This document shows, piece after piece, positions 1-64,000 of a DNA stretch of 64,000 nucleotides. Where the stretch lies: NCBI GenBank assembly GCA_947498935.1, contig CANMMM010000016.1, positions 61,611 to 125,610 of the forward strand. The letters run 5' to 3'. Within the stretch, counting starts at the first letter, position 1; the number at the start of each line of letters is the position of its first letter. The stretch is from an uncultured Aquimarina sp. (lineage in GTDB: Bacteria > Bacteroidota > Bacteroidia > Flavobacteriales > Flavobacteriaceae). The position numbers and the translations under genes were made by a program. The notes below the pieces were generated by a model. The model worked only from the letters and a program-made list of their open reading frames with translations, was not told the DNA's origin and ran no database searches.

Positions 1-2
1 TT

Positions 3-344
3 CCTGATGGAAGTTATGGAGGGCAACCAGGAGGTTTTGTGATTAGTACTACAGGTGATAAACATGTATATATCGCTGGAGATACAGCATTGACTATGGA
101 TATGAAATTAATACCGCTAAAGGTAACATTGGATATTGCGATCTTACCTATAGGAGATAATTTTACGATGGGAGTTGATGATGCTATTATAGCTAGTGAT
201 TTTGTGGCTTGTAATCAAGTATTGGGAGTGCATTATGATACTTTTGGATATATAGAAATCGATCATGAAGATGCTAAAAAGAAATTCGAAGCAAAGGGTA
301 AGGTGTTAACACTATTGGATATAGGACAAAGCATGGATCTATAA
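3..344 (+). CDS. UPF0173-type metal-dependent hydrolase (beta-lactamase fold), 5'-truncated by window edge
   Basis: Open frame from base 3 (PDGSYGGQPGGFVIST...YIAGDTALTMDMKLI...DIAILPIGDNFTMG...); stop immediately precedes the menC ATG. Confidence 0.8.
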   Translation, partial: PDGSYGGQPGGFVISTTGDKHVYIAGDTALTMDMKLIPLKVTLDIAILPIGDNFTMGVDDAIIASDFVACNQVLGVHYDTFGYIEIDHEDAKKKFEAKGKVLTLLDIGQSMDL

Positions 345-1388
345 ATGAGAGCTACGTATCACCGACATATATTAGAGTTCAAAAGGCCAAGTGGTACTTC
401 TAGGGGTGTATTACATACCAAAGAAACTTGGTTTATTACTATCTATAAAGATGGAAAACAAGGCATTGGAGAGTGCGGAATCTTACGATCATTGAGTATT
501 GATGATCGTGCTGATTATGAAGAGAAATTACAATGGACTTGTGCTCATATCCATCTAGGAGTCGCAAAACTATGGGAAGCTTTATTGGAGTTTCCAAGTA
601 TTCAGTTTGGTGTAGAAATGGCTTTTAAATCATTGGCTAGCAATGATCCTTATGTATTACACCCTTCACTATTTACAGCACATAAAGATGCGATCTCGAT
701 CAATGGACTCATATGGATGGGGGCTAAAGATTTTATGAAATCGCAGATTAATGAAAAACTGGCTGCTGGTTTTCATTGTATTAAGCTAAAAATTGGGGCT
801 ATTGATTTTGAAGAAGAAATCGCCTTGTTAGCTTATATACGATCTCAATTTTCTAAAGAGGTTATAGAGATTCGTGTAGATGCCAATGGTGCTTTTGCAG
901 TTGATGATGCACTGGATAAATTAAGGAGATTAAGTATATTTGATTTGCATAGCATAGAACAGCCGATACGACAAGGACAAATAGTAGCCATGCAGCAATT
1001 ATGTAGCAATACCCCACTGCCAATTGCATTAGATGAGGAATTGATAGGGGTGTTTCATACGGCTGATAAAGAAGCTTTGTTGACACGTATACGACCTCAT
1101 TATATCATTCTAAAGCCTAGCTTAATTGGGGGGTATAGAGGTACCAACGAATGGATTGCTATTGCAGAGCGATTAGGTATTGGTTGGTGGATCACGAGTG
1201 CATTAGAAAGTAATATAGGTTTGAATGCCATTGCTCAATTTACATACACACTAGCTAGTCCAATGCCTCAGGGGTTGGGTACTGGCGGTTTGTATACAAA
1301 TAATATAGAAAGCCCCTTGTATATAGATCAAGGTGCATTGTATTATAATACGACAAAACAGTGGGAATCTACGATCCCATCATCATAA
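345..1388 (+). CDS. menC: o-succinylbenzoate synthase (enolase superfamily)
   Basis: KLKIG, RVDANGAF, EQP and ALDEE enolase-superfamily motifs; 347 aa. Confidence 0.85.
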   Translation: MRATYHRHILEFKRPSGTSRGVLHTKETWFITIYKDGKQGIGECGILRSLSIDDRADYEEKLQWTCAHIHLGVAKLWEALLEFPSIQFGVEMAFKSLASNDPYVLHPSLFTAHKDAISINGLIWMGAKDFMKSQINEKLAAGFHCIKLKIGAIDFEEEIALLAYIRSQFSKEVIEIRVDANGAFAVDDALDKLRRLSIFDLHSIEQPIRQGQIVAMQQLCSNTPLPIALDEELIGVFHTADKEALLTRIRPHYIILKPSLIGGYRGTNEWIAIAERLGIGWWITSALESNIGLNAIAQFTYTLASPMPQGLGTGGLYTNNIESPLYIDQGALYYNTTKQWESTIPSS

Positions 1389-1463
1389 AAATGAATTGGT
1401 TTACACATTTTCGGTGTTATAGCACATTACAAAAAGTGTAAACTGATTCGATACTAAATAATT

Positions 1464-2375
1464 ATGTATATAGAACAAGGACGAAAAGGAAGTATAGGAT
1501 TGTGGAAATATTTGTTTCCTCCAATTGGTTTTCTAGGCTTAATGGCGCTTAATATTTTGATGGCGCTACAAGGTGGAACAGAAACAGAGGCAATGATGCA
1601 TGAACAGATAGAGAAATTAGGGAAGCCTATTTTCTTTTTGATAGCAGTAGGCCCTTTTGTAGTCTTTTTGGGAGCGCTATTTTTTTGGGTAAAATTTGTA
1701 CATCAGCAACGTATTACTTCATTAACCACTGTACGAAAGAAGATTGACTGGAAGCGTGTGTTTTTTATATTTACGCTTATGAGTATGTATATTATCATTA
1801 CCACAGGTATTGATTATTGGATGACACCTGAGCAATATGAATTGAATTTTGAACTAAAACCATTTTTGCTGCTACTAGTGATGGCTATCCTATTGATTCC
1901 TATACAAACTAGTTTCGAGGAATATTTTTTTAGAGCGTATTTGATGCAGGGATTGGGACTCGCTACGAAATGGCGATGGGTACCACTGGTAGTAAGCCCT
2001 ATCATATTTGGATTGATGCATATTGCTAATCCAGAAGTAGCCAAACTAGGCCCTGTGATTATGGTGTATTACATTGGATCTGGGTTGTTTTTATCTATTA
2101 TAACGCTTATGGATGATGGATTAGAATTGGCTTTGGGGTTTCATGCAGCAAATAATTTGGTGACAGCTTTATTAGTTACGTCTTCTTGGACTGCGTTTCA
2201 GACAGATTCTATTCTGTTGTATAATGGAGCACCAGAGTCTGCTTTGGAAATAGTATTGCCTGTATGTATTGTATTTCCTGTACTCATTTTAATATTGGCT
2301 AAAAAATACAAATGGACAGGATGGAAAGGTAAACTATTTGGAAGGGTGCTACCGAGTTATACTACTGCGGAATAA
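1464..2375 (+). CDS. CPBP family intramembrane metalloprotease
   Basis: EEYFFRAYLMQ, GLMHIAN and FHAANN motifs; multiple TM segments. Confidence 0.85.
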   Translation: MYIEQGRKGSIGLWKYLFPPIGFLGLMALNILMALQGGTETEAMMHEQIEKLGKPIFFLIAVGPFVVFLGALFFWVKFVHQQRITSLTTVRKKIDWKRVFFIFTLMSMYIIITTGIDYWMTPEQYELNFELKPFLLLLVMAILLIPIQTSFEEYFFRAYLMQGLGLATKWRWVPLVVSPIIFGLMHIANPEVAKLGPVIMVYYIGSGLFLSIITLMDDGLELALGFHAANNLVTALLVTSSWTAFQTDSILLYNGAPESALEIVLPVCIVFPVLILILAKKYKWTGWKGKLFGRVLPSYTTAE

Positions 2376-2525
2376 TGCGCTTTATAAAGTAATCATATTT
2401 GATTAGGAAGTTTTACGATTTTAATCACTTTATATAAAAAATGTAACTCACATCTATAACTAAAAAAACATGGAAATTACTGTGATTTGGTATGGTAATG
2501 ACTGTTTTTCTAAAGACTGTAGCTC

Positions 2526-3386
2526 TTGAAAAAGCCTATTTTCTTTATGGTATTGAGTACGTTGTCCTTTACGATAATGAACTTATTGGTGAAGTATCTA
2601 GAAGGGTTTAGTGCTTTTCAATTGGTTTTTTTTCGTTGTTTAGGAACGTTATTTTTTACAATTCCATTTTTAAAGTACCACCGCATTCCTATGCGAGGTA
2701 ATCAGCAATTATGGTTATTACTTAGGGCGCTTTTCGGTATGAGTTCTATGGCTTTCTTTTTTATGTCGGTGAATTATTTAGCTATTGGTACTGCTGTGTC
2801 ATTGCGATATTTGTCACCAATTTTTGCTACTTTATTCGCTATTGTGTTCTTAAAACAATACATACGTCCTATTCAATGGCTTTTTATATTGATTGCACTG
2901 ATAGGCGTATGGGTGGTTAAAGGTGTTGGAGATACTATTCACCCATTAGGCATATTGCTAGCTGTACTATCTGCGGTTTTTAGTGGGGTTGTATATGTAT
3001 TGATTCGCAAGATTGGTACTAAGGATCACCCTGTAGTGATTGTTCATTATTTTATGAGTGTAGCTACAGTGGTAGGTGGCTGTTTAGCATTTGTTCACTG
3101 GGATAAAACACCAAGTAATATTGAGCTTTTATGGTTGCTTAGTCTAGGTGTATTTGGATATTTTGGGCAAGTATTTATGACCAAAGCTTTTCAGACACAA
3201 GATACGTACAAGGTGGTTTCACTAAAATATATGGAAGTTGTTTTTACCATGCTGGCTGCTATGTATTTGTATCATGAAGTATACCCTTTAAATAATCTAC
3301 TAGGTACGGTCTTAATCATTACAGGACTAGTGCTAACACTCGTTTATAAACAAAAAACTCCCTTAAAAAGGGAGGATGAATCTTAA
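2526..3386 (+). CDS. DMT (EamA) family transporter
   Basis: 286 aa, ten hydrophobic segments, EamA-like repeats; TTG start. Confidence 0.8.
   Translation: MKKPIFFMVLSTLSFTIMNLLVKYLEGFSAFQLVFFRCLGTLFFTIPFLKYHRIPMRGNQQLWLLLRALFGMSSMAFFFMSVNYLAIGTAVSLRYLSPIFATLFAIVFLKQYIRPIQWLFILIALIGVWVVKGVGDTIHPLGILLAVLSAVFSGVVYVLIRKIGTKDHPVVIVHYFMSVATVVGGCLAFVHWDKTPSNIELLWLLSLGVFGYFGQVFMTKAFQTQDTYKVVSLKYMEVVFTMLAAMYLYHEVYPLNNLLGTVLIITGLVLTLVYKQKTPLKREDES
3351..3374 (-). terminator. Intrinsic terminator on minus strand, inside the convergent transporter's coding 3' end
   Basis: Minus strand reads CTCCCTT TTT AAGGGAG TTTTTTG (7-bp stem, T tract) just past the 3383 stop. Confidence 0.65.
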
Positions 3387-3634
3387 CTAAAGTCTTCTCG
3401 TAGGTAGAACATAAGTTTGTTTTTATCACTAAAACTCTTGATAGTAATGATCTCTCCATTAAGTTTGTTGTAAATAACTTCTGCAAATAAAAAATCAATG
3501 TAAAAGATACTGTAATAAAAATCTCTGTTCTTATCATCGATGGAAAAAAGATGGATACCTCGATTCCATACGTCATTATATTTTTGTGAAATGTCCCTTG
3601 AGTTAAATCGGTTTTCTAAAGTAGAGCTTTGCAT
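3383..3634 (-). CDS. Small hypothetical protein (83 aa)
   Basis: ATG start, plausible composition, intrinsic terminator directly after its stop. Confidence 0.55.
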   Translation of the reverse strand: MQSSTLENRFNSRDISQKYNDVWNRGIHLFSIDDKNRDFYYSIFYIDFLFAEVIYNKLNGEIITIKSFSDKNKLMFYLREDFS

Positions 3635-4314
3635 AACTTGTTAAATTTAAAGATTTTAGGCTCTACTAAATTACGGTTTTTCCGTAATTTAACAAAATAT
3701 TTCACCTAAAATTGGTAGAGAATTTTTTAAATCACAGAAAAACTATAGTGTTTACGGGTCTTGTGGCTTGTAAGATGACTGTACAAAAAATGAGTTTAAG
3801 ATTATAAATCGTATCGTTATCATAGGAAAGAGGTTATCTATGTCTTTGCAAATTGGTAAAGTTGCTATTTGTAGGCGTATGTTTACTAATAAGTTCAAGC
3901 AATACATACTCATACTACAATCTTTGATGCAGTTACTTAGATAACCTCTTGTATGCTGTATTATATTGTGGCAGTATGTATCAATATAACAAGCTAAAAA
4001 AGGAATGATAATACAATGAACTGCGTGATGCACGTACTGGCTACTGTATTTGGTGTATCACGATGCCTCTAAATTATAGAAATAACTATGGATTAACTAC
4101 TTGTTTTATAAATGTTTACTTAAAGGTAAACTGTGATGTAAAAATGTAATTAAAACTTAATTTTTGCATAGTATTATCATGTATCTTTTTTGTAATCGGC
4201 TAATAGTGTAGTTTTTAAATTCTCTACGATTCCTATTCATCCTAAAAGATCGTATGATTTAGATATATCTAATGTCTAATGATTAATTATATGTTATTGT
4301 ATAAGATTTTCTAT

Positions 4315-4401
4315 GCGTTAGGGATAGCAGTGGAAATCCCACAGCTCGACGAGAGGAGAGCGAGGAATTGCAACGGATAGCCCGACCCTTGGGGAACGCC
4401 C
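4315..4401 (+). repeat. Dispersed repeat family A, copy A1 (central module 1)
   Basis: GCGTTAGGGATAG...CGGATAGCCCGACCCTTGGGGAACGCCC; shared with six other loci. Confidence 0.93.
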
Positions 4402-4637
4402 AAAAAAGTATAAGAAACATGATTCTATAAATGATGATAGATATTGTGTTAAAAAAATGTAAATTGTTATTTTTGATTTGTGAAAATATTAAGGAAAAAT
4501 AAAAAAACGTTCGATGCGTAGCATATTGTTTATGCAAACTGTGTAGATGTATGCACTATTATTATAGCATGTTATGAGTGTTATTTTTTCTATGATATGT
4601 AGCATGGACATCTTTTTACTAATGTACATAATAGACA

Positions 4638-6197
4638 ATGTGGTGGTTAAAAAATTATAATGATAAGAAGCTAGAAAAACAGTTTTCTAGTGATGATGCT
4701 TCGCTAGAAGAGGAGCAACGCCAGCTTATTACTACTGCTTTATTGGATTTAGTAATGTATATTTCGTATCAAATTAGAAATCCAATTTCACATATCGATA
4801 CTGTTTTAGCAGGATTAAAAACTTCGGAATTGGATGTGCATACACAGCATGCGTTATCAAGTATACAGGAACAAGTATTGGAATTAGAGCATACGGTGAC
4901 CAAATTATTAGGTGCTGAGCAGCTGATACCTGTAGTAACTAAAACGCTACAAAAGGAACAGAATTTTCATTTTTTGATCAATGATTTGATCATCGCATAT
5001 AGCAATCATAGGGCAGTACAGGTGGTGAATTTTGTGATCGATAGGGATACAGAGGATCTCTATTTTGTGTTTAATTATCGAAAAATGACGATTGTATTAT
5101 TACAGTTGATCGATAGTGTTGTATACCACACTGTTCCTAATGGTCAAGTGCATATCTGTATCAAAAAACAAACACCGAAACAGGAGGTGTGCATTAAGAT
5201 ATATAGTGATACTATAGTAGGTAAGGGGATAGATGCTCCTATACATGCGCATGTGAGGATACTACAGGAATTTATACAACAGCATAATGGCCGTATAACA
5301 ACTATAGATAATAAGGGGTATGAAGTTGTGTTTCCACTTCAGGCTGCTTATACGTTGGTTTCTACATCGAAACTCAAGCATACAGTACCTACTGTGGTCA
5401 TGGCGGATACTACTATTTATGAACAAATAAATGGCATAGAAAGTACGACACCTAATTTGCCTAAACTAATAGTGGTGAGTAGTATTCCTAAGCAAATCAA
5501 AGCGGTCTATGATGCATTGGCTGCTACTTATATGATCCGCGTAGCTGCTACTGCGCGTGGTGGTATAAAATTGGCCAAAGAATTAGTGCCGGAATTACTT
5601 GTTATTGATGAAATTTTACCTGGAACGAGTGGAGTACAATTATGCAAGAAGATAAAAAAAGATATAATTATTCATCATATACCGATTATTCTATTGCAAT
5701 CTACTATGACTACTATAAAAGGTATTGAAAGTGGTGCGGATGTTTCGATGCGTACTCCTGTAGAAAAAGAATTATTGCAGGCGTACTCCAAAAATTTGAT
5801 TCATGCTAAAAGAAAACTAAAAGATAAAATAAGTAGGGAGTTCATTCTTACTCCAAAGGAACTGTCTATTAATACAGTGGATCAGGAATTTATAAAATTA
5901 CTTATGCAAATAATGGAGGCTAATTTTGATAAGTTTGATTTCGATGTGCATCAATTAAGTGAAATGATGAACCTCAGTTATAGGGCACTCGCTCGAAGGA
6001 TGAAGGCAGTAACGAATCAAACAGCAAATGAATTTCTGAGAAATGTACGTCTGAAAAAAGCAGCGGCACTACTCGGAAAGGGGAAATTACCGATTAGTGA
6101 AGTTTCTAATGCTGTAGGGTTTAGTGATCCTGCATATTTTAGTCGTTGTTTTCAAAAACAATATGGAGTTCCTCCTTCTAAATATGCAGCATATTAG
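4638..6197 (+). CDS. Cytoplasmic histidine-kinase-like / receiver / AraC-type HTH fusion, probable pseudo-enzyme regulator
   Basis: DHp-like MYISYQIRNPISH, receiver LLVIDEILPGTSG, C-terminal AraC HTH (ISEVSNAVGFSDPAYFSRCFQKQYGVPPSKY). Confidence 0.8.
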   Translation: MWWLKNYNDKKLEKQFSSDDASLEEEQRQLITTALLDLVMYISYQIRNPISHIDTVLAGLKTSELDVHTQHALSSIQEQVLELEHTVTKLLGAEQLIPVVTKTLQKEQNFHFLINDLIIAYSNHRAVQVVNFVIDRDTEDLYFVFNYRKMTIVLLQLIDSVVYHTVPNGQVHICIKKQTPKQEVCIKIYSDTIVGKGIDAPIHAHVRILQEFIQQHNGRITTIDNKGYEVVFPLQAAYTLVSTSKLKHTVPTVVMADTTIYEQINGIESTTPNLPKLIVVSSIPKQIKAVYDALAATYMIRVAATARGGIKLAKELVPELLVIDEILPGTSGVQLCKKIKKDIIIHHIPIILLQSTMTTIKGIESGADVSMRTPVEKELLQAYSKNLIHAKRKLKDKISREFILTPKELSINTVDQEFIKLLMQIMEANFDKFDFDVHQLSEMMNLSYRALARRMKAVTNQTANEFLRNVRLKKAAALLGKGKLPISEVSNAVGFSDPAYFSRCFQKQYGVPPSKYAAY

Positions 6198-6344
6198 TAT
6201 CCCTTACTTCGACCAGTAGTTAGTAAAATAAAAATATTGTAATTTTTTGTTTTTCAGTGTTTTATGGTTTGTTTTTTGTTGAAAACTTATTTTTATTTTT
6301 TGTCAAAAAAGTAAGTTATTTGCACAGCAAAAAAAGAAAAATAA

Positions 6345-6914
6345 TTGGAAGAAAACGACACTACAAATCGCAAGCAATATACAAGAAACAATTTTTATAA
6401 AAATACGTATTGTGTTTTTAAGGGGGTATCTCTGAGAGAAATTACGCGAAGAAAACCTAATTATAGGAGTGATTCTGGAAGTACCTATTATTATACAAAA
6501 AATGGCGTATATAGATTATCTAATCATTGGGGGAGAGCTGCTAAGTGTAATTGGAGATTGGTGTCTGAAATAGCAATAGAGATAGATGATCTACGTCTGG
6601 GGTATGCCGATTGGGTAGATTTTAGAGAAAACTTATCACAGGATATTGATGCGTATTATATAGCTGTAGATTTTGAACAGAAAGTAGTAACTTATAAGCA
6701 TAAGGATGATCCTGGTTATGATCAAAAAGCCATTATTAGACCTGTAGACGCGACTAGAAAATTGATCAAACAGATAAAAAATTTATTGGAGGATCATAAA
6801 TGGGCAAAGTACTATGACTATGAGGATTTAGATACTTTTAGAAAAGAAATTATATTGGAATTAGTGAATACCAATAAATCACTTCAGCAAATTAGACAAG
6901 AACTTGCTCAATAG
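6345..6914 (+). CDS. Conserved-looking hypothetical protein (189 aa)
   Basis: Long ORF with TTG start; YYYTKNGVYRLSNHWGRAAKCNWRL segment. Confidence 0.6.
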   Translation: MEENDTTNRKQYTRNNFYKNTYCVFKGVSLREITRRKPNYRSDSGSTYYYTKNGVYRLSNHWGRAAKCNWRLVSEIAIEIDDLRLGYADWVDFRENLSQDIDAYYIAVDFEQKVVTYKHKDDPGYDQKAIIRPVDATRKLIKQIKNLLEDHKWAKYYDYEDLDTFRKEIILELVNTNKSLQQIRQELAQ

Positions 6915-7230
6915 GAAGAATAATTATTGAGTATTTACGGATTAAATTTACTTATGCTGTTACAGATAGTATAGTTCTATATATTCCAATTAGCTAGTTT
7001 CGGAATTCCATTTTTTCGCTGATACTAAAAAAAGGTTGTATCACTGTATGCGGTATGATAGTGATAGCTACAAATTATATTTTCTGGTGGTTATAACTTA
7101 TTGTTGTTACGGGAACTATGTGGTATAATGCAGTGTTTAATACAGTTGTATACATATTTTTTAATAGTTTGTAGTATTTCTACGCTTTAAATAGTGGTTG
7201 CGTGTCATTTGCTAACATCTAAAAAACGGT

Positions 7231-7280
7231 AAACAACTAAAAAAACATAGTATTACAACGTTTTTTTAGTTGTTTTATTT
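7231..7280 (+). terminator. Strong stem-loop, terminator-like
   Basis: AAACAACTAAAAAAAC (7231-7246) perfectly complementary to GTTTTTTTAGTTGTTT (7260-7275), then T-rich. Confidence 0.7.
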
Positions 7281-7621
7281 TTTTGATTCTACAAGTATTT
7301 CTGAATTAAGATTCTAATAGATAGTTGATTACCTATAAGAGGGGTGATTTTTACGACTTAATGTTCTTAAACCCTTGACTATTACAAGATATTATCTGAT
7401 ATTGTATACATTATTGCTTAGAAAATTCAAGAAATCACATTTTATTATCAATACTTTTACATATCGATTATTGTTTGTTGAATTTTGATGCTAAAAAATT
7501 ATGAAAAAATGATTAATAGATCGTCTTTTTATAATCTATACAATGGATTCTTCTATGTTTTTTGTTAGCTTTAAATATTGATATAAATCATTACACCAAC
7601 TTAGTATCACACATACGATCA

Positions 7622-9037
7622 ATGAAAGTTTTACATACCAGTTTTGAATGTTATCCTCTGGCTAAAGTAGGAGGATTAGCAGATGTAGTAGGGGCTTTAC
7701 CTAAATACTTAACAGCATTAGATTGTCATACAGAAGTCATTATGCCTATGTATGATAACGCAGCGATGCAATCACAATCTTATCACACTGTATATAATGG
7801 AACCATTAGGTTGGGAAATGATCCATATGATTATGAAATTAAAGAGATTACTTCTGCTGGATTAGGGTTTACTATTTATGCAGTAGCTATTCCTGCACTT
7901 TTATACAGACCAAAACCGTACGGATACCATGATGATACAGAACGTTTTTTGTCATTTCAATTAGCTGTATTAGATTGGTTGTGTACTTTAGAGGAATTAC
8001 CATCAATTATTCATTGTCATGACCACCATACTGGTTTGATTCCTTTTTTAGTAGCACATGCGCATGCTTATGAAAAGCTACGTACAATTCCTACTGTGCT
8101 TACAATCCATAATGCGCAGTATGAAGGGTATTTTTCTCATGATAAAATGTATTTAATTCCATCTTTTGATTTCGAGAAAGCAGGTTTGCTAGATTGGGGG
8201 CAGTCCATTAACCCTCTAGCTGCTGCTATTAAATGTGCTTGGAAAGTAACTACGGTGTCTCCTAGTTACATGGAGGAGTTACAACAGTTTGCCAATGGAT
8301 TAGAAGGGTTATTGTCACACGAGAATGAAAAGTGCATGGGAATTCTTAATGGAATAGATCCAGATGTATGGGATCCTGCAACAGACCCTATGGTTATTAC
8401 GAATTATGATAGTACAACACTTTTAGAAGGCAGGGCTAAAAATAAAGAATGGATTTGCCAGGAATTTGGTTTGGATATAGACAAACCATTATTTGCTTTT
8501 ATCGGTAGGATGGTGTATGAGAAAGGAGCTGATTTATTACCGGATATCGTTTCACAAACATTAGCAGATAAAGATGTGAGTCTACTTATTTTAGGCTCAG
8601 GGAAACATGATATAGAAGAACGATTAGAGGCATTAAAACCTCATTATACAGGTAGGTACAATACGTATATAGGGTATGATGAAAAATTATCACACATCAT
8701 TTATGCAGGAGCCGACTTTTTATTGATGCCTTCTAGAGTAGAACCGTGTGGGTTGAACCAGATGTATGCATTGCGCTATGGTCTGATTCCTATTGTAAGG
8801 CGTATAGGAGGGCTCAAAGACACTATACCAGATATAGGGGATGGAGGATACGGAATATGCCATGATCAAGCGAGTGTACAGGATGTGTGCTATTCTATAG
8901 GAAGAGCGGTCGAGTTATATGAAGATAAAGAACAGTACCAAGCTCTTCAAGAACGAATTATCACTATTGATAATTCTTGGAATTATTCAGCGAAACAATA
9001 TAGAGAATTATATAAATCACTAAACCAACTCAAATGA
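7622..9037 (+). CDS. glgA: Glycogen synthase (ORF opens at 7562; MKVLHTSFECYPLAKVGGLADVVGALPKYL start preferred)
   Basis: KVGGLADVV, GLIPFL, PSRVEPCGLNQMYALRYG. Confidence 0.93.
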   Translation: MKVLHTSFECYPLAKVGGLADVVGALPKYLTALDCHTEVIMPMYDNAAMQSQSYHTVYNGTIRLGNDPYDYEIKEITSAGLGFTIYAVAIPALLYRPKPYGYHDDTERFLSFQLAVLDWLCTLEELPSIIHCHDHHTGLIPFLVAHAHAYEKLRTIPTVLTIHNAQYEGYFSHDKMYLIPSFDFEKAGLLDWGQSINPLAAAIKCAWKVTTVSPSYMEELQQFANGLEGLLSHENEKCMGILNGIDPDVWDPATDPMVITNYDSTTLLEGRAKNKEWICQEFGLDIDKPLFAFIGRMVYEKGADLLPDIVSQTLADKDVSLLILGSGKHDIEERLEALKPHYTGRYNTYIGYDEKLSHIIYAGADFLLMPSRVEPCGLNQMYALRYGLIPIVRRIGGLKDTIPDIGDGGYGICHDQASVQDVCYSIGRAVELYEDKEQYQALQERIITIDNSWNYSAKQYRELYKSLNQLK

Positions 9038-10329
9038 TTAACAAAAAAGTCCTTGCAATTATCCTCGGAGGAGGACAGGGAACCCGATTATCACCACTAA
9101 CAGAAAGCAGGTCTAAACCAGCAGTATCTATTGCTGGAAAATACCGTTTGGTGGACATACCCATTACCAATTGCATCCATTCTGATATTAAAAGAATGTT
9201 TGTGCTCACACAGTTTAATTCTGCGTCTTTAAATAGTCATATAAAAAACACTTATATATTTAGTTCATTTAGTGATGCTTTTGTAGATGTTTTAGCAGCA
9301 GAACAAACTCCTGATAATAAAACGTGGTTTCAGGGCACAGCAGATGCGGTAAGACAATCGATGCATCATTTTTTGAATCATGACTTTGATTATGCATTGA
9401 TCTTATCAGGGGATCAGTTATATCAGATGGATTTTAATGAAATGATTGATGCGCATATCGCTAAAGAAGCAGAAATATCGATTGCTTCTTTACCTGTAAA
9501 TCCAAAAGATGCGACACAGTTTGGAATCCTGAAGATGGATGATCAAAACTTTATTTCTGCATTTACAGAAAAACCAAGTGCAGCAGAATTACCAGGATGG
9601 GAATCTGAGGTTAGTGATGAGATGAAGCAAGAAAATAGAGAATACCTAGCATCGATGGGGATTTATATTTTCAATAAGCAATTATTAGTAGATCTATTAT
9701 CGAATCCAGATACCATAGATTTTGGCAAAGAAATCATTCCAGATGCAATCGGTAAGCATAAAGTATTAGCGTATCAATACGAAGGATATTGGACGGATAT
9801 AGGAAATATCGCTTCGTTTTTTGAGGCCAATATCGAATTAGCAAATGAAGTTCCAAAATTTGACTTATTCGACAATGATCGTAATATTCTAACCCGCCCT
9901 AGGGTATTGCCACCTTCTAAAATATCTGGGACTTGCTTAGATAAAATTATGATTGCAGAAGGTTGTTTGATACAAGCCAAGGAGATAGAAAGATCTGTGA
10001 TCGGTATTCGTTCTAGAATAGGAGCTGACACTGTGATTAAAAATACTTATATGATCGGTAGTGATCGGTATCAAAATATAGAAGAGCTAGAGAGTGATAA
10101 GAATGCTGGAGTACCCTCTATAGGTGTCGGTGAGCGGTGTCAAATTAGCAATGCAATTATAGACAAAGATGCACGTATAGGTAATGATGTAATTATCGAA
10201 GGAGGCCAGCATCTGCCTGATATAAAAGAAGACTTTTATGTAGTTAAGGATGGTATTGTAGTGATAAAAAAAGGCGCTATAGTACCTAATAATTTTAAAA
10301 TAGTAGCTACACCAGATACCGTAATTTAA
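9034..10329 (+). CDS. glgC: Glucose-1-phosphate adenylyltransferase
   Basis: LGGGQGTRLSPLTESRSKPAVSIAGKYRLVDIPI; overlaps glgA by 4 bp. Confidence 0.94.
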   Translation: MINKKVLAIILGGGQGTRLSPLTESRSKPAVSIAGKYRLVDIPITNCIHSDIKRMFVLTQFNSASLNSHIKNTYIFSSFSDAFVDVLAAEQTPDNKTWFQGTADAVRQSMHHFLNHDFDYALILSGDQLYQMDFNEMIDAHIAKEAEISIASLPVNPKDATQFGILKMDDQNFISAFTEKPSAAELPGWESEVSDEMKQENREYLASMGIYIFNKQLLVDLLSNPDTIDFGKEIIPDAIGKHKVLAYQYEGYWTDIGNIASFFEANIELANEVPKFDLFDNDRNILTRPRVLPPSKISGTCLDKIMIAEGCLIQAKEIERSVIGIRSRIGADTVIKNTYMIGSDRYQNIEELESDKNAGVPSIGVGERCQISNAIIDKDARIGNDVIIEGGQHLPDIKEDFYVVKDGIVVIKKGAIVPNNFKIVATPDTVI

Positions 10330-10350
10330 ATCCTAATTTAGTTTCTAAAA

Positions 10351-10387
10351 GCATACTAAATAGAAGATGTTTTTCTACTTAGTATGC
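10351..10387 (+). other. Intercistronic hairpin between glgC and glgB
   Basis: GCATACTAAATAGAA / TTCTACTTAGTATGC, 14 of 15 bp paired, 7-nt loop. Confidence 0.75.
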
Positions 10388-10401
10388 ACACTATATACTA
10401 T

Positions 10402-12312
10402 ATGAGTAAAGTACAAATACATAGTTTATTTTCTGAATACGACATACATTTATTTAAAGCAGGTAAGCATTACCGCTTGTACGAAAAATTTGGTTCTCAT
10501 ATCATTACCGTAGATGGAGTATTGGGTACTTATTTTGCTGTTTGGGCCCCTGCTGCGCAATCTGTAGCTGTAATCGGTGATTTTAATTACTGGAATGATG
10601 GGGCGCATCCACTCAATGTACGCTGGGATGGATCTGGCATATGGGAAGGTTTCATTCCCTCTGTAGCTAAAGGAGCTCTCTACAAATACAAAATACATTC
10701 GAATAATAATGGGATCATTACAGAGAAGTCAGACCCTTATGCACGTAGATGCGAGCATCCTCCTAAAACTGCTTCGGTAGTGTGGGAAGATGCCTATGCA
10801 TGGAAAGATACTGAGTGGATGAAAAATCGTAAAAAGCACAATGCTATTGATGCTCCTTTTTCGATTTATGAAGTACACTTAGCGTCATGGAAGAAAAGAG
10901 TAGAAGAAGACAGGTCTTTGTCCTATATAGAATTGGCAGATGAGCTAGTAGCGTATGTAAAAAAAATGAATTTTACGCACGTAGAACTCATGCCCATCAT
11001 GGAATATCCGTATGATCCCTCGTGGGGATATCAATTAACAGGATATTTTGCTCCTACAGCTCGTTTTGGATATCCAGATGAATTCAAATTTTTAGTAGAT
11101 ACCCTGCATCAAAATGATATTGGGATTCTATTAGATTGGGTGCCTTCTCATTTTCCTGAAGATGGACATGGACTCGGCTTTTTTGATGGGTCTTGTCTAT
11201 ACGAGCATCCCGATAGACGAAAAGGCTATCATACCGATTGGAAAAGTTTAATATTCAATTATGGCCGTAATGAAGTAAAGAGTTTTTTAATCAGTAATGC
11301 TATTTTCTGGCTAGATCAGTACCATGCAGATGGACTGCGAGTCGATGCAGTCGCATCGATGCTTTTCTTGGATTATTCTAGAGAAGATGGAGAATGGGAG
11401 CCTAACATTTTTGGAGGAAGAGAGAACTTAGAGGCCATTACTTTTCTTAAGGAAATGAATGAAGCGGTCTATAAAGACTTCCCTGATGTACAGACCATAG
11501 CAGAGGAGTCTACAGCATTTCCTATGGTATCTAGTCCCACTTCTGTCGGAGGACTCGGATTCGGTATGAAATGGATGATGGGATGGATGCATGATACACT
11601 ACTTTATTTTGCCAAAGAATCTGTACATAGAAAATACCACCAAAATGACCTTACATTTAGTATGACCTATGCCTTTACAGAAAATTTTATGTTACCATTA
11701 TCGCATGATGAAGTAGTATATGGTAAACGAAGTATTATGGGTAGAATGCCAGGGGATGAGTGGCAGCGATTTGCTAATTTACGACTGTTATATAGCTATA
11801 TGTTTACGCATCCAGGTGGTAATTTATTGTTCATGGGAGCAGAGTTTGGACAGCATGATGAATGGGATTTTAGCGGAAGCCTAGATTGGCATCTTACACA
11901 ATATGATTATCATGCAGGCTTGCAACAGTTAGTTGCAGACCTAAACGGTATTTATAAAAACTATCCTGCCTTATACGAAAAGCAATTTGAGCATGACGGA
12001 TTTGAATGGATCAATTATACCGATCACGAAAATTCTATACTCACCTATATACGAAAAGGTAATACGGCTAAGGAATTACTAGTGGTTGCATGCAATTTTA
12101 CTCCAGTTGTAAGAGCGGATTATAGAATAGGCTTACCACATAAAGGAAAGTTAGTACAAATACTTTCTAGTGATGCAAAAAAATATGGAGGTGGTGATAT
12201 ATCGAATACATCGGTGATACCTATTGATAAAAAGCACTGGGATAATAGAGATTATTCCGCGCCAATTACGATTCCACCACTAGGAACTGTACTATTTGAA
12301 ATTAAAGCATAA
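10402..12312 (+). CDS. glgB: 1,4-alpha-glucan branching enzyme (ORF opens at 10384)
   Basis: GH13 motifs DWVPSHFP, DGLRVDAVASML, LSHDEVVYGK. Confidence 0.93.
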   Translation: MSKVQIHSLFSEYDIHLFKAGKHYRLYEKFGSHIITVDGVLGTYFAVWAPAAQSVAVIGDFNYWNDGAHPLNVRWDGSGIWEGFIPSVAKGALYKYKIHSNNNGIITEKSDPYARRCEHPPKTASVVWEDAYAWKDTEWMKNRKKHNAIDAPFSIYEVHLASWKKRVEEDRSLSYIELADELVAYVKKMNFTHVELMPIMEYPYDPSWGYQLTGYFAPTARFGYPDEFKFLVDTLHQNDIGILLDWVPSHFPEDGHGLGFFDGSCLYEHPDRRKGYHTDWKSLIFNYGRNEVKSFLISNAIFWLDQYHADGLRVDAVASMLFLDYSREDGEWEPNIFGGRENLEAITFLKEMNEAVYKDFPDVQTIAEESTAFPMVSSPTSVGGLGFGMKWMMGWMHDTLLYFAKESVHRKYHQNDLTFSMTYAFTENFMLPLSHDEVVYGKRSIMGRMPGDEWQRFANLRLLYSYMFTHPGGNLLFMGAEFGQHDEWDFSGSLDWHLTQYDYHAGLQQLVADLNGIYKNYPALYEKQFEHDGFEWINYTDHENSILTYIRKGNTAKELLVVACNFTPVVRADYRIGLPHKGKLVQILSSDAKKYGGGDISNTSVIPIDKKHWDNRDYSAPITIPPLGTVLFEIKA

Positions 12313-12512
12313 ATAGTAAAAAAGGACAAACAAATGCTTTATACATGTAAATAGATAATGATAGTAAATAATTACAAACGTTTTCGGTAGTAATAATTAG
12401 AAATACAGAATCAAACTATTTTTTTTATTGCACTATATATCGTTTTTTTACAATGAAGTGGTTTAAACCATTTTAATAGGAAGATTACAATAAAAACAGA
12501 AACCAACTAACT

Positions 12513-14918
12513 ATGATCACAAATACTGAATTAGAGCACAAAGGGAATTTGTTTCCAGGAAAAATAATCTCCTTTTCGCAAGACGTCGATAAAATAAGCT
12601 TTATTACTGAGAATGATGTTATCCTACAAGTCACCATTATTAGAGGAAGCGTCATTCGTTTTAGGTATGCAACGGATAACAATGTAGAAAAAGATTTTTC
12701 ATACGCTATTAGCGAAAAAGGAGCGAGAGGGTATAGTGAATTAACAGTTAGTGAACTAGAGGATACCTATGAGATTAGAACCAAAAAAGTATGTGTATAT
12801 GTTGCTAAAGAGCATCTAAACGTTACTGTAAAGGATATAGAAGGCAATATTATATGCAAGGATGAGCTAGGATTCCATTGGGAGCAAAGTTATGAGTTTG
12901 GAGGAAATATTGTAAAAATGAGTAAAGTAGCTCCACAAGGAGAATGCTACTATGGATTAGGTGATAAGCCGATGCACCTGAATCTAAAAGGAAAGCGAGT
13001 AGAGAATTGGGCTACAGATCAATATGCATTCGGTAAAGACCAAGACCCTCTATACAAAAGTGTACCTTTTTACATTGGGATGCACGAACAGCGTGCTTAT
13101 GGTATCTTTTTCGATAATACGTTTAAGACCTTTTTTGATTTCTGTAATGAGCGTCGTAATGTAACCAGTTTTTGGGCACACGGAGGAGAAATGAACTATT
13201 ATTTCTTCTATGGACCCCAAATGCAAGATGTAGTGGTACGCTATACCGATCTGACAGGAAAACCAGAATTACCACCATTATGGTCCTTAGGATACCATCA
13301 GTGTAAATGGAGTTATTACCCAGAAAGTAATGTAAAGGAAATCACAGCAAAGTTTAGAGAACTTAGGATACCATGTGATGCCATTTACCTAGACATTGAT
13401 TATATGGAAGGGTTTCGTTGTTTTACATGGAGCAAAGAGTATTTTCCAGATCCAAAGCGTATGGTTACTGAACTAGCCGAAGATGGGTTTAAAACGATCG
13501 TAATCATAGATCCAGGGATTAAGATAGACAAAGATTATTGGGTGTATCAGGAAGCCATGGACAATGACTATTTCTGTAAGCGTGCAGATGGCCCATATAT
13601 GCGAGGAAAAGTATGGCCAGGAGAATGTTTCTTTCCAGATTTTACCAATCCTGTAGTCAGAGAATGGTGGGCAGGTTTATTTAAAGAGCTTATCGATGAG
13701 ATCGGCGTAAAAGGTGTGTGGAATGATATGAATGAGCCAGCTGTTATGGAAGTGCCAGGGAAAACATTTCCAGGAGATGTACGACATAATTATGATGGTA
13801 ACCCATGTAGCCATAGAAAAGCACATAATATATACGGTACGCAGATGGCTAGAGCTACCTACGAGGGCATCAAGCGATTTGCTTATCCAAAACGTCCGTT
13901 CGTAATCACACGATCGGCTTATTCAGGAGCGCAGCGGTATACATCTTCTTGGACAGGTGATAATGTAGCCACATGGGAACATTTATGGATTGCCAATATC
14001 CAAGCACAACGAATGAGTATGAGTGGTATGTCATTTACAGGAAGTGATATTGGGGGATTCGCAGAACATCCTACAGCAGAGCTGTATGCGCGTTGGATAC
14101 AGCTAGGAGTATTCCACCCCTTCTGTAGAACACACTCGTCAGGTGATCACGGAAATCAAGAACCTTGGACTTTTGGAGAAGAAGTAGTAGATATTACCAG
14201 AAAATATGTAGAATTACGTTATCAACTATTACCCTATCTCTACACTATGTTCTGGGAATATGCAGAGGAAGGAATTCCTATGCTTAAATCACTAGTTTTA
14301 TACGATCAGTACGATCCACAAACACATTATAGAACTGATGAGTTTATTTTTGGAAATCAGATACTAGTCTGTCCAGTACAAGAACCTAATTCCAAAGGTA
14401 GAAGATTGTATATCCCTCGCGGAAATTGGTATAACTATTGGACGCAAGAGTATGTAAAAGGAGGAGCAGAGCAGTGGGTAGATGCAGATTTAGATATAAT
14501 TCCATTATTTATAAAAGAAGGAGCTATCATCCCTAAGTATCCTATCCAACAATATGTAGGAGAAAAAACAATAGACCAATTAGAGCTAGAGGTATATTAT
14601 AAATTAGGTAGTAAAGAAGTTTCTAAAGTATACGAAGATGCACAAGATGGTTATGATTATGCCAAAGGAAGGTTTAGTTTACTAAATTTCTCATTTACAG
14701 GAAAAGAAAACGAAATTATCATCCAGAAGCATAAGAATGGTACATATGACACCCCTTATGAAACAATGAAAATTCGATTCATAGGATTACCATTTAGTAT
14801 TGGTACTGTAGAAATAGATAATGTAACAGTACCTCTTAAAGAGGTGGGATATGATAAGCATACCGATATGCTAGTGGTTCCTAAAGATTTTTCTGAATTA
14901 CACATTGTTGCAAAATAA
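12513..14918 (+). CDS. Glycoside hydrolase family 31 alpha-glucosidase
   Basis: GVWNDMNEPAV nucleophile region; TGSDIGGF; 801 aa. Confidence 0.9.
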   Translation: MITNTELEHKGNLFPGKIISFSQDVDKISFITENDVILQVTIIRGSVIRFRYATDNNVEKDFSYAISEKGARGYSELTVSELEDTYEIRTKKVCVYVAKEHLNVTVKDIEGNIICKDELGFHWEQSYEFGGNIVKMSKVAPQGECYYGLGDKPMHLNLKGKRVENWATDQYAFGKDQDPLYKSVPFYIGMHEQRAYGIFFDNTFKTFFDFCNERRNVTSFWAHGGEMNYYFFYGPQMQDVVVRYTDLTGKPELPPLWSLGYHQCKWSYYPESNVKEITAKFRELRIPCDAIYLDIDYMEGFRCFTWSKEYFPDPKRMVTELAEDGFKTIVIIDPGIKIDKDYWVYQEAMDNDYFCKRADGPYMRGKVWPGECFFPDFTNPVVREWWAGLFKELIDEIGVKGVWNDMNEPAVMEVPGKTFPGDVRHNYDGNPCSHRKAHNIYGTQMARATYEGIKRFAYPKRPFVITRSAYSGAQRYTSSWTGDNVATWEHLWIANIQAQRMSMSGMSFTGSDIGGFAEHPTAELYARWIQLGVFHPFCRTHSSGDHGNQEPWTFGEEVVDITRKYVELRYQLLPYLYTMFWEYAEEGIPMLKSLVLYDQYDPQTHYRTDEFIFGNQILVCPVQEPNSKGRRLYIPRGNWYNYWTQEYVKGGAEQWVDADLDIIPLFIKEGAIIPKYPIQQYVGEKTIDQLELEVYYKLGSKEVSKVYEDAQDGYDYAKGRFSLLNFSFTGKENEIIIQKHKNGTYDTPYETMKIRFIGLPFSIGTVEIDNVTVPLKEVGYDKHTDMLVVPKDFSELHIVAK

Positions 14919-15048
14919 GGTATAATAACAGTTTTTTGTCGATGATTTTTGCATTTTACAGTATTTTAAAAAAGAAATAGTAGGCTTAAAATTCCAAATG
15001 CTATTCCTATTTTTGTAACTTTATATATCAGAAATTATAAATACTAAT

Positions 15049-15870
15049 ATGAAAACAAGAAAGTATGTAGTCACCTTAGGAGCAATTTTATTGTTCTTAT
15101 CCTGTGCTACGAACCCTTTTACAGGTAAAAAGACACTTGCGATTGTACCTAATTCGCAGATATTACCTGCTGCTTTTGCGCAGTACAATCAAGTAATGCA
15201 AGAGAGCAAGGTAGTCAATGGAACTTCCGATGCGGCTATGATCAAACGAGTAGGGCAAAAAATTGCCACTGCTGCCGAACGATGGTTAAATTCCAATGGA
15301 CACCAAGGCTACCTAAAGGATTATAAATGGGAGTATAATCTCATTGATGAAAATGTAGTCAATGCATGGGCGATGCCAGGAGGTAAAATTGCTTTTTATA
15401 CAGGGATATTACCTATTGCCAAGACCGAAACAGGTATTGCTGCTATTATGGGGCATGAAGTCGTACATGCTATTGCGAATCATGGGCAACAACGTATGAG
15501 TGCAGGTCAGTTACAGCAAATAGGAGCAGTAGCTACCTCTGTAGCTGTGAGTGGAAAAAACCAACAGACACAGCAGATTATAGGACAAGCATTTGGACTA
15601 GGAAGCCAATTCGGGGTAATGTTACCTTTTAGTAGAAGTCATGAAACAGAAGCCGACAAAATCGGATTGACATTAATGGCTATTGCAGGATATAACCCAG
15701 ATGAGGCAGCCAATTTATGGCGTCGTATGAAAGCCAATAGCGGCGGAAAAGCACCACCAGAGTTTATGAGTACGCACCCGTCTAATGATACGCGTATTGC
15801 TAATCTAACAGCGTGGGCGCCAGCAGCCAAAGCAGAAGCTAGAAAATTCGGAGTTACTAGTTTTAAATAA
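15049..15870 (+). CDS. M48 family metallopeptidase, probable lipoprotein
   Basis: Lipobox LFLSCATNPFTGKK; HEVVHAIANH zinc motif. Confidence 0.9.
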   Translation: MKTRKYVVTLGAILLFLSCATNPFTGKKTLAIVPNSQILPAAFAQYNQVMQESKVVNGTSDAAMIKRVGQKIATAAERWLNSNGHQGYLKDYKWEYNLIDENVVNAWAMPGGKIAFYTGILPIAKTETGIAAIMGHEVVHAIANHGQQRMSAGQLQQIGAVATSVAVSGKNQQTQQIIGQAFGLGSQFGVMLPFSRSHETEADKIGLTLMAIAGYNPDEAANLWRRMKANSGGKAPPEFMSTHPSNDTRIANLTAWAPAAKAEARKFGVTSFK

Positions 15871-15912
15871 TTGTAAATACAGTACTCCTTATCAAGATAA
15901 TACTTATTTTAG

Positions 15913-15948
15913 AAGCTGTTTCGATATCTATTCGAAACAGCTTTTTTT
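15913..15948 (+). terminator. Intrinsic terminator after M48 peptidase
   Basis: AAGCTGTTTCGA / TCGAAACAGCTT followed by T run. Confidence 0.85.
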
Positions 15949-15964
15949 ATAACACATCAATCTC

Positions 15965-17281
15965 ATGGCAAAAACACTACCGAAAGGGCATAAAAAATTA
16001 CTCAATGCATGGGCATTCTATGATTGGGCAAACTCCGTTTACAGTCTTACGATTTCCTCTGCAATTTTTCCTATTTTTTGGGGAGTTTTAACGATTGTCC
16101 GAGACGATGAAGGAAACAAAATCAGTGATACCGTTCGTTTCTTAGGGCATGATTTTAATAATGATGCTTTGATCAGTTATGTTACAGCCTTAGCCTTTCT
16201 GATTGTATCCTTTATCAGTCCTTTATTATCGGGGATCGCAGATTATGTGGGGAATAAAAAAAATTTCCTGAAGTTTTTTTGCTATCTAGGTGCCCTATCG
16301 TGTATAGGGTTGTATTGGTTTTCATTAGAAAATCTATTTATAGGACTACTGTGTTATTTACTAGGGCTGATAGGTTTTTGGGGGAGTATTGTGTTTTATA
16401 ATTCCTATTTGCCAGACATTGCATTTCCAAATCAGCAAGACGCTATTAGTGCTAAAGGGTATTCTCTGGGTTACCTAGGTAGTGTTATTTTATTACTGAT
16501 CAATTTAGTGATGATTTTAAAATACGATTGGTTTGGTTTCGAGGATTCAGAATTCCCTACTAAACTATCCTTTTTGATGGTTGGAGTTTGGTGGATTGGA
16601 TTTAGTCAGTATACCTATTACTATCTCCCAAAAAGTGAGAGCAAATACCCATTAACTAAAAAGGTAGTTTTTAATGGATTCAAAGAATTAAAACACATTT
16701 GGGTCGCAATGCAAGAAAACTTACGCCTTAAGCGCTATTTAGTAGCTTTCTTCGTATACAGTATGGCGGTGCAAACTATTATGCTGATTGCCACTTATTT
16801 TGGGATAGAAGAATTAGATTGGGGAGCGCAAGATGCCACTACAGGACTCATTATAAGTATACTTCTGATTCAATTAGTGGCTATTTTAGGCGCATTTATC
16901 ACCTCTAAGGCTTCTGCTACATTTGGTAATATAAATACATTAATCATCATCAACAGTATTTGGATACTCATCTGTATATATGCCTATACCATTACCACAC
17001 CCAATCAGTTTTACATAGCAGCAGCCATTGTAGGACTAGTAATGGGAGGGATACAATCCCTATCGCGCTCTACATATGCCAAATTATTGCCAGAAAACAC
17101 AGAAGATACCACTTCTTATTTTAGTTTTTATGATGTATCCGAAAAGATAGGTATTGTAATCGGTATGTTTTCCTATGGGATTATTGCTGATATTACAGGA
17201 AGCGTACGATATTCTATTTTATTTTTAGTGCTCTTTTTTATCATTGGATTGCTTTTATTGTTTAGAGTACCCAAATCATGA
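15965..17281 (+). CDS. MFS transporter, UMF1/Atg22-like
   Basis: AWAFYDWANSVYSLTISSAIFPIFW N-terminus; 12 TM pattern. Confidence 0.85.
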   Translation: MAKTLPKGHKKLLNAWAFYDWANSVYSLTISSAIFPIFWGVLTIVRDDEGNKISDTVRFLGHDFNNDALISYVTALAFLIVSFISPLLSGIADYVGNKKNFLKFFCYLGALSCIGLYWFSLENLFIGLLCYLLGLIGFWGSIVFYNSYLPDIAFPNQQDAISAKGYSLGYLGSVILLLINLVMILKYDWFGFEDSEFPTKLSFLMVGVWWIGFSQYTYYYLPKSESKYPLTKKVVFNGFKELKHIWVAMQENLRLKRYLVAFFVYSMAVQTIMLIATYFGIEELDWGAQDATTGLIISILLIQLVAILGAFITSKASATFGNINTLIIINSIWILICIYAYTITTPNQFYIAAAIVGLVMGGIQSLSRSTYAKLLPENTEDTTSYFSFYDVSEKIGIVIGMFSYGIIADITGSVRYSILFLVLFFIIGLLLLFRVPKS

Positions 17282-17322
17282 GCCGTAGATGCTTCTGTTT
17301 ACCAATAGAGAAGAATGTATTT

Positions 17323-17721
17323 TTATTCGAGATTCAATTGCCAAGAAATACCGAATGGATCAATAACCCAACCAAATTTTTGACTAAATCCATAGTTGTT
17401 TAGTGGCATCGCTATCGTACCATTTTCTGATAATTTAGAAAATAATCTTTCCAGTTCATTTTCATTATCACACTCTATATAATTAGAAACAGCAGGCGTA
17501 AAATCCCAATCATGCACAGGCGGGCTATCACTGCACATAAACAATCGACCCTCTAATTCGAAAGTAGCTTGCATGATTTTACCTTCTTCTACAGGCGCCT
17601 CTTTTCCCCAGCGTTTTATAGTAAGAATACGAGCAGTATCGAATAAGCCTATATAGAAATTCATAGCTTCTTCTGCCTTATTATTCTGGAAAGTAAGTGA
17701 TGTAATGATTTGTTTTTTCAT
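17323..17721 (-). CDS. VOC family (PhnB-like) protein
   Basis: TFQNNKAEEAMNFYIGLF...WVIDPFGISWQLN. Confidence 0.87.
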   Translation of the reverse strand: MKKQIITSLTFQNNKAEEAMNFYIGLFDTARILTIKRWGKEAPVEEGKIMQATFELEGRLFMCSDSPPVHDWDFTPAVSNYIECDNENELERLFSKLSENGTIAMPLNNYGFSQKFGWVIDPFGISWQLNLE

Positions 17722-17783
17722 GTGATCGGTTTTTATAAATTTCTAATATACAGCTATAATGTATGTGGTGTGAAATTTTTTTT

Positions 17784-17870
17784 GGCGTTACCACAGGGGT
17801 CGGGCTATCCGTTCCAATTCCTCGCACTCCTAAGGTCGTGCTGTGGGATTTACACTGCTATCCCTAACGC
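17784..17870 (-). repeat. Dispersed repeat family A, copy A2 (central module 1)
   Basis: Reverse complement reads GCGTTAGGGATAGCAGTGTAAATCCCACAGCACGACC...GACCCCTGTGGTAACGCC. Confidence 0.93.
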
Positions 17871-17900
17871 GAATATACATTATGTGTTACAAGCAGTTAC

Positions 17901-18530
17901 TTACAATTTGTAGTTTATTGCTAACTGAACTACAGAGGTATTTAAGTTTTGACGTTCGATTATTCCGTAATTATACCTCAAGGAAATTCCAAAATCATTG
18001 GAAAAAGAGTATCCAAGTCCTAATCCAATCCCAAATTCAAATTTTTCATCATCATCATTCCTAATCAATTCAATACCAAACGAATTATTTTCAAATTCAA
18101 TTTCTCTATTGAGCGAGTAACCGAATTGAGGGCCCAATGCTAAACTGATTTTTTCATTAAAATGATATACTGTCATTATTGGAATTAGCAATAATGATTC
18201 TTTTATTTTTCCGTCAACTGACGCTATAAAAACAGGATCATTTGGATTAAAAAATGTTAACTCTGATCCATTAATAGAGAAATCACTTCCTTGTTGGGAA
18301 TATAGAAGTTCCGGTCTAATCGAGATTTTTTTACTAATTCCAAATATAACAAAACCTCCAAGATGGAATCCAATTTTTGCTTTGTAGTCAGCAGAAATAT
18401 CGTCATCATTATTATCTATAAAACTAGCGTAATTCAATCCAGCCTTTATTCCAAATTCTATTTGATTGTTCTGACTATACGTAGTTAAGGTTACTAAGAA
18501 TATTCCAATAAGTAAAAGTGTTTTTTTCAT
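17901..18530 (-). CDS. Porin-like outer membrane beta-barrel protein
   Basis: Signal peptide, IEFGIKAGLNYASF, amphipathic strands, terminal aromatic/leucine motif. Confidence 0.82.
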   Translation of the reverse strand: MKKTLLLIGIFLVTLTTYSQNNQIEFGIKAGLNYASFIDNNDDDISADYKAKIGFHLGGFVIFGISKKISIRPELLYSQQGSDFSINGSELTFFNPNDPVFIASVDGKIKESLLLIPIMTVYHFNEKISLALGPQFGYSLNREIEFENNSFGIELIRNDDDEKFEFGIGLGLGYSFSNDFGISLRYNYGIIERQNLNTSVVQLAINYKL

Positions 18531-18561
18531 TCGATTTTTTTGGGTTTAAATTGTTTGTAAT

Positions 18562-19200
18562 TTATACATAAAGCTCCTTCAATTCTTTGGTAAGCCGTTG
18601 AATACGTTTTATAAGTGTAGCGGGCAATCGTACTGTTTTACCCTCATCAGTGTCGTTAGCTAATTGTATCAGAGAAATACCAATCTTTTGTAACCGTCCC
18701 ATGGCGCTCTTTTTATCTGGAGACCAGATATAAGCAGTTTTAGATCCTTGGTCAGAAATCGAAAAGTAATAATTAATACCATCACGCTTAGTACCATTAG
18801 TACTTATTTTCTTCTTGTTTTTAATTGCTAGTGCAAATAACTCGATATATAGTAACGCATCGGATGTAGATAAGGTTACTTTTTTCTGATTTTTTTTTGT
18901 AGCCATAGTATTTGCTTTTCCAAACAGTGAGTTCACAAAACGACTAGAATGGTATACAATATAATATTGATCCTGTTCTTTTTCAATAGCGATCAATTTT
19001 TCTGGCATGTAGCTAGAAACATGATTGGAATAATAAAAGCGTACAATAGCATCTTGAGATAGTTGATGCGTAATTTCTGTAGACATAAACATATTCCTAG
19101 CATCAAATGTATCTTCGACAGGCTCTAAATATATCTGCTGTGCTATCATTGTAGCCTGTAAGTTTAGTACTAAAAGTATAGAAAGTGTAGCCTTTATCAT
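18562..19200 (-). CDS. Hypothetical secreted protein (212 aa)
   Basis: N-terminal signal peptide; overlaps the upstream sulfurtransferase stop. Confidence 0.65.
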   Translation of the reverse strand: MIKATLSILLVLNLQATMIAQQIYLEPVEDTFDARNMFMSTEITHQLSQDAIVRFYYSNHVSSYMPEKLIAIEKEQDQYYIVYHSSRFVNSLFGKANTMATKKNQKKVTLSTSDALLYIELFALAIKNKKKISTNGTKRDGINYYFSISDQGSKTAYIWSPDKKSAMGRLQKIGISLIQLANDTDEGKTVRLPATLIKRIQRLTKELKELYV

Positions 19201-20072
19201 TTTTTTAAATTATTTCGCTCCGCCCATTCTGTCCAAGAGCCATCATAGACCTTTAAGTGACGTTTATATCCGATTGTACAAGCCAGCATTATGATACAAG
19301 CAGTCATTCCCGAGCCACAGCTAAATACCAATGTTTCTTCGGGGGTACATTTTTCATCAAAAAGGGCATATAGCTCCTGTTCTGATTTATAGCTACCATT
19401 GTGTAGCACATCTTGGTAGGGGATGTTAATAGAATTTTTGATGTGACCACTTTTTAAATGTTTTCTAGGTTCTTCTCCAGTTCCATTAAACCTACTTGCT
19501 GATCTCGCATCTACAATCGTGAATGTTTTTTCCTCAGTATTTTTTAAAACATGCTCGAACTTGATGACTAATGAATGGTCTAAATTAGCTTGGAAAGTAC
19601 CTGTTTCAAAAAGCGTAAGATGTGTTTTTTCGGTTCTGAAACCTTTTGCAATCCATTCAGGAAGTCCACCATTTAAAACAGCTATTTTTTTATGTCCCAT
19701 CACATTAAATAGCCACCAAACTCTAGGGCTAGAATAGACTCCATTAGTGTCAAAAACGACAATTTCAGCGTCTTTATGAATCCCCAGTTTTCTACATTCC
19801 ATCTCGAACATAGTAGGCGTGGGAATTGTATTAGGAAACGCACTTGTTTGGTCGAGAAATGTATTCTTTAAGTCAAAAAAACGGGCATTAGGAATCGTCT
19901 TGTCGAATTTTTCGAACTCTTTTCCAGTAGCATTATTTGTTAGACTAGCATCTAGTATAATTAAGTTGGGATTATCTAGGTGTTCATGCAGCCATTCTGC
20001 GGATACGATTTTTTTCAATTGTATGTCTAATTTAGTGTGATATTTAGAAGTGATTTTAACTTTTTGTAGCAA
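19197..20072 (-). CDS. Sulfurtransferase (two rhodanese domains)
   Basis: VSAEWLHEHL, LDASL, CGSGMTACIIMLA active-site loop, YDGSWTEWA. Confidence 0.9.
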   Translation of the reverse strand: MLQKVKITSKYHTKLDIQLKKIVSAEWLHEHLDNPNLIILDASLTNNATGKEFEKFDKTIPNARFFDLKNTFLDQTSAFPNTIPTPTMFEMECRKLGIHKDAEIVVFDTNGVYSSPRVWWLFNVMGHKKIAVLNGGLPEWIAKGFRTEKTHLTLFETGTFQANLDHSLVIKFEHVLKNTEEKTFTIVDARSASRFNGTGEEPRKHLKSGHIKNSINIPYQDVLHNGSYKSEQELYALFDEKCTPEETLVFSCGSGMTACIIMLACTIGYKRHLKVYDGSWTEWAERNNLKK

Positions 20073-20191
20073 ATTATAAAAAATTGAAACTGCTTCTTAA
20101 TTAAATGAAGATACTACTTAATTTTAGAAGTTATTATTTTTTGAAGATGAAAAGTGTTATCCTATTTTTTCAATTTTTTGCGGTATTACTT

Positions 20192-20279
20192 GCGTTAGGG
20201 ATAGGAGCGGCATCCTTTTTTGGTTTTTTGTAAAACCAAAAAAGATACAGCGGATAGCCCGACCCTTGTGGTAACGCCC
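20192..20279 (+). repeat. Dispersed repeat family A, copy A3 (central module 2)
   Basis: GCGTTAGGGATAGGAGCGGCATCCTTTTTTGGTTTT...AAAACCAAAAAAGATACAGCGGATAGCCCGACCCTTGTGGTAACGCCC. Confidence 0.93.
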
Positions 20280-20292
20280 AAATTATTCATAT

Positions 20293-20454
20293 TGAACTTA
20301 TCTTGCCTTTTTCTTTTCCCTAAAAAATGGCTGAAATTCACCTGTGTTTCGTTACTTTATTTATCCGTAGCGCTGCTATGAATTTCAAAAAGTGCCTTAT
20401 CCAGTCAAATTTCCTCTCATTTTCGGTCAAAAACAAAAAACCAAGATGAGTTCA
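20293..20454 (+). repeat. MITE-like repeat family B, copy B1
   Basis: TGAACTTATCTTG...CAAGATGAGTTCA ends; interior shared with B2-B4. Confidence 0.9.
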
Positions 20455-20461
20455 TAAAAAA

Positions 20462-20508
20462 TGCACCTCTATTAGTTTTATTTTTTGAATACTAACAGAG
20501 ATGCATTG
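20462..20508 (-). terminator. Probable porX terminator
   Basis: Minus strand TGCATCTCTGTTAGT...ACTAATAGAGGTGCA followed by TTTTTT. Confidence 0.65.
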
Positions 20509-20536
20509 CTATTTTTTTGGAGTTATATTGTACTTA

Positions 20537-22087
20537 TTATTTAGGATTAAGTACTACAAAGGGGATAATCATCTCTTCTAAGGAGACGCCTCCGTGCTGA
20601 TAGGTGTTTCTGTAATAACTCACATAATGATTGTAATTATTAGGGTAGGCAAAGAAATAATCGCCTTTGGCAAAGATAAAGGAACTACTCATATTGATAG
20701 CGGGTAGGTGGATCTCTCGCGGATTGGTGGCGGCTAGTACTTCTCTGTCTTCATAGGTGAGGCTTTTTCCTGTTTTGTAACGCAGGTTGAGACTCGTATT
20801 TTTATCTCCTATTACCTTGGATGGATTTTTTACGTTAATAGTACCGTGATCTGTAGTGATAAGTAGTTTAAAGCCCATCTGTTGTGCTTGCTGGATCATC
20901 TCTAATAATGGTGAGTTCTTAAACCAGCTCTGAGTTAAGGAACGGTAGGACTTGTCGTTAGAAGCAAGTTCTTTGATCACTTCCATTTCTGTTTTGCTAT
21001 GGGATAGCATGTCTACAAAATTATAGACTACTACCGTTAGGTCATTGTCCTTAAGTCCTTTGAAATTATCGGCTAATGTCCTTCCAGATTTTTCGTTGGT
21101 AATCTTGTAATATTCGTGTTTAATGTTGAGCCCTAATCGTTTTAGTTGAGCGGTTAGGAATTCATTTTCATTCATGTTTTTTCCTCCTTCATCGGTGTCA
21201 TCTAACCAAAGATCGGGATGCTTTTTCTTCATTTCGGCAGGCATAAGCCCTGAGAAAATGGCATTACGTGCATACTGTGTAGCGGTGGGTAGGATGCTAT
21301 AGTAGGAGTGTTCTTCTTCTTTTTTGTAATAATTATTTACAATGGGTTCAAAGGCTTTCCATTGATCATATCGCAGGTTATCGATCACTACGAATAGGGT
21401 AGGTTGTTGCTTGCTAAGCTCTGGAACTACTTTTTCTTTAAACAGTTGATGCGACATGACAGGGGCATCTGCGTTTTTAGAAAACCAATCGGTGTAGTTT
21501 TTATCAATAAATTTACAGAACTGGGAATTGGCTTCTATTTTCTGAGATTCTAAAATCTCGAACATGCCTGTATCTTCTATATTCTCTAATTGCATCTCCC
21601 AGTAGAGTAGCTTCTGATAAAGGTCTGCCCACTCTTTATAAGAGTTTACCATGGCCATATCCATGGCTATTTTTCGGAATTCTTGTTGGTAATTAGAGGT
21701 CGTTTTCTCGGATACCAATCTAGAATTATCTAGGTTTTTTTTGAGACTGAGTAATATTTGATTCGGATTCACGGGTTTAATCAGGTAGTCTGCTATTTTA
21801 CTACCGATGGCTTCTTCCATGATATATTCCTCTTCACTTTTAGTAATCATTACTACTGGGAGGCTGTCATTTTTTTCTTTGATTTCAGACAGGGTTTCGA
21901 TACCGGATAGCCCTGGCATGTTTTCGTCTAAGAAAACAATATCAAAATTATGATCTTCGAGAATATCGATTGCTTCGGTACCACTCTGGCACTTGGTCAC
22001 TGAATAATTCTTTTTTTCTAGAAAAAGAATGTGAGGTTTTAGCAAATCGATTTCGTCATCTACCCATAGTATATTTATCGTACTCAT
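20537..22087 (-). CDS. porX: PorX-type response regulator with C-terminal PglZ domain (type IX secretion regulation)
   Basis: ILWVDDEIDLL...VFLDENMPG...KP receiver; PglZ region (LFVVIDNLRYDQW, LLITTDHGTINV). Confidence 0.93.
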   Translation of the reverse strand: MSTINILWVDDEIDLLKPHILFLEKKNYSVTKCQSGTEAIDILEDHNFDIVFLDENMPGLSGIETLSEIKEKNDSLPVVMITKSEEEYIMEEAIGSKIADYLIKPVNPNQILLSLKKNLDNSRLVSEKTTSNYQQEFRKIAMDMAMVNSYKEWADLYQKLLYWEMQLENIEDTGMFEILESQKIEANSQFCKFIDKNYTDWFSKNADAPVMSHQLFKEKVVPELSKQQPTLFVVIDNLRYDQWKAFEPIVNNYYKKEEEHSYYSILPTATQYARNAIFSGLMPAEMKKKHPDLWLDDTDEGGKNMNENEFLTAQLKRLGLNIKHEYYKITNEKSGRTLADNFKGLKDNDLTVVVYNFVDMLSHSKTEMEVIKELASNDKSYRSLTQSWFKNSPLLEMIQQAQQMGFKLLITTDHGTINVKNPSKVIGDKNTSLNLRYKTGKSLTYEDREVLAATNPREIHLPAINMSSSFIFAKGDYFFAYPNNYNHYVSYYRNTYQHGGVSLEEMIIPFVVLNPK

Positions 22088-22262
22088 TTATATCGTTTGG
22101 TGTTAGTTTGGTTCAAAAAAATTTGGAGCGCTTTTTTCTTTTGGATCGTGTAGCATACACTAAAAGTGAATCAAAATACGACCTTAGAAATGATAAATCA
22201 AAATTCTTAATTTATTATTCTGAATACATACCTATATTTGTGCTGCTAAAAGTAGAGTAAAC

Positions 22263-23492
22263 TTGAAAAAAAGAAATAAGCTTAAAATACTAAACGATCC
22301 AATTTACGGATTTATTACGATACCTAATGAACTAATTTTTGATTTATTAGAACACCGATATTTTCAGCGATTGCGTAGAATATCTCAGATGGGGTTATCG
22401 TATCTAGTATATCCTGGGGCACACCATACGCGATTTCATCATGCGCTGGGATGCATGCATCTGATGCAAAATGTAGTGCGAGTCCTTCGTTTTAAGGGGG
22501 TTACTATTTCTGAAGAGGAAGAAGATGCATTGTATGTAGCTATCTTGTTACACGATATAGGACACGGTCCTTTTTCGCATGCAATGGAACATAGTATCGT
22601 GAATGAGGTAACCCATGAATCGATATCACTACTTTTTATGGAACGTATCAATGAGGATTTTAACGGGAGTTTAACGTTGGCGATCCAAATTTTTAAAGGC
22701 GAGTACCATCGTGAGTTTTTACATCAGTTGATTTCGAGTCAGTTGGATATGGATCGCTTAGACTATTTAAAGAGAGATAGCTTCTATACGGGGGTTGCAG
22801 AAGGAAATATCAATAGCGAGCGACTGATTACCATGCTATCCGTTGTAGATGATAAGCTAGTGGTAGAAGAGAAAGGAATCTACTCTGTAGAAAAATTCTT
22901 GTTAGCTAGACGATTGATGTACTGGCAGGTATACTTACATAAGACGAGTTTAGTAGCAGAAAATTTATTGATTCGTGTACTGAAAAGAGCAAAGGAATTA
23001 GTGGAGCAAGGCACTGTATTACACTGTAGTAAACCACTGGCTTTCTTTTTAGAAAATAAGATTACGGCTGCCAATTTTAGCACTGAGGTATTAGAAACTT
23101 TTTCGAAATTGGATGATTATGACATTATTTCAGCGATGAAGGAGTGGGCTACTGCCGATGATTATGTATTACGTAATTTATGCAAGATGATCATTGACAG
23201 AGATCTCTTGCGAATTAAAATAAAGAAAAAGCCTTTTAGCGAGGCTAAAATAAATAAACAGATCAGGAAACTAAGAGAGATAGATTCGATTTCTGAGGCA
23301 GAAGCTGCCTATTTTGTGTTCTCTGGTGAGATTGTAAATCAAGCCTATGACCAAAATAAGCAAAATATTCACATCGTATATAAATCCAAGAAGATTGTTG
23401 ATATTGTGAGTGCTACAGATCAGTTTAATCTCAAGGCACTGTCTAAACCAGTGACTAAATATTTTATATGTTATCCAAAGTCTGAAGATTAA
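22263..23492 (+). CDS. HD domain phosphohydrolase (dNTPase/SAMHD1-like)
   Basis: RFHHALG, LLHDIGHGPFSHAMEH, QLDMDRLDYLKRDSFYTG; TTG start. Confidence 0.9.
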   Translation: MKKRNKLKILNDPIYGFITIPNELIFDLLEHRYFQRLRRISQMGLSYLVYPGAHHTRFHHALGCMHLMQNVVRVLRFKGVTISEEEEDALYVAILLHDIGHGPFSHAMEHSIVNEVTHESISLLFMERINEDFNGSLTLAIQIFKGEYHREFLHQLISSQLDMDRLDYLKRDSFYTGVAEGNINSERLITMLSVVDDKLVVEEKGIYSVEKFLLARRLMYWQVYLHKTSLVAENLLIRVLKRAKELVEQGTVLHCSKPLAFFLENKITAANFSTEVLETFSKLDDYDIISAMKEWATADDYVLRNLCKMIIDRDLLRIKIKKKPFSEAKINKQIRKLREIDSISEAEAAYFVFSGEIVNQAYDQNKQNIHIVYKSKKIVDIVSATDQFNLKALSKPVTKYFICYPKSED

Positions 23493-23517
23493 GACATTTT
23501 TTATATTTTTGTAGTTA

Positions 23518-24546
23518 ATGATTTTTACAGCCACACAGATTGCAGGTATTCTAAACGGGGAGATCGAAGGAGATGAAACCGTAGAGGTATCCAAGCTAGC
23601 AAAGATAGAAGAAGGGACATCAGGTTCTCTTACATTTCTTTCTAACCCTAAATATACACCTTACATTTATTCTACGAATGCTTCTATTACTATTGTAGAC
23701 AAGACATTTGAAGCCGAAACACCAATCAAAACTACGTTGATACGGGTCGAGGACGCCTACAAAGCATTTTCGCAATTATTGGAATATTACAATATGGTGA
23801 AAATGAATAAAAAAGGGATCGAACAGCCGAATTACGTAGCAGAAACTGCTACGTATGGAGACGATATTTACCTAGGTGCATTCTCCTACTTAGGTGAGAA
23901 TGTAGTACTGGGTACTAATGTAAAGATATATCCTAATGTATATATCGGAGATAACGTAACCCTAGGTGATAATGTAGTCGTATTTGCAGGAGCAAAAATT
24001 TATTCCGAAACGGTTATTGGCGATGATTGTGTGATACATAGCGGTGCTATTGTAGGTGCAGATGGTTTTGGTTTTACTCCTAATGAAAAAGGAGAGTATA
24101 GCAAGGTACCACAAACAGGAAATGTGATCATCGAGTCGAATGTAGATGTAGGTGCTGGTACAACGATTGATAGAGCTACTTTAGGATCTACGATTATCCG
24201 TAAGGGAGTAAAGTTAGACAATCAAATCCAAATTGCCCATAATGTAGAAATTGGCGAGCATACTGCGATTGCTGCCCAGACAGGTGTGGCAGGCTCTACC
24301 AAAATAGGAAAACACTGCCTGATTGGTGGGCAAGTAGGTATTGCAGGACATCTGACCATAGGCAATAAGGTGCGAATCCAAGCACAATCGGGAATAGGAA
24401 GAAATATTAAGGATGGAGAAGCCATACAGGGGTCTCCAGCACTTGGGTATTCGGATTATAATAAATCGTATGTCCATTTTAAGAATTTACCCAAAATTGT
24501 AGATAGAGTATACAAACTTGAGAAAAAGATAAACCACAATGAGTAA
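23518..24546 (+). CDS. lpxD: UDP-3-O-acylglucosamine N-acyltransferase
   Basis: Hexapeptide repeats, [34 protein letters not shown]. Confidence 0.93.
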
Positions 24547-25942
24547 TGCTACTGTAAGCAAACAAAGAACTATCCAACAAGCCATCGAACTAAAAGGGGT
24601 AGGGCTGCACACAGGAAAAGAAGTTACACTAACATTTAAGCCAGCACCAGAAAATCACGGATATGCTTTCTCTCGTGTAGACTTAGAAGGGCATCCAGTT
24701 ATAGAGGCGAGTGCTAATTATGTAACCAATACACAACGCGGTACCAACTTAGAAAAAAATGGAGTTAGTATACAAACGTCAGAACACGTATTAGCCGCTT
24801 GTGTAGGACTAGAAATAGATAACCTATTAATAGAGCTAGATGCTTCAGAACCTCCTATCATGGATGGGTCTAGTAAGTTTTTTATAGAAGCATTAGAAAA
24901 AGCAGGGATCGTAGCGCAAGAAGCAGAGAGAGAAGAATACATCGTTAAGGATGTGATTTCTTACATAGATGAAGAGTCTGGTAGCGAAATTCTGATCATG
25001 CCTTCTGATGAATATCAGGTCACTACAATGGTGGATTTTGGTACGAAAGTACTAGGTACCCAGAACGCCTCTTTAAAAAAATTAGCTGATTTTAAAGCAG
25101 AGATAGCAAATGCCAGAACATTTAGTTTTTTACACGAGTTAGAAATGTTATTAGAACATGGACTCATTAAAGGAGGAGACTTAAATAATGCCATCGTATA
25201 TGTAGATAAAGAGATTAGCGAGGCTACTATGGAGAAATTGCGCGAAGCATTTAATAAAGAATCTATCGCCGTAAAACCCAATGGTATTTTAGATAATCTA
25301 ACACTACATTACCCAAACGAGGCTGCTAGACATAAATTATTAGATGTCATAGGAGATTTAGCATTGATTGGTACTCGAATTAGAGGAAAAGTCATTGCTA
25401 ATAAACCAGGGCATTATATCAATACGCAGTTTGCTAAGAAATTAGCAAAAATCATTAAGATCGATAAAAGAAATAAAGTTCCAACCTTCGATCTTACCAA
25501 AGAACCATTGATGGATATCAATAAAATAATGAATATGCTACCGCATAGACCACCATTTTTATTGATCGATCGTATCATAGAGATGTCTGATAAGCATGTG
25601 GTAGGTATGAAGAATGTGACGATGAATGAACCTTTTTTTGTAGGTCATTTTCCAGGAGCACCAGTAATGCCAGGGGTACTACAAGTAGAAGCGATGGCAC
25701 AGACAGGAGGGATTTTAGCACTAAGTACGGTGCCAGATCCAGAAAACTACCTTACTTATTTTATGAAAATAGATAAGGTAAAGTTTAAGCAACAAGTATT
25801 ACCAGGGGATACCCTGATATTTAAGTTAGAATTATTAACACCTATACGTAGAGGTATCTGTCATATGCAAGCATATGCATATGCAAATGGTAAGTTAGTT
25901 ACCGAGGCAGAACTGATGGCTCAGATCGTAAAATCAAAATAA
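24539..25942 (+). CDS. lpxC-fabZ: Bifunctional LpxC deacetylase / FabZ dehydratase
   Basis: N-terminal LpxC ([10 protein letters not shown]...SEHVLAA...MDGSS) fused to FabZ ([14 protein letters not shown]...[20 protein letters not shown]). Confidence 0.94.
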
Positions 25943-25995
25943 AAAAAATTGATGCCCTATTGGCATGATCGAATTTTTATAATACAAAAAGACGC

Positions 25996-26778
25996 ATGAA
26001 TCAACCGTTAGCATATGTGCATCCAGGTGCAAAAATCGCAAAGAACGTAGTGATTGAACCTTTTACTACGATACATAATAATGTAATAATAGGAGAGGGT
26101 ACTTGGATAGGATCAAACGTGACCATTATGGAAGGCGCACGTATCGGTAAGAATTGCAGCATTTTTCCAGGTGCTGTCATCTCTGCGGTACCACAAGACA
26201 AAAAATTCAATGACGAGGATACTACTACAGAGATCGGAGACAATACTACGATTAGAGAATGTGTAACCATCAATAGAGGAACTACAGATAGAATGAAAAC
26301 TAAGATTGGTTCTAACTGTTGGATCATGGCGTATTGTCATATAGCACATGATTGTATTGTAGGAGATCATTGTATTTTCTCTAACAATAGTACATTAGCA
26401 GGGCATATCAATGTAGGTGATTATGTAGTATTAGCAGGAATGGCAGCAGTACAGCAATTTTGTAGTATTGGAAATCATGCCTTCGTTACAGGAGGATCAT
26501 TGGTACGAAAAGATGTCCCTCCGTATGTAAAAGCAGCTAGAGAACCATTATCATATGTAGGTATTAATTCTATAGGGCTGCGTAGAAGAGGATTTACGAC
26601 AGAAAAAATCCGTGAGGTTCAATCTATCTATAGAATATTGTATCAAAGCAAGTATAATAATACACAAGCAGTAGCATTTATAGAAGCAGAAATGGAAGCT
26701 ACTCCAGAACGGGACGAAGTACTCGAGTTTATCAAGAATTCTCAGCGAGGAATCATGAAAGGATACTTTTCGAACTAA
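25996..26778 (+). CDS. lpxA: UDP-N-acetylglucosamine acyltransferase
   Basis: Hexapeptide repeats, NRGT, MAYCHIAHDC, GLRRRGF. Confidence 0.94.
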   Translation: MNQPLAYVHPGAKIAKNVVIEPFTTIHNNVIIGEGTWIGSNVTIMEGARIGKNCSIFPGAVISAVPQDKKFNDEDTTTEIGDNTTIRECVTINRGTTDRMKTKIGSNCWIMAYCHIAHDCIVGDHCIFSNNSTLAGHINVGDYVVLAGMAAVQQFCSIGNHAFVTGGSLVRKDVPPYVKAAREPLSYVGINSIGLRRRGFTTEKIREVQSIYRILYQSKYNNTQAVAFIEAEMEATPERDEVLEFIKNSQRGIMKGYFSN

Positions 26779-26828
26779 ATTCTCGTCATAGATAAAGATT
26801 AGCAATAAAAAACTAAAAAATATACACA

Positions 26829-27395
26829 ATGGCAAGTACAAGTGATATCAGAAATGGATTATGTATCAAATATAACCATGACATTTATAAAATTGTAGAG
26901 TTTTTGCACGTAAAGCCAGGAAAAGGACCTGCATTCGTGCGTACCAAATTAAAAAGTGTAACTACAGGAAAAGTAATTGATAACACATTTTCTGCAGGAC
27001 ATAAAATAGAAGATGTACGTGTAGAGACTCATAAATTTCAGTATTTGTATGCAGAAGGAGATACCTATCACTTCATGAATACAGATGATTACAATCAGAT
27101 TACCTTAGAAAAATCTACGTTAGATGCACCAGGTTTACTAAAAGAAGGAGAAGTAGTAACTGTGATTATCAATTCAGAAGACCAAATGCCATTATCTGTA
27201 GAGATGCCAGCAAGTGTAATTCTAGAAGTAACCGCTACAGAACCAGGTGTAAAAGGAAATACAGCTACCAATGCTACTAAGCCAGCTACAGTAGAAACAG
27301 GAGCAGAAGTAATGGTACCGCTATTCATCAATGAGGGTGATAAAATAAAGGTAGAAACAGAAAAAGGAACCTATAAAGAACGTATCAAAGAATAA
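26829..27395 (+). CDS. efp: Elongation factor P
   Basis: 188 aa; HVKPGKGPAFVRTKLK and C-terminal GDKIKVETEKGTYKERIKE. Confidence 0.96.
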   Translation: MASTSDIRNGLCIKYNHDIYKIVEFLHVKPGKGPAFVRTKLKSVTTGKVIDNTFSAGHKIEDVRVETHKFQYLYAEGDTYHFMNTDDYNQITLEKSTLDAPGLLKEGEVVTVIINSEDQMPLSVEMPASVILEVTATEPGVKGNTATNATKPATVETGAEVMVPLFINEGDKIKVETEKGTYKERIKE

Positions 27396-27439
27396 AAGTA
27401 GGTGCGCTTTTATAGATACCATCCTTACGAATCATTTTT

Positions 27440-28375
27440 ATGAAATTTCCACAACCGCATACCTTAGCACAGATTGCTACCATCATTTCATCCGAATACA
27501 TAGGAGCAGCAGATTTTCCAGTTACAGGAATGAATGAAATACATGTTGTTACAGCAGGTGATATTGTATTTGTAGATCACCCTAAGTATTATGATAAAGC
27601 CTTGGAGAGTGCTGCTACAATTATCTTGATTAATAAAAAAGTAGCATGTCCAGAAGGTAAAGCCTTGTTGATCTCAGAAGATCCTTTTAGAGATTTTAAT
27701 AAGCTCACAACATACTTTAAACCTTTTGAGAAAGCCACGAATACCATTGCAGCATCTACTACGATAGGAGAAAATACTGTGATACAGCCAGGTGCTTTTA
27801 TCGGTAATAATGTAGTAATAGGAGATCATTGTATGATTCATGCCAATGTTTCTATTTATGACGGTGCTGTGATAGGAGATCATGTTACGATTCATGCAGG
27901 AACTGTATTAGGTGGAGATGCTTTTTATTATAAGAAGCGTCCCGAAGGATTTGATCAATTACTATCCGGAGGAAATGTAGTGATAGAAGACCATGTACAT
28001 CTAGGAGCATTATGTACGATCGATAGAGGAGTTACAGGTGCCACCACGATCCGTAAAGGAACTAAAATAGATAACCAAGTACATATAGGACATGATACCG
28101 TAATTGGAGAAAAATGCCTGATCGCCTCTCAGGTAGGAATTGCAGGTTGTGTGATCATAGAAGATGAAGTAACCATTTGGGGACAAGTAGGTATTACCAG
28201 TGGTATTACCATCGGTACAAAAGCTATTATTTCTGCACAATCAGGAATCAGTAAATCCTTAGAAGGTCATAAAAGTTATTTCGGAACTCCCGCAGATGAT
28301 TTTAGGAAGAAGTATAAAGAAATCGCTGCTATCAGACAAATTCCAGAAATAATAGAAAAACTAAAAGATAAATAA
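27440..28375 (+). CDS. Second LpxD-like UDP-3-O-acylglucosamine N-acyltransferase paralog
   Basis: Hexapeptide repeats, IDNQVHIGHDTVIGEKCLIASQVGIAG; diverges from 23518 lpxD (GGDAFYYKKR instead of GADGFGF). Confidence 0.85.
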   Translation: MKFPQPHTLAQIATIISSEYIGAADFPVTGMNEIHVVTAGDIVFVDHPKYYDKALESAATIILINKKVACPEGKALLISEDPFRDFNKLTTYFKPFEKATNTIAASTTIGENTVIQPGAFIGNNVVIGDHCMIHANVSIYDGAVIGDHVTIHAGTVLGGDAFYYKKRPEGFDQLLSGGNVVIEDHVHLGALCTIDRGVTGATTIRKGTKIDNQVHIGHDTVIGEKCLIASQVGIAGCVIIEDEVTIWGQVGITSGITIGTKAIISAQSGISKSLEGHKSYFGTPADDFRKKYKEIAAIRQIPEIIEKLKDK

Positions 28376-28566
28376 TTTGTGCTTACTCTTTTGGGTGGAT
28401 TACTAAGGATGAAAATAAGCGCTAGATAGTGTTGTATATAGAATTAGCAATGCTATCAGGTGATTAACGATAAATACATAAATTAAAAATATTTTTTTCA
28501 TTTTCATTTTAACTACGTTTTCAAAAGCGTACTTTTGGGAAAGAAAAATAAAAAAATCATAACGCA

Positions 28567-29448
28567 ATGAGTGTTTTAGTAAATAAAGATTCTAAAATTA
28601 TAGTTCAAGGATTTACTGGTAGCGAAGGTACTTTTCACGCAGGTCAGATGATTGAGTACGGAACAAATGTAGTGGGAGGAGTAACTCCAGGAAAAGGAGG
28701 GCAAACCCATCTAGATAAACCTGTATTCAATACTGTACAAGAAGCAGTAGAAAAAGTAGGAGCAGATACTACCATTATTTTTGTACCACCAGCATTTGCA
28801 GCTGATGCTATCATGGAAGCAGCTGATGCAGGTATCAAAGTAATCATTGCTATTACAGAAGGAATCCCTGTTGCAGATATGATTAAAGCAGCTGATTATA
28901 TAAAGGATAAAGACTGTAGACTGATCGGACCAAACTGTCCTGGAATCATTACGCCAGGAGAAGCAAAAGTAGGGATCATGCCTGGTTTTGTTTTCAAAAA
29001 AGGAAACGTAGGTATTGTATCTAAATCAGGAACGTTAACCTATGAAGCTGCAGACCAAGTAGTAAAACAAGGATTAGGAATCACTACTGCTATTGGTATC
29101 GGAGGAGATCCTATTATCGGAACTACAACTAAAGAAGCTGTAGAATTATTAATTAATGATCCAGAGACAAGCTGTGTAGTAATGATTGGAGAAATCGGAG
29201 GACAGCTAGAAGCAGACGCTGCAAAGTGGATCAAAGAAAGCGGAACTTCTAAGCCAGTTGTAGGATTTATAGCAGGTGAGACAGCTCCAGCAGGTCGTAC
29301 TATGGGGCATGCAGGTGCTATTGTAGGAGGTAGTGAAGATACAGCAGCAGCTAAGAAAGCGATCATGAGAGAATGTGGTATCCATGTAGTAGATTCTCCA
29401 GCTGAAATCGGTAAAAAAGTAGCAGAAGTACTTACATTAGTACACTAA
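28567..29448 (+). CDS. sucD: Succinyl-CoA ligase alpha subunit
   Basis: [44 protein letters not shown]. Confidence 0.96.
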
Positions 29449-29471
29449 GAGCTATATAATTATATCTTATC

Positions 29472-29512
29472 AAACACCTATTATACATTCATTGTGTAAT
29501 AGGTGTTTTTTT
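29472..29512 (+). terminator. sucD intrinsic terminator
   Basis: AACACCTATTATACA ttcat TGTGTAATAGGTGTT TTTTT. Confidence 0.85.
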
Positions 29513-29536
29513 ATGCACTGTTTTTATCTTTTATTA

Positions 29537-29623
29537 GGGCGTTCCCCAAGGGTCGGGCTATTCGCTACAATTCCTCGCACTCCTCACGTCGTACTGTGGG
29601 ATTTCCACTACTATCCCTAACGC
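29537..29623 (-). repeat. Dispersed repeat family A, copy A4 (central module 1)
   Basis: Reverse complement GCGTTAGGGATAGTAGTGGAAATCCCACAGTACGACG...CCCTTGGGGAACGCCC. Confidence 0.93.
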
Positions 29624-29862
29624 AAAGAAATGCGGTACTTCTTTAACACGCTATTTTAGGTACTTGTTACTCGTTTTTGTATGGGATAAAAGCCACTTTA
29701 ATAATAAGATAAGTGTTGTAATACACTTTAATTGTTAAAATATTCATAACTCATGTAACAAAAAAAGCGCAAAGAAGACTTATTTATGTAAACTTTCTTT
29801 AATTTAATAGATCAACTTTTAAACACGGTAAAACGTACAATCAATTAACTCCAAGTAACTAA

Positions 29863-32847
29863 ATGAAATTATTAAAATCACTTGTGCTATTAGGTATAGT
29901 GCTAGTATTCAGCAATTGTAATCAAGCTCCAGAAGATGCTAGTGATACAACCAATGCATTGACAGTAGAAACGCATACAGATGCAGCAGGTTTCTCATAC
30001 GAAACGGTCACTAACGATCCTACAGGATTACGTATGTATACATTAGATAACGGTCTAAAAGTGTACCTAGGTAAAAACGAAGAAGAACCCAAAATCCAAA
30101 CACTCATTGCTGTAAGAGCAGGATCTACCTATGATCCAGCAGACAATACAGGATTAGCGCACTACCTAGAGCATATGGTTTTTAAAGGTACTGATAAGAT
30201 CGGTACACAAGACTTTGAAAAAGAAAAAGTGTTACTGCAGCAAATCTCGGATCTATACGAGCAGCATAAAGCTGAAAAAGATGTAGCAAAGAAAAAAGAG
30301 CTTTATAAAAAAATAGATGAAGTATCACAAGAAGCATCAAAGCTATCCATTGCTAATGAATACGACAAGATGGTCAACTCATTAGGAGCAGAAGGTACCA
30401 ATGCATTTACGTCTAATGAGCAAACGGTGTATGTAAATAAAATACCTACTAATGAATTGGATAAGTGGCTTGCTGTAGAAAGTGAGCGTTTTAGTCAATT
30501 GGTATTACGCTTGTTTCATACAGAACTAGAAGCTGTATACGAGGAGTTTAATAGAGGGCAAGACAGTGACGGAAGAAAGCAATACTTCGCCGTGTTACAA
30601 GGTTTATTTCCTACACACCCTTATGGAACGCAATCTACAATTGGAGTGTCAGAGCATTTAAAAAATCCTTCAATGGAAGCGATTCATGCATATTTTGACA
30701 CCTATTATGTGCCTAATAATATGGCCGTTATTCTAGTAGGAGATATAGATTTTGATGCTACAATTAAAAAAGTAAACGATACTTTTGGTGGATATAAGAA
30801 AAAAGAAGTAACACACCCTACCTTCGAGAAGCTACCCCCTTTAACCGCTCCTGTAAAAAAAGAAGTATACGGGCCTACAGCAGAATCTGTATTCGTAGCG
30901 TTTAGGACTGGAGGAAAAGGAACAGAAGACGAAGTTATGGTTACGCTGATTGATTATATGCTAGCTAATTCTCAAGCTGGACTTATAGATCTAAATCTCA
31001 ACCAAAAGCAATTAGTACAAAACGCATCTTCTTACAGTAATTTTGATAATGACTATGGATTTCACTTATTGTACGGAACTCCCAAGGCAGACCAAACATT
31101 AGATGAAGTAAAAGAGCTATTAGTAGCACAACTAGAAAAAATCAAAAAAGGAGAGTTTGAAGACTGGTTATTAGATGCAGTGGTCAATGACCTTAGATTT
31201 TCTAAAATACAGCAATATGAAAATGCTACTTCTACAGCATATGCCTATTTAGATGCTTTTATTGGTTTTCAGGATTGGAAAAACCGTTTAGAAATGCTAG
31301 ATAAGATGAAAAAAATTACGAAACAACAAATCATCGATTTCGCTAATACTACATATGCGAATAACTATGTAGCAGTACATAAAATAAAAGGAGAGGATAA
31401 AAATATTGTAAAAGTAGAAAATCCAGACATTACTCCTGTAGCATTAAATAGAGACAAAGAGTCTGAGTTTTTGAAACATTTCAATACCATAGAAAGTACT
31501 TCATTAACACCTAAATATGTAGATTATAAAGCAGCAATTCATGAAAGTATCACTAAAAATGGCTTACCAATTGCTCATGTAGAAAATCCAAATAATGATA
31601 TTTTCGACTTAGACATTATTTTTGATATGGGAAGAGACCATGACAAAAAAATGAGTTTAGCTGCTGGGTATTTAGATTATTTAGGAACAGAAAAGTATAC
31701 TCCTGAACAATTAAAACAAGAATTTTATAAAATCGGAGTAAGCTATAACGTATTTACAACAGATGATAAGACATACGTAAGAATTTCTGGTTTAAAAGAA
31801 AATCTAGATGCGGGATTAGCGCTGCTAGAAGAGTTATGGAATAACGCAGTACCAAATCAAGAAACATATGTAAAATACGTAGACAAAATCTTAAAAGGCA
31901 GAGTAGATTCGAAAACCAGAAAAGGAAATATTTTTTGGAATGGCTTGGCTAATTATGCTAAGTATGGAGAAAACTCTAGATTGCGTAATATTTTTTCAGC
32001 CTCGGAATTACTAGCGATCAATCCGCAAGAGTTAGTTACTAAAATAAAAGAATTACGTAATTATAAGCACCGTGCTTTCTATTATGGAAAAGACCTACCG
32101 TCTGCCATAGCATCGTTAGATACACATCATATCGTAAATAAAGAACTTACAGCGTATCCAGAAAAAACTGCTTATCTAGAAAAAGAAACAGGAGGTAATG
32201 TATACTTTGTAGATTACGACATGGTACAAAGCGAAATAGCTTTTATCGCCAAAGGATCTCTATTTGATGTTGATAAAATGGCAGCTTCAAGATTGTTTAA
32301 TACGTATTTTGGGAGTGGCCTATCTTCGATTGTATTCCAAGAAATCCGCGAGTCTAAATCATTAGCCTATTCAGCATTTTCTAGTTACCAAAATGCTAGT
32401 GAAACAGGTAAATCTAATTATGTAACAGCATATGTAGGTACACAAGCCAATAAGCTACCGCAAGCGGTTGATGCCATGATGGAATTAATGACTACAATGC
32501 CAGAAGCAGAAGAACAGTTTAATCAGGCAAAAGAAGCTACATTAAAGAAAATAGCTGCGCAACGTATTACTAAATCAAATATATTCTGGAGCTACGAAAG
32601 ACTAAAGAAAAAAGGAATAACTAATGATTATAGAGAAGCTATGTATGCAGCGATCCAAAAAATGACATTAGAAGATTTAAAAAACTTCTTTAATGAAAAT
32701 ATAAAAGGAGAGCACTACAATGTGTTAGTCATTGGAAATAAAAAAGAAGTAGATATGAAAGCATTATCCAAGTTAGGTAAAGTACAAGAAATGGATGTTG
32801 ATTATCTATTTAACTATGAGAAAGATAAGGAAGATATTAAATTGTAA
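29863..32847 (+). CDS. M16 family metallopeptidase (pitrilysin-like), lipoprotein
   Basis: VFSNCNQ lipobox; HYLEHMVFKGT; 994 aa, two-domain architecture. Confidence 0.92.
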   Translation: MKLLKSLVLLGIVLVFSNCNQAPEDASDTTNALTVETHTDAAGFSYETVTNDPTGLRMYTLDNGLKVYLGKNEEEPKIQTLIAVRAGSTYDPADNTGLAHYLEHMVFKGTDKIGTQDFEKEKVLLQQISDLYEQHKAEKDVAKKKELYKKIDEVSQEASKLSIANEYDKMVNSLGAEGTNAFTSNEQTVYVNKIPTNELDKWLAVESERFSQLVLRLFHTELEAVYEEFNRGQDSDGRKQYFAVLQGLFPTHPYGTQSTIGVSEHLKNPSMEAIHAYFDTYYVPNNMAVILVGDIDFDATIKKVNDTFGGYKKKEVTHPTFEKLPPLTAPVKKEVYGPTAESVFVAFRTGGKGTEDEVMVTLIDYMLANSQAGLIDLNLNQKQLVQNASSYSNFDNDYGFHLLYGTPKADQTLDEVKELLVAQLEKIKKGEFEDWLLDAVVNDLRFSKIQQYENATSTAYAYLDAFIGFQDWKNRLEMLDKMKKITKQQIIDFANTTYANNYVAVHKIKGEDKNIVKVENPDITPVALNRDKESEFLKHFNTIESTSLTPKYVDYKAAIHESITKNGLPIAHVENPNNDIFDLDIIFDMGRDHDKKMSLAAGYLDYLGTEKYTPEQLKQEFYKIGVSYNVFTTDDKTYVRISGLKENLDAGLALLEELWNNAVPNQETYVKYVDKILKGRVDSKTRKGNIFWNGLANYAKYGENSRLRNIFSASELLAINPQELVTKIKELRNYKHRAFYYGKDLPSAIASLDTHHIVNKELTAYPEKTAYLEKETGGNVYFVDYDMVQSEIAFIAKGSLFDVDKMAASRLFNTYFGSGLSSIVFQEIRESKSLAYSAFSSYQNASETGKSNYVTAYVGTQANKLPQAVDAMMELMTTMPEAEEQFNQAKEATLKKIAAQRITKSNIFWSYERLKKKGITNDYREAMYAAIQKMTLEDLKNFFNENIKGEHYNVLVIGNKKEVDMKALSKLGKVQEMDVDYLFNYEKDKEDIKL

Positions 32848-32875
32848 TTACTAAAAAATATTTTCAAATAATAGT

Positions 32876-32905
32876 AAACCCTGTGAGAAATCACAGGGTT
32901 TGTTG
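32876..32905 (+). terminator. Stem-loop after M16 peptidase
   Basis: AAACCCTGTGA gaaa TCACAGGGTTT. Confidence 0.7.
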
Positions 32906-33089
32906 TTGTACACCTAGTAGTAATTCTTATATTTGAAACCATAAAAATAATAGCGTTTGTTTTAAGAGTGTGTACTCTATTAGTAATAGAAAAAATTATA
33001 GTGCATACTTTTAATTGCTTATATGATATTCAAGTAAGGGTATCAATAATTACCACATAGTGCAAACGCTACAAAATAGATACAACCTA

Positions 33090-33836
33090 ATGAATCTCTT
33101 ACAAGGTAAAACAGCTATTATCACAGGGGCTACTCGTGGTATTGGTAAAGGAATCGCAGAAATTTTTGCAAAAAATGGTGCGAACGTAGCATTTACATAC
33201 AGTTCTTCTGTAGCAGCGGCAAATACATTAGAAAAAGAATTAAATGAGCTAGGTGTTCAAGCAAAAGCATACCAAAGTAATGCGGCAAGTTTTGAGCAAG
33301 CAGAACAATTGGTAAAAGATGTCTTAGAAACATTTGGAGCCATAGATATCTTGGTCAATAATGCAGGGATCACCAAAGATAATTTGTTGATGCGTATGGG
33401 AGAAGAAGACTTTGATACGGTTATTGAGGTAAACTTAAAAAGTGTTTTTAACATGACTAAAGCTGTACAGCGTACCATGCTAAAACAGCGAAAGGGAAGT
33501 ATTATTAACATGAGTTCTGTCGTAGGAGTAAAAGGAAATGCAGGGCAAGCTAATTATGCAGCATCAAAAGCTGGTATTATTGGTTTCTCAAAATCAGTAG
33601 CATTAGAATTAGGGTCTAGGAATATTAGAAGCAATGTCATTGCGCCTGGTTTCATAGAAACCGAAATGACAGGGAAATTAGACGAAAAAGTGGTAGATGA
33701 GTGGAGAAAATCAATTCCTTTAAAAAGAGGAGGATCTCCAGAAGACGTAGCGAATGCCTGCTTATTTTTAGCTAGTGATTTGAGTGCTTATGTAACAGGT
33801 CAGGTGATAAACGTAGATGGAGGGATGCTTACTTAA
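33090..33836 (+). CDS. fabG: 3-oxoacyl-ACP reductase (ORF opens at 33060)
   Basis: TGATRGIGKGIA; NNAGITKDNLLMRM; YAASKAG. Confidence 0.93.
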   Translation: MNLLQGKTAIITGATRGIGKGIAEIFAKNGANVAFTYSSSVAAANTLEKELNELGVQAKAYQSNAASFEQAEQLVKDVLETFGAIDILVNNAGITKDNLLMRMGEEDFDTVIEVNLKSVFNMTKAVQRTMLKQRKGSIINMSSVVGVKGNAGQANYAASKAGIIGFSKSVALELGSRNIRSNVIAPGFIETEMTGKLDEKVVDEWRKSIPLKRGGSPEDVANACLFLASDLSAYVTGQVINVDGGMLT

Positions 33837-33981
33837 AAAAAAGTATCATGATATTTGTGGTAAATCAAGAGAAAGCATTGTATTTATAAGAAAAAGTCTG
33901 TTTTTTTAGAGGTAAAGTCTGTATATTTCATTTTTAGAACACAGTCATTTAGATATAAAACAAGTATACGCTAATTTTAGA

Positions 33982-36015
33982 ATGCAACTACAAGACATCG
34001 GATTTATAATAGCATCAGTAATTATAGCAATTATCGTAGCGCTATTTCATTATATGTACAAAGCAAAGAGCAAAAAAAGTGGTATCACTTTGTTCTTTGC
34101 TTTTTTACGTTTTTTAAGTGTTTTTTTATTGTTAGTATTGCTTGTCAATCCTACATTCAAAAAGCACACATATTATACAGAAAAACCAAGCTTAGTGATC
34201 GCTGTAGATAATTCTGCATCTATACAGCACCTCAATCAAAGTAATAAAGCCAAAGAACTATTAGCAGCAATAGTAAATCATAAAGAATTACAAAATCGTT
34301 TTAAGGTAGATTACTATTCCTTTTCAGATCGGTTGGTAGATTCCCTGACTACTCGTTTTGATCAAAAACAAACCAATATTGCAAATGCACTAGAAGAGCT
34401 AGATCAGATTTATAAAAACACGACAGCACCTATTGTATTACTTACAGATGGTAATCAAACATATGGGAAAGAGTATCAGTTTAAAAATACTACGTACAAA
34501 CAACAGATTTTTCCAATAGTGGTAGGGGATACAATGCGTATCACAGATACTAAAATAGAGCAACTAAACGTAAATCGGTATGCATATTTAAAAAATAAAT
34601 TTCCTGTAGAGGCTATTCTCACATACACAGGTACTGAGGCTGTAGATACTAAATTTCTTATACGATCAGGATCAAAAGTATTACATTCTCAGACTCTTTC
34701 TTTATCGAAGGAAAATAGTTCAAAAATTATCACTGTACATTTACCTGCAGATGCGGCAGGAGTGCAGCAATTTTCGGCTCAATTAGTACCTATTAAAGAA
34801 GAACAAAATACGATTAATAATCTACAGAGTTTTGCAGTAGAGGTTATTGACCAAAAAACAAATGTTGTGTTAATTAGTGATATATCACATCCAGATTTAG
34901 GAGCAATAAAAAATAGTATACAGCATAATGAAAGAAGAAGTGTAGTCATTAAAAAACCATCAAAAATTAATGGATTTGATGATTATCAATTGGTTATATT
35001 ATATCAGCCAACATCTAATTTTAGAGGAGTATATGCGGAACTACTTAAATCTAAAAAGAATTACCTTACTATTACTGGAGCCAAGACTGATTGGAGTTTT
35101 TTAAATGGTGTGCAACAAAATTATGCACAAGAACGAACTAGGCAGTCAGAATACTACTTACCTATATATAATCCTAATTATACTACTTTTCTAACAGAAA
35201 ATATAGGTTTTGAGGATTTTCCACCATTAGTTGGAGCTTTTGGAGAAACGACGGTTAAAGCTGCTAGTGATGTATTGTTGTATAAACGTATTGGAGCTAT
35301 TGAAACAAAAGACCCATTAGCGTTTACAATCGAAAACGAAGGTCAGAGAGAAGGGGTGTTATTGGGAGAAGGTATTTGGCGATGGAGAGCTCATAGCTAT
35401 CTAGCTTCTAAAAACTTTGATACGTTTGATGATTTTTTAGGGAAGATTGTTCAATATCTAGCATCTACAAAAAAGAAAAGTAGATTAACCACTTCGGCAG
35501 CCTCATTTTATTATGGTAATGCTAGTATAAAGATCAAAGCGGCTTATTTTACCAAAAACTATGAATTTGACAGAAGAGGAAATTTACAAATCGCAGTAAA
35601 GAATAAAAAAACAGGAGCTGTACAACAAATCCCAATGTTGCTAAAAAATAATACGTATGAATCGGATATCACTAATTTAGCATCTGGAGATTATGAATAT
35701 ACTGTAACTGTACAAGGAGAGAATATAGCCAAATCAGGAGTTTTTGCAATATTGGATTATGATGTAGAACAACAATTGTTAAATGCAGATGTAACAAAAC
35801 TAAAGCAATTAGCGACTCATACAGAAGGGAGCGCTTATTTTGTAGATCAATCCAATCAATTGATCAATGATTTGATAGCAGATCAGCGTTATCTTCCTGT
35901 GCAAAAACGCAGAGAAAGTATCGTATCATTGATTGATTGGAAATATCTCTTAGCGATCATCATTCTAGTATTGGCAATAGAATGGTTTATCAGAAAATAT
36001 AAAGGACTTATTTAA
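33982..36015 (+). CDS. Membrane protein with VWA-like region
   Basis: N-terminal TMs, SLVIAVDNSASI (MIDAS-like), C-terminal TM; BatA-like layout. Confidence 0.75.
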   Translation: MQLQDIGFIIASVIIAIIVALFHYMYKAKSKKSGITLFFAFLRFLSVFLLLVLLVNPTFKKHTYYTEKPSLVIAVDNSASIQHLNQSNKAKELLAAIVNHKELQNRFKVDYYSFSDRLVDSLTTRFDQKQTNIANALEELDQIYKNTTAPIVLLTDGNQTYGKEYQFKNTTYKQQIFPIVVGDTMRITDTKIEQLNVNRYAYLKNKFPVEAILTYTGTEAVDTKFLIRSGSKVLHSQTLSLSKENSSKIITVHLPADAAGVQQFSAQLVPIKEEQNTINNLQSFAVEVIDQKTNVVLISDISHPDLGAIKNSIQHNERRSVVIKKPSKINGFDDYQLVILYQPTSNFRGVYAELLKSKKNYLTITGAKTDWSFLNGVQQNYAQERTRQSEYYLPIYNPNYTTFLTENIGFEDFPPLVGAFGETTVKAASDVLLYKRIGAIETKDPLAFTIENEGQREGVLLGEGIWRWRAHSYLASKNFDTFDDFLGKIVQYLASTKKKSRLTTSAASFYYGNASIKIKAAYFTKNYEFDRRGNLQIAVKNKKTGAVQQIPMLLKNNTYESDITNLASGDYEYTVTVQGENIAKSGVFAILDYDVEQQLLNADVTKLKQLATHTEGSAYFVDQSNQLINDLIADQRYLPVQKRRESIVSLIDWKYLLAIIILVLAIEWFIRKYKGLI

Positions 36016-36031
36016 AAATTAAACACTTATT

Positions 36032-36847
36032 ATGGAAAAATTACCTAAAATTGGACTACCAATTCTTATTGTGATTGTGTTAGGAATTATTTTTATTTCT
36101 AAATCTACTGAAACCATCGGCTCGGGAGAAGCAGGTGTACTTTATAAAACATTTGGAGGGGGAGTGGTCACTGATCAACCACCACTTGGAGAGGGGTTTC
36201 ATCTAGTAGCTCCTTGGAATAAAGTAATTGTATACGAAGTAAGACAACAAGAAGTCTTCGAAAAAATGCAGGTACTATCTTCTAATGGGTTAGAGATTAA
36301 ATTAGATGCTTCTGCTTGGTTTCAGCCAGAGTATACTAAGTTAGGTCTACTACACCAGCAAAAAGGAGAAAACTATGTACAACGAGTATTATTACCTACT
36401 ATACGATCTGCAGCGCGTAGTGTAGTGGGAAGATATACGCCAGAGCAATTGTATTCTAGTAAAAGAGATGCTATACAAAAAGAGATTTACGAAGAAACTA
36501 AAAAAATTGTGGGTAATCAATACATTCAATTAAATGAAGTATTGGTACGAGATGTAACATTACCACCTACGATTAAAGAAGCGATCGAACGTAAGCTAAA
36601 ACAAGAGCAAGAGGCGTTAGAATATGAATTTAGACTAGCAAAAGCTAAGAAAGAAGCAGAAAGACAAAAGATTGATGCAGAAGGAAAAGCGGTAGCAAAT
36701 CAAATTCTTAGTGCTTCATTAACAGATAAAATACTAAAAGAAAAAGGAATTGAAGCTACATTAGAATTGTCAAAATCCCCTAATACAAAAGTAGTAATCG
36801 TAGGATCAGGAAAAGATGGAATGCCATTGATTCTTGGAAATCAGTAA
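36032..36847 (+). CDS. SPFH/prohibitin family protein
   Basis: N-terminal TM, GEAGVLYKTFGGGV, coiled-coil REAQ-like helix LAKAKKEAERQKIDAEGKA. Confidence 0.88.
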   Translation: MEKLPKIGLPILIVIVLGIIFISKSTETIGSGEAGVLYKTFGGGVVTDQPPLGEGFHLVAPWNKVIVYEVRQQEVFEKMQVLSSNGLEIKLDASAWFQPEYTKLGLLHQQKGENYVQRVLLPTIRSAARSVVGRYTPEQLYSSKRDAIQKEIYEETKKIVGNQYIQLNEVLVRDVTLPPTIKEAIERKLKQEQEALEYEFRLAKAKKEAERQKIDAEGKAVANQILSASLTDKILKEKGIEATLELSKSPNTKVVIVGSGKDGMPLILGNQ

Positions 36848-36885
36848 TCTCTGTATTTCTGATTGAATACTGATTTTAATTTTAC

Positions 36886-37046
36886 GAACTCATCTTGACT
36901 TTTTCTTTTTCCTAAAAAATGCCTGAAATTTACCTGTATTTCGTTACTTTTTTTGTTCGTAGCGCTGCTATGAATTTCAAAAAGTGCCTTATTCAGCCAA
37001 ATTTCCTCTCATTTTCGGTTAAAAACAAAAAGTCAAGATGAAGTTC
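36886..37046 (+). repeat. MITE-like repeat family B, copy B2
   Basis: GAACTCATCTTGACTTTTT...AAAAAGTCAAGATGAAGTTC terminal inverted repeat. Confidence 0.92.
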
Positions 37047-37052
37047 TACAAG

Positions 37053-37077
37053 AGGCACCTGTATCAGGTGTCTTTTT
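37053..37077 (+). terminator. Intrinsic terminator abutting B2
   Basis: CACCTG tat CAGGTG tcTTTTT. Confidence 0.7.
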
Positions 37078-37164
37078 GTATGCCATATTCCAATTAAATA
37101 AAAGTTAAAAACTGTTTTATAGGGTAACATTTGTAGTGTTTGAACAATTACTAAGTATTGTTAC

Positions 37165-37959
37165 ATGAGTGCTACAATGAAACCTCAATACGTTATGAAT
37201 ATAAAAATTACTAAACACTTACTATTACTAGCTACATTACTAGTGTGTATACTACTTGTTTCTTGTGAAACAGATGAAAAATCAATAGTTACAGAATCTG
37301 TAACTGGAAATGATAAAGGATTTTATATCCGAGGGATATTGAATGATGAAAAAGTAAATATAGGTAGAAATGATAGTTTACCTATCAAACAAGATACCTA
37401 TACCATAGATAATAACGGTAGTCAAACATTAGAAATAAATGTGCCAGAGAAAGATAGTGCGAGTTTTTGTTATGGAAGATATGTGAGCAGCATAAAATCA
37501 ATTTTTCGATACGAAGAGCAACCTGAGGCAACAACTAACACTGAAGAAGACACTGAAAACATACCTGTATTCAAAGAAAAACCTATAACTGCTAAAATAT
37601 ACTTTTCTAAAATTCCTATTGATGAATGTATATTTTCTAAGGAATTAGAAGGGATGAATGATTTTTTTGATATGGGTACGTATCAATATGAGCGATTTAA
37701 TGATAGTCTTTCGAATGTAGTTATTGTGGATTATTTTCCAGAAATAGTGACAGCGAATAAAGGAAGTTATTATTCATCTCGTTTCGGAGATAACGCTGAT
37801 TCGGTTTTTGAAATCAAAAACGTAACATTCATGCCCGATCATAATTTTATTGTAGAAGGCATACTTTCTTGTAAGCTTTATAATTCCAAAGACTCGACTC
37901 TTTCTAAGGAATTAAAGGATGGAAGTTTTAGGATATGGGTACGAAGTAACTATAGGTAA
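37165..37959 (+). CDS. Hypothetical lipoprotein
   Basis: Signal peptide and lipobox LVCILLVSCETDEKS; start could be internal (MNIKITKH...). Confidence 0.7.
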   Translation: MSATMKPQYVMNIKITKHLLLLATLLVCILLVSCETDEKSIVTESVTGNDKGFYIRGILNDEKVNIGRNDSLPIKQDTYTIDNNGSQTLEINVPEKDSASFCYGRYVSSIKSIFRYEEQPEATTNTEEDTENIPVFKEKPITAKIYFSKIPIDECIFSKELEGMNDFFDMGTYQYERFNDSLSNVVIVDYFPEIVTANKGSYYSSRFGDNADSVFEIKNVTFMPDHNFIVEGILSCKLYNSKDSTLSKELKDGSFRIWVRSNYR

Positions 37960-37986
37960 TTGCATAAGGAAATAATAGTTGTATAC

Positions 37987-38025
37987 AAAAGCCTCTCTGT
38001 CACATCATACAGAGAGGCTTTTTTA
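37987..38025. terminator. Bidirectional terminator between convergent genes
   Basis: AAAAGCCTCTCTGT...ACAGAGAGGCTTTTTT. Confidence 0.85.
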
Positions 38026-38051
38026 TTCTTAAATGTAAGAGGGGTTATATA

Positions 38052-38567
38052 TTATTTGTTTTTTAACTCCTCTGCTTGTGCTGTCCAATTATCTCTTTCG
38101 ATTCTACCAGGGAAGAACTGAATGAGTTCAGTAACTGTTTCGATATCTTCTATAGTGAATTTACTAATCTGATCAAAAGTATAGATACCAATACTATTTA
38201 GCTTCTGTTCAATAAAAGGTCCTACACCACTAATTAGTTTTAAATCGTCTTTTTGTGATGCATCAGCTTTACCGAAACTATCAAAATTCAATTTTGGTTT
38301 TTCAGTCTTGTCTCCATCGCTAATTGCTGCTATAGGTGCTACTTCAATCGGATCAGGATCCGCAGGAGGAGGAGTAAAGGTGGTATTTGCTTTTTTATAG
38401 TTCATGCTAGCATTGCGTAGTTTCTCTTTTTCTCTTAGACATTTATCTAGCTCTTCTTTGTATTTTTTCTTTAGGGCCCATCTAGAGAGTAGCCACCCTA
38501 GCAAGAACGCTAGGAAAAGTAATAAGAGTAAGCACCACCAATTGGCTTCGTTTAAAAAATCTAACAT
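38052..38567 (-). CDS. Membrane-anchored helix-hairpin-helix (flap-endonuclease-like fold) protein
   Basis: N-terminal TM; LKLISGVGPFIEQKLNSIGIYTFDQISKFT HhH motif. Confidence 0.75.
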   Translation of the reverse strand: MLDFLNEANWWCLLLLLFLAFLLGWLLSRWALKKKYKEELDKCLREKEKLRNASMNYKKANTTFTPPPADPDPIEVAPIAAISDGDKTEKPKLNFDSFGKADASQKDDLKLISGVGPFIEQKLNSIGIYTFDQISKFTIEDIETVTELIQFFPGRIERDNWTAQAEELKNK

Positions 38568-38582
38568 AGTTGCGTTGTTTAT

Positions 38583-39494
38583 TTAGTTTACAATAATTTC
38601 TATTCTTCTATTTTTTGCCCTGTTTTCTGGCGTGTCATTAGGAACTGCAGGCGCTAATTCTCCTTTGGAACTGGCTTTTAGTTTTTCAGCTTCAATTCCT
38701 TTAGATTTGAAATAACGAAGTACATTTCTAGCTCTGGATAAGCCAAAAGCTTGATTCTGTTCATTACTTCCTACATTATCTGTATGTCCTGTAATTAACA
38801 CTTTTTTAGAAGGATATTTGGTTAAATAGTTTTTGAGTTCTAAAGTGTAGTTGGCTAAAGTAGCGTCGGGTTTAAAACTAGTCGTACCGAAGTCTGAATA
38901 CAATGTTTTATTGGCGATACCTTTTTCTATTTCTTCGATTCTATCAGTATCGATTGCATGGAAGTTTAAGAGGATTCCTCCTTTGTAATGACCGTTAGGA
39001 TTGTAAGTATAGTCTTCTAACTTAGATTGTGCTAGAATTCTATCTCCGTTAATACCACCATCAGTTATTAAGAGGTTTTTGATAAAATTAGCTCTAGCTA
39101 ATCCTAAGCTGTCTCCAGTGTTTTTTTCTGCGAGTGTTTCATATCCATAGATAATAATATCTTGATCCTGATGAATACCAAGATGGTTTGCTATTTTGCT
39201 AGGAAAATCAGCAATACTATCTGGTATAAATACGGTGCCATCAGTGTTATTAATACGTAGGTTTTCTGGATACCTAAAGACATCATTGTTTTGTAGGTCT
39301 TTAGCGTATAAGCCATGCGCGAGTGCAAGACTGTCTTCATACGCTTTTTTGGCAAGTGCAGCTGCCTTAGGGTCTATTTTTTCTTCTACTGCTGCACTGC
39401 TATGATTGCCGAGGCACCAACTACAGGAGTAGTACCACCACATCCCTAGCATAGCAAAGAGAAGAAAAAGTAAAAAAGAAAATAAAATTCTCAT
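38583..39494 (-). CDS. OmpA family protein
   Basis: C-terminal VLITGHTDNVGSNEQNQAFGLSRARNVLRYFKSKGI...NRRIEIIV. Confidence 0.88.
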   Translation of the reverse strand: MRILFSFLLFLLFAMLGMWWYYSCSWCLGNHSSAAVEEKIDPKAAALAKKAYEDSLALAHGLYAKDLQNNDVFRYPENLRINNTDGTVFIPDSIADFPSKIANHLGIHQDQDIIIYGYETLAEKNTGDSLGLARANFIKNLLITDGGINGDRILAQSKLEDYTYNPNGHYKGGILLNFHAIDTDRIEEIEKGIANKTLYSDFGTTSFKPDATLANYTLELKNYLTKYPSKKVLITGHTDNVGSNEQNQAFGLSRARNVLRYFKSKGIEAEKLKASSKGELAPAVPNDTPENRAKNRRIEIIVN

Positions 39495-39632
39495 AAATGG
39501 ATGATTAATGTTAGTATTTTAAATTTATAAAAATGTTTTTACTAAATGATTATAATATGTTGATTTATATGCAAAAAGAGATGAATTACAAAATTTTAAG
39601 CTGAAATGCATTCTGAAGAAAAATATTTTTTT

Positions 39633-39640
39633 TAATTTTG
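39633..39640 (+). promoter_or_regulatory. Candidate his promoter -7 box (TAATTTTG)
   Basis: Matches Bacteroidetes TAnnTTTG, 22 bp upstream of the leader ATG; no good -33 box seen. Confidence 0.55.
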
Positions 39641-39661
39641 CAATCGTGAAAATAAAACAAC

Positions 39662-39718
39662 ATGAAAAGCATTTTTTTACATCATCATCATTCCTATACT
39701 TTCGCTCAAGCGTGGTAG
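39662..39718 (+). CDS. his operon leader peptide MKSIFLHHHHSYTFAQAW
   Basis: 18-codon ORF with four consecutive His codons, directly upstream of terminator and hisG. Confidence 0.9.
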   Translation: MKSIFLHHHHSYTFAQAW

Positions 39719-39750
39719 GTTTGATATATGTATAAAATCAGTATAAGTAT

Positions 39751-39785
39751 AAACCCGTTTGAGCAATTCAAACGGGTTTTTGTTT
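39751..39785 (+). terminator. his attenuator terminator
   Basis: AAACCCGTTTGA gcaat TCAAACGGGTTT TTGTTTTG, 12-bp stem. Confidence 0.9.
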
Positions 39786-39827
39786 TGTAAACTAGTGAGA
39801 ATTGATCAAACACAACAAATCATAATA

Positions 39828-40685
39828 ATGTCGAAAATTAAAATTGCGATCCAAAAAAGTGGAAGGTTAAACGAAGATTCTGTAAACATCTTAAAAGATT
39901 GTGGGATTTCTATAGATAATGGTAAAGACCAATTAAAAGCTACTACTAGAAATTTTCCAATGGAGGTGATGTTTCTTCGCAATGGTGATATTCCTCAATA
40001 TCTAAGAGATGGTGTGGTAGATATAGCTATTATTGGTGAGAATGTATTGGTAGAGAAAGGAGAAGATATTACTATCGTAGAACGATTAAACTTTTCTAAA
40101 TGCAAAGTATCATTAGCTGTACCTAAAGACTTTAATTATACTTCTATTCAGGATTTAGAAGGAAAGAAAATCGCGACTTCATACCCTAATACTGTAAAGT
40201 CGTATTTAAAAGAGAAAGGAATTAATGCAGATTTACATCAAATTTCTGGTTCTGTAGAGATTGCTCCTAATATCGGACTGGCAGATGCGATTTGCGATAT
40301 TGTGTCTAGTGGAAGTACATTATTTAAAAATAATTTAAAAGAAGTAGAAGTAATGCATACCTCAGAGGCGGTATTGGCGGTTTCTCCTAAAATATCAGCA
40401 TCGAGTAAAGAGCTTTTAGAAAAACTACAGTTTAGAATTAAAGCAGTATTAAAGGCTAGAGCTTCGAAATATGTTTTATTAAATGCTCCAAATGATAAGA
40501 TTGATAAAATTGTTCAGATTTTGCCAGGGATGCGAAGCCCAACGGTATTGCCACTTGCTGAAAAAGGATGGAGCTCTATACATACGGTAGTAGAAAAAAA
40601 TAAGTTTTGGGATATTTTGGATGAACTGAAAGCAGAAGGTGCTGAAGGTATTTTAGTATGTCCAATAGAGAAAATGGTGCTATAA
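39828..40685 (+). CDS. hisG: ATP phosphoribosyltransferase (ORF opens at 39759 inside the attenuator; start at 39828 preferred)
   Basis: MSKIKIAIQKSGRLNEDSVNIL; LADAICDIVSSGSTL. Confidence 0.94.
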   Translation: MSKIKIAIQKSGRLNEDSVNILKDCGISIDNGKDQLKATTRNFPMEVMFLRNGDIPQYLRDGVVDIAIIGENVLVEKGEDITIVERLNFSKCKVSLAVPKDFNYTSIQDLEGKKIATSYPNTVKSYLKEKGINADLHQISGSVEIAPNIGLADAICDIVSSGSTLFKNNLKEVEVMHTSEAVLAVSPKISASSKELLEKLQFRIKAVLKARASKYVLLNAPNDKIDKIVQILPGMRSPTVLPLAEKGWSSIHTVVEKNKFWDILDELKAEGAEGILVCPIEKMVL

Positions 40686-40703
40686 ATTTAGAGAAATAGA
40701 AAG

Positions 40704-41987
40704 ATGCAAAAGATATATGCTCCTAATAAGAGTGACTGGGATGTACTGCTAGAAAGGCCTACACAAACAGTGGCAGATATAGAAGGAACTGTACTGGCTG
40801 TTTTTGATGCTATAAAAGCAAAAGGTGATGAAGCGGTTAATGCGTATACGAAACAATTTGATCAGGTAACGATCGATACTATTTTAGTTAGTGCTGATGA
40901 AATTGCTGAAGCTACAACACTTATTGATGATGAATTAAAGGAGGCGATACAGTTAGCTAAAAATAATATAGAGGTTTTTCATAAAGCGCAAAAAACGAGC
41001 CAAGTGCATGTAGAAACAACTACAGGAGTGGCTTGCTGGCAAGAAAAAAGGCCTATCCAAAAAGTAGGATTATATATACCAGGAGGGACAGCTCCTTTAT
41101 TTTCTACAATATTGATGTTAGCAGTACCAGCTACGCTAGCAGGCTGTAATGAGATTGTATTGTGTTCTCCTCCTAATAAAGAAGGTAAAATACATCCTGC
41201 TATTTTGTATACTGCGCATCTTTGCGGTGTTACTACTATTTGCAAGGTAGGGGGTATACAGGCTATTGGAGGAATGACTTTTGGTACAGCATCTATACCA
41301 AAGGTGTATAAGATATTTGGTCCCGGAAATCAATTTGTAACGGTGGCGAAACAATTGGCTACTAAATTTTCGGTAGCTATCGATATGCCTGCTGGTCCTA
41401 GTGAATTATTAGTTGTAGCGGATGATACGGCTAATCCAGCGTTTGTAGCTTCGGATTTATTGAGTCAGGCAGAGCATGGAAAGGATAGTCAGGTTATTCT
41501 GGTAACGACTTCTAAAGAACTGATGTCGGCTGTAGCAGAAGAAGTGATCACACAATGTGCTGTATTGCCTAGAGAAGAAATTGCTACCGCTGCTATTGCA
41601 AACTCTAAAATGATTTATGTAGAAGATGATGCTACTGCGATTGAATTGATCAATCTATACGGACCAGAGCATTTTATTGTATGTGTAGAAGATGAGGATT
41701 TTTACATAGACAATATTGTTAATGCGGGTTCTGTGTTTATAGGTAATTATACGCCTGAAAGTGCAGGAGATTATGCTTCGGGTACGAATCATACACTGCC
41801 TACAAATGGATATGCAAAACAATACAGTGGTGTGAATTTGGATAGTTTTATGAAGGCCATGACATTTCAGAAAATCACGGCAGAAGGTATCCAAACCATT
41901 GGACATGCAATAGAAAAGATGGCAGCAGCCGAAGGTTTAGAGGCACATAAAAATGCTGTAACATTGCGATTGAAAAGCTTGCAATAA
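40704..41987 (+). CDS. hisD: Histidinol dehydrogenase
   Basis: VGLYIPGGTAPLFST; GPGNQFV; PAGPSELLVVAD. Confidence 0.95.
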   Translation: MQKIYAPNKSDWDVLLERPTQTVADIEGTVLAVFDAIKAKGDEAVNAYTKQFDQVTIDTILVSADEIAEATTLIDDELKEAIQLAKNNIEVFHKAQKTSQVHVETTTGVACWQEKRPIQKVGLYIPGGTAPLFSTILMLAVPATLAGCNEIVLCSPPNKEGKIHPAILYTAHLCGVTTICKVGGIQAIGGMTFGTASIPKVYKIFGPGNQFVTVAKQLATKFSVAIDMPAGPSELLVVADDTANPAFVASDLLSQAEHGKDSQVILVTTSKELMSAVAEEVITQCAVLPREEIATAAIANSKMIYVEDDATAIELINLYGPEHFIVCVEDEDFYIDNIVNAGSVFIGNYTPESAGDYASGTNHTLPTNGYAKQYSGVNLDSFMKAMTFQKITAEGIQTIGHAIEKMAAAEGLEAHKNAVTLRLKSLQ

Positions 41988-42031
41988 GTAAGCGTTTAGT
42001 TTTTGGTGAAATAGCTTAGTACTGATGAATA

Positions 42032-43084
42032 ATGAATACAATACCATTTAATATAGAAAAACTAATTAGAGATAATATCAAGGGACTAAAGCCTTATTCG
42101 TCTGCTAGAGATGAATATGTGTCTGATGGTTCTGAGATGACATTTCTCGATGCGAATGAAAACCCATATGAAAATGGAGTAAACAGATATCCAGACCCAC
42201 AGCAGCGTAGCTTAAAAAAGGTGTTGGCTACCCAAAAGGGAGTGACAGTAGACAATATATTGTTAGGTAATGGAAGTGACGAAGTACTCGATTTGATTTT
42301 TAGGGCTTTTTGTGAGCCTAAGCAAGATACAATTCTCACATTACCTCCTACATATGGAATGTATAAGGTATTAGCTAATATTAATAATATAGAAGAACAC
42401 GAGGTAGTATTGACTAAGGATTTTGAACCTGATGTTGATGCAATACTGGCAGCCGTAACAAACAGAACCAAATTGCTGTTTTTGTGCTCTCCTAATAATC
42501 CTACAGGAAATTCTTTTTCGGATACGGCTATTGAAAAGTTATTAACTAGTTTTTCTGGGCTAGTAATTATTGATGAGGCGTATATAGATTTTTCTTCTAA
42601 AGAGAGTTGGGTTACGAAAATAAATACATATCCTAATCTAATAGTGACACAAACCTTGTCAAAAGCGTATGGACTAGCAGGGATACGTCTTGGGCTATGT
42701 TATGCTTCTAAAGCCATCATTGCTGTATTGAATAAAATTAAACCGCCCTATAATGTAAATGAACTGACACAGCAGCGTGCGTTAGATCGTGTATTGGATG
42801 TGGATAGGGTACAGCATGAAGTAGCTGCGATACTAAAGGAAAGAGAAGTTTTGGTAAAGGCGCTAGCAGCAATAAATTTCGTCACTAAAATTTATTCTAC
42901 AGATGCGAATTTTGTACTGGCTGTTGTTGATAACGCAACGAAGCGTTATGATCAGTTGCTCGCTAAAGGGGTGGTTGTAAGAAATAGAACGACACAGCCT
43001 TTGTGTGAGAATACATTGCGATTTACGATTGGTACTCCGCAAGAGAATGAACGATTAATAGCTGCATTACAGGCATTAGAATAA
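42032..43084 (+). CDS. hisC: Histidinol-phosphate aminotransferase
   Basis: GNGSDEVLDLIFRAF; SPNNPTGN; SKAYGLAGIRLG. Confidence 0.94.
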   Translation: MNTIPFNIEKLIRDNIKGLKPYSSARDEYVSDGSEMTFLDANENPYENGVNRYPDPQQRSLKKVLATQKGVTVDNILLGNGSDEVLDLIFRAFCEPKQDTILTLPPTYGMYKVLANINNIEEHEVVLTKDFEPDVDAILAAVTNRTKLLFLCSPNNPTGNSFSDTAIEKLLTSFSGLVIIDEAYIDFSSKESWVTKINTYPNLIVTQTLSKAYGLAGIRLGLCYASKAIIAVLNKIKPPYNVNELTQQRALDRVLDVDRVQHEVAAILKEREVLVKALAAINFVTKIYSTDANFVLAVVDNATKRYDQLLAKGVVVRNRTTQPLCENTLRFTIGTPQENERLIAALQALE

Positions 43085-43197
43085 AGCATAAAAAAGTATC
43101 CTATAAAATTGGATTGATATAAGCGTTATGAAACAAGCTAGTATAAGAGTTATAATACTTAGGTTTGTTACATATGCCCTTTAAAACAATAAAATAG

Positions 43198-44334
43198 ATG
43201 AAAAAGAAAGTATTATTTATAGATAGAGATGGTACTATCATAAAAGAAACGGTTGATGAACAAATCGATGCGTTCGAAAAAATGACATTTTATCCTAAGG
43301 CATTTACTTTTTTGGGTAAAATAGCGAAAGAGTTGGATTATGAATTGGTAATGATTACGAATCAGGATGGATTGGGAACGGATGTGTTTCCTGAGGATAC
43401 TTTTTGGCCAGTGCATAATTTTATTTTGCAATCTTTTGAAAATGAAGGAGTGGTGTTTGATAAGGTGTTCTTAGATCGAACATTTCCGCATGAGAATGCG
43501 AATACTAGAAAACCGGGTACAGGTTTATTGACTGAGTATTTTTCGGAGGCGTATGATTTAGAAAATTCTTTTGTGATTGGTGATCGACTCACAGATATTG
43601 AATTAGCAAAAAATCTAGGTGCAAAAGGGATTTATATCAATGATGAAACGCATTTAGGTACAGGCGAAATTACGGTTAAAAGAGAAGAATTAGATACTAT
43701 AATTGCATTAGAATCTAATGACTGGGAGGCGATTTATGAGTTTTTAAAGTTACAAGATCGCGTAGCTGAGATTACGAGAAAGACGAATGAAACGGATATC
43801 TATATTCAAGTAAATCTTGATGGAACTGGAAAGAGTACTATTGCTACTGGTTTGGCATTTTTTGATCATATGTTAGATCAGATTGCTAGACATGGACAGA
43901 TGGATCTAACAGTGAAGGTACAAGGAGATTTAGAGGTAGATGAGCACCATACGATAGAAGATACAGCGATAGCACTTGGAGAGGTATTTGGTACTGCACT
44001 GGGGAATAAGCTGGGAATTGAACGTTATGGCTTTTGCTTACCAATGGATGATTGTCTAGCGCAAGTAGCGATAGATTTTGGAGGACGCAATTGGCTCGTT
44101 TGGGATGCGGATTTTAAACGTGAAATGATCGGTAAAATGCCTACAGAGATGTTTTATCACTTTTTTAAATCATTTACAGATGGTGCCAAAGCGAATTTGA
44201 ATATCAAGGCTGAGGGGACGAATGAGCATCACAAAATCGAAGCTATTTTTAAGGCATTTGCAAAAGCGATTAAAGTAGCTGTGAAAAGAGATCCAGAAAA
44301 AATGATTTTACCGAGTACGAAAGGTATGCTTTAA
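43198..44334 (+). CDS. hisB: Bifunctional histidinol-phosphatase / imidazoleglycerol-phosphate dehydratase
   Basis: HAD N-terminus [13 protein letters not shown] motif [14 protein letters not shown] and [17 protein letters not shown]. Confidence 0.95.
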
Positions 44335-44343
44335 TTATAGAGA

Positions 44344-44925
44344 ATGAAGATAGTCATTATAAATTATGGTGCGGGTAATATTCAATCCATCAAGTTTGCG
44401 ATTCAGCGACTGGGGTATGAAGCGATATTAAGTGATGATCCTGCTACGATTATATCCGCAGATAAAGTGATTTTTCCAGGTGTTGGTGAGGCGAGTAGTG
44501 CTATGAAAAAACTACGGGCTTCTGGTCTGGATACTATTATACCTACATTACGACAGCCTGTGCTAGGTATTTGTTTAGGCATGCAATTGATGTGTGCGTA
44601 TACAGAGGAAGGAGAGACTGAAGGACTCGGTATTTTTGATGTAGCAGTAGAGCGATTTAATAGTGGAGTAAAGGTGCCACAAATCGGTTGGAATCAGATT
44701 CGATCGCTTTCCTCTCCATTGTTTGATGGGGTTACTGAAGATGAATATGTGTATTTAGTACATAGCTACTATGCGCCTATAACACCTTATACAGTGGCTA
44801 CTACTTCTTATGGTACGGATTACACAACGGCATTGCATAAAGATAATTTTTATGGGACGCAGTTTCATCCCGAAAAAAGTAGTAGTGTGGGAGAGAAAAT
44901 TTTATTGAATTTTTTAAATAGCTAG
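44344..44925 (+). CDS. hisH: Imidazole glycerol phosphate synthase, glutaminase subunit
   Basis: NYGAGNIQSIKFA; LGICLGMQLM; GTQFHPEKSS. Confidence 0.95.
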   Translation: MKIVIINYGAGNIQSIKFAIQRLGYEAILSDDPATIISADKVIFPGVGEASSAMKKLRASGLDTIIPTLRQPVLGICLGMQLMCAYTEEGETEGLGIFDVAVERFNSGVKVPQIGWNQIRSLSSPLFDGVTEDEYVYLVHSYYAPITPYTVATTSYGTDYTTALHKDNFYGTQFHPEKSSSVGEKILLNFLNS

Positions 44926-44990
44926 TGTAGTTGATTTTTATAAGGAGCAAGTTTTATGAATTATTTTTTTAATATATCATAGATGTAATT

Positions 44991-45078
44991 GCGTTAGGGA
45001 TAGCAGTGGAAATCCCACAGCCCGACGGTAGGAGGAGCGAGGAATTGTAGCGGATAGCCCGACCCTTGGGGAACGCCC
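44991..45078 (+). repeat. Dispersed repeat family A, copy A5 (central module 1), within the his operon
   Basis: GCGTTAGGGATAGCAGTGGAAATCCCACAGCCCGACGG...CCCTTGGGGAACGCCC. Confidence 0.93.
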
Positions 45079-45139
45079 AAATACTAGTGAAAATGAATCT
45101 ATAAAACGACACGATAATTATAGTATAAATACGATTTTA

Positions 45140-45889
45140 ATGAGAATAATACCAGCAATAGATATTATAGATGGGAAGTGTGTACGTCTCTCAAAAGGAG
45201 ATTATGATACGAAAAAGGTATATAATGAGCATCCTTTAGAGGTAGCTAAGCAGTTTGAAGATCATGGGATTACCCATTTGCATTTAGTAGACTTGGATGG
45301 TGCAAAATCGAAGCATATTGTAAATCATGCTATTTTAGAACAAATTGCTGTAAAGACGCAATTAAAGGTTGATTTTGGTGGTGGATTAAAAACGGATGAG
45401 GATTTAAAAATTGCTTTTGAAAATGGTGCAAATCAGGTTACTGGAGGAAGCATAGCAGTGAAAGATCCGAATACTTTTAAATCTTGGTTGACCAAGTATG
45501 GAAGTGAGAAAATTATTTTGGGAGCAGATGCCAATAATGAAAAAATAGCTGTCAGCGGTTGGCTAGAAGAGAGTGACCAAGAATTGATTCCGTTTATTAA
45601 ATCCTATCAAAAAGAAGGGGTTTCATACGTGATCTGTACAGATATTAGTAAGGATGGAATGCTAGAAGGGCCTTCTTTTGATGTATACAAAAGAATTTTA
45701 GCTGCATGTGAGACTACAGGTACAGGAGATCAAAAATTACAATTGATCGCTTCTGGTGGGATTTCTACTTTTGAAGAGTTACCTAAATTGGCAGCTATGG
45801 GATGTGAAGGTACGATTATCGGAAAGGCGATTTATGAAAATAGAATTAGTCTAAAGCAGTTAGAAAATTATATACTTCAAGGTGCTTAA
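45140..45889 (+). CDS. hisA: Phosphoribosylformimino-5-aminoimidazole carboxamide ribotide isomerase
   Basis: [33 protein letters not shown]. Confidence 0.95.
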
Positions 45890-45937
45890 TAACTATTGGT
45901 GTCTAATTTTTTGTTAGATACACTAAATGATTGATTT

Positions 45938-46693
45938 ATGTTAACTAAAAGAATTATACCTTGTCTAGATATTAAAAATGGACGTACTGTAAAGGGGGTG
46001 AATTTTGTAGATTTGCGCGATGCAGGTGACCCTGTAGAATTGGCGCAATTATACTCAGATGCAGGGGCTGATGAGCTGGTGTTTCTGGATATTTCTGCTA
46101 CGGAAGAAAGACGAAAAACATTAGCAGATTTAGTGCTGCGAGTAGCAGAAAAAGTAAATATACCCTTTACTGTAGGAGGTGGGATAGCTTCTGTAGAGGA
46201 TGTAGATATTTTATTACAGAACGGAGCTGATAAGGTATCTGTAAATTCTTCTGCGGTACGTAATCCAGAGTTAATTAATGAACTATCGGGAAAATTTGGG
46301 AGTCAGTGTATAACAGTAGCTATTGATGCTAAACAAATTGATGGTGAATGGATCGTACATTTGGTAGGAGGAAAAGTACCTACATCTCTTAATTTATTTG
46401 AATGGGCTAAAGAGGTGGCAGCACGTGGGGCTGGTGAAATTTTATTTACATCGATGGATAATGATGGTACTAAAGACGGTTTTGCAAACGCAGCATTAGC
46501 TAGGTTATCAGAAGAGTTAACGATTCCTGTGATTGCTTCGGGTGGTGCTGGTACGATACAGCATTTTGTAGATACATTTACAGAAGGTAAATCAGATGCT
46601 GCTCTGGCTGCAAGTATTTTTCATTTTAAAGAGATTGAAATCAGTGATCTAAAAAAAGAACTTGACAATAATAACATTCCTGTACGCTTATAG
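45938..46693 (+). CDS. hisF: Imidazole glycerol phosphate synthase, cyclase subunit
   Basis: [38 protein letters not shown]. Confidence 0.96.
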
Positions 46694-46739
46694 TATACTC
46701 TCTATAGAATATTAGAGATTAATTTGGTTAGATATAATT

Positions 46740-47336
46740 ATGGAAATAAATTTTAATAAAAATAATGATGGTTTAGTACCTGCGATTATTCAGGATGCTG
46801 ATACTAAAAATGTACTGATGCTTGGTTATATGAACGAAGCAGCGTATGAAAAAACAATGGCTACTGAAAAAGTTACTTTTTATAGTCGTACGAAACAACG
46901 TCTATGGACGAAAGGTGAGGAGAGTGGTCATTTCCTGAAATTAGTGGATATCCAAAATGATTGTGATACTGATACATTATTACTAACGGTGCACCCTGTT
47001 GGACCTACCTGCCATGAAGGTACTGATACTTGCTGGGGACAAGAAAATACACAAACTTTTGGTTTTTTATCTACATTAGAACAGACGATACAAGATAGAA
47101 AGGACAATCAAGATGATGAACAATCGTATGTAGCCTCTTTGTTTCGAAAAGGAATGAATAAAATAGCACAAAAAGTAGGAGAAGAGGCTGTAGAAGTAGT
47201 GATAGAAGCTAAGGATGATAATGAGAAACTGTTCTTAGATGAGAGTGCAGATCTACTATTTCATTATTTAATTTTATTAAAAGCAAAAGGGTATTCATTA
47301 AATGATGTTGTAGAGGTTTTAAAGTCAAGAGGTTAG
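46740..47336 (+). CDS. hisIE: Bifunctional phosphoribosyl-AMP cyclohydrolase / phosphoribosyl-ATP pyrophosphatase
   Basis: VLMLGYMNEAAYEKT; FYSRTKQRLWTKGEESGH; KVGEEAVEVVIEAK. Confidence 0.95.
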   Translation: MEINFNKNNDGLVPAIIQDADTKNVLMLGYMNEAAYEKTMATEKVTFYSRTKQRLWTKGEESGHFLKLVDIQNDCDTDTLLLTVHPVGPTCHEGTDTCWGQENTQTFGFLSTLEQTIQDRKDNQDDEQSYVASLFRKGMNKIAQKVGEEAVEVVIEAKDDNEKLFLDESADLLFHYLILLKAKGYSLNDVVEVLKSRG

Positions 47337-47428
47337 TGTTTTTTTTTAAAAAATAGGGGTAACAAATCTTCTTTTTTTGACACTATATAATAATTATAAA
47401 ACTTGCAAACAGTAAAATTGTAATAAAA

Positions 47429-47495
47429 AGACTACAGTAATGTAGTTTTTTTTCGTTCAAAAAACTCATTAAACAGTTTATGTGAGTTTTTTTTG
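47429..47495 (+). terminator. Tandem terminators closing the his operon
   Basis: ACTACA gtaa TGTAGT TTTTTTT, then AAAACTCAT...(T)GTGAGTTTTTTTT. Confidence 0.75.
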
Positions 47496-47830
47496 GGTTA
47501 AAATGCAAATATTTGCTATTAGATAGATGTTATTTGTAAAATAATTCATTGTTTTGTTAAACAATTTGTTTAAATAATTTCTGGAAAATGCTGTATAACA
47601 GCAAGAAAGATGTCGTTTAAATAATTGTTAGAAGCATAAGTACATCAAAAAATAATTGGTTTTCTGTATAGAGAAGGCCTAGGGTTTTAAATGTATTTAA
47701 AAAACGTATCGTTTTTAGACATAATAATTATTATTAATTAAATGTATGCTGACCAACCTTACACTACGTATACTACAATATAAAGTATTATATGTGCTGT
47801 TACAAAAGGCATATATCAAATTTTTAAATT

Positions 47831-50590
47831 TTGAAGTATATAAGAAAACCGATATTACTATGTATAGTAGTGGTATCTCTGTTGTCTGATGTAATGATTG
47901 CACAATGCAATCAGGAGCAGACGATTACTAAATGTGACATCTTATCAATAGATTTTGATACTGATGGTAGACCTGATGGAATTATTAATTTGTATGCAGA
48001 AACAGGGACTACACCAGCAGATGGTGTTTGGTCTACTTCTGTAGATATTGCCATTACTTTAGATACCACGACTGGTAATTTATCTACATGGGAGTTGCGA
48101 ACTTCTTCTCTAAATATTGAAAACTATCAGTTTGTTTTATCCAATACTACGTGTGGTACAGATCCTGTACTTACAGCTAATTTAGTACTGGGTGCTTATT
48201 CTGGTATAGCATTGCCTCCTGATGATGATGATATTAATTATTATATCTGTAATACAGACCAGGTAGATTTGAATACAGTATTGGTGTCTAATAATGTAAT
48301 ACCAGTAGCACATATTAATGGTACTTGGTCATTGGCTCCTAATAACCCAGCAGGAGGAATCTTGAATGAAAGCAAGTTTTCGGGGGTTGTAGATTACCAG
48401 CCTGGAATCCCTAGAATTGATCAAAATGTTTATGAATTGGTGTATACTGTGCCAGGAATAACACCCTGTGCTCCTTCTGCACAAACAACTGTAAAGGTAT
48501 CTGTAGTGCGACAAGTAGATGCAGGAACTCCTACGCTAACCGCTATTTGTGAAAGTGAAATTATAGCAGGTAATTGGGGTGCTGATATAGATGTGCGTGA
48601 TGATCAATATCTTTTGGGTGAGGATATTGAAGGGTTTTGGAAAGATGATCTGAATGGAACAAGTCAAAACCTAATTATCAATATCGAAAATTTATATGAT
48701 GCACTTACAGTAAATGGTACAAACCCCAGATTCGGCTGTAAATCGTATAATTTTGAATACATCGTAGAAAAGAGATCAGTAGTATGTAATGATGAAAATG
48801 CTGTGGTTTCTTTCGTGATTTATGAACAACTTAGAGATTTAGCACAAAATACGTTTCCTTCTTTATGTCCAGGAAAAACAGAAGACCCTCCTCTGATCGT
48901 CGAGTTGTATGACTTAATTGGATTTACACCTGGTTTTGAATATTTTAGTGAAGAGTTTACGAATTGGGAATTTATCTCTGGACCGAGTGATTTAGGATTA
49001 GTAACTAAGAGAACAACAGATCCTATGCTTTCGATAGATGATCTACGTTGTATGGAAGATCCTGCTATTACAGATGATGCTTTAGAAGCACCATACTACG
49101 ATCCTAAAGGAAGTGTTAATATAACAGGAGCACAAGCAGGCGAATATAGATTTCGATTTTATGTATGTTCGGAGGTTGTAGGGTTTGGATGTGATCAATG
49201 TCCTAATCGAGAGATAGAAGTAGTATTACAGATTTTGCCTGAGGACTATGCGGGTGAGGATACTATTGTAGAGCTTTGTGAGAGTGAAGGGAGTGTAGAT
49301 CTAAGAAGCCTGTTAAGTACTAATGGCACTGACACTGTAGTTACGACAGGTACTTGGACGGATGCTGATGGAAATACAGTGCCAAATACTTTTGATTTTC
49401 CTGCGGTTACGTATCCTGCTACGTTTACATTTACATATGGAACTGTGACTGCGGATAATTGTTTAGATGATGCTGAATTAACGCTAACAGTTTTAAAATT
49501 ACCAAATGCAGGTACGGATGGAAGTATCACTTTATGTTCTGATAATTTAACGATTACTTTGTTTGATTTATTAGGGGGGACACCAGACACAACGGGTATT
49601 TGGACGGGCCCTTTTGGTTATCAATCAGAGGATCACTTAGGTGTTTTTGATGCTGCTGATATAAGCCTACCTATTTTGGGGCCTGGAGTATATACTTATA
49701 CGGTACCAGGGAATACATCATGCACAGATCCTGATGTAGCTAGTGTAACGATCAGTGTGGTAGATCCAGTAGCTATTGGTACGGATCGTTTTGATACATT
49801 TTGTAAGATAGATGGGCGTGTAAATTTATTCTCAATTTTGGATAATGATACTCCGAGGATTGGTGGATTCGAGGACACGGATGGTACGGGAGCTTTACTA
49901 GCAGATGGTACATTAGAGTTTGAAACACTTACGAATGGAATATTTAATTTTAGATATGTAATTCCGAATACAGCACCTTGTGATGAGTCTGCATTAGTGG
50001 TGTCTGTTCAATTAGTAGATTTACCAGAGCCAGTAGTGCCCGCACAAGAATTTTGTATCCTAGATGCAGCCAGATTAGATGATATACCGGTAGATGTATC
50101 GAACTATAACTGGTATAGTACTATAGAAAGTACATCTCCTATTATTGATAATCCTTTATTATTTGATGAACAAGTGTTTTACATTGCTACAGTAGATGCT
50201 GATAATTGCGAATCAGAACGTGTATCGGTTAGTGTAACTATCCTAAATATGGGAGAGCGATTTGCTGATGGCAGTATCTGTACATTGGATTTCCAAGACG
50301 GTGTTTCTCCTGATGGGAATAATCAAAATGATACGTTTCAGTTAGTAAGAGATGATATTCCACAGCCTTTTAATATTCCTGAGGCATTTCCAGATCATTC
50401 GTTAGAGATTTTTAATCGTTATGGTACTAAGGTGTTTGAAGGTACTATTAATACGCAAGAGTTTAGAGGAGAGAGTAATGTATCGATACGATTAGGTGAT
50501 GATCTACCATCAGGTACTTATTTCTACATTTTTAATCCAAATTTTGAAAATAATCTTCCAATTCAAGGAAGTTTTTACCTAAGTAGATAA
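47831..50590 (+). CDS. Large secreted protein with gliding-motility-associated C-terminal (CHU_C/T9SS type B-like) domain
   Basis: Signal peptide; C-terminal DGVSPDGNNQNDTFQL...LEIFNRYGTKVFEG...LPSGTYFYIF; TTG start. Confidence 0.87.
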   Translation: MKYIRKPILLCIVVVSLLSDVMIAQCNQEQTITKCDILSIDFDTDGRPDGIINLYAETGTTPADGVWSTSVDIAITLDTTTGNLSTWELRTSSLNIENYQFVLSNTTCGTDPVLTANLVLGAYSGIALPPDDDDINYYICNTDQVDLNTVLVSNNVIPVAHINGTWSLAPNNPAGGILNESKFSGVVDYQPGIPRIDQNVYELVYTVPGITPCAPSAQTTVKVSVVRQVDAGTPTLTAICESEIIAGNWGADIDVRDDQYLLGEDIEGFWKDDLNGTSQNLIINIENLYDALTVNGTNPRFGCKSYNFEYIVEKRSVVCNDENAVVSFVIYEQLRDLAQNTFPSLCPGKTEDPPLIVELYDLIGFTPGFEYFSEEFTNWEFISGPSDLGLVTKRTTDPMLSIDDLRCMEDPAITDDALEAPYYDPKGSVNITGAQAGEYRFRFYVCSEVVGFGCDQCPNREIEVVLQILPEDYAGEDTIVELCESEGSVDLRSLLSTNGTDTVVTTGTWTDADGNTVPNTFDFPAVTYPATFTFTYGTVTADNCLDDAELTLTVLKLPNAGTDGSITLCSDNLTITLFDLLGGTPDTTGIWTGPFGYQSEDHLGVFDAADISLPILGPGVYTYTVPGNTSCTDPDVASVTISVVDPVAIGTDRFDTFCKIDGRVNLFSILDNDTPRIGGFEDTDGTGALLADGTLEFETLTNGIFNFRYVIPNTAPCDESALVVSVQLVDLPEPVVPAQEFCILDAARLDDIPVDVSNYNWYSTIESTSPIIDNPLLFDEQVFYIATVDADNCESERVSVSVTILNMGERFADGSICTLDFQDGVSPDGNNQNDTFQLVRDDIPQPFNIPEAFPDHSLEIFNRYGTKVFEGTINTQEFRGESNVSIRLGDDLPSGTYFYIFNPNFENNLPIQGSFYLSR

Positions 50591-50595
50591 TAGCC

Positions 50596-51513
50596 ATGAG
50601 ATCAATCTTTATTTTTAGTATTGCTTTTTTCGTATGTGTAATCACATATGGACAGCAAGAGCCACAATACTCTCAGTATATGTACAACATGAGTACGGTC
50701 AATCCTGCATATGTAACGAATCAGAGTGGATTAATTTCTACAGGTTTGTTATACAGAAATCAATGGACTGGGATAGAGGGATCTCCTGAAACAGCAAATG
50801 TTTTTGGAAATATTCCTCTAAATGAGAAAATAGAACTCAGTGTTAATTATATAAATGATAGGATAGGAGATGCACTGAGTGTAAATAATAACTACTTTAA
50901 TGTAGATTTTGCATACATTACGCAGTTGTCGGATGCATTTCGTCTGTCTTATGGATTGAAAGCGGGTATCAATAGCTTTAAGTTAGATGCTGCTGGATCC
51001 GATGTAGCAGATGATCCAGCTTTTGCAGCAGCTAATTCGGAGTTACAGCTTACAGTGGGAGCAGGTTTGTTTTTATTTACGCATAATTTTTATTTTGGAG
51101 TTTCTTCTCCTAATGTATTGCCTAATGATGTAAGTATTGGTGCTTTTGGAGTAGCGCAGTCTAAAACACATTTATATGCTATTTCGGGTTATGTGTTTGA
51201 TTTTGTATCGAATGTAAAATTAAAACCTTCTGTGGTTGCAAAACAGGTTATTGACTCACCTCTTACATTTGATGTGTCTTTGAACTCGTTATTATATGAT
51301 AAAATAGAATTAGGAGTCTCATATCGTTTTGAAGATGCAGTAGTAGCGCTCGCAGGATTTAATATTACTCGTAACCTAAAGATTGGATATGCTTATGATT
51401 TTAGCACTAGTAGGTTGAGTGGATATAATAATGGAAGCCATGAAATCATGTTGTTGTACAATTTTGATTTGCTTAATTTTAGAAATAAACATACATCTCC
51501 AAGATTCTTCTAG
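50596..51513 (+). CDS. PorP/SprF family type IX secretion system membrane protein
   Basis: QQEPQYSQYMYNMSTVNPAYVTNQSGL...RNQWTGIEGSPET. Confidence 0.92.
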   Translation: MRSIFIFSIAFFVCVITYGQQEPQYSQYMYNMSTVNPAYVTNQSGLISTGLLYRNQWTGIEGSPETANVFGNIPLNEKIELSVNYINDRIGDALSVNNNYFNVDFAYITQLSDAFRLSYGLKAGINSFKLDAAGSDVADDPAFAAANSELQLTVGAGLFLFTHNFYFGVSSPNVLPNDVSIGAFGVAQSKTHLYAISGYVFDFVSNVKLKPSVVAKQVIDSPLTFDVSLNSLLYDKIELGVSYRFEDAVVALAGFNITRNLKIGYAYDFSTSRLSGYNNGSHEIMLLYNFDLLNFRNKHTSPRFF

Positions 51514-51519
51514 CATATT

Positions 51520-53568
51520 ATGAAAAAAATTACACTAATATTAATAGCCATTTTTACTGTGCAGATGTCTTTTGCACAGAAAAAGAGTAGAGCAGATCGT
51601 TTTTTTGAAAAAGGAGATTATATCAATGCTGCCAAAGAATATGAGCAGCAATTAGATAAAGAAGGTTACTCTAAAGAAATTTTACAGAATATAGCAACAG
51701 CCTATTATAATACATTTCAATTTAAAGAAGCGTATCGATATTTAAAGATGCTAAAAAAAGGACGGTTTTATCAAAAAGATAAGTCCTATGATAATAGCTA
51801 TAATTTTATGCTCTATCAAGTATTAGCTTCTTTAGGCAAATACCAGTCATCTGTAAAGATATTAGATGCGTATAAAAGAAATGAAGGAGACTTATCATTG
51901 AACGCTTCTGATGCAATTACTACTATAGAGGCTTTTAAGCTTAAAGATGATGATTATACGATACAAGAAACACAGTTTAATACGGATGCTTCTGAATTTG
52001 GAGCTGTAAAAATAGATAGTACGATCTATTTTACTTCTGATCGAGGTACTGGTAGTAATTTTATGGGAAAAAAATATGAATGGACCCATCGTTCATATTT
52101 AGATATTTATAGTGTAAAAGTAAATGAAGCACTAACACCTACTTCTGAAATTGAAGCATTGGAATCTACGATTAATACGAAATTACACGAAGGTAATTTT
52201 TGTTTTAGTGCAGATGGAAATACGATTTATTTTTCGAAGAGTAATTCTGAAAAGGGTAAAAATAAATACGATAGTTTAGGTACGAATGTGGTGTATCTAT
52301 ATAAATCGGTAAAGGTAGATGGTGTGTGGTCTAAATCAGAGAAACTTCCTTTTAATAATAAAGAATATTCTATAGAGCATCCAGCTTTAAGTGTAGATAA
52401 TATGATTCTGTACGTAGCTTCTAATAAACCAGGTGGCTATGGAGATTTTGATATCTATTCGATAGCGATTAATACTGATGGCACGTATGGAACTCCTATG
52501 AATATGGGGCCAATCATTAATACGCCTCATCGGGAGCAGTTTCCTTTTGTACGCAATGATGGTGCTTTGTTTTTCTCTTCTAATGGCCATTTAGGGCTGG
52601 GGATGATGGATATTTTTGTCTCAGAATTACAAGGGCTAACGTATACAAAACCTGTAAATTTAGGAGCTCCCATAAATTCTAGTTTCGATGATTTTTCTAT
52701 CAGTTATTACAATGATACAGATGGCTTTTTTGCCTCTAATAGATTGCATAAAACAGATGATGATATCTTTTCTTTTACGCAGACTGGAGAGATTTTTCGT
52801 AGAAAATATATAGCTAGGTTTGAGGTAAAAGATTTTGCTACCGATAATTATGTACCTAATGCTAAAGTTGCAATACATGATACTAAGGGAACTGTGATTT
52901 ATGAACAGCAATTGGATAGTGTAGGAACGTTCAGTGCAGAAATTTTTCCTGATCGGTATGATTTTAGAGCTTCTGCAGAAGGGTATAAATCAAATATGAA
53001 GCCTATTTTGATCAAAGATAAAGAGCAGGAAACGTATCTTATCTATTTAGAAAAAGAAAAACCATTAGTTACAGAGACTACACCAGAAACATTAGCGAAT
53101 ACACCTAGTATAACGTCTACGCCCAAAGAAAAGCAATTAACTCCTGCTGAATTGAGAAAAGAATTATTAGCAGATAAGGAAGGGCCAGAAGTAGTGGAGA
53201 AAAACGGTAAGTTATTTTTCCAATTACCTCCTATTTATTTTGATTATGACAAATGGAATATCAGGGCTGATTCTAAAAAAGTATTGGATGCGTTTGCACT
53301 AAAATTAGAAAAGTATAAAACAGTATACATAAAAATTGATTCTCATACGGATAGTAGAGGTACAGCAGAGTACAATCAAGTACTGTCTGAAAAACGTGCG
53401 GAATCGACTAGAAATTATTTAGCACTAATAGGGTATGTAAATGCGAGGCGAATGAAATTCGAAGGATTTGGAGAGTCTAAACCATTGATTGATTGTGAAT
53501 CTAAGGAATGCTCAGAAAAAGAACACCAAACCAATCGTAGAAGTGAATTTGAAATTATTAAATACTAA
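51520..53568 (+). CDS. OmpA family protein with TPR-like and PD40 regions
   Basis: IYFTSDRG and IYFSKSN PD40-like repeats; C-terminal OmpA SHTDSRGTAEYNQVLSEKRAESTRNYL. Confidence 0.9.
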   Translation: MKKITLILIAIFTVQMSFAQKKSRADRFFEKGDYINAAKEYEQQLDKEGYSKEILQNIATAYYNTFQFKEAYRYLKMLKKGRFYQKDKSYDNSYNFMLYQVLASLGKYQSSVKILDAYKRNEGDLSLNASDAITTIEAFKLKDDDYTIQETQFNTDASEFGAVKIDSTIYFTSDRGTGSNFMGKKYEWTHRSYLDIYSVKVNEALTPTSEIEALESTINTKLHEGNFCFSADGNTIYFSKSNSEKGKNKYDSLGTNVVYLYKSVKVDGVWSKSEKLPFNNKEYSIEHPALSVDNMILYVASNKPGGYGDFDIYSIAINTDGTYGTPMNMGPIINTPHREQFPFVRNDGALFFSSNGHLGLGMMDIFVSELQGLTYTKPVNLGAPINSSFDDFSISYYNDTDGFFASNRLHKTDDDIFSFTQTGEIFRRKYIARFEVKDFATDNYVPNAKVAIHDTKGTVIYEQQLDSVGTFSAEIFPDRYDFRASAEGYKSNMKPILIKDKEQETYLIYLEKEKPLVTETTPETLANTPSITSTPKEKQLTPAELRKELLADKEGPEVVEKNGKLFFQLPPIYFDYDKWNIRADSKKVLDAFALKLEKYKTVYIKIDSHTDSRGTAEYNQVLSEKRAESTRNYLALIGYVNARRMKFEGFGESKPLIDCESKECSEKEHQTNRRSEFEIIKY

Positions 53569-53601
53569 GATGATTTAAACTTTTTTCAATTTGTATAAAA
53601 T

Positions 53602-53637
53602 AACAGCCTAGGTATTAAGGCCTTGGCTGTTTTAGTT
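53602..53637. terminator. Terminator between convergent genes
   Basis: AACAGCC...GGCTGTT followed by TTA-rich sequence. Confidence 0.6.
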
Positions 53638-53640
53638 TTA

Positions 53641-54495
53641 TTATTCAGGATATATAAAACGCCGTCTTTTATATTCAGAAGCGTATAAAAGATCTACTCC
53701 TTTACTATCATAGTAGGATAGTACACTGGTATTGGTCGTAAAGGGTTGTCCGTTTTTTTTGAGAATGGTAGGTGCTCCATTTTTTGAAAACGCATATGAA
53801 CTGTACAGCATTCTACTATAAAAATCAAAAGGACTTTTTTCTTCGCCTACGTAACCATTTTCTATATAAGTCTTAAAATTAGAGGTATATGCTGGTTGTA
53901 TATTTTCGTGTACAATGGTTATAAAGTGATGTCTATCTTTTCGACTATGCTCATGCCATAACCCTATAGCGTGTCCAATTTCATGAATAGTATTGCCTGT
54001 GGTACATTGATCAGCTAGTGTAATAGTTTGCATGCCTCCAATCTTACCTATGTAAGAGGAACAACCGCTTCCATTTACAAATAAGATGTAATCTTTTTGA
54101 TAATTTCTGGGCTTAAATTTTAATTTGGTTTTGGATTCCCAGTGATGAATAGCATCAATCACTCTTTGTTTATTGGGTAAAGTATTACTAATGACGTAGT
54201 ATACATAACCCTTGTGCCATAACTGATCTGGTTTTGTAGTGCTTTTGGATGTGTTTTCTGTAGTAGGGATTAAAATATCACCTTCAAAAACATAGTGATC
54301 ATTAATTTCAGTCACGGCTAGCTGTTGTCTTCTAAAATTAATAAGCGTATGATTGCCTTTTTGGTTAGGAAATGCTAATTCGGGGTATACAACATTAGCA
54401 TTTTCGATTTCATACACTTCTTCTAATGCGTCACTACAAGAAATCATGTTCAGTAGTAAGACGGCTTTCATGCTTGATAGTAAAATTTTTTTCAT
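53641..54495 (-). CDS. Astacin-like (M12A) zinc metallopeptidase, lipoprotein
   Basis: HEIGHAIGLWHEHSRKDRHHFI (HExxHxxGxxHE); MISCSD lipobox. Confidence 0.9.
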   Translation of the reverse strand: MKKILLSSMKAVLLLNMISCSDALEEVYEIENANVVYPELAFPNQKGNHTLINFRRQQLAVTEINDHYVFEGDILIPTTENTSKSTTKPDQLWHKGYVYYVISNTLPNKQRVIDAIHHWESKTKLKFKPRNYQKDYILFVNGSGCSSYIGKIGGMQTITLADQCTTGNTIHEIGHAIGLWHEHSRKDRHHFITIVHENIQPAYTSNFKTYIENGYVGEEKSPFDFYSRMLYSSYAFSKNGAPTILKKNGQPFTTNTSVLSYYDSKGVDLLYASEYKRRRFIYPE

Positions 54496-54735
54496 AATTA
54501 AAAAGGTTTAAAAGTATCTATATAAAATACTTAAAATATTGATTGTAAGCAATTTATAAGTTTGTTTCTTTTGGGTTTTAGTAATAAGTTTATGGTACTG
54601 ACGTAGGGATAAACATATTGATTTAGAAGATGAAAAGCAGCTTGTTTAGAGATGGTGTAAGAAAGGATACGAAGCTAAATAGTTATATGACTGTAAATTA
54701 GTAATGAATGTTACCTATGTTTTGAGGAGCAATGT

Positions 54736-54767
54736 TTTGTTTTCTAATAAATTAAATTGTAATTTTG
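54736..54767 (+). promoter_or_regulatory. Candidate Bacteroidetes promoter for rpsA
   Basis: TTTG (54736-54739), 20-bp spacer, TAATTTTG (54760-54767). Confidence 0.65.
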
Positions 54768-54885
54768 CACTCCTTTTTAGCGAGTAAGAAAATAAAAAAA
54801 GGGGATGTCACTAATTTACAAAACGCTTCTGTAGCTGTTTTCGCTTTGATTTTCAAATAGGTACAGGATACAAATTTTATCTTCA

Positions 54886-56712
54886 ATGTCTGAAGAAACT
54901 AAAAACACAGATGTTCAGGAAGTAGCTGAAACGAAAGCTGCACCTGCTGTATCTCCACAACAAGAAAACCCTGAGCAATTTTTAAAAGATTTTAACTGGC
55001 ACAACTACGAGGAAGGAATCGATCCTATCGCTGACTCTAAATTAGAAGAGTTTGAAAAGTTAGTAGCAGAGAACTTCGTAGATACATTGAATGACGAGGT
55101 AGTAATGGGAACTGTAATCAATATTACAGATCGTGATGCTATTATCGACATCAATGCTAAGAGTGAAGGTGTTATTTCATTAAACGAATTCCGTTATAAC
55201 CCAGACTTAAAAGTAGGTGATAAGGTAGAAGTATTAATTGATGTAAGAGAAGATGCTACTGGACAATTAATTCTTTCGCATCGTAAAGCACGTGTGATCA
55301 AAGCATGGGATCGCGTAAACAATGCACATGATACTGGAGAAATCGTAAATGGTTTTGTAAAGTGTAGAACTAAAGGTGGTATGATTGTAGATGTTTTCGG
55401 AATTGAAGCATTCTTACCAGGTTCACAAATTGATGTAAAACCTATCCGTGATTATGATGCATATGTAGGAAAGACAATGGAATTCAAAGTGGTAAAAATT
55501 AACCACGAGTTCAAGAATGTCGTAGTTTCTCATAAAGCGCTTATCGAAGCTGATATTGAAGAGCAGAAGAAAGAAATCATCGGTCAATTAGAAAAAGGTC
55601 AAGTATTAGAAGGTACTGTGAAGAATGTTACTTCTTACGGTGTATTCGTAGATCTTGGAGGAGTTGACGGACTTGTACATATTACAGATCTTTCTTGGTC
55701 TCGAATCAATCACCCGAATGAGATTGTAGAGCTAGATCAGAAATTAAATGTAGTAATCTTAGACTTTGATGAGGCTAAGACACGTATCCAATTAGGTCTT
55801 AAGCAATTAAAGCCACACCCATGGGAGGCTCTTAATAGCGAACTTAAGGTAGGTGATAAAGTAAAAGGTAAGGTAGTTGTAATCGCTGATTACGGTGCAT
55901 TTATCGAAGTAGAAGAAGGTGTAGAAGGATTGATCCACGTATCTGAAATGTCATGGTCTACGCACTTACGTTCTGCACAAGACTTCGTAAAAGTTGGTGA
56001 TGAAGTAGAGGCTGTAATCCTTACATTAGACAGAGAAGAAAGAAAAATGTCTCTAGGTGTGAAGCAATTGACGCCAGATCCATGGACTGATATTACTTCT
56101 AAGTACCCTGTAGGTTCTAGACATACTGGAATCGTACGTAACTTTACGAACTTTGGTGTATTTGTAGAATTAGAAGAAGGTATTGATGGGTTGATCTACA
56201 TCTCTGATTTATCTTGGACTAAGAAAATCAAGCACCCATCAGACTTTACGAATGTAGGTGATAAGTTAGAAGTTATCGTATTAGAATTAGATGTTGAAGG
56301 ACGTAAATTAAGCCTTGGACATAAACAAACTGAGGAAAACCCTTGGGATAAGTACGAAACTGAATTTGCTGTAGGTACTAAGCATACAAATGTAATTACT
56401 GAAATTGTAGACAAAGGTGCTACGATAGAATTTAATGAAGATATTGTTGCTTTCGTACCAACTCGCCACTTAGAGAAAGAAGATGGTAAGAAATTAGCAA
56501 AAGGTGAAGAGGCAGAATTCCAAATCATTGAGTTCAATAAAGAATTCAAGAGAGTAGTAGCTTCACATACAGCTTTATTCAAAGAAGAAGAAGCTAAGAT
56601 CGTAAAACAAGCTGCTAAGAAAGCTGCTGCTTCTAGTGCTGAGAAAACAACACTTGGAGATATCGATGCTTTAGCAGATCTTAAAGCAAAAATGGAAAAA
56701 GGAGGAAACTAG
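54886..56712 (+). CDS. rpsA: 30S ribosomal protein S1
   Basis: Repeated S1 motifs (VKNVTSYGVFVDLGGVDGLVHITDLSW etc.); 608 aa. Confidence 0.96.
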   Translation: MSEETKNTDVQEVAETKAAPAVSPQQENPEQFLKDFNWHNYEEGIDPIADSKLEEFEKLVAENFVDTLNDEVVMGTVINITDRDAIIDINAKSEGVISLNEFRYNPDLKVGDKVEVLIDVREDATGQLILSHRKARVIKAWDRVNNAHDTGEIVNGFVKCRTKGGMIVDVFGIEAFLPGSQIDVKPIRDYDAYVGKTMEFKVVKINHEFKNVVVSHKALIEADIEEQKKEIIGQLEKGQVLEGTVKNVTSYGVFVDLGGVDGLVHITDLSWSRINHPNEIVELDQKLNVVILDFDEAKTRIQLGLKQLKPHPWEALNSELKVGDKVKGKVVVIADYGAFIEVEEGVEGLIHVSEMSWSTHLRSAQDFVKVGDEVEAVILTLDREERKMSLGVKQLTPDPWTDITSKYPVGSRHTGIVRNFTNFGVFVELEEGIDGLIYISDLSWTKKIKHPSDFTNVGDKLEVIVLELDVEGRKLSLGHKQTEENPWDKYETEFAVGTKHTNVITEIVDKGATIEFNEDIVAFVPTRHLEKEDGKKLAKGEEAEFQIIEFNKEFKRVVASHTALFKEEEAKIVKQAAKKAAASSAEKTTLGDIDALADLKAKMEKGGN

Positions 56713-56740
56713 TCAGTAGTATCTTTTTTCTAAAATAGTA

Positions 56741-56773
56741 AAAACCGCTCTTATTCGTAAGAGCGGTTTTTTT
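56741..56773 (+). terminator. rpsA intrinsic terminator
   Basis: AAAACCGCTCTTA ttcg TAAGAGCGGTTTTTTT. Confidence 0.9.
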
Positions 56774-56782
56774 ATTTTAAAT

Positions 56783-56869
56783 GCGTTAGGGATAGTAGCG
56801 GCATCCTTTTTTGGTTTTCTGAAAAACCAAAAAAGATACAGCGGATAGCCCGACCCTTGGGGAACGCCC
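56783..56869 (+). repeat. Dispersed repeat family A, copy A6 (central module 2)
   Basis: GCGTTAGGGATAGTAGCGGCATCCTTTTTTGGTTTTCTGAAAAACCAAAAAAGATACAGCGGATAGCCCGACCCTTGGGGAACGCCC. Confidence 0.93.
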
Positions 56870-57293
56870 AACTACAAAAAAAGAACAAGTAGTTCGGTTT
56901 GATGAAATAAAATGTTTGTTAAATAAAGGTTATGAATTAAAGAAGTGCTTTTTTTGAATAAATAAAGGGATATTTTCTTCTGTAATAAAGGGAAATACCC
57001 CTTGTTTTTTCGGTAATTATTTTATTTACAAAAGATTAGACTATTAAAAAAAATGAATGTTAAATAGCTTGATTATATGATTTTTATGGGTATAGCTTAT
57101 TTCAGGCATTGTTTTTAAGTAAACATCTAATTAACAATAGCTTAAGATGGTTTTTAGGGAGGTGAGATGTCTATTTTGTTAATTTTAAGTCACTTTCTAT
57201 GCTAGTATTATTTATGTAATATACCTGCTTTTTTTACACAAGGTGCTAGTGTCGAAAATCGACTTAATCATTAATAAACCAAACACACAAAAA

Positions 57294-57923
57294 ATGAAAA
57301 ATTTTTTAATTGCCTTATTCGCGTTATTTGCCATTGTATCTTGTGAAAAAGAAGAGCAATTCGCATCAGACTCTATAGAAAATAAATCAGCTTCATTTAT
57401 TCTTAATGGCACTGCGTATGCTATCGAAAAAAACGAAGACGGAACTACTAATACTTCATTACTAGACGCTAAAGTAGCCACTATTTTAGCTACAGGGTAT
57501 AGTTTAGAGATTAGCAATTCTGATGATATCTATCTTTTCGAAACTAATGAAGCATTAAATGAATATATAGAAGCGCATGTAGCAGCTACAGTTGTTTCTG
57601 ATCCAGCAGATACAAAATCATTAAAAGCATTAGCGTTTTTTTATGAGCATCATAAATTTATTGGTGGATCACGTGTAGGAAGAGATGCTTTTTACTTTAG
57701 TAACTTAGCAGCAGCTCCTCATAATTTTAACGATCGTATTTCTTCATGTCAGATAGAAAATTTTTCTAGTAAAATATATGTAGTGAAAATGTATCAGCAT
57801 AGTTTAAAAAGAGGAAGAGAGCATACCCTAATTGTACTACCAGGAGGAAGTGAGCAAATTACTGATTTTGCACCTATAGGATTTAACGATCAAGTAAGTT
57901 CTATATTGGGGTATTTTTTATAA
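57294..57923 (+). CDS. Hypothetical lipoprotein (ORF opens at 57243; MKNFLIALFALFAIVSCEKEEQF start preferred)
   Basis: Signal peptide with lipobox IVSC; signal-peptide start preceded by AT-rich leader. Confidence 0.7.
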   Translation: MKNFLIALFALFAIVSCEKEEQFASDSIENKSASFILNGTAYAIEKNEDGTTNTSLLDAKVATILATGYSLEISNSDDIYLFETNEALNEYIEAHVAATVVSDPADTKSLKALAFFYEHHKFIGGSRVGRDAFYFSNLAAAPHNFNDRISSCQIENFSSKIYVVKMYQHSLKRGREHTLIVLPGGSEQITDFAPIGFNDQVSSILGYFL

Positions 57924-57937
57924 AAAACTTTATAAAG

Positions 57938-58097
57938 CACTCATCTTGACTGTTTGTTTTTGACCGAAAATGAGAAGAAATTTGACTGGATAAGGCACTT
58001 TTCGAAATTCATAGCAGCGCTAAGGAATAAAAAAAGTAACGAAATACAGGTGAATTTCAGTCATTTTTTAGGGAAAAGAAAAAGTCCAGATGAGTTC
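57938..58097 (-). repeat. MITE-like repeat family B, copy B3
   Basis: ACTCATCTTGAC...GTCCAGATGAGTTC; reverse orientation relative to B1/B2. Confidence 0.9.
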
Positions 58098-58113
58098 AAA
58101 GCAGGTATACGTT

Positions 58114-58143
58114 AAAAGCTCGACTTAATGTCGGGCTTTTTTT
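58114..58143 (+). terminator. Intrinsic terminator next to B3
   Basis: AAAAGCTCGAC ttaat GTCGGGCTTTTTTT. Confidence 0.8.
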
Positions 58144-58293
58144 GTATGATTTAAGTTGCGAGTACCTATCTGAAGTGTATATAGTAAAAGAAAGCTGATA
58201 GCAATAATGATATTTCTAAACGGAATGGCATTGGTACAAGAATGCTAAAATTTGTTTATTTTTGTGATTAAGAATTATCCATAATAGGAGCCT

Positions 58294-58833
58294 ATGAGTC
58301 AAAAACTATTACTTAGTGCAAAGGAAGTGAATATTATTCTACATCGTTTGGCTTGTCAATTAATCGAAAATCATACCCATTTTAAAGATACCGTACTGAT
58401 AGGGGTACAGCCTAGAGGTATTTATTTAGCAGATCGGATCAAAGAAATTTTAGAAAAAGAATATCAATTAGCGGATATAAAATTAGGGTATTTAGATATT
58501 ACTTTTTATAGAGATGATTTTAGACGCGGTGAGAAAACATTAGAAGCGAATAAAACTGATATTAACTTTGTAGTAGAGGATAAAAGAGTGGTGTTTATAG
58601 ACGATGTACTGTATACAGGTCGTAGTATTCGATCAGCATTGACCGCAATACAGTCTTTTGGTAGGCCACAAGAAGTAGAACTACTGACACTGATTGATAG
58701 GCGATTTAGCCGTCATTTACCGATACAACCTAACTACAGAGGCAGGCAAGTAGATGCTATTAACCAAGAAAAGGTAAAGGTACATTGGGTAGCGAATGGA
58801 GGAGAAGATGCTGTGTATTTAGTACCTAATTAA
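58294..58833 (+). CDS. pyrR: Bifunctional PyrR pyrimidine regulator / uracil phosphoribosyltransferase
   Basis: LIGVQPRGIYLADRI; VVFIDDVLYTGRSIRSAL. Confidence 0.93.
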   Translation: MSQKLLLSAKEVNIILHRLACQLIENHTHFKDTVLIGVQPRGIYLADRIKEILEKEYQLADIKLGYLDITFYRDDFRRGEKTLEANKTDINFVVEDKRVVFIDDVLYTGRSIRSALTAIQSFGRPQEVELLTLIDRRFSRHLPIQPNYRGRQVDAINQEKVKVHWVANGGEDAVYLVPN

Positions 58834-58890
58834 TACTACGTGATGTGTAGTACGATCATAACCATAAGAATTATAAACGAAGCATAACAT

Positions 58891-59820
58891 ATGAGCGAAT
58901 TAAGTGTAAATCACTTACTAGGGATCAAATATATAACCAAAGAAGATATTAATCTGATCTTTGAAACCGCAGATCATTTTAAGGAAGTAATCAATAGGCC
59001 TATAAAAAAAGTCCCTTCACTCAGAGACATTACGATCGCCAATCTTTTTTTTGAAAATAGTACCAGAACAAGGTTATCCTTTGAACTAGCAGAAAAAAGA
59101 CTGTCTGCAGATGTCATTAATTTTTCGGCAGCCTCTTCCTCTGTAAAAAAAGGAGAGACACTGATTGATACTGTAAACAATATTTTATCTATGAAAGTAG
59201 ATATGGTAGTGATGCGGCATCCTAATCCAGGTGCAGGTATCTTTTTATCTAAACATGTAAATGCGAGTATCATCAATGCGGGTGATGGAGCACATGAACA
59301 TCCTACTCAGGCGCTATTAGATTCTTATTCTATACGCGAAAAATTAGGCGATGTTGGCGGTAAAAAAGTAGTAATTGTGGGGGATATACTCCACTCTAGA
59401 GTGGCATTATCTAATATCTTTGCATTACAGTTACAAGGAGCAGAGGTAAAAGTGTGCGGGCCTAAGACATTACTACCTAAACATATCGAAAAACTAGGAG
59501 TTACTGTAGAAACTAATTTAGTAAAAGCACTAGAATGGTGTGATGTGGCCAATATGCTGCGGGTACAAAACGAACGTATGGAAATCAGTTATTTTCCATC
59601 TACTAGAGAGTATACACAGCAGTTTGGAGTAACAAAACAAATTTTAGACGCATTGGATAAAGAGATTGTAATCATGCACCCAGGCCCGATCAATAGAGGT
59701 GTAGAGATTACTAGTGAAGTTGCAGACTCGGATCAAGCCATTATTCTAGATCAGGTAGAAAATGGAGTAGCAGTAAGAATGGCGATTATTTATTTATTAG
59801 CATCGAAAATCAAACAATAA
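58891..59820 (+). CDS. pyrB: Aspartate carbamoyltransferase catalytic subunit
   Basis: FFENSTRTRLSFELA; HPTQALLD; MHPGPINRGVEI. Confidence 0.95.
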   Translation: MSELSVNHLLGIKYITKEDINLIFETADHFKEVINRPIKKVPSLRDITIANLFFENSTRTRLSFELAEKRLSADVINFSAASSSVKKGETLIDTVNNILSMKVDMVVMRHPNPGAGIFLSKHVNASIINAGDGAHEHPTQALLDSYSIREKLGDVGGKKVVIVGDILHSRVALSNIFALQLQGAEVKVCGPKTLLPKHIEKLGVTVETNLVKALEWCDVANMLRVQNERMEISYFPSTREYTQQFGVTKQILDALDKEIVIMHPGPINRGVEITSEVADSDQAIILDQVENGVAVRMAIIYLLASKIKQ

Positions 59821-59827
59821 ACCAACT

Positions 59828-60160
59828 ATGATATTCAATAAGCAAGGCACTACGACCATCATCACACAAGAAAAAACAACGATTGTAGAATTTGTAAATG
59901 GTATCGAGAATACCTATGATTCGATTAAAAACGATAACATTGTAGCCAATTTATTCTCATTAAAAAACATCACAATTAGTGATATTAATGAGTTTTTAAG
60001 AGTATCGCATAAGCACAAACAGTCTAAAAGATCTTTTGTAATTGTTACTGATAAAATAGCTTATGAAGATGCTCCAGCAGAAATCACTATAGTACCTACG
60101 CTTATCGAAGCATTGGATCTAATAGAGATGGAAGAAATCGAAAGAGACTTAGGAATTTAA
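59828..60160 (+). CDS. Hypothetical protein, STAS-like
   Basis: 8 bp after pyrB stop; SFVIVTDKIAYEDAPAEITIVPTLIEALDLIEMEEIERDLG. Confidence 0.7.
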   Translation: MIFNKQGTTTIITQEKTTIVEFVNGIENTYDSIKNDNIVANLFSLKNITISDINEFLRVSHKHKQSKRSFVIVTDKIAYEDAPAEITIVPTLIEALDLIEMEEIERDLGI

Positions 60161-60221
60161 TTTAGTTATACTATTGTCATGATCATTGTAAGGAAAAATT
60201 CTCCCTTTCGTCTTATCTAAT

Positions 60222-60677
60222 ATGAGTAAATTCTCCCTATTTATTGGTTTTCTTTTTATTTGTATCACATCTCAGCATACTGTTGCGCAAGAATGGATGT
60301 ATAATTTTAAAGAAGCAAAAGCCCTAGCACAAGAAAAGAATGAAAATATAGTACTCCTTTTTACAGGGTCTGATTGGTGTCCCCCGTGTCTAAAACTTGA
60401 AAAAAAAATACTTTCTTCACCAGAATTTAATGCGTTTGCCGCTAAAAAGTTTGTTTGGGTAAAAGCAGATTTTCCTAAGAGAAAGAAAAATCAATTATCC
60501 AAGGCACAGCAAGCACATAATGAAAAACTAGCAGCGCACTACAATAAAAAAATGGTTTTTCCTGTACTCTTAGTATTAGACCCACAAGGAACTGTATTAG
60601 GCGCTACGGGCTATAGAAAGATGGCAGTAGATCGGTATATAAAGCTGCTGAACACTTTTGACTCTTTTAATAAATAA
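60222..60677 (+). CDS. Thioredoxin-fold protein (secreted)
   Basis: Signal peptide; FTGSDWCPPCLKLEKKIL CxxC motif. Confidence 0.87.
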   Translation: MSKFSLFIGFLFICITSQHTVAQEWMYNFKEAKALAQEKNENIVLLFTGSDWCPPCLKLEKKILSSPEFNAFAAKKFVWVKADFPKRKKNQLSKAQQAHNEKLAAHYNKKMVFPVLLVLDPQGTVLGATGYRKMAVDRYIKLLNTFDSFNK

Positions 60678-60710
60678 AATATTGGTCTGGTAACATAGTT
60701 TACAGTATAT

Positions 60711-60872
60711 TGAACTCATATTTACTTTTTTGTTTTTAACCGAAAATGAGAAGAAATTTGACTGGATAAGGCACTTTTTGAAATTCATAGTAGCGCTACG
60801 GATAAAAAAGTAACGAAATACAGGTTAATTTCAGTCATTTTTTAGGGAAAATAAAAATACAAGATGAGTTCA
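60711..60872 (-). repeat. MITE-like repeat family B, copy B4
   Basis: TGAACTCAT...ATGAGTTCA ends; interior matches B3. Confidence 0.92.
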
Positions 60873-60910
60873 TCATCTCTTTTAGTACACATATAATAGC
60901 TCTATCGATT

Positions 60911-61816
60911 TTGAAACTTACTATTTTGGGATGCTACGCTGCTACCCCTAGAACATTTACCAATCCTACTTCGCAAGTATTAGAGATCAATAATCATCTT
61001 TTTTTGATCGATTGTGGAGAAGGTACACAAGTAGCATTACGAAAACATAAAATAAAATTTTCTAGGATCAATCATGTCTTTATATCCCACTTACACGGAG
61101 ATCATTTTTATGGACTGATAGGTTTGGTATCTACCTATAATATGCTCAAGAGAGAGTATCCATTACATATTTACGGTCCCAAGGGGATCAAAGAAATTAT
61201 CACCCTACAGCTTAAAATATCCAATTCATGGACTGCATATCCTTTGTATTTTCATGAAATCGATAGTATGACTCCCACTACTGTCTTCGAAGACAAAAAA
61301 ATAACAGTTACTACCATTCCATTACAGCACAGAATTTATTGCAATGGGTATTTGTTTAAAGAAACAGAAGGGGACAGAACCTTACTGATGAGTAAGGTGC
61401 TAAACTACGGTATCGATACAGCATATTACCGATCCATCAAAAAAGGAAAAGACATCACTTTAGAAGATGGAACACAGATTCCTAATACAGCATTAACCGC
61501 AGATCCACCACCTACAAAAAGCTATGCATTTTGCAGTGATACCCGTTATGACGAGGCTAAAATACCACAGCTTCATGGGGTAACAGCCTTGTATCATGAA
61601 GCCACTTTTTTAGAGAGCCATAAAGCACTCTGTCAAAAGACAGGACATAGTACCGCTATAGAAGCAGCTACCATAGCCCAAAAAGCAGCTGTACAAAACC
61701 TGATATTAGGGCATTATTCCACGCGTTATAGCAATATAGAACTGTTTAAAGAAGAAGCCGCTACTGTTTTTGAGAATACGCTAATTGCAGATGACGGCAA
61801 AGTTTTTGAATTTTGA
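60911..61816 (+). CDS. rnz: Ribonuclease Z
   Basis: FLIDCGEGTQVALR; FISHLHGDHFYGL; TTG start. Confidence 0.94.
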   Translation: MKLTILGCYAATPRTFTNPTSQVLEINNHLFLIDCGEGTQVALRKHKIKFSRINHVFISHLHGDHFYGLIGLVSTYNMLKREYPLHIYGPKGIKEIITLQLKISNSWTAYPLYFHEIDSMTPTTVFEDKKITVTTIPLQHRIYCNGYLFKETEGDRTLLMSKVLNYGIDTAYYRSIKKGKDITLEDGTQIPNTALTADPPPTKSYAFCSDTRYDEAKIPQLHGVTALYHEATFLESHKALCQKTGHSTAIEAATIAQKAAVQNLILGHYSTRYSNIELFKEEAATVFENTLIADDGKVFEF

Positions 61817-61858
61817 TTGGAAAATCATTCATTTCTGTAGTACATTTGAAATAAAAGA

Positions 61859-62509
61859 ATGAATAGAGATCTTACTTCCTATCGCAAATCCTATGATAAA
61901 TTAGTATTGGATGAAACCACAGTGCCTTCCTCGCCATTCCAATTGTTTTCTGATTGGTTTAAAGAAGTAGAAGCAGTAGGAGGCGTAGAAGAAGCCAATG
62001 CGATGACCCTTACGACTACAGATCAAGACGGATATCCCAAAGGTAGAATTGTATTGCTAAAACACTACGATGATCAGGGGTTTGTATTTTATACCAATTA
62101 CACCTCAGAAAAAGGAAAAGCAATGCAGTACAATACTAAAGTGTGTCTTTCATTTTTTTGGCCCAATTTAGAACGACAAGTTATTATTAAGGGTACAGTA
62201 GCTAAACTTTCTGAGGCGGATAGTACCGCTTATTTTCACTCTAGACCTCGCGGTAGTCAATTAGGCGCATGGGCATCTCAGCAGAGTAGTATTATTACCG
62301 ATAGAAACGTATTAGAAAACGCTCTAGCAGACTTAGAAAAACAATATCCAGAAGGAACTACCATACCGAAACCTTCCTTTTGGGGAGGCTATTGTGTGAC
62401 GCCACTGACTTTCGAGTTCTGGCAGGGTAGACCCAATCGATTACACGACAGAATCCGTTATCAAAGCATGCAAACCGATAATTGGGATATAGAACGCTTA
62501 TCACCATGA
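61859..62509 (+). CDS. pdxH: Pyridoxamine 5'-phosphate oxidase
   Basis: GRIVLLKHYDDQGFVFYTNYTSEKG; FWQGRPNRLHDRIRY. Confidence 0.95.
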   Translation: MNRDLTSYRKSYDKLVLDETTVPSSPFQLFSDWFKEVEAVGGVEEANAMTLTTTDQDGYPKGRIVLLKHYDDQGFVFYTNYTSEKGKAMQYNTKVCLSFFWPNLERQVIIKGTVAKLSEADSTAYFHSRPRGSQLGAWASQQSSIITDRNVLENALADLEKQYPEGTTIPKPSFWGGYCVTPLTFEFWQGRPNRLHDRIRYQSMQTDNWDIERLSP

Positions 62510-62532
62510 TAGCAATCGATGCATAAAATTCA

Positions 62533-62580
62533 ATGCCGTTTCTACATGCGCTACATAGTTCCTAGAAACGGCATCATTTT
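62533..62580. terminator. Bidirectional terminator between convergent pdxH and DUF4494 gene
   Basis: ATGCCGTTTCTA / TAGAAACGGCAT perfect 12-bp stem, flanked by T/A tracts. Confidence 0.8.
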
Positions 62581-63210
62581 TTATTCTTCCTCACTAAATC
62601 CATCCAATACTACAGTACTTTCTGTTTCATCTTCGTCTGCGATACTGTATGAATTTGTATCAGGTAGTGCAGGAGCTATAGTGTCAGTTGTTATTTCTTC
62701 TTCCGCTTCTTCAGGAGGTGCTGGCATAGAACTTTTAGCAGCATTAAACGCATCAATTCGTTTTTGATCTTCTTCTTCTCCAGAAAAATAAGGAAATACA
62801 TCCATAATCGGAGACTCTGTAATCGCAGGAATGGTGTAATCTCCCATTGTATTTTTCATCACTGCATTAGTGTTATCGAACGCCTCTTTAATATCATTAG
62901 CCTGAATCAGTAGATACAGATTTGTTTTTCGTTCTTTCCCGCTTTCCTCATCATAGGCAATCAAGGCCACCTTGCTTTTAAACCATCGGTCCGTATTTTC
63001 AAAAGGATGAATCTCGGCAAAATTAGCTACTTTGATATTCGTAATCTTAAATTCCTCACTGATATACGCCGCCATCTCTTCATTGATTCTGCTTTCCGCT
63101 TCGGTATAGGACACCGCATCTACTAAGTAAGGTTCTGTAGTCACCTTCTGTACACCATTATCATTGATTTTTCTATATTTTACTTTACACTCGTACCAAG
63201 TTGCACTCAT
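62581..63210 (-). CDS. DUF4494-like protein
   Basis: ATWYECKVKYRKINDNGVQKVTTEPYLVDAVSYTEAESRI N-terminus. Confidence 0.8.
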   Translation of the reverse strand: MSATWYECKVKYRKINDNGVQKVTTEPYLVDAVSYTEAESRINEEMAAYISEEFKITNIKVANFAEIHPFENTDRWFKSKVALIAYDEESGKERKTNLYLLIQANDIKEAFDNTNAVMKNTMGDYTIPAITESPIMDVFPYFSGEEEDQKRIDAFNAAKSSMPAPPEEAEEEITTDTIAPALPDTNSYSIADEDETESTVVLDGFSEEE

Positions 63211-63300
63211 ATCTTCACGTTTAATTTAGAAGCGCAAAAATAAATCGAAAACTCGCCGCCACTACACGAGCAAACGAATAGATATTCACAATTATTTTTA

Positions 63301-63388
63301 GGGCGTTACCACAGGGGTCGGGCTATCCGCTATATCTTTTTTGGTTTTTCAGAAAACCAAAAAAGGATGCCGCTGCTATCCCTAACGC
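63301..63388 (-). repeat. Dispersed repeat family A, copy A7 (central module 2)
   Basis: Reverse complement GCGTTAGGGATAGCAGCGGCATCCTTTTTTGGTTTTCTGAAAAACCAAAAAAGATATAGCGG...GACCCCTGTGGTAACGCCC. Confidence 0.93.
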
Positions 63389-63484
63389 AAGGAAATGGTT
63401 TTTAAAAGAAAAATAAGTCACAATTTCTGTAACTGCTTTCTTTTTACTCATTGTTGTGTCATCTAAGTCTATGTGTGCTAATTT

Positions 63485-63898
63485 TCATTTTTTTTGTTTA
63501 ATGCTAAATACAATATATCCAAAAATGCTATAAAAAATCAATAGAATGGGGGTTAAGTAAAAGGATAAAACTTTAGTAATTTGCCGACTTCTAGTTTCAC
63601 CTTGATAAATATCCCAAGAGAATAGTTTTAGTAAATTATGAATTATTTTTTTCTCAAAAAAAGTAGTGTCTACAAATAGAATGACTACTAATGTTACTAT
63701 AGGCATAATAGAAACAAATAAGACATAATGTAGTGGAACACTGATTTGTTTTATTAGCAGAAATGATAAAACAAATAAAATGATAAAAGAACTGATTAGG
63801 GCTATATCTTCTCGTAATGAAAACAATTCAGAAAAGAACAATAAAAAATACAGCGTAAACAGTAGGCTACAGAATATTTCTTTTATTTTATTTCCCAA
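63485..63898 (-). CDS. Hypothetical membrane protein (137 aa)
   Basis: Several TM segments, ATG start. Confidence 0.6.
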   Translation of the reverse strand: MGNKIKEIFCSLLFTLYFLLFFSELFSLREDIALISSFIILFVLSFLLIKQISVPLHYVLFVSIMPIVTLVVILFVDTTFFEKKIIHNLLKLFSWDIYQGETRSRQITKVLSFYLTPILLIFYSIFGYIVFSIKQKK

Positions 63899-64000
63899 AA
63901 TAGAACTTTTTTAAACATATTTATAATCCTACTTTGTCATCTTAGAAAAAGAGGGCAAAATATTTTGATGAATGATAGTAAACACCTTATTTTGCCCATA

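Follow-up and report, generated by a model that had tools for sequence, protein, structure and literature searches.

A probable ribosome-mediated transcription attenuator before the histidine operon of an Aquimarina sp. and its relatives

A run of four His codons in a short open reading frame, followed by a hairpin and a T-rich tract, precedes hisG in the genome of an uncultured Aquimarina sp., which raises the question of whether this flavobacterium controls histidine biosynthesis by ribosome-mediated attenuation and, if so, how far such control extends among its relatives. In Escherichia coli, the his leader contains seven His codons. Gene regulation in the phylum of Aquimarina has been little studied, and the literature found ascribes his attenuators to Proteobacteria, with new ones described in some Firmicutes (PMC9413887, 2022), and the available text of a survey covering the his genes of this superphylum refers to attenuation in enterobacteria alone (PMC8305728, 2021). 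The closest precedent is a study of Flavobacterium psychrophilum, the available text of which reports a conserved structured element upstream of hisG that has no Rfam hit and is conserved in other genera, as well as hints of attenuation by leader peptides ahead of amino-acid operons (PMC9723704, 2021). The locus described here lies in a window of 64,000 nucleotides, this being the whole stretch of DNA that was analysed.

The initial annotation had placed the element at the head of a histidine operon, and this is borne out, since hisG is the first gene of a complete his operon in which all matches are above curated cut-offs (Table 1). The preceding gene (38583-39494) lies on the minus strand, with its direction of transcription pointing away from the terminator, so the his operon needs its own promoter. 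A candidate is a promoter-like box that agrees with TAnnTTTG, a consensus spanning positions -12 to -5 that was obtained from mapped transcription starts in F. psychrophilum, according to the available text of that study (PMC9723704). Judged by this putative promoter, transcription would be expected to start at about 39644-39648. Among 62 relatives, 33 have a TAnnTTTG box in the 60 nt that precede the leader ATG, compared with 3.3 expected. At one relative (L046) and similar loci the box ends 6-9 nt before the leader ATG, such that the mRNA of the leader peptide would be nearly leaderless.

Table 1. Positions in the window of the leader elements and of the his genes; a single number is the start of a gene.
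Feature	Position	Strand	Basis or remark
Promoter-like -7 box TAATTTTG	39633-39640	+	Sequence; matches Bacteroidota sigma-A consensus TAnnTTTG
Leader peptide ORF MKSIFLHHHHSYTFAQAW*	39662-39718	+	Translation; present at nearly all Flavobacteriaceae hisG loci examined
Four His control codons, CAT x4	39680-39691	+	Sequence; His run conserved
Segment 1, protector 5' arm (His codons and next codons)	39678-39697	+	Fold, covariation
Segment 2, antiterminator strand (leader codons GCTCAAGCGTGG and first stop base)	39704-39716	+	
Protector 3' arm, including leader stop codon	39715-39732	+	Fold, covariation
Segment 3, terminator 5' arm, common to antiterminator and terminator	39751-39764	+	
Segment 4, terminator 3' arm	39768-39779	+	Followed by T-rich tail 39780-39786
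hisG, ATP phosphoribosyltransferase, first structural gene	39828-40685	+	TIGR00070, 191.6 bits, above cut-off
Rest of his operon	40704-47336	+	NCBIfam matches above cut-off
hisD	40704	+	
hisC	42032	+	
hisB (bifunctional)	43198	+	
hisH	44344	+	
hisA	45140	+	
hisF	45938	+	
hisIE	46740-47336	+	

The leader and its four His codons were confirmed to the base as first described, the stop codon being TAG (39716-39718). Regions upstream of hisG from Aquimarina, Maribacter, Zobellia, Muricauda, many more genera and other families of Bacteroidia were scanned, under a loose and a strict rule, for an ORF with a His run no more than 300 nt from hisG. Such a leader is present at 172 (loose) or 163 (strict) of 173 Flavobacteriaceae loci, some of which represent the same species twice, and at 42 (loose) or 39 (strict) of 45 loci from other families of the class. 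Dinucleotide shuffling predicts 1.8 (family) and 2.0 (class) by the loose rule and 0.4 and 0.0 by the strict rule, and the reverse strand yields three and one, and two and none, respectively. In several family loci that fail the strict rule the His run is interrupted (HHTH, HRHH or HYHH, for example).

Three helices can be drawn in this leader region, the fold of which as a whole has a z-score of -4.4 relative to dinucleotide shuffles (0/200 as good). The terminator (3:4), previously assigned to 39751-39779 plus a T-rich tail, has precisely those limits; its arms AAACCCGTTTGA (39751-39762) and TCAAACGGGTTT (39768-39779) form a stem of -16.3 kcal/mol that is followed by TTGTTTTG, a T tract broken by a G. 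In the antiterminator (2:3), GCTCAAGCG(T)GGT at 39704-39716 pairs with ACCCGTTTGAGC at 39753-39764 through 12 base pairs, one of them G-U (G39710-U39758), with U39713 bulged, and each of these pairs agrees with the initial annotation. This duplex has an energy of -19.3 kcal/mol (z = -4.8), a value that none of 2000 shuffles matched. The earlier list of elements, comprising the terminator and the antiterminator, thus stands for both of these and was incomplete in lacking the protector hairpin (1:2, -14.8 kcal/mol), the two arms of which together enclose the antiterminator strand.

Both of the helices proposed earlier are conserved, and compensatory changes occur in all three, when the hisG upstream regions of 62 Flavobacteriaceae are aligned. 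In this alignment 99.4% of cells are paired in the terminator, 94% in the antiterminator with its bulge as first drawn, and 80% in the nine-pair core of the protector (columns 37-45 with 63-71). Measured against shuffling controls that ignore shared ancestry, double-sided changes affect seven pairs of the terminator (1.1 in shuffles) and four of the antiterminator (1.4 in shuffles), and the protector core has 50 double-change cells (20.9±3.8 in shuffles). Every helix pairs best at a slide of zero, and shifting one partner by one to three columns sharply reduces pairing. Within segment 2, the third position of the Ala codon (column 60) is a paired G in 61 of the 62 leaders, which points to a constraint on the RNA rather than on the peptide. 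In the protector helix, the middle base of the stop codon changes in concert with a base some seven codons before it (U-A in 31 leaders, C-G in 13), and hence the choice between TAA or TAG and TGA follows that helix.

How the position of a ribosome would select among these helices was modelled by cutting the transcript before the 3' arm of the terminator and masking a footprint of -17 to +13 around the A site. The stalling logic proposed in the initial annotation, whereby a ribosome halted on the His codons frees 39704-39716 and one at the stop codon covers it, operates in this masking model in all 62 species: the antiterminator forms in 62 of 62 with the ribosome at the His codons and in 1 of 62 with the ribosome at the stop codon. 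In the Aquimarina leader, antiterminator pairing declines once the A site is two to three codons past the last His codon. The protector state is less clear in this leader than in L046, L146 and similar relatives, as its truncated RNA favours 2:3 over 1:2 when no ribosome is present. Since 2:3 still forms without a ribosome in 58% of species in the truncated model, the best support for the protector state comes from covariation and from the order of events during transcription, not from equilibrium energies. For the full-length RNA at equilibrium, the terminator is preferred in every ribosome state, and the switch must therefore be kinetic and co-transcriptional, as it is in known attenuators.

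Taken with the masking model, these elements suggest that the leader very probably attenuates transcription of the his operon in the classic ribosome-mediated manner, and its operation can be envisaged as follows. The leader peptide would be translated while RNA polymerase is transcribing the leader. If charged His-tRNA were short, a ribosome would stall on the His codons (39680-39691), disrupting 1:2 and leaving 39704-39716 free, and segment 2 could then capture the 5' arm of the terminator before its 3' arm is made, permitting read-through into hisG. With plentiful histidine, the ribosome would reach the stop codon at 39716 and cover the antiterminator strand, such that the 3:4 terminator could form. 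If the leader were not translated, the protector hairpin would hold segment 2 and termination would again be favoured. The same leader might instead act mainly through translational coupling or translation-dependent stability of the mRNA, which would fit with the start of hisG being only about 48 nt past the terminator and with the statement, in the available text of the F. psychrophilum study, that Bacteroidota do not rely on Shine-Dalgarno sequences (PMC9723704). This is nevertheless very unlikely to be its main mode of action, because practically all relatives retain the 3:4 hairpin with a T-rich tail and the hisG start lies outside that hairpin.

The distribution of the presumed attenuator was examined with a covariance model built from the 62 aligned leaders, which matches 269 of 301 Flavobacteriaceae genomes (E<=0.01), of which set 253 were found to have hisG. 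The excess of matches appears to consist of weak ones, mostly to other terminators. On inspection, those with E above about 1e-5 proved to be mostly other terminators rich in A+T or the same palindrome read on its reverse strand and, for this reason, were not counted as further attenuators. In the wider class the model matches 30 of 149 genomes, as would be expected if the sequence, and not the device, were specific to the family. The terminators of other families are indeed different (for example, AAGGCTTACC, GCCCGCC, AAAGCCCTGAC and AAAGCCCACC), and most leader ends in these families are complementary to their own terminator. For 12 representatives, taken from clusters of terminator arms that have no 7-mer in common, the pairing of leader tail with cognate terminator averages -14.8 kcal/mol compared to -10.2 kcal/mol for non-cognate combinations, and 0 of 20000 permutations reached the mean of the cognate pairs; two of the 12 (L078 and L203) are individually unconvincing.

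These comparisons also bear on the idea that the terminator serves some other RNA, a transcript from upstream or a small RNA, and that the His run is there by coincidence. The hairpin is a nearly perfect palindrome and could terminate transcription in both directions, but the upstream gene, on the minus strand as noted above, reads away from it. Moreover, the His run, the complementarity of the leader tail and the terminator are kept jointly before hisG in nearly all relatives, and leader tail and terminator co-evolve across unrelated terminator sequences. Joint conservation practically refutes a coincidence, the probability of which is considered to be close to nil. A broader proposal, for which we put the chances at about even, is that control of his operons by histidine attenuation is ancestral across the class Bacteroidia and involves one inherited leader that kept its control codons, with the complementarity of segments 2, 3 and 4 rewritten many times in step and the sequence almost frozen within Flavobacteriaceae. 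Three segments that co-evolve repeatedly provide a case for how attenuators change their sequence and keep their function.

Some loci depart from the general pattern. A small clade (L078, L147 and L165) has HHTHR or HHTHH leaders upstream of hisG together with a wholly different terminator, AAGTCCTTCCTGA...TCAGGAGGGACTT, and its antiterminator is weak (-8.9 kcal/mol, no better than shuffles). Among more distant families of the phylum, some loci (such as L285-L287 and L292) have His-rich leaders and terminators. Others (L289, L291 and L293) have ORFs with scattered His codons upstream of hisG, for example MKRTKLHISHPHHDVHHLHQGHHHA, and no obvious terminator, possibly representing a different way of using His codons.

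The attenuator proposed here for Aquimarina resembles that of enterobacteria (hisL, RF00514) in having a leader with His codons, alternative antiterminator and terminator structures, and a location directly upstream of hisG. It differs in having mostly three to five His codons instead of seven, a simple 1:2 / 2:3 / 3:4 layout of about 120 nt, and an antiterminator strand located within the coding sequence of the leader and extending as far as its stop codon. The sequences are unrelated, as the initial annotation had supposed, with no match of the element to His_leader (RF00514) at the gathering score or at E<=10. The protector, antiterminator and terminator logic is shared with the trp attenuator (trpL, RF00513), although the control codons here are His, and Trp_leader scores 17.6 bits against the element (E 0.4), below the cut-off of 41. 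Searches of Rfam at gathering and relaxed (E<=10) thresholds gave no credible family for the element, and this includes the T-box, which controls his genes in Firmicutes (PMC9413887). Direct sensing of His-tRNA or a ligand by a T-box or other riboswitch, in which case the short ORF would be incidental, is accordingly of almost negligible probability, given also that the leader is short, that its structure is accounted for by ribosome position, and that a His run beside the switch would have no role in a T-box.

The candidates in Firmicutes share short leader peptides with three to five consecutive His codons before terminator and antiterminator hairpins and the lack of an RF00514 match, but they are from another phylum and are likened here by organisation rather than by sequence (PMC9413887). 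The F. psychrophilum element agrees in position, gene and taxon and is likened here by description rather than by sequence, as the main text available gives neither its sequence, helices and leader peptide nor its phylogenetic depth (PMC9723704). From these reports, the superphylum survey (PMC8305728) and the lack of a His_leader match, the element is a known kind of device that was partly anticipated. It is very probably ordinary ribosome-mediated histidine attenuation, well supported, and the mechanism is not new. Candidate attenuators in Bacteroidetes/Chlorobi are reportedly mentioned in an abstract by Vitreschak et al. from 2004. What is added is a description, base by base and including covariation, of an RNA element that lacks an Rfam family and is situated before hisG in most Flavobacteriaceae. 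This yields a ready covariance model and what would be, for flavobacterial genetics, a natural switch responsive to histidine.

The organism appears to use this type of device elsewhere, as a leader ORF with two Trp codons (MNIILTTSWWNTQYAIVVR, WW) and a terminator (GGCTTGTC...GACAAGCC) are found upstream of a trpE homologue on the minus strand of its genome (L254, about 717-840), probably constituting a tryptophan attenuator. A simple scan gave no leader for its ilvD, and an exact-pattern search of the same genome found the his terminator and leader motif at the hisG locus only.

Two loci in other genomes seem to be remnants. In a genome without a full hisG (L229/L284; G027 contig 11, about 14341-14521), an intact His attenuator with the leader MNNSFLHHHHILFHALAR stands before a short fusion in which the start of hisG is joined to the end of hisIE, with corA next, and in the sister genome (L283, G256) the same flanks enclose the entire his operon. 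An internal deletion of the operon seems to have occurred naturally here and to have left the switch before corA. A sodium:solute symporter at this locus had been considered as an attenuator-controlled histidine transporter and was rejected because the element faces corA. The second locus (L230; G274 contig 39, 17872-17980), in a genome that yielded no hisG, has a degenerate leader, MNLICTHNLNMPSHIRTC, and the conserved terminator following an SPFH/Band 7 gene, and is probably a relic. Apart from the his leader, the window also contains three copies of the Flavo-1 RNA motif (RF01705), at 20187-20268 and 56775-56859 on the plus strand and at 63312-63393 on the minus strand.
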